Below are positions 1 to 20,160 of a stretch of 20,160 nucleotides of DNA, piece by piece. The stretch is from a virus. A model generated the notes under the pieces. That model was not told the DNA's origin, ran no database searches, and worked only from the letters and a program-made list of their open reading frames with translations. Both the position numbers and the translations under genes were made by a program. The stretch lies in the IMG/VR virus record IMGVR_UViG_3300000405_001202, positions 1 to 20,160 of that record, one strand, 5' to 3'. The stretch's first letter is position 1; each line of letters opens with the position of its first letter.

Positions 1-380
1 TAAAAATAGTCCGCGTCAATTACGGGGCAAGTATTTGCGAGTCTTAGGTAATACTTGAATCCTAAACCGCTTCTAGGTCTTACGTCTAACCATTTGTTCT
101 TGTCAAGTGAGACGCAAATTCCTGTTGGAATAGCTATTTCGTCATTAGGGGCAAGTGTAAAACTAAAAGGTGTGTATAAATCATACCCCGCCGAGCCATC
201 TGTTGCTCGTTGGGGAAGTTTTAATTCGTTATAAATGTAAAAAGCTACGTTAAATAGTTCGTTTGGAATCTCCTCGATTGTTTTAAATTCACTTCCTATT
301 GATTTTGCGTAATCTAAGATAAATTGTTGTAAGCTGATAATTTCAAATTTATTTTCATTCTTTTTAAATATGTTAAGCAT
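1..380 (-). CDS. dut: dUTP diphosphatase (dUTPase), C-terminus cut by window edge
   Basis: This is the enzyme that hydrolyses dUTP to dUMP and diphosphate, keeping uracil out of DNA and feeding thymidylate synthesis. The 126 visible residues hold three of the five trimeric dUTPase motifs: AGYDLY at about 64-69, RPRSGLG at about 101-107 (phosphate binding) and ANTCPVIDADY at about 115-125 (uridine pocket with catalytic Asp). The ATG at 380 follows AAGGGG with good spacing. About 54 residues precede the first motif, longer than in ordinary dUTPases, which start close to it; this N-terminal extension has no recognised function. Motifs 4 and 5 lie beyond base 1. It sits 53 nt after the ribonucleotide reductase gene and is probably cotranscribed with it, a sensible dNTP-pool pairing. 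Confidence 0.95.
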   Translation of the reverse strand, partial: MLNIFKKNENKFEIISLQQFILDYAKSIGSEFKTIEEIPNELFNVAFYIYNELKLPQRATDGSAGYDLYTPFSFTLAPNDEIAIPTGICVSLDKNKWLDVRPRSGLGFKYYLRLANTCPVIDADYF

Positions 381-433
381 TTTATTTCCCCTTGTTTTTA
401 TGTTTTTTTAGTGGTTTTTATTATTTCTAGTGA

Positions 434-3400
434 CTACCGAACAGGACAGACCCCTGTTGTGCATTCTGAATTATCTAATTCATGTTCTTCTTCTCTTATT
501 TCATATTTTTGTAAAAGCTCTGGATTAAACTCTTTCATTTTAGAGCGTCTAATTTCATATTCTTCTTCTGTTATTGCCTCATAAGGAAGTAACTGAAAAA
601 AACTATTATCTAAACTTATAAATGTAATTCCAATTATTATATCCCAATTATTATAAACCCACTCAATAACACCATTCCATTCATTAGGTCTAACATGAAT
701 AGTATTAGAAGCATTATGGTCTACATAATTTTTCATTACCATTTTATAAATTTCAAGTTGCTCTATTGCGGAGACGTCGTATTTAGTTCTACCTTTTGGG
801 GATTCAACAGGAAACTCAATAACTTTAGTTCCACAAGTTTCAATATTTTGTCCTACTTCTGGAAATATTGGATAACCAAGTTCTTCACATACTTTAACCA
901 ATGGGTCAGAAGAATTAATTCTGATTCGCCTAATATAATAGCGTGAATGTTGGAAATGTAATCCACTTGAAACCGTTGGTAATTGGCTTAATGTTCCTTC
1001 TGGTTTTATTGAAGTTACTAGTTCTGGTCTATTTAAACCTAAATCGTCCGCATATTGATTAGCTTCGTCATTTGCTACTTTCCTCATTTCTTTTAAAACC
1101 TCTGTCTGTTCTTCTAGTGACATATCTGTTGCATTTACCATATCAAACCAACCAGTAAAAGAACAACCAATTAATCTATCTCTAGATTGCATATAATTCC
1201 ATTCTGGTAACTCTAGTTCCATTGTAGCTATCCTATATCCAGCTCTTGCGGATAATTTTTGAGCCTCATATAAAAGTTCTTTGTCTAATTTGCCATTTAT
1301 AACAAAAGCCATAACATTTACTGTCGTTAAATTACAAAATTGTTCAGAGTCTAGAAGAATTTCCCCACAATTTCCTGTGTAGCAATGTTGAGAAGGAAAT
1401 ACGTGCTGTTCATGAAGTACTGTAATATCCCATACTGGCTCTTCACTTCTCTTTGTTATAGTATTTAAAACTATGTAGTTTCTATCTACTATATCATTTT
1501 CAGACATAAAATCGTCTATGTATTCTTGTTTTCTTTTTGCCGTTAATGTGAAAATATTATTAAATCTTTTTGATTGAGACTTCGATAGATATACCCCATA
1601 TATAGTGTATAATTTCTCGTAGTCTTTTCCATTTGGAAATGTAATTTTTCGTTCACAGCTTTTTATATTAGCTGAAATACCATAGAAACTCAATAATTTT
1701 TGAACGTCTTCCGCTAATAATTGTTGGCTTGTCGTTAATTGCACTCTTATACTTTTTCTATTTTTATCTACGTCTATATTACCGTCTGTTGAGAACAGTC
1801 CGTCAATAAAACCTAAACAGTAATTATCACCTTCTGTCCATATTTTTATTGGTAGTCTCTTTCCTTCTTTAGATAATGGCAATCCTAAAATTTTTATTAA
1901 ATAATCATAAACAAAATCTTGTCTTCCAAAGTTTGTTTCTTGAGACTTATCTTCTTTATTTCTTCTATTCCATGTTAATGTTAGTCCCGTCATAGAATAA
2001 TAATGTTTATCAACAAAGCTTTTCAGCTCTAAGTCTAAGTCGGAAATTGTCAATGAGGCAACATATCTATTATCGTCACTTCTTTGCGTAATTGACCCGT
2101 CCCCAAGCATTATACCAGCAAACAGTCCGTCTTGATAAGAAAGTTTTTTAGAGTATCCTTGTAATTCATTTCTATTTAGTGGAATTTTGTCGCCCTTTTG
2201 TAATTCTGAAACTTGTTTTCTTACTATTTTCCCATTTTGTATAACTGGAAATTTATGTTTTGACGTCGCATATGTATGTCTGTTACCTTTAAAGTCTAAA
2301 TCGAATACTTCCGCATTGTCACTAGATAACCAACATTCGGCTTTTGCAATATCCCCATTTAAAGTTTTGACGTAGAATTCCTTACCTTCTAGTTCGTTTA
2401 TATGGAATATACCTTCTATTGTTTGAACTAATACGTCTTTTGGCATAGAAGGATTACAACCTTTAACATTACGTTTCCTAAGTCTAGCACTAGCAAGATT
2501 GTAGAAATTACCTTCCGCACTTAATTTAATTGTTTCAAATCTAAGTTTTAGGTCTTCTAATGAAGGTTTAGTATAATAAGAAACTGAATTATTACTCATC
2601 ATTCTATGTAAAATTTCACCGTTTGACTTCCATTCACCATTTTCTTGAATATAAAGATTTGACTTTGCTTCCATAACTTCTTTATCGTCATGGTCAAACA
2701 AGCACATTTCAGCACTTCTTCTAACACCACCTACAACGATTCCTTCCGCTATGATATTCGCAATATCCATTGCTTCTATAGGCTTTAATTTTTTATAGCC
2801 TTCATTATTCTTAATTAATATTGCATATGTTTTATCAATAATAGTTTTTAAGGCTTCATGTCCACTTGCGGTACCCCCGAAAGTTTTTAATGGCTCCCCT
2901 TTAGGTCTGACATTATTATAATTAATCATAATATGATTTATATTTTTGAAGTCGATTGCATAAAACGCTTTTAAAAAATAATCAATAGCATTAGCCCAAC
3001 CCATTTTTGAGTCCCCAACAATAATTTCTAATACGTCAGCTACAACATTGAACTCAGTGTTTTCTTTTCTTTTGCTTTTATTTAAAATTGGTGTGTAATA
3101 AAGTTGGTTTAATTTAATACTTCCACTGATTTTGGGAAGTTGATTTACATATTCTCTTTCAACAGAAAAACCCACCCCAACCCCAAGCATTAATAAATAG
3201 CAAAAATCTTTGTAAATATTGAAATTATCAATTACCGCAAATGCACAGTTGAACTGTGAAATCGGATTAGTATAAGACGTGGCGGTTCCCCCACTCCATA
3301 AAGTTCTTCCAGATAAGAACTGTCTTAAATTAAACATATTATCAAAGAGGCTTTCCGCTTCTTTTTGAGTGGTTCTTGGTTGTAAACTACAATTAAAATC

Positions 3401-3868
3401 AATCGCTCTTGCACAAGTTTCCCACCAATATTCTCTTCTCTTTTTTTCTGATATCCATCTTGAGTATGTTCTGTAATATACTAAATTACCTAGTTCCGTC
3501 ATTGGGGGTTTAATATGTTTATATTTATTTAGAAAATCTTTTGAAAGTAAATTATACTTGATAGTTTCATTTGCTTCTAATTCTCTACGTTCAGCTTGTT
3601 TATTTCTAAATAATATGTATTTTTTAGCTATATTACCTAGCCCATATTTCATTAATAATTGTTCAACTCTGTCGCTTATATCTTCAACATTAAAAATATA
3701 GTCACTATCCTCCATTTCTTCTAAGATATCATTTTCAATATTATCTATTATATCTTCAACCATTTCGGTATCTTCTACTTTTGCGTCAATTAAAGCCATT
3801 TTTATAGCTAAAACTATTTTACTTCCGTCATAATCCACTATAGTTCCGTTTCTTTTTTTTATTTGCAT
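434..3868 (-). CDS. nrdJ: Class II (adenosylcobalamin-dependent) ribonucleoside-triphosphate reductase, interrupted by an intein
   Basis: The protein reduces ribonucleotides to deoxyribonucleotides using a B12-generated thiyl radical. The 1144-residue precursor would be 784 residues after intein removal, near the roughly 740-residue monomeric Lactobacillus RTPR plus an ATP-cone. Residues 1-95 form the ATP-cone. The pair of active-site cysteines appears as C207 (FNCAF) and C845 (FCNLTTVNV). C834 with E836 in CNP/CGE is the radical cysteine and its acid; the C834-C845 spacing matches C408-C419 of RTPR. The tail carries CTTGVC, matching the RTPR C-terminal CX4C redox pair. Residues 474-833 are the intein. 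The ATG is preceded by AAAGGGG at 13 nt, unusually far. It lies 62 nt after the HPr-like gene and likely shares its promoter. The absence of a separate small subunit fits class II. Confidence 0.95.
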   Translation of the reverse strand: MQIKKRNGTIVDYDGSKIVLAIKMALIDAKVEDTEMVEDIIDNIENDILEEMEDSDYIFNVEDISDRVEQLLMKYGLGNIAKKYILFRNKQAERRELEANETIKYNLLSKDFLNKYKHIKPPMTELGNLVYYRTYSRWISEKKRREYWWETCARAIDFNCSLQPRTTQKEAESLFDNMFNLRQFLSGRTLWSGGTATSYTNPISQFNCAFAVIDNFNIYKDFCYLLMLGVGVGFSVEREYVNQLPKISGSIKLNQLYYTPILNKSKRKENTEFNVVADVLEIIVGDSKMGWANAIDYFLKAFYAIDFKNINHIMINYNNVRPKGEPLKTFGGTASGHEALKTIIDKTYAILIKNNEGYKKLKPIEAMDIANIIAEGIVVGGVRRSAEMCLFDHDDKEVMEAKSNLYIQENGEWKSNGEILHRMMSNNSVSYYTKPSLEDLKLRFETIKLSAEGNFYNLASARLRKRNVKGCNPSMPKDVLVQTIEGIFHINELEGKEFYVKTLNGDIAKAECWLSSDNAEVFDLDFKGNRHTYATSKHKFPVIQNGKIVRKQVSELQKGDKIPLNRNELQGYSKKLSYQDGLFAGIMLGDGSITQRSDDNRYVASLTISDLDLELKSFVDKHYYSMTGLTLTWNRRNKEDKSQETNFGRQDFVYDYLIKILGLPLSKEGKRLPIKIWTEGDNYCLGFIDGLFSTDGNIDVDKNRKSIRVQLTTSQQLLAEDVQKLLSFYGISANIKSCERKITFPNGKDYEKLYTIYGVYLSKSQSKRFNNIFTLTAKRKQEYIDDFMSENDIVDRNYIVLNTITKRSEEPVWDITVLHEQHVFPSQHCYTGNCGEILLDSEQFCNLTTVNVMAFVINGKLDKELLYEAQKLSARAGYRIATMELELPEWNYMQSRDRLIGCSFTGWFDMVNATDMSLEEQTEVLKEMRKVANDEANQYADDLGLNRPELVTSIKPEGTLSQLPTVSSGLHFQHSRYYIRRIRINSSDPLVKVCEELGYPIFPEVGQNIETCGTKVIEFPVESPKGRTKYDVSAIEQLEIYKMVMKNYVDHNASNTIHVRPNEWNGVIEWVYNNWDIIIGITFISLDNSFFQLLPYEAITEEEYEIRRSKMKEFNPELLQKYEIREEEHELDNSECTTGVCPVR
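1370..2449 (-). mobile_element. Intein with LAGLIDADG homing endonuclease inside NrdJ
   Basis: A 360-residue in-frame insertion runs from Ser474 (SMPKDVLVQT, splicing block A) to Asn833 (HCYTGN), and the next host residue is Cys834. Removing it joins CNP to CGEILL and recreates the family motif NPCGE. Block B is visible as ATSKHKFPV (TxxH type) and block F as VWDITV followed by HVF. Two LAGLIDADG helices carry the metal-binding acids: FAGIMLGDGS and LGFIDGLFSTDGN, so the endonuclease looks intact. The penultimate residue is Gly instead of the usual His. By family knowledge, splicing would use Ser1, Asn833 and Cys+1. Both junctions are precise from sequence alone; activity is inferred. Confidence 0.93.
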
Positions 3869-3892
3869 GTTTTTTAGTATTCCCCTTTAAGA

Positions 3893-3930
3893 TTAACATT
3901 TTTGCGTTAACATTTTTGCGTTAACATTGC
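3893..3930. repeat. 14-bp tandem repeat between the HPr-like gene and nrdJ
   Basis: On the plus strand the unit TTAACATTTTTGCG occurs twice (3893-3906, 3907-3920), followed by a partial third copy TTAACATTGC (3921-3930). Each unit contains GTTAAC once tandemly arranged. It fills most of the 62-nt gap upstream of the reductase start, so it could be a regulatory site or simple slippage. It does not look like an NrdR box. Confidence 0.85.
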
Positions 3931-4200
3931 TTACGACTTTCTATTGTTAAAAACACATATTTTATTTAATGCTGTTTTTAACTTTATCAAATTTTCCGCT
4001 TCCCCCATAAAATTCAGTGTATATTTACTATTGAAACTTCCCACTAAGCATAATACCCCTAGAATAGATTTAGCGTCAATAACATATGCACCAATACACA
4101 AGTCAATGTCCTCAGTAAATTTCGTACATATATCTACAAAAGACACAAGTGCTATTTGAAATTTTTCTTTTGGAATAAAATTAAATTGCTCAGTATACAT
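3931..4200 (-). CDS. HPr-like protein lacking the phosphorylatable histidine
   Basis: This 89-residue protein resembles the HPr phosphocarrier fold, in particular a short clostridial variety. The recognisable part is FVDICTKF at 21-28, DIDL at 31-34 and YVIDAKSILGVLCL at 39-52, which aligns with the HPr segment around Ser46 (the regulatory phosphorylation site). The region where HPr has its catalytic His15 contains no histidine, so it probably does not carry phosphate in the PTS. AAAGGAG lies just before the ATG, and a strong promoter lies about 45-70 nt upstream. It is the first gene of the transcript leading to nrdJ and dut. Its role is not known; a regulatory mimic of host HPr is possible but unproven. 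Confidence 0.65.
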   Translation of the reverse strand: MYTEQFNFIPKEKFQIALVSFVDICTKFTEDIDLCIGAYVIDAKSILGVLCLVGSFNSKYTLNFMGEAENLIKLKTALNKICVFNNRKS

Positions 4201-4243
4201 ATTTATCTCCTTTCGTTAAGATTTGATTAGCTATTACTCTCTT

Positions 4244-4272
4244 ATAATAACATATTTAAGAGTAAAAGTCAA
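4244..4272 (-). promoter_or_regulatory. Sigma-A-type promoter for the HPr-like/nrdJ/dut unit
   Basis: The minus strand reads TTGACT (4272-4267), a 17-nt spacer, then TATTAT (4249-4244), each one mismatch from consensus. It lies in the 119-nt gap upstream of the gene starting at 4200, on the correct strand. Confidence 0.8.
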
Positions 4273-4319
4273 TAACCTTATCGAAAGTAAATAAGAGAAA
4301 ATTAAAGTGAAGCTTTTAA

Positions 4320-4673
4320 TTATACAATCTTACAAAGTTTTAATCTAGTTTGTTCAATCCCCTCAAACCAATCATAGTCAATTACTGTTCCCATAAGACT
4401 TATCACGTCCCCTATATTGTAAAAATGGCAATCGTAATTTTCATTATCTAGTTTATATAATGCTTTTTTAGTAAACCAAAAATAAACGTTCCAATTATCG
4501 TCAATAAACTTATGACAATATGAAAGCCCAAACTCATTGTTAAATTGGTGTTTATCTATTACTCTTAGATTGTTCAAAACAATTTTATCTTTAATATTGA
4601 ATTGGTATTTACTTTCAAAACGGTTCTCTTTATTTTTATTTTCTTCGTCATAATCAAATTCCTCGCAACTCAT
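4320..4673 (-). CDS. Conserved phage protein, probable OB-fold
   Basis: The gene encodes 117 residues. The first 20 or so are acidic and charged (EEFDYDEENKNKE) and look disordered. The remainder has the pattern of small phage proteins in which a beta-rich body ends with a segment like GDVISLMGTVIDY, a bulky residue pair, then a short strand with EQTRLKLCKI. This resembles the KGTV...GxxQTxLTRCK tail seen in OB-fold-like phage replication proteins. AAAGGAGG precedes the ATG with 7-8 nt spacing. It follows the ABC/acetyltransferase gene by 29 nt and is probably cotranscribed. Nucleic-acid binding is inference from the fold resemblance; no catalytic motif is visible. Confidence 0.6.
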   Translation of the reverse strand: MSCEEFDYDEENKNKENRFESKYQFNIKDKIVLNNLRVIDKHQFNNEFGLSYCHKFIDDNWNVYFWFTKKALYKLDNENYDCHFYNIGDVISLMGTVIDYDWFEGIEQTRLKLCKIV

Positions 4674-4702
4674 TTAATCTTTCCTCCTTTCTAATAAAAA
4701 GT

Positions 4703-5845
4703 TTATTTTATTTTAAGTTTTCTCATTTCCCCAATTGGCAAAAGCAAATGTTCAAATCCACTAATTTTTTTACCCACATATTCATGTGCGTAAGATATTC
4801 TTGTAACTCTGTTTTTATACTTTTCATTGTCAAATTGCTCTTCTTTTCTACCTTTTCCATTATATGTAGTGCCTCTCCACTTTGGACTATTATTAAAATA
4901 CTCCCCTAAAGCGGGATTTACTGTTTTTATATATAGTTTATGTCCGTTGTTTATAAATATTCCACCAACAAAATTACATATTTTACTTCCAATCCCCATA
5001 CCTTGATAATCAGGTAATACAACAATTCTACTAATAGCTACAGCTTCACTTCTACCTTTTCCTGGGGTATTTAATATACCACAAAAAGCAACGGGTTTAT
5101 TATCCCACTCAAACAGTAAAAATTTACAGCTTTTGTTTACATTTTCTGTTAAATAATGATACTGTTTGAAGATTTTCCAAGTATCTGGCTCTGTTCTACT
5201 AATTTGTAATTCAATTTCTGGCTTTCCTTGCCGAAGATAGTCATGTTTTTGCAACATGCCTCCATTGGAAGGTGAACAAGTCCAATCTGGCATAAGCCAT
5301 TCTAAGATATCATAATGACAACTTGCAAGAATAATTCTTTTATTTGTTTTTCTTATGTATTTCTGTAAGGCGTAACTCATTGCTTTAGCAACGTCCCTAT
5401 CAACTACTGACGTATATTCGTCAATAAGTATAACGTCATTATTATCAGTTTTCGCAACAATATATGCCAAACTAGCTCTATATTGTTCCCCATTACTAAG
5501 TAGATTAAAAGGTCGTAACCAAGTAGGGACTGACGACAATCCCATAGAAGTTAATACTTTAGTAGCGTCTTCTGGGGATAGCCAATCGAAATTACTTATT
5601 AAGGATTTAGTATTATCAAACTCAGCTTTCTTAATACTATTCTTTGCTAATTTATTTAGTATTGTGGATTTACCAGAACCACTCCCCCCAATTATAATTC
5701 CTATATTCCAATTAAATGTTTTCGCTTCCCCAAGATTGTAAAATACGTTAGTAATTGTTTCTTCTTGATTTTGTATATCAAAAGCATTATATATATATTC
5801 ACTATATAAATCATTTTTTATATTGCATTTTAATTCGATTTTCAT
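4703..5845 (-). CDS. ABC-type ATPase fused to GNAT-like acetyltransferase domain (COG2401-like)
   Basis: The 380-residue protein has two domains. Residues about 1-200 are an ABC ATPase: Walker A GGSGSGKST at 53-61, signature LSNGE at 116-120, Walker B VILIDE at 138-143 and an H-loop histidine at 177. Residues about 215-380 look like a GNAT acyltransferase, with YHYL at 229-232, strand-rich SRIVVLPD at 272-279 and the acyl-CoA loop YQGMGIG at 280-286. No membrane segment is present, so it is not a transporter. The fusion matches what I recall as COG2401. The GNAT part, with its HYL segment, recalls the Mom DNA-modification acyltransferase of phage Mu, but this link is inference. AAGGAG precedes the ATG, and the gene lies 21 nt after the 90-residue protein gene. 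The substrate is unknown. Confidence 0.82.
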   Translation of the reverse strand: MKIELKCNIKNDLYSEYIYNAFDIQNQEETITNVFYNLGEAKTFNWNIGIIIGGSGSGKSTILNKLAKNSIKKAEFDNTKSLISNFDWLSPEDATKVLTSMGLSSVPTWLRPFNLLSNGEQYRASLAYIVAKTDNNDVILIDEYTSVVDRDVAKAMSYALQKYIRKTNKRIILASCHYDILEWLMPDWTCSPSNGGMLQKHDYLRQGKPEIELQISRTEPDTWKIFKQYHYLTENVNKSCKFLLFEWDNKPVAFCGILNTPGKGRSEAVAISRIVVLPDYQGMGIGSKICNFVGGIFINNGHKLYIKTVNPALGEYFNNSPKWRGTTYNGKGRKEEQFDNEKYKNRVTRISYAHEYVGKKISGFEHLLLPIGEMRKLKIK

Positions 5846-5866
5846 ATTTTCTCCTTAGTTTTTAAA

Positions 5867-6139
5867 TTATACTATGTACTCTAAAGGATTGTAACCACTC
5901 CAGGTATTCCCAAGTATTTGAGATAGTTTAATAACTGTTTCACTATCGACGTCTAGTTTTTCAAATTCAGAAGATAACAATTTTACAGACACGTCACTGT
6001 ATTTTCCTAATATATCCCCAAAATAAATATCTTTTCCAATAGCGTTTTTTATTTCTTGTTTAGTGGCTACAAAAACCGACTCAATATTACCCGCTCTACC
6101 ACAATCCACATAATAACGCCATAAATACATTTCTCTCAT
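5867..6139 (-). CDS. Conserved small phage protein of unknown function
   Basis: The protein is 90 residues, starting MREMYLWRYYVDCGR, with VFVATKQEI, IGKDIYFGDILGKYSDV and a C-terminal WSGYNPLEY. I recognise this pattern (a YFG(D/E)xLGKHS-like centre and a terminal GYNPL) from uncharacterised proteins in several large phages, but know no function. There is no signal peptide, membrane segment or catalytic motif. An AAAGGGGGG ribosome site directly precedes the ATG; a second in-frame ATG three codons on is possible. A perfect hairpin-forming inverted repeat lies 33 nt upstream of the start. It is 21 nt upstream of the ABC/GNAT gene and likely in its operon. Confidence 0.7.
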   Translation of the reverse strand: MREMYLWRYYVDCGRAGNIESVFVATKQEIKNAIGKDIYFGDILGKYSDVSVKLLSSEFEKLDVDSETVIKLSQILGNTWSGYNPLEYIV

Positions 6140-6171
6140 TTTTTTCCCCCCTTTCTCGTTATTTTACCAAT

Positions 6172-6195
6172 CTAATAAAAGGTTCATTTTATTAG
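6172..6195. repeat. Perfect 9-bp inverted repeat upstream of the 90-residue protein gene
   Basis: CTAATAAAA (6172-6180) and TTTTATTAG (6187-6195) are perfect inverted arms with a 6-nt loop. It sits 33-56 nt upstream of the start codon at 6139, before the ribosome site, where it could be an operator or an mRNA hairpin. The arms are AT-only, so it is weak as a terminator. Confidence 0.75.
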
Positions 6196-6367
6196 GAAAA
6201 ACCCAAATTTCGTACCCTTAAAACCCAATAGGCATAGGGAAAATTTTTCGTTTTTTTCAAAAAATTGAAAATTATTAAAATTTTCATTTTATTAGAACAT
6301 TTTTTGGTGTTTTTTGACTGTTTATTGCTATTTTGCATATTATTACAATTTTATGCAGATTTATACT

Positions 6368-6396
6368 ATTTTATATGTTTTTCGAAGAATGCTCAA
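6368..6396 (-). promoter_or_regulatory. Possible promoter for the 90-residue/ABC-GNAT/OB-fold genes
   Basis: TTGAGC (6396-6391), a 17-nt spacer and TAAAAT (6373-6368) on the minus strand. Each hexamer departs from consensus by one or two bases in a very AT-rich stretch, so chance is a real alternative. It lies about 230 nt upstream of the start at 6139. Confidence 0.4.
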
Positions 6397-6495
6397 TTTC
6401 TATTGCTTCGCAATCAAGTATTTCATATGTTTGATACATTTCACGATTTTTGTAAAGTTATTTTTCATTATAATCCCTTCTTTGTTTTTTTAAAA

Positions 6496-6972
6496 TTACA
6501 ACTTGTAAATTACAACTTCACCTTCCCAATTGTAAAAAGCGTCAACTATAACCTCTAAAATTTTACCCCATTCCGCCCCACCTTTATCAGAAGCTATTTT
6601 ATAGGGAAATGCTATAGACTTTATATGTTTGAGTTTTTCGCTGTTAATTAAAAAACCCTTTAGGATTAAAAGCGAATTTTCAAACGCACTATAATTAGTT
6701 TGCAAACCAACCCCAAATTCTAACTGTCCAAATATATTGGCAATAAATTCCCCAGAGCCTTTTTCTGTTTCAACAATTAAGCACCTTCCTAATAGTTCCT
6801 TTGGTGAAAACTTTTCACAAGTTTTAACATATTTATTAAAAACTCTAGGATATTTGTTTTTAATTCGCAATGCTATCCCACTACCCATTGTTTTTTGACA
6901 GTTAACTTGGTGGATTTTTATTAATTCTTTAGCTTCTAGTAAGTCCCCATTTTCAAATCTTAATCTTGACAT
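6496..6972 (-). CDS. Macro-domain protein (ADP-ribose binding, Poa1p-like)
   Basis: The 158-residue protein is a single macro domain. It begins with RFENGDLLE, then HQVNCQKTMGSGIALRIKNKYP at about 20-41, the ADP-ribose-binding loop typical of the Poa1p/ALC1-like class, with a later FGQLEFGVGLQTNYSA segment and a FPYKIASDKGGAEW substrate loop. Family members bind ADP-ribose and some hydrolyse ADP-ribose 1''-phosphate or remove ADP-ribose from protein or DNA; which applies here is unknown. I chose the ATG at 6972, not the in-frame ATG at 7008, because AAGGGG precedes it and its A overlaps the upstream stop as TAATG. This overlap implies translational coupling with the DUF488-like gene and a joint function. 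Confidence 0.88.
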   Translation of the reverse strand: MSRLRFENGDLLEAKELIKIHQVNCQKTMGSGIALRIKNKYPRVFNKYVKTCEKFSPKELLGRCLIVETEKGSGEFIANIFGQLEFGVGLQTNYSAFENSLLILKGFLINSEKLKHIKSIAFPYKIASDKGGAEWGKILEVIVDAFYNWEGEVVIYKL

Positions 6973-7361
6973 TATAAATTCCCCTTTGCAATCCCAATTT
7001 CTTCCCATTCAATACCATAGTCCATTTTTATTTTTTGAGCTATTAGGTATCTGTGGCAATGTAAATAATCTTTCTCATAACATACTAAACAAAATTTCTT
7101 ACCCTCTTTTATAGACTTTGCTAATCTTTTCAAAAGCCTATTAAAAGAATCAGTTTCCATAAGCAATTCAAATTCTCTTACATAAACGCCCCAATCACCG
7201 TTTTCCTTATATTTAAATAGAATATTAGGTGTTGGGGATAACTCTACTACGACTCTGTAAAGTTTAGTGTCTAACCATTTAGGGGGAAATCTTGTGATAA
7301 TTATTTCTGTATAGTCTGTGGGTATCTTTTTCATGTTACCGAAATATGTAGTTAATAACAT
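6972..7361 (-). CDS. DUF488-like protein
   Basis: The protein has 129 residues. The strongest signature is KKFCLVCYEKDYLHCHRYLIAQKI near residues 94-117, the C-Y-E...CHR motif of DUF488. The N-terminal half contains TRFPPKWLD and a long helix ELLMETDSFNRLLKRL. The conserved cysteines and His-Arg suggest a catalytic or anion-binding pocket, but the family's reaction is not established. AAGGAG lies five nt before the ATG at 7361. The gene is first behind a consensus promoter and overlaps the macro-domain gene as TAATG, so the two are almost certainly made together. ADP-ribose or NAD-related chemistry is inferred from the neighbour only. Confidence 0.8.
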   Translation of the reverse strand: MLLTTYFGNMKKIPTDYTEIIITRFPPKWLDTKLYRVVVELSPTPNILFKYKENGDWGVYVREFELLMETDSFNRLLKRLAKSIKEGKKFCLVCYEKDYLHCHRYLIAQKIKMDYGIEWEEIGIAKGNL

Positions 7362-7413
7362 AAGTTCTCCTTTTTAATGTATTTAATGTAATTGACGTAT
7401 TTGACTATATTTA

Positions 7414-7442
7414 ATTATAACAAAGCCCTCAACTTTTGTCAA
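7414..7442 (-). promoter_or_regulatory. Perfect consensus sigma-A promoter for the DUF488/macro pair
   Basis: The minus strand reads TTGACA (7442-7437), a 17-nt spacer and TATAAT (7419-7414): exact consensus hexamers with ideal spacing. The downstream start codon is at 7361. This should be strongly read by unmodified host RNA polymerase, as expected of an early phage promoter. Confidence 0.92.
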
Positions 7443-7464
7443 GGGGTTTATCGTAACTCTCGTT

Positions 7465-7773
7465 TTAATATAGGTCTTCTGAACACAATTCTTTTTTTAG
7501 GTGTTTGGTTTGTCCACTTTTAAATGCTATAAGCCCCCCTTCGTGTCTATCAACAAACCTATCTCTACTTGTTAAAAACCCTTGAATTTCAGCATGGTTA
7601 GTTTGTAGACGTTCAACTACCCCAATTACTTTAGAAGTAGTTATAATATTATGGTGTCTTCTTCCACATACTACAAATCCCTCAAGTATGTTTATAGGTT
7701 GATAAATATATTCTATTTTATCATTATAGTATATGGCAGAACAAATTATATATTCCATGTAATTATCAATCAT
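7465..7773 (-). CDS. Conserved phage protein with GRRHHN and QGFLTSRDRFVDR motifs
   Basis: The protein has 102 residues. After MIDNYMEYIICSAIYYND it carries FVVCGRRHHNII near 33-44, then QGFLTSRDRFVDRHEG at about 64-79 and ends KKELCSEDLY. I recognise this set of motifs from small uncharacterised proteins in many phages, where the RFVDR-EA pattern and a terminal SEDLY/W recur, but no function is known to me. The paired histidines and arginines could bind nucleotide or metal; this is speculation. AGGAGG precedes the ATG with 9-nt spacing. It lies 16 nt after the RecD2-like helicase gene and ends just upstream of the next promoter, so it probably closes the replication operon. Confidence 0.72.
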   Translation of the reverse strand: MIDNYMEYIICSAIYYNDKIEYIYQPINILEGFVVCGRRHHNIITTSKVIGVVERLQTNHAEIQGFLTSRDRFVDRHEGGLIAFKSGQTKHLKKELCSEDLY

Positions 7774-7789
7774 TTTTTAATTCCTCCTT

Positions 7790-10237
7790 TTACCAATCGT
7801 TATCTGTATCGTAGGTATAACTACTTCTTGCTTCTATTACTTTAGGCTCTATAGTATCGTCTTCTAACATATCCAGTAAAAAAGTATTTTTATCAGATAC
7901 ACCACTTGTTTCTATAGCACTATTTAATGCACTTGTTTGACATATTAACACACATAATTCTTCCGCTCTCGTTAATAATGTATATACTAGTTCTTTAGTT
8001 CTCATATTAGGGGGCGTACTGTAGTCTAATATCCCTATAATAACCTTTGCGGATGAACCTTGATACTTATGTACAGTTGACGCATATCCTAGCGTTAGAG
8101 AGTTTTTAGCTACTTTAAAAGGGACTATAATGCCTTGTTTGATTATGGGAAAGTATACTTCAATGAGTTCGTCATACTTATTAATACTTCGTATTATTCC
8201 TGTCCAACCATTAAATATTTGTGTTGGCTCGTCTTCTAAATTTTTAAGTTGATAATTATTCTTTAGATTTAATACTTTATCACCTTCTCTCAATATAAAA
8301 GTTTTTTTGCTTGAAAGTTCTATTACCAACTCTTCTTTATGTTGAAGTCCTCTTTGTGGATTTAAAAATTGCTGAACTAAGTTGTTCATTTCATAAACAC
8401 TACTGTCCCCTCGTTCTTTAACAGGGCAAAGTATTTGTATTGCCATTATATTTTTATCCACTAAAGGGGTTCCCCAATATTTTTTAAAATGCCCAAAAGC
8501 TTTTTCCGCAATATCGTCGCTCTCTTTATTTAAATCAAATATCATATCTTGAAGCTCACCAACTACTTTTATGCCTATTTCGGATTTTTTAAAAAATGTT
8601 TTTTGTTCTCTTATATTTAAAGAAGAAACAATAATTCCAGATTTTTCAGCTTGTCTGTGAATTTTAGTTAAGTTGCAAGTTGTAATGAAATCAGAGTCAA
8701 ATAAGTCTTTAGCTAAATTTAAACTTCCAATAGATTCTAATTGTGATAAATCCCCTAAAATAATTAATTTACTTCCAGTAGGAATGGCTTTTAATAAAGA
8801 TAAAAATATTTCCCCCCCTACGAGAGATATTTCGTCTAGTACGATAATATCATAATCCAAAGGATTCTCTTCGTTACAATCAAAACCACCGAACTCTTGA
8901 GGATTAAACCCCAACAATCTATGAATAGTAGACCCTTCTTTACCAGTTACTTCTTGCATTCTTGCCCCAGCCTTACCCGCTAACGCACATTGGCAAAAAC
9001 TATACTTATCTTCCATTGCCCCCAATGCATTTAATACACCAGTTAGTACGGACGTCTTGCCCACCCCCGCACCCCCTGAGATTAAGCTGACTTGGTGTTT
9101 TAATGTCATTTCAATACCTTCTAATTGCTCGTCGGTAAATGCCCAACCTTGCTTAGTTTCTTCATGTTTTACGGTTTCTCGCCAATCCCCAAACACAAAA
9201 TTATTCTTAGCTAGTGAAATTCTTTTTAAGTGTTGTGCTATTTCTAACTCTAATTCATAATATCTTTTTAAATAAACTTTTCTTTTAGACTTATTTTCAT
9301 TCTCAGATACAACTAAAATTCCTTGTTTTACTAAACCGTCAATAGCTTCTTTGACATTATTACCTATTGTATTGTTTTCGTCGTCTTTATACTCTTCAAA
9401 AATCTCGTCTTTTCCACCAAAAGATTCAAAAATTATAGCTGTTAGATTATTAGCATACACGTATGAGTTACTTTGTTCCCCTATTACGTTTAAATAATAA
9501 TTAATAAAACCTGCAATTCTTTTAGGGGATTTTAAACTCATTCCATTTTTCAATGCTATTGCGTCCGCGGTTTTAAATCCAATTCCGTCAACGTCAAAAC
9601 TTAATTGATATGGATTATTTTTAATAATGTCAATTATTTTTTGTGCGTCTTTATATCTTGCTATTAATCGTTGAACAAACTTAGGGGTTAATCCTAAATT
9701 ATGAAGTTCAATATAAACTTTACAATAATCTTTACCTCTTTCATATCTCTCAATAATACGCTCAACTACATAGTTGCCAATTCCTTTAACTTTTTTAAGC
9801 GTTTCTTTATCGTGTGAATCAATAGTCACTAGAGGATTTTCAATAACCTTATACATCTCATCAATTTGTCCTTCTGTTAAAAAGGTTCTTAGGAATGATT
9901 TTTGATTATTCAATCCTTTTAAATCTAACGTCTCAAACTTATATATTAATTCGTATTGTTTTCCGTGTTTTTCATTTTCGGTTTCTTTTGCAAGAATAGT
10001 GTATGTTGAGTTTTTATTTATTTCACTTTCAAAAACACCACATACAATAATATTATCGTCTTTAGTTTCTATTAGTTCACCCTCTAAAACCTTCATAACA
10101 CCCCACTTGGTTATTCCCCAAGTGAAGTCCCCTTTACCTAATATATTAGGTTTTTTAGGAAATAAAGTAAATTGATGAACCGCTTCAAATTTTACTATTT
10201 TCTCTAATTCCCTATCCTCATTACTATTGTAGCTCAT
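7790..10237 (-). CDS. RecD2-like SF1B DNA helicase
   Basis: This 815-residue protein matches the RecD2/TraA-type layout: an N-terminal OB-like region, helix-hairpin-helix segments (LKKVKGIGNYVVERI near 150, then FDVDGIGFKTAD near 215), and a two-part helicase core. Walker A GGAGVGKTS lies near 388-396, Walker B IIVLDEIS near 460-467, a motif III-like LIILGDLSQL follows, and motif V/VI appear as ASTVHKYQGSS near 716 and YTLLTRAEELCVLI. Such helicases move 5' to 3' on DNA. The ATG at 10237 overlaps the polymerase gene's end by 14 nt in another frame, with AAAGGA upstream, so expression is coupled to the polymerase. RecB/RecC partners are absent, as expected of RecD2. A role in replication or repair of phage DNA is inferred. 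Confidence 0.9.
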   Translation of the reverse strand: MSYNSNEDRELEKIVKFEAVHQFTLFPKKPNILGKGDFTWGITKWGVMKVLEGELIETKDDNIIVCGVFESEINKNSTYTILAKETENEKHGKQYELIYKFETLDLKGLNNQKSFLRTFLTEGQIDEMYKVIENPLVTIDSHDKETLKKVKGIGNYVVERIIERYERGKDYCKVYIELHNLGLTPKFVQRLIARYKDAQKIIDIIKNNPYQLSFDVDGIGFKTADAIALKNGMSLKSPKRIAGFINYYLNVIGEQSNSYVYANNLTAIIFESFGGKDEIFEEYKDDENNTIGNNVKEAIDGLVKQGILVVSENENKSKRKVYLKRYYELELEIAQHLKRISLAKNNFVFGDWRETVKHEETKQGWAFTDEQLEGIEMTLKHQVSLISGGAGVGKTSVLTGVLNALGAMEDKYSFCQCALAGKAGARMQEVTGKEGSTIHRLLGFNPQEFGGFDCNEENPLDYDIIVLDEISLVGGEIFLSLLKAIPTGSKLIILGDLSQLESIGSLNLAKDLFDSDFITTCNLTKIHRQAEKSGIIVSSLNIREQKTFFKKSEIGIKVVGELQDMIFDLNKESDDIAEKAFGHFKKYWGTPLVDKNIMAIQILCPVKERGDSSVYEMNNLVQQFLNPQRGLQHKEELVIELSSKKTFILREGDKVLNLKNNYQLKNLEDEPTQIFNGWTGIIRSINKYDELIEVYFPIIKQGIIVPFKVAKNSLTLGYASTVHKYQGSSAKVIIGILDYSTPPNMRTKELVYTLLTRAEELCVLICQTSALNSAIETSGVSDKNTFLLDMLEDDTIEPKVIEARSSYTYDTDNDW

Positions 10238-12800
10238 CTACGTTTATCCTTTCTGACTGTAATTTCAAATCACCATTTTCGTCAATTGATTTGATGAGTT
10301 GCGTACTATGTTTGTAAACAGAATCAATATAATTTTTAGGAAAGAATCTTTCCCCTCTACGATAACCTGTTATTAACAACTTATTTCCTCTACGAAACCA
10401 TTTTTCTTCAAGAACTTTACTTGTTGTACTACCTTCAAACACATGAGAAATTCTTTTATTGTAAAAACCAAAATTCCCTTTATAGTATTTAATCATTACA
10501 ACACCTTCTGGCGTCAATAATGTTACTGTGTTTTTATTCTTATCTGTATCTAATACTGTACCACAAATCCTACAAAGAGTAAACCTAACTTTTTCTTTTC
10601 CTCTCCAAAAATATGTTTGTGTACCTGTTGGCACTTCTAGTAAATCAAAGAAGTTTGAGATTAAATACTCTTCTTTATTAACATGTGATAATTCATGAAC
10701 GCCATAGTAAAAACTTAATGCGTCCATTTCCCATTTAGAAGAGGTTCCCACCGCATGTTTCATCCATAACTCATCAAATTTAACTCTATTAATTAAATCT
10801 AAATTCTTAGGATTGCTTAAAATCAACTCATTAAAAGGTTTCATAAGCTTATCATATTCTCTATCTAAACTTCCCTTTTTTACAACTACATTTCCAATAT
10901 CGTCATAATAGTAATCTTTGTCTTCTAACATATTTGTTTCGAAATGTTGATAGAAGAATGGAAGTGAAAATTGTGTTTCAAGTCTATAATAACTACTACT
11001 ATCGCTTTTACCTGTTTTCTTAACAAAAAACTCTTTTGAACAAGCGTATTTTTTGAATTTGTAAAGTCTTACTTCATATGCTTTTTGCTGTTTAGTAAAT
11101 ACATTTAATTTAGCTAGGTGAGGAATATGAATTGCTGTCAATTTTTTAGAGGGGTCTGATATTTTCAAAATAAAATCTTTCATGATTTCAACCCTAGATT
11201 TACCTTCTAAATTATCAAAAGCACCACCTTTTATTAAGGTTATAACAGCACTATTCCCAAACTTATTTTCTGTTTCTTCGTTTTTATATATGTTCATTTT
11301 ATTCATAAAATCGTCTAAACTTGTATATGGTCTATTACTAATTATTGCTTGAGCGGTGTCGTCCCCGATACCACAAATTCCTTTAAGTCCAAAAATTATT
11401 TCTTGCGTGTTAAGATTTGGTGTGAATCCAAATTTAGCTGTATTGATATCTGGTAATGTCATTAATTGTCCTTTACCTCTAATTTCACTAATAGCTTTGG
11501 CGATTTTCCCGTATTGAGTCGTTTTATTATTGTCATTATCTTCATCGGCTCCAGCGTTTACCGTTAAACAAGCTGTATTCCAAAATATCTTATTATATCT
11601 ATGTGCTAAATTCATTTCTTGTACACATATTGCTGAATATGGCATTGTGTGATTGAGACTAAAACTATAGCCAAGTTGACGTTTAATTTGTACCCCCCAT
11701 ATATATTCGGCTAATTTCGAAGTTGGGTTTATTTCTTTAGCTTTTTTATAAAAGAATTCTCTCATGCTATCTATTTCAGAGGCTTTCTTTTTTGCTATAA
11801 TTTTTCTAACTTTATTCGCTAAAGGAATATCAAAACCACTAATTTTCTCGTCCATTACCATTTGCATTACAACTTCTTGAGTATCAGCAACCCCATATAA
11901 TTTTAATAAATGTTTTTCAACTACTTTAACGTCTTCTTCGTTAAGCCCAAAATCTCTCATTTCATTATACCAAAGAGTAATATTGTTTTTAAACTTAACG
12001 TAGGTGTCAATGGGGCTTTCATTTCCTAAATCAGCCATAAGCCTCATTAGACTATTTGCTACAGCTAAGTCTAAAATATTTGTAGGTTTAACCTTTCTTA
12101 CCGCGTCACTACCAACATCAGTATCGAACTGGAAAGCGTCTATTAAATTATTCTCACCCAACATTTCCCACATTTCTTTATTTTCATATTCTAAAACGTC
12201 TGGATGGATATATTTATTATAAGTTTCTTTCATTGTTGGTTGTTGTTCTATCAATCCATGTTCAGCTAGTAAATCCATTGTAATATGTATTTTATCTAAA
12301 GCTTGGATTGTAAGAACGTCTATTTTCAACCCACCACAATAATCCGAATCATTCATAGTCCAACACGTAATATCAGTACCATTAGGGGCTTTCATTCTAC
12401 TATTTTGAAGTAAGTATCCATTATCGAAAACATATACACCAGAAGCATGAATTGACCTTCCACAAACCAAACCTTCTATCAAAAACATTGCCTCTTTCAA
12501 ACCCTCATGTTTTGCTATTGCGTCTATAAACTCAGTAAGTTTACCTCTTCCCTTTTCCTCATTTCCTTTAAAGCAATCATTTAAAGACCAATTTGCCCCA
12601 CGTTCAAAGGGAATCATATCCGCTATTGCTTGTGAAGTATCAGTGTCTATATTAAAACCTCTACAAACCGTTAAACAAGCACTTTTAGTCCCTTCTGTTC
12701 TTAAAGTAAGAATATTTAAAACATTAAGTACCCCATAATAATCTTTCATTGCTTGGAATATTTGTTGCCTTTTTGACGACTCTGAATCTAAATCTATATC
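10224..12800 (-). CDS. dnaE: DNA polymerase III alpha subunit (DnaE/PolC-like), exon 3
   Basis: This exon gives 858 residues that begin exactly at DIDLDSE, the catalytic aspartate motif of C-family polymerases (usually PDIDIDFE). Following segments fit the palm, fingers and thumb: the GYSFSLNHTMPYSAI region resembles the SFN/HAxxY motif, and LKGICGIGDDTAQAIISNRP resembles the helix-hairpin-helix segment after the fingers. The C-terminal part (ICGTVLDTD...KYYKGNFGFYNK...LLITGYRRGERF) looks like the OB domain. Joined to exons 1 and 2 the protein would be about 1357 residues. An ATG created at the intron end (12803-12801), with GAGAGGG upstream, could also start exon 3 directly from unspliced RNA. 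The gene ends inside the helicase gene's start. Confidence 0.9.
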   Translation of the reverse strand, partial: DIDLDSESSKRQQIFQAMKDYYGVLNVLNILTLRTEGTKSACLTVCRGFNIDTDTSQAIADMIPFERGANWSLNDCFKGNEEKGRGKLTEFIDAIAKHEGLKEAMFLIEGLVCGRSIHASGVYVFDNGYLLQNSRMKAPNGTDITCWTMNDSDYCGGLKIDVLTIQALDKIHITMDLLAEHGLIEQQPTMKETYNKYIHPDVLEYENKEMWEMLGENNLIDAFQFDTDVGSDAVRKVKPTNILDLAVANSLMRLMADLGNESPIDTYVKFKNNITLWYNEMRDFGLNEEDVKVVEKHLLKLYGVADTQEVVMQMVMDEKISGFDIPLANKVRKIIAKKKASEIDSMREFFYKKAKEINPTSKLAEYIWGVQIKRQLGYSFSLNHTMPYSAICVQEMNLAHRYNKIFWNTACLTVNAGADEDNDNNKTTQYGKIAKAISEIRGKGQLMTLPDINTAKFGFTPNLNTQEIIFGLKGICGIGDDTAQAIISNRPYTSLDDFMNKMNIYKNEETENKFGNSAVITLIKGGAFDNLEGKSRVEIMKDFILKISDPSKKLTAIHIPHLAKLNVFTKQQKAYEVRLYKFKKYACSKEFFVKKTGKSDSSSYYRLETQFSLPFFYQHFETNMLEDKDYYYDDIGNVVVKKGSLDREYDKLMKPFNELILSNPKNLDLINRVKFDELWMKHAVGTSSKWEMDALSFYYGVHELSHVNKEEYLISNFFDLLEVPTGTQTYFWRGKEKVRFTLCRICGTVLDTDKNKNTVTLLTPEGVVMIKYYKGNFGFYNKRISHVFEGSTTSKVLEEKWFRRGNKLLITGYRRGERFFPKNYIDSVYKHSTQLIKSIDENGDLKLQSERINVDELQ

Positions 12801-12955
12801 CATTTATACCCTCTCTTTCGAGATACTTTAACACTAATTTAATAGTGGGATTAGACTATATCTTCTATTTATCTTTAATAAATAGTGAATGCGCTTCGAT
12901 GTAGTGCTTAAATCTACATCTACTTCCTTGCGGAATAGTCGTTAAACCTTTTATC

Positions 12956-13619
12956 GTACAATATATCAGCGATTAACCCATTCTTTTTTCCAATAGTATC
13001 CTTTATATTTCTCGTTGTTTCTACAAGCTTTACCTAATGCGGTATGTCCTTTTGTATTTAAGAATTGAGTTGCCATTTTAACTGAATTAAATGTTTTAAA
13101 TACATTACCATTATCGTCCAATGCAACAACTATCCTACCATTTACGGCATTTTCGTCTTTCTTATCATACATACCATTATTTATTCCAGAGGTTGCTAAT
13201 CTCATTTTATCTTTAAACTCATTAGAAGAATAATCAAACCCACTTGCTTGTCTTGATTCAGATAGTCTTTGCTTTGTATTTTGCGTGTGCGTATTACCTT
13301 GTTTCATATTATACATAGCATTTCCCTCTTCTAGTAATTTTTTAGTCCAATATGCCTCAATTATAAAACGATGCTTAATCAAACTAGTATCTAAAGCAAC
13401 CATTATAAAATCTTTTTCGTCTTGTTCCAATAGGTCACTATATAGAAGATATTTATCAAAATCTGTCTTTGACTTATGAAGGTGTGCACAAAATCTTTCT
13501 TCTAGTGTTTTTGTTGTAGAACCAACATATATGTAATTATTTTTAATATTTGTTATTTTATAAATTATCGCTAATCTTTCGCTCATTTTATATCCCCTTT
13601 ATATCGAGATATATTGTAC
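12956..13619. repeat. 12-bp perfect inverted repeat enclosing the intron 2 ORF
   Basis: GTACAATATATC (12956-12967) and its exact complement (13608-13619) bracket the GIY-YIG gene. They would extend the intron's P6 stem and loop the ORF out of the ribozyme core. The ORF's stop codon (12968-12966) overlaps the inner end of one arm. Confidence 0.88.
12966..13586 (-). CDS. GIY-YIG homing endonuclease within polymerase intron 2
   Basis: This 206-residue protein would cut intron-less alleles of the polymerase gene and so spread the intron. The N-terminal GIY-YIG domain reads IIYKITN...YIYVGSTTKTLEERFCAHL at about 7-36, with catalytic Arg in EERF; the conserved Glu is probably in FIIEAYW near 78. 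The middle is polar (NTKQRLSESRQ and similar), typical of NUMOD-type linkers. The C-terminus, VVALDDNGNVFKTFNSVKMATQFL...ALGKACRNN, is an IENR1/NUMOD1-like DNA-binding helix-turn-helix, ending KGYYWKKEW. AAAGGGG precedes the ATG. The TGA stop falls in the stem that closes the P6 loop. It is intact, unlike the copy in the RecJ intron. Confidence 0.92.
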   Translation of the reverse strand: MSERLAIIYKITNIKNNYIYVGSTTKTLEERFCAHLHKSKTDFDKYLLYSDLLEQDEKDFIMVALDTSLIKHRFIIEAYWTKKLLEEGNAMYNMKQGNTHTQNTKQRLSESRQASGFDYSSNEFKDKMRLATSGINNGMYDKKDENAVNGRIVVALDDNGNVFKTFNSVKMATQFLNTKGHTALGKACRNNEKYKGYYWKKEWVNR

Positions 13620-13821
13620 TGTAACTTGGCTCGGTATTACCAACTATCCTATTAAAATAGGACTTTAGGCTTTCTTAGTCAGTGGCTTCGTCTTTTTTAT
13701 ATCTATAATCCCCTTGTAAGGCATGTATAGAAGTCTTATTCAACTGATACCGATAGCATATAGATATGATTATCTATACACACCCTCTAGCGAGGTTCAC
13801 ACTCAATGCCCAATATTGTTC

Positions 13822-13846
13822 AGGCAACTCTGGTCTTAATTTGCTT
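13822..13846 (-). CDS. dnaE: DNA polymerase III alpha subunit, exon 2 (micro-exon)
   Basis: Between two group I introns lies a fragment whose in-frame codons read SKLRPELP, matching the residues that precede PDIDIDF in C-family polymerases. Its downstream edge is firm: T at 13822 pairs with the intron 2 guide. The upstream edge is less sure; intron 1 must end in G, and G at 13847 (exon from 13846), 13849 (exon from 13848) or 13844 all keep the frame with different exon 1 ends. The exon is therefore about 22-27 nt. No open reading frame caller would find it, but without it the polymerase lacks a conserved segment. Confidence 0.82.
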
Positions 13847-14188
13847 CGCTTATACTTTATGTTTCCATAAAGGCTAGACTATATCTTCACCCTCAACTTA
13901 ATGATTGGGTGTTTTGCGCTTCAAATGGTGGTTATTATCCATCTTACTCCCCTTTGGGATAGTCGTTACACCTTCAAAAATATTTTTTATTTTTGCTTGG
14001 CACGGTATTATCATATCTTTTCGGACTTAGACTTTCACCGTTAGCATAGAATTAACTAAACACCACGTAACCAACGTGTTCACAAAACTTAACATATTAT
14101 ATTACTATAATATTCCCCTATTGTATTTTTCTAATGACTTTAAACTTTGATATCTCTCATGAGAGCGTAAAAGTTTAAAATTTAAGCT
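13847..14188 (-). mobile_element. Group I intron 1 of the polymerase gene, ORF-less
   Basis: An intron of about 340 nt separates PHWRHL... from KLRPELP. Core elements are clear: GCTAACGGTG and ACCGTGCCAAGC (P4 region), AACGACTATCCC with AAAG and GGGAGT (P7 plus a small hairpin), CACCC/GGGTG (P8), GATATAGTC (P7 3' strand), and a CTTTAT/ATAAAG P9 with GGAAAC loop. The ends are uncertain: T at 14195, 14194, 14189 or 14185 could be the 5' splice site, and no convincing internal guide pairs with any. The coordinates given assume T14189 and G13847, which yields HLKVSKLRPELP. Confidence 0.82.
14139..14179. repeat. Nested inverted repeat at the 5' end of polymerase intron 1
   Basis: TTTAAACTTT (14139-14148) and AAAGTTTAAA (14170-14179) are perfect 10-bp arms, and the loop holds a perfect 12-bp palindrome CTCTCATGAGAG (14154-14165). 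It lies where P1/P2 of the intron would be expected. It may be an elaborated P2, or an insertion hiding the guide sequence. Confidence 0.8.
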
Positions 14189-15660
14189 ACTTTAAGGTGT
14201 CTCCAATGTGGTAAGTCATATTTTATTGGATTCATTTGCGTTATTTCCATCAAATATGCGACAAAAAATCCAGTCACACTACCTCGTGCTACCCCAACAT
14301 AAGATATATTCCACATTATTTTATTAACTAAAACTTCAACTAATATATAATAAGGGGCAATTCTCATGTTAATTCTATTACTAGCTTCCCATATTTCTTC
14401 CATTTCTATATTAATTCTTTTTATGTTCACGTCATTAAACTCTTGTCTTTTATTCAAAAACCCCTCTTCACACTTGTACAAAAAATATCTCTCTTGGACG
14501 TCCTCTGATTCAGCAAATTTTTTTATATAAGGACATTCTTCATACCAATCCTCAAATAAACCTTTAACGTCAAATTCTGGAATATTCTTATCTCTAGGCA
14601 CAATAACGTCTTGATGAAGGTCATAATCTTCAATCATATCATGTATTAACATTGTTCCTTTAAAAGCATTTATAACGTCTTCTTCTTCTAAATGGTTACA
14701 CAATAAATCATACAATTCATTCTTACTCATCATATAAGTTGTTGCATAAAAGTCACCAAGTTCTCTATTGTTTGAATTATCTTCGTCTGAATGTAGATAT
14801 GCTTCATGCACAATTTTCCTATGTTCTTTTTTCAAATAATGAGAGTCTGTAGTAACTGTAGTGCTTAACCCATATGCTTTAGCAATTTTAACAGCATTAA
14901 CATTAGCTATTATTTGTGGGTGACTAGTTAAAAAATCCTCTTGGGGCATTTCAAAAGTTGGTTGTAACTCAATAAAAAAGTTTTCTTTCCCAAAAGTATT
15001 TATGCACCACGTTATAAATCTATGTAGTTTGACCTTTGAACCTTCATATCCATATGCATAATCAAGAATTAATTTACTAAATTCCGACCCAAGACAAGCA
15101 CTAGTAGAAATTAAATTTCCTTTATTCTCACCTATAATACTTACTAGGTCACTTTTCACAGTAGGCACTCTTTCAACCCCATTTTGTCTAAACCAATTAC
15201 CCCAAGCGGAAGATGATATTTGTCTTAATTGTTCGTGACCTTTTGCATTTTTAGGAAGCAATACAAAATGGAAGTATTTAGTTACACCACTCACATAGTT
15301 TTCGGTTACATCTACTATATCATCAATCAAGTAGATTTCATTGCCTAGCCCCAATTTAAAGTTGCTAGGCATGATTTCGAGCAGTGACATTTCTTTTTGC
15401 ATTTCTTTTTCATCTTCCGACGTATTATCAATATCTGGGTCGTCATATTTCTTTTTCAAATCCATTAAGTAGTGATATCTCTGTGAAATTCTAATATGTG
15501 ATGATAATGTTTCATGGTCTGTGATACTAACGCCACTATATCCCATTTTAATTGCGTGGTTTACAATATCTTCGGCTCTAATTACAGAATCTTTCATTTT
15601 GAAGTTAGAGTCTTCGCAATGATTATGATTGCTCATATATTCTTTATTAACTCTAGGCAT
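14189..15660 (-). CDS. dnaE: DNA polymerase III alpha subunit (DnaE/PolC-like), exon 1
   Basis: This exon encodes about 490 residues. It starts with a PHP domain: SNHNHCEDSN at 9-18, DSVIRAEDIVNHAIKMGYSGVSITDHETL at about 24-52, and later SACLGSE and TTVTTDSHYL, giving the His/Asp set typical of the metal site. Residues about 440-490 reach the polymerase palm, with the phosphate-binding GVARGSVTGFFVAYLMEITQMNP matching GRGSxxGS of DnaE, then KYDLPHWRHL. The reading frame stops at 14184-14182 inside intron 1, so exons 2 and 3 supply the catalytic aspartates. AAAGGA precedes the ATG at 15660, 27 nt after the RecJ stop. With no 3'-5' exonuclease insert seen in the PHP region, it is DnaE-like more than PolC-like. 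Confidence 0.9.
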
Positions 15661-15686
15661 AATAATTTTCCTTTCTTTTTAATTTT

Positions 15687-16208
15687 CTAAAAAACATCTT
15701 CAAAAGATAATTCATCCTCTGTTTTTTCTAGTCTTTCCTCACTATAGAACGAAGATATTTTAACTTGAGGATATTTATTACCTTCGTACATATTAAATGT
15801 AAAATGTCCTATAATGGTAATCTTAAGTTTCTTTTTATTTTCCCCTAAGATGTTTCTATCTGATTGCGTTAATTCATCTATATCCCCTTTTGAGCAATAA
15901 TTTTTAATAAAGTCAACGTCATTAAATTTAAATTTAATAAAACCATTGTGCTCCCCATAACCTTTAATATCTTTTGCGTCAACGTCAACATCTGTAATTA
16001 CAAAATTAGGCTCGTCAACTTGATTTCCCCAAATCGCATATGCCTCTGCAACTTCGCTTATTGCTGAGTTTTTTAGGTTTGAAGCTTTAATTTCATAATC
16101 TACTTCATGAACAGTAACTAAATCTTCCTTGCCTATCTTATTATTACATAAATTTCTAACTTTGTCAATGTTTTTATCGCAAATCTCTATACCAAAAGCT
16201 CCAGCGTG
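15687..16208 (-). CDS. recJ: RecJ-like single-strand DNA exonuclease, exon 2
   Basis: This exon adds 173 residues beginning HAGAFGIEI, the second half of the DHHA1 motif; joined to exon 1 the motif becomes AGHAGAFGIE. The remainder (EAYAIWGNQVDEPNFVITDVDV and KLKITIIGHFTFNMYEGNKYPQVKISSF) has the look of the RecJ OB-like C-terminal domain, and the tail is acidic (EKTEDELSFEDVF), as in proteins that dock on an ssDNA-binding protein. An ATG at 16211-16209 exists only because the intron ends in ATG; it has no good ribosome site. The stop is 27 nt before the polymerase start. The complete spliced protein would have 655 residues. Confidence 0.92.
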   Translation of the reverse strand, partial: HAGAFGIEICDKNIDKVRNLCNNKIGKEDLVTVHEVDYEIKASNLKNSAISEVAEAYAIWGNQVDEPNFVITDVDVDAKDIKGYGEHNGFIKFKFNDVDFIKNYCSKGDIDELTQSDRNILGENKKKLKITIIGHFTFNMYEGNKYPQVKISSFYSEERLEKTEDELSFEDVF

Positions 16209-16343
16209 CATGTGGAATCCATTGTTTCCAATGGCACAGACTATCTCTTACATATTTTACAGTAAAAAACTTAAAATATGCACACCCGTTTCGATTTTCA
16301 AAGGCTTCGTTTCCTAGAACCTTGCCACGTATCAGTAGTGACT

Positions 16344-16705
16344 CTACTTCCCTATTAAGGGAATAGTCGTTACAGGATTAGTTGTTATATAATTATTTTT
16401 TAATATATTTTTTTCTAGTTCATTATAGTTTTCCCCATAATCTATCATTTCAAAGATAAAACTCTCTATTCCATACTTTACTATTGCTCTCTGTGAACTA
16501 CACATGACTAAAGTCACGTGCTTCCCGCTCAAGCCAATTCATCTCATGAATGAATTCACGAGAGTTTTTGACAATTTTTTTAAATAGCCGAAGAATTTTT
16601 TGCCATTCTTCTATGGTCTAGGAATCTTTTTTTTAGATTACTTGTTTGAACTACATATGACTTTCCATTAATCTTATTAGTAATTTTATATATATATTTT
16701 TTCAA
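16344..16705 (-). pseudogene. Decayed GIY-YIG homing endonuclease in the recJ intron
   Basis: Two fragments of one gene remain. The first (16705-16583, possible TTG start after AAGAGG) gives 41 residues, YIYKITNKINGKSYVVQTSNLKKRF and on to NSSAI, then a stop. The second resumes at 16493 with QRAIVKYGIESFIFEMIDYGENYNELEKN and runs into the intron core, where it stops at 16344 after about 50 codons. Removing 16582-16494 joins NSSAI to QRAIVKYGIESF, the normal continuation of such domains. Further decay: the YIG glycine is Val (YVVQT), there is no ATG, and the rest of the endonuclease is missing. The protein is very probably inactive. The intron could still splice. Confidence 0.85.
16494..16582 (-). 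mobile_element. 89-bp IS200/IS605-like mini-element (non-autonomous)
   Basis: This segment divides the intronic GIY-YIG gene. Its right end (minus strand) reads CACGTGAC-TTTA-GTCATGTG followed by TAGTTCA, the subterminal hairpin and terminus I associate with IS200/IS605-family right ends in Firmicutes. A second hairpin, CTCGTGAAT/ATTCATGAG, lies near the other side. There are no target duplications, as expected for this family, and no tnpA or tnpB gene. Removing exactly these 89 bp restores the ORF. It is either a MITE-like derivative or the remnant of a larger element. Confidence 0.75.
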
Positions 16706-16852
16706 TTAAACCTCTTGAAATCATACAACAACTTTCCCACGGGATTTCCATATCTATTTAAGACTTAGGGTTCCCCGTTAGCATATCATATACAAATATA
16801 GGATATACCCCTTACGATAATAAGGAAAAGGCATGTTCAGGCCATGATGTTA

Positions 16853-18298
16853 ACCTGCACACTTAATAAAGTAACCAGTAGAAAACATAAATTCTTTTAA
16901 GTTTTTAATTTTGCCTTTAGAATACCCTCTTGCGGAACCACCAAATATAATATCATCGTCTTTAAGTTCTTTAGTTGAATCTTCATTTACAATAACATCG
17001 GCTTTTTCAAGTTTTGAGTCATTATAATTATTACTATCGTCACCAATTTCAATATCCTCAATCACAGCCCCTTCCTTAAGCGTTACATTTTTGGCACCCA
17101 TTCTATTTAATATCAAAACAGGTCTTTTATATTTGTTGGTAAGTTTGTTAGCAACCAACCCACTTAAAGTTTTCTTTTTTAATAATTCAGTACCATCTAC
17201 AATAATAACTGAGTCTTGCTGTAATTTTTGAGATTCGATTTTAATGTCAATTTCTTTCATAACTTTTCTAACTTCTGTATCTTGTCTTGCTTTTGCATTT
17301 GCACTAACTCTAGCCATAGTCTTTTGCAATGAATGAGTTTCAATAGGTGGTTTAGGTAGACTTTTATCTGAGCCATTTGGTCTTCTAGGTTGATATGCTG
17401 AATCTTCGACTTCACCGCACATTGCTCTGAATAAGTTTAACTGTTCTTCTGGCTTGCCGTATCTCACGCACCCGTTAATTTTAGGGGCTAAAACCCAACC
17501 ATAAGATGTTATTGTATGTCCCAATTTCATATCGTCAGCAAATTTACTAGATAATTCTTTAATAAATAAGTTTTTTCTATTTTCTTCTTTAAGTCCTTCT
17601 AAAGTATAGTATCTAGTTTCTAAGTTTCTCATATCTACACTATCCGCTATCATACCTAAAGCCACTAAGTCTATAAATTGATTGGCATAGTTTTCGTTTA
17701 GTCCATATTTCTCGCAATAAGCCAAACAAAATTTATGTACAACCCCTACGCCAGATAATGTGGGGTTAGGGTATTGTCCGTCCATACAGTTAATTAATGT
17801 AGTATACGGTAATATTTCAGTAATAATCTCATGGTGGTCTAGTATTAATATAGGCGCTGTGAAATTCTCATTAATTAATAAGCATTCCTTTTCACTCTCA
17901 ACACTTGCGTCTGGAACTATAAATAAATCCACGTTCTCTAAATGTTTAATATCTTTATATAATAGACCATGTTCTTTATTTGTGTGAACGCTAAAAACTA
18001 CTTCTGTTTCTGGACTTACATCCGCTATAAATTGTACCATATAACTTGACGATGTATATCCATCTACGTCACTGTCTGGTTGTACATATATTTTCTTCCC
18101 TTTTCCTAAAGAATTATGAAATATATCTAATCCTTTATCTATGTTTTTAAATAAAGATGGGCTATGAGTATCGTTTTTATTTACATTTAAAAATCTTCCA
18201 ATATCCTCAATTCCTTTTGATTTTAGAATTGTTTCCATATAATCGTCATTTACGTCAAATTTACAATCGTGTTTTATTTTCCAATATAGTTTTTCCAA
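16853..18298 (-). CDS. recJ: RecJ-like single-strand DNA exonuclease, exon 1
   Basis: The exon encodes 482 residues of a DHH-family 5'-3' ssDNA exonuclease. Counting from the TTG start, motif I is QPDSDVDGYTSS near 73-84, motif II VPDAS near 128-132, motif III DHHE at 154-157, and ALGMIADSVD follows near 215. The DHHA1 domain ends the exon at FGGSARG...FIKCAG. I chose the TTG at 18298 because AAAGGAG lies 8 nt upstream and the codon comes one base after the primase stop; the ATG at 18349 lies 17 codons inside the primase gene and lacks a site. Family members need Mn/Mg bound by the Asp/His motifs, all present. Within the operon it probably trims single strands during phage replication or recombination, like YorK of SPbeta. 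Confidence 0.92.
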
Positions 18299-18299
18299 C

Positions 18300-19487
18300 T
18301 TATATTCTCCTTTTATTTGTTTGTTTTTTAGGTTCTTCATACCCTTCAATCTCTGTTGTCATTTCTACTTTGTTTTTCATTAAAAACTCTAGGACTTCTT
18401 GTCCTTTATCAAAAGGGGAGTCTTTAACGTCTAACTTTTTATATTCATCCCAAAGTACAAAAGTACGAAAATAAGGGGTTAATTTCTGTGCTAATGAGAT
18501 TATTCTTTTTTTATATGAAAGAAACTGTTTAAAAACGGCACTCTTAGCGTCCGCGTCTTCAAATGAAGTTATGTCGAAATCTTTGTCAAACCCTATAATA
18601 ATTTCTTCAACCCCTAAAGAAAGTAACGTCCTTATGTGCCACTTTGATATATTGAAACCACATGTTGCTATAACAAAAGTATTTTCGCCATAATATTCAT
18701 GTGCCAACAATACACTTTTCTCGGACTCTACAATAACAACCTTTCTTAATCTTTTAATTGTTTGTATATGTTCATACAGACCGTATAAATTTGAATTTAA
18801 AGGGTGCTCATACATTTGACCTTCTAGGATAAGTGGCATATATTTACTTTTTACGTTCTCTTCCAATAAGCTTCTTCTTCTAATACCAACTATTTTACCC
18901 TTTTGATTAAAATGTGGAATTATAACCGCTTTTTGAGACTCATACCATAAAATATTGAAGTCAATCATAGTTTTAAATCCAATACCTTCGTTTAACCATC
19001 CCTCATAGAATACGTCTTTCTCAAAATAATCTAATATGTTTGGATTTTTTATTCCTTTAAGAACAGTTAAAGGGGGGCTAGGTTTTTTATTTCTCATTTT
19101 AGTATATTTATTAATTATATTCATTTCTGAATTTATTTCTTTGTGGTTGTTTCTATTACTAGTAATACCAAGACCAACCCTCTGATTCATCCCAACTAAC
19201 TCCCCAATAAACTCAACAGCACTTGAGAACTCTACGCCTCTAACTTGCATAACGAAGTTAAATATACTCATTGAACCACATTCGGTATAGCAAAAGAATG
19301 TTTTGCTTTCCTCAAAATAGCATAATTTATTGCTTTTCTTAGTTAGGTCACCAGTATGACAAATTGTTTTAAACCATATTTGACCTTTTTCACTCTCGGT
19401 TTTAAAGGGATACTCCCCTTCCTCTTCCATTAATTTCAAGACATGTTGTGTTTCAAATCTCTCTAGCACATCGTCTTTATTTAACAT
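18300..19487 (-). CDS. DNA primase (zinc-binding plus Toprim, YorJ/DnaG-like)
   Basis: The 395-residue protein would make RNA primers for phage DNA synthesis. The N-terminal zinc-binding part has C43-H44, C66 and C70 (CYTECG), a variant of the CHC2 zinc site of DnaG. The Toprim catalytic motifs follow: E254 in VIVESEK, and D301/D303 in GFDKDFD. Between them AVIIPHFN...GKIVGIRRR fits the primase core. It is shorter than DnaG (about 600 residues), lacking the C-terminal helicase-binding domain, as in compact phage primases. AAGGAG precedes the ATG, 15 nt after the helicase gene. The recJ ribosome site lies inside its last codons. The neighbours match the SPbeta replication order, which supports the assignment. 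Confidence 0.88.
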   Translation of the reverse strand: MLNKDDVLERFETQHVLKLMEEEGEYPFKTESEKGQIWFKTICHTGDLTKKSNKLCYFEESKTFFCYTECGSMSIFNFVMQVRGVEFSSAVEFIGELVGMNQRVGLGITSNRNNHKEINSEMNIINKYTKMRNKKPSPPLTVLKGIKNPNILDYFEKDVFYEGWLNEGIGFKTMIDFNILWYESQKAVIIPHFNQKGKIVGIRRRSLLEENVKSKYMPLILEGQMYEHPLNSNLYGLYEHIQTIKRLRKVVIVESEKSVLLAHEYYGENTFVIATCGFNISKWHIRTLLSLGVEEIIIGFDKDFDITSFEDADAKSAVFKQFLSYKKRIISLAQKLTPYFRTFVLWDEYKKLDVKDSPFDKGQEVLEFLMKNKVEMTTEIEGYEEPKKQTNKRRI

Positions 19488-19502
19488 GAAATCACGCTCC
19501 TT

Positions 19503-20160
19503 CTAGTAAACTTTTACCTCAGTAGGTTTTTCAAACGCAATTCCTTCTTCTTCAATGTTAATATATGTTTTATTTAATCCTAAAACCTTTTCCCCATCTA
19601 ATTTATAATCATTGTCGGTAACAAAAAGGTCAAAGACTCTCATTGTACCATAATCAACATATAACCAAATTTTAATGTCATTCCATTTCCCCCCTCTGTT
19701 TTTATAAACGGAAATTACTAAGTTTGGTTTTGGACTTCCCATTCTTGCTCTTAATATTGCGTCTATTTTCTTCATTTCTATAGCGGTAGGTGGCATAGCA
19801 ACAGAACATCCATCCCCCTTATCCGCAATAGCTTTAGAACCACGAATAATCGTGCTATCTCTATTATCAGCATTTTTAAAATCCCCAGAAACTTGTGTCC
19901 CTGTATCAAGAGAAATATCATATTTCCTTGTAAAATGTTTTAATGTAGTTGATACTTGTGCTAATACCTGGTCTTCTCTAACAACCATTTTAACCACTGA
20001 TTTTTCAGCAAATTCGCTCAATAATTCAATTGTTGTGTGGATATAATCGAAGAAAACGTGTGATGTCTTATGTTTAAGCTTATGTTCTTCTATGATTGCC
20101 TCTAACGTCATTAAATCGTATTCTGGGACATATTCTAGCCATATGTTACCTTCGTCGCAT
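19503..20160 (-). CDS. DnaB-family replicative helicase, C-terminal part (gene runs off the right edge)
   Basis: The reading frame is open to the window edge (218 residues visible, starting CDEGNIWLEYVPEYDL), so the first visible ATG (20111) is internal and not the start. The visible part is the RecA-like motor of a DnaB-type hexameric helicase: a Walker B-like FFDYIHT, then a segment REDQVLAQVSTTLKHFTRKYDISLDTGTQVSG like the DnaB motif 3 region (Q at the end of the strand), and STIIRGSKAIADKGD, the arginine-finger/RGS region of DnaB. The C-terminus is beta-rich (WNDIKIWLYVDYGTMRVFDLFV). The Walker A motif lies outside the window. It immediately precedes primase, as expected of the YorI-YorJ pair. 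DnaB type is well supported by motif order. Confidence 0.85.
   Translation of the reverse strand, partial: CDEGNIWLEYVPEYDLMTLEAIIEEHKLKHKTSHVFFDYIHTTIELLSEFAEKSVVKMVVREDQVLAQVSTTLKHFTRKYDISLDTGTQVSGDFKNADNRDSTIIRGSKAIADKGDGCSVAMPPTAIEMKKIDAILRARMGSPKPNLVISVYKNRGGKWNDIKIWLYVDYGTMRVFDLFVTDNDYKLDGEKVLGLNKTYINIEEEGIAFEKPTEVKVY

Follow-up and report, generated by a model that had tools for sequence, protein, structure and literature searches.

The 20,160-base stretch of a phage record analysed here (the window) contains an insert of about 87–89 bp that is very probably an ends-only, PATE-like IS200/IS605 element, made up of two end hairpins with almost nothing between them. Both of its ends are homologous to those of clostridial IS605-type elements, it contains no genes, and it interrupts a homing endonuclease gene within an intron of a phage DNA-repair gene, which is recJ-like. 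PATEs are gene-free units consisting of the pair of subterminal palindromes of an IS605-type element and are thought to be moved by a transposase acting in trans (PMC3119063, PMC7290912); the window insert is likewise short and gene-free, with IS605-like palindromic ends. On the minus strand it reads TAAAAAAATTGTCAAAAACTCTCGTGAATTCATTCATGAGATGAATTGGCTTGAGCGGGAAGCACGTGACTTTAGTCATGTGTAGTTCA.

The split recJ-like gene and its endonuclease

The insert lies within three nested features, all on the minus strand, as follows.

16853–18349 (−): 5′ exon of a recJ-like gene, with the DHH domain (PF01368; phrog_2484, RecJ-like)
16209–16852 (−): group I-like intron of 644 nt, interrupting the recJ-like gene at the G/H junction of KCAG/HAGAFG
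15687–16208 (−): 3′ exon of the recJ-like gene, with the RecJ OB domain (PF17768)
16580–16705 (−): 5′ piece of the endonuclease gene, 41 aa, from a TTG start at 16705 to a TAA stop at the insertion
16344–16493 (−): 3′ piece of the endonuclease gene, QRAIVKYG... to the stop, resuming at 16493 as QRAIVKYGIESF; the C-terminal DNA-binding region is absent

The intervening sequence is placed at 16209–16852 because unsplit recJ relatives read through the junction, with L057, L060, L063 and L064 having CAGHENAFG or AGHSNAAG at the position where the window is divided; the recJ relatives lacking the intron, from viral contigs, are 35–54% identical. As in group I introns, the end of the 5′ exon (CAGGT) is pairable with a sequence just inside the intron (GCCTG), the splice site would be marked by a U-G pair, and the last intron base is G. 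Rfam RF00028 matches the 3′ core (16218–16369) weakly, at 18.4 bits (E 0.05) against a cut-off of 50, and an Rfam search of the whole window gave nothing reaching the cut-off at the recJ-like intron, the core of which is seen only below it. Given this weak score, the group I assignment is likely but unproved by Rfam.

When the two endonuclease pieces are joined they match the GIY-YIG domain (PF01541, E 6.6e-07) and phrog_7168 (E 3.9e-15), although the glycine of YIG is replaced by valine. The first-pass annotation had delimited the same insert by reading-frame fusion, as 89 bp at 16494–16582, and had described it as an IS200/IS605-like mini-element in an intronic homing endonuclease. Cutting out the 89 bp does join SSAI to QRAIVKYGIESF in a single frame, and phage GIY-YIG relatives without the insert align across the site with no gap (L123, 43% over 81 aa; L127; and L124, which has NNSAIDRAIAKYG there). 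A phage search with the endonuclease at E 1e-5 gave no match, and the relatives used for this alignment are distant GIY-YIG genes from a looser search. The description as a mini-element in an intronic gene is upheld by the profile match of the right end (see below), by the recJ relatives without the intron and by the GIY-YIG relatives without the insert.

The endonuclease reading frame ends immediately at the insert, with a TAA at the junction, and the position of the insert is outside the ribozyme core of the intron. To judge from the valine in the YIG motif and the missing C-terminal DNA-binding part, the gene was probably weak already before the insertion. We considered whether the insert could be a translational bypass or splicing element, such that the 89 bp is skipped and a full endonuclease is made, as the restoration of the frame on its removal would allow. 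This is hardly credible, however, as there is a stop codon at the junction, the endonuclease had decayed in the two respects just mentioned, and the IS605 ends already account for the insert.

Several other features were noted beside the insert. A PolC-like polymerase gene (12803–14182, minus strand) is also interrupted; it has a strong group I intron match at 13855–14101 (66.4 bits) and a second, weaker core at 12833–12984 beside a GIY-YIG gene (12966–13586), and the relative L057 reads this gene uninterrupted. A ribonucleotide reductase ORF of 1144 aa (434–3868, minus strand) has an apparent intein-like insert, running from ...GCNPSMPKD to ...QHCYTGNCG as read from the translation, and a single ORF at 4703–5845 (minus strand) fuses an ABC-type ATPase part to a GNAT acetyltransferase part. 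The sister phage contig L002 has a LAGLIDADG-like ORF (1442–1735) in its DnaB-like gene region, and the phage may for this reason carry several intron- or intein-type elements.

Ends, extent and relatives of the element

Five features are assigned to the element and its insertion site.

16493–16579 (−): probable ends-only IS200/IS605 element of 87 bp, AAAAATTGTC...TAGTTCAC, placed by the family ends and target spacing
16580–16584 (−): putative target pentanucleotide TTTAA beside the left end, placed by the hairpin spacing in relatives; the family has TTGAA or TTGAT
16543–16562 (−): left-end hairpin CTCGTGAA-TTCA-TTCATGAG (nhmmer, profile of nine left ends, 13.0 bits, E 0.022)
16501–16520 (−): right-end hairpin CACGTGAC-TTTA-GTCATGTG (nhmmer, profile of 15 right ends, 44.0 bits, E 5.8e-12)
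16493–16500 (−): right terminus TAGTTCAC, placed by the right ends of relatives

The right end is the more strongly matched of the two. Its rightmost 36 bp match the IS200/IS605 right ends of Clostridia and Fusobacteria in the 15-end profile, against which no shuffled window scores above 6 bits, and there are 24–26 consecutive identical bases with IS605 right ends in Lachnospiraceae, Tissierella, Sebaldella, Clostridiaceae and others. In Peptoclostridium the same right end is directly behind tnpA-tnpB, it adjoins tnpB in L005, and it closes tnpA-tnpB elements in Tissierella and Sebaldella. The right subterminal hairpin is thus homologous to those of known IS200/IS605 members, and the first-pass reading of the terminus as a TnpA/TnpB right end is borne out. 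The motif TAGTTCA is not itself diagnostic, as its count in the window (six, with 3.9 expected) is unremarkable. The base after TTCA is a C in 22 of 23 genome copies, and this C was absent from the search pattern; the terminus is therefore given as TTCAC.

We note a 16 bp direct repeat (15 of 16 positions) between 16494–16509, in the right end of the element, and 16647–16662, in the endonuclease codons for SYVVQ, which is the position where relatives show YIG or YVG. A comparable pair of repeats is present in two of 300 shuffles of the intron, and the repeat could be due to chance or to conversion between element and gene.

In the left half of the element there is a second hairpin, which the first-pass annotation did not name. 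This hairpin, CTCGTGAATTCATTCATGAG, is identical at 19 of 20 bases to the left ends in L067 and in the phage element L137, and scores 13.0 bits against the left-end profile, whereas the best shuffle scores 7.5 bits. The match is weaker than that of the right end, and weak if taken alone, but supports homology of the left subterminal hairpin to that of the same IS605 family.

Parallels to the whole unit are gene-free relatives of about 165–175 bp that have both ends, L067 and L071 (one Clostridiaceae MAG) and L077 (Peptococcaceae MAG); longer ends-only relatives occupy several sites. L077 is positioned near the end of a rubrerythrin-like gene, and joining its flanks after TTTTGAA and after GGTTCAC gives ...CPVCAHPQAYFE-LISNNY-stop (...AYFE-LISNNY-stop in our translation), which we take to be the normal rubrerythrin C-terminus. 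The family target (TTGAA) and terminus (TTCAC) are fixed by this ending.

In most relatives a TTGAA or TTGAT target is 18–21 nt before the core of the left hairpin, the exception being the left end of L027, which has no TTGAA fit. The pentanucleotide found at this distance in the window is TTTAA, which differs by one base from the family target, and target duplication is absent at the insert; targets of IS200/IS605 elements are typically T-rich pentanucleotides (PMC4227781). Because relatives end in GTTCAC and have the target at this distance from the left hairpin core, the true boundaries of the element are probably 16493–16579 (87 bp), following TTTAA and ending in TTCAC, with an estimated uncertainty of about three bases at the left boundary and one at the right boundary. 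Rejoining at these boundaries leaves the endonuclease off frame by two bases, whereas removal of 89 bp stays in frame; the offset would be accounted for if the site changed slightly afterwards or if the target was a different one.

Three other phage contigs that are 99.96–100% identical bear the same insert, and it is therefore not an assembly error. Searches of 50,697 phages, 72,556 plasmids, 2.9 million viral contigs (by pattern scans) and 16 genomes or records gave no further copy of the complete unit. The first-pass annotation had stated that finding the 89 bp only here would refute the element, and for the whole unit this is formally the case; both ends have homologues elsewhere, however, and so the element stands.

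There are also two very short, single-hairpin copies, in L073 (minus strand, near 2379) and L076 (near 1537), which finish like a right end with ...GTGACTTTAGTCATGTGAGGTTCAC; the left flank of the L073 copy resembles a left end. These are possibly products of recombination between the two hairpins.

Origin of the insert

The sister phage contigs G001, G019 and G020, all of which are fragments, gave no match to either the Y1 transposase TnpA (PF01797) or TnpB (PF07282). Among related phages, TnpB is present in G021 and G025, a degraded TnpB in G023 and TnpA in G022, and at these TnpA/TnpB loci there are no ends of the window element's subfamily. That neither gene was found in the fragmentary sister contigs makes mobilisation in trans plausible, and the element was most likely either mobilised in trans by a host TnpA or left behind by a full element after deletion of its core. 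On the first route a Y1 (HUH) TnpA of the host cell would recognise both hairpins in single-stranded DNA and insert the unit 3′ of the T-rich pentanucleotide, without target duplication; on the second, a full-length element would insert first and lose its core afterwards.

The second route is that of a remnant formed in place, where a complete tnpA-tnpB element inserted into the endonuclease gene of an ancestor of the phage and the unit never moved as a mini-element. We give this close to an even chance, if slightly under it. It would fit the lack of a second copy of the whole unit, and in Haloquadratum an IS605-type element is known to have been reduced to 52 bp by core deletion (PMC3119063); in addition, larger IS605-type elements or their genes are present in other phage contigs. 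However, a full element at this site was found in no phage, and gene-free elements with both ends are present independently in host-like genomes. Remnant formation is itself a form of the ends-only element, and that broader assignment has its own difficulties: the unit is known from a single site and its own mobility is thus only putative, the left match is weak, the putative target is one base off, and the family boundaries give a two-base frame offset unless the site has since changed, so that the exact empty site is putative as well.

The first-pass annotation had also suggested that the element is either a stand-alone guide-like unit or mobilised in trans, and of these only the latter remains plausible. 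As a stand-alone guide RNA, a transcript of the insert ending at the right end would direct TnpB in trans to the flanking endonuclease sequence. The same right-end hairpin does close TnpB guide RNAs, and the sequence beyond it would be the guide. However, a TnpB guide RNA (reRNA or omega RNA) has a scaffold of about 130–150 nt at the right end, that of ISDra2 TnpB being about 150 nt (PMC8612924), and only about 36 nt of right end are kept in the window. The relatives L067, L071 and L077 retain a conserved stretch, GGTAGGAACTATCCGA...GAAGCAGGAA, in common with the 3′ region of full elements behind tnpB, and its position before the right-end hairpin suggests that it is the TnpB RNA scaffold. The window unit lacks this stretch, which argues against a guide RNA, as does the failure to find a TnpB domain in the fragmentary sister contigs; we regard the guide-RNA reading as very unlikely.

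A further alternative is an IStron-like unit, in which the group I intron and the element would be mobile as one. The intron and the IS605 ends do share one location, and the phage element L137, with which the left hairpin is nearly identical, has intron-like sequence. The boundaries differ, however (16209–16852 for the intron, 16493–16579 for the element), the element is within the endonuclease frame, and it ends in TTCAC, whereas a group A IStron is a single inserted unit that lies downstream of a T-rich pentanucleotide and has TCAG as its terminus (PMC4227781). The separate boundaries and the TTCAC terminus contradict an IStron, which we consider extremely improbable, and they agree with the first-pass view that an element internal to the endonuclease gene is an arrangement unlike that of IStrons. 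The L137 element (2603–4402, minus strand) is a phage TnpB element that starts after TTGAT and ends in TTTCAG, with the intron-like sequence near its left end. This phage element is probably a group A IStron; no group I match to it reached the Rfam cut-off.

Comparison with known systems and implications

The kind of element is already known, and the window provides a new, PATE-like instance in an unusual nested location. It resembles the PATEs and other ends-only IS605 copies of Haloquadratum and Halanaerobium in having two palindromes only and no genes, but differs in being in a phage, in an intron-borne homing endonuclease gene, at one known site, and in its size. Compared with IS200/IS605 elements that have both tnpA and tnpB (in Peptoclostridium, Tissierella and Sebaldella), it has a nearly identical right end, a similar left hairpin and a putative T-rich target, but is without tnpA, tnpB and the guide-RNA scaffold; with no Y1/HUH TnpA of its own it is not an autonomous member. 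Group A IStrons of the CdISt1 type have related IS605 ends, a T-rich target and a group I intron alongside, whereas here the intron ends are not formed by the element, which lies inside the endonuclease gene and has TTCAC in place of TCAG. Phage group I introns with defunct homing endonucleases are known, lying in conserved replication or repair genes and carrying a degenerate endonuclease gene (PMC3984707), but the decay of the endonuclease here includes an insertion of IS605 ends.

Since the insertion stops the endonuclease frame, the intron is expected to have lost homing by its own enzyme, and with the ribozyme core outside the insert splicing should persist. This would be one route to switching off the homing of an intron with its splicing probably retained. 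The selfish layers are nested, with the IS605 ends-only unit inside a homing endonuclease gene, the gene inside an intron, and the intron inside a phage gene. We offer as a speculation, which is itself rather unlikely, that clostridial phages act as vectors for minimal IS605 mini-elements mobilised by the host, and that these elements settle in homing endonuclease genes within introns. There splicing would hide them, and one selfish element would disarm another without cost to the phage. At about 87 bp with both hairpins, the unit is a very small natural candidate substrate with which the requirements of TnpA could be defined, and it cautions against taking every TnpB-type right end in raw sequence as a sign of a guide RNA.
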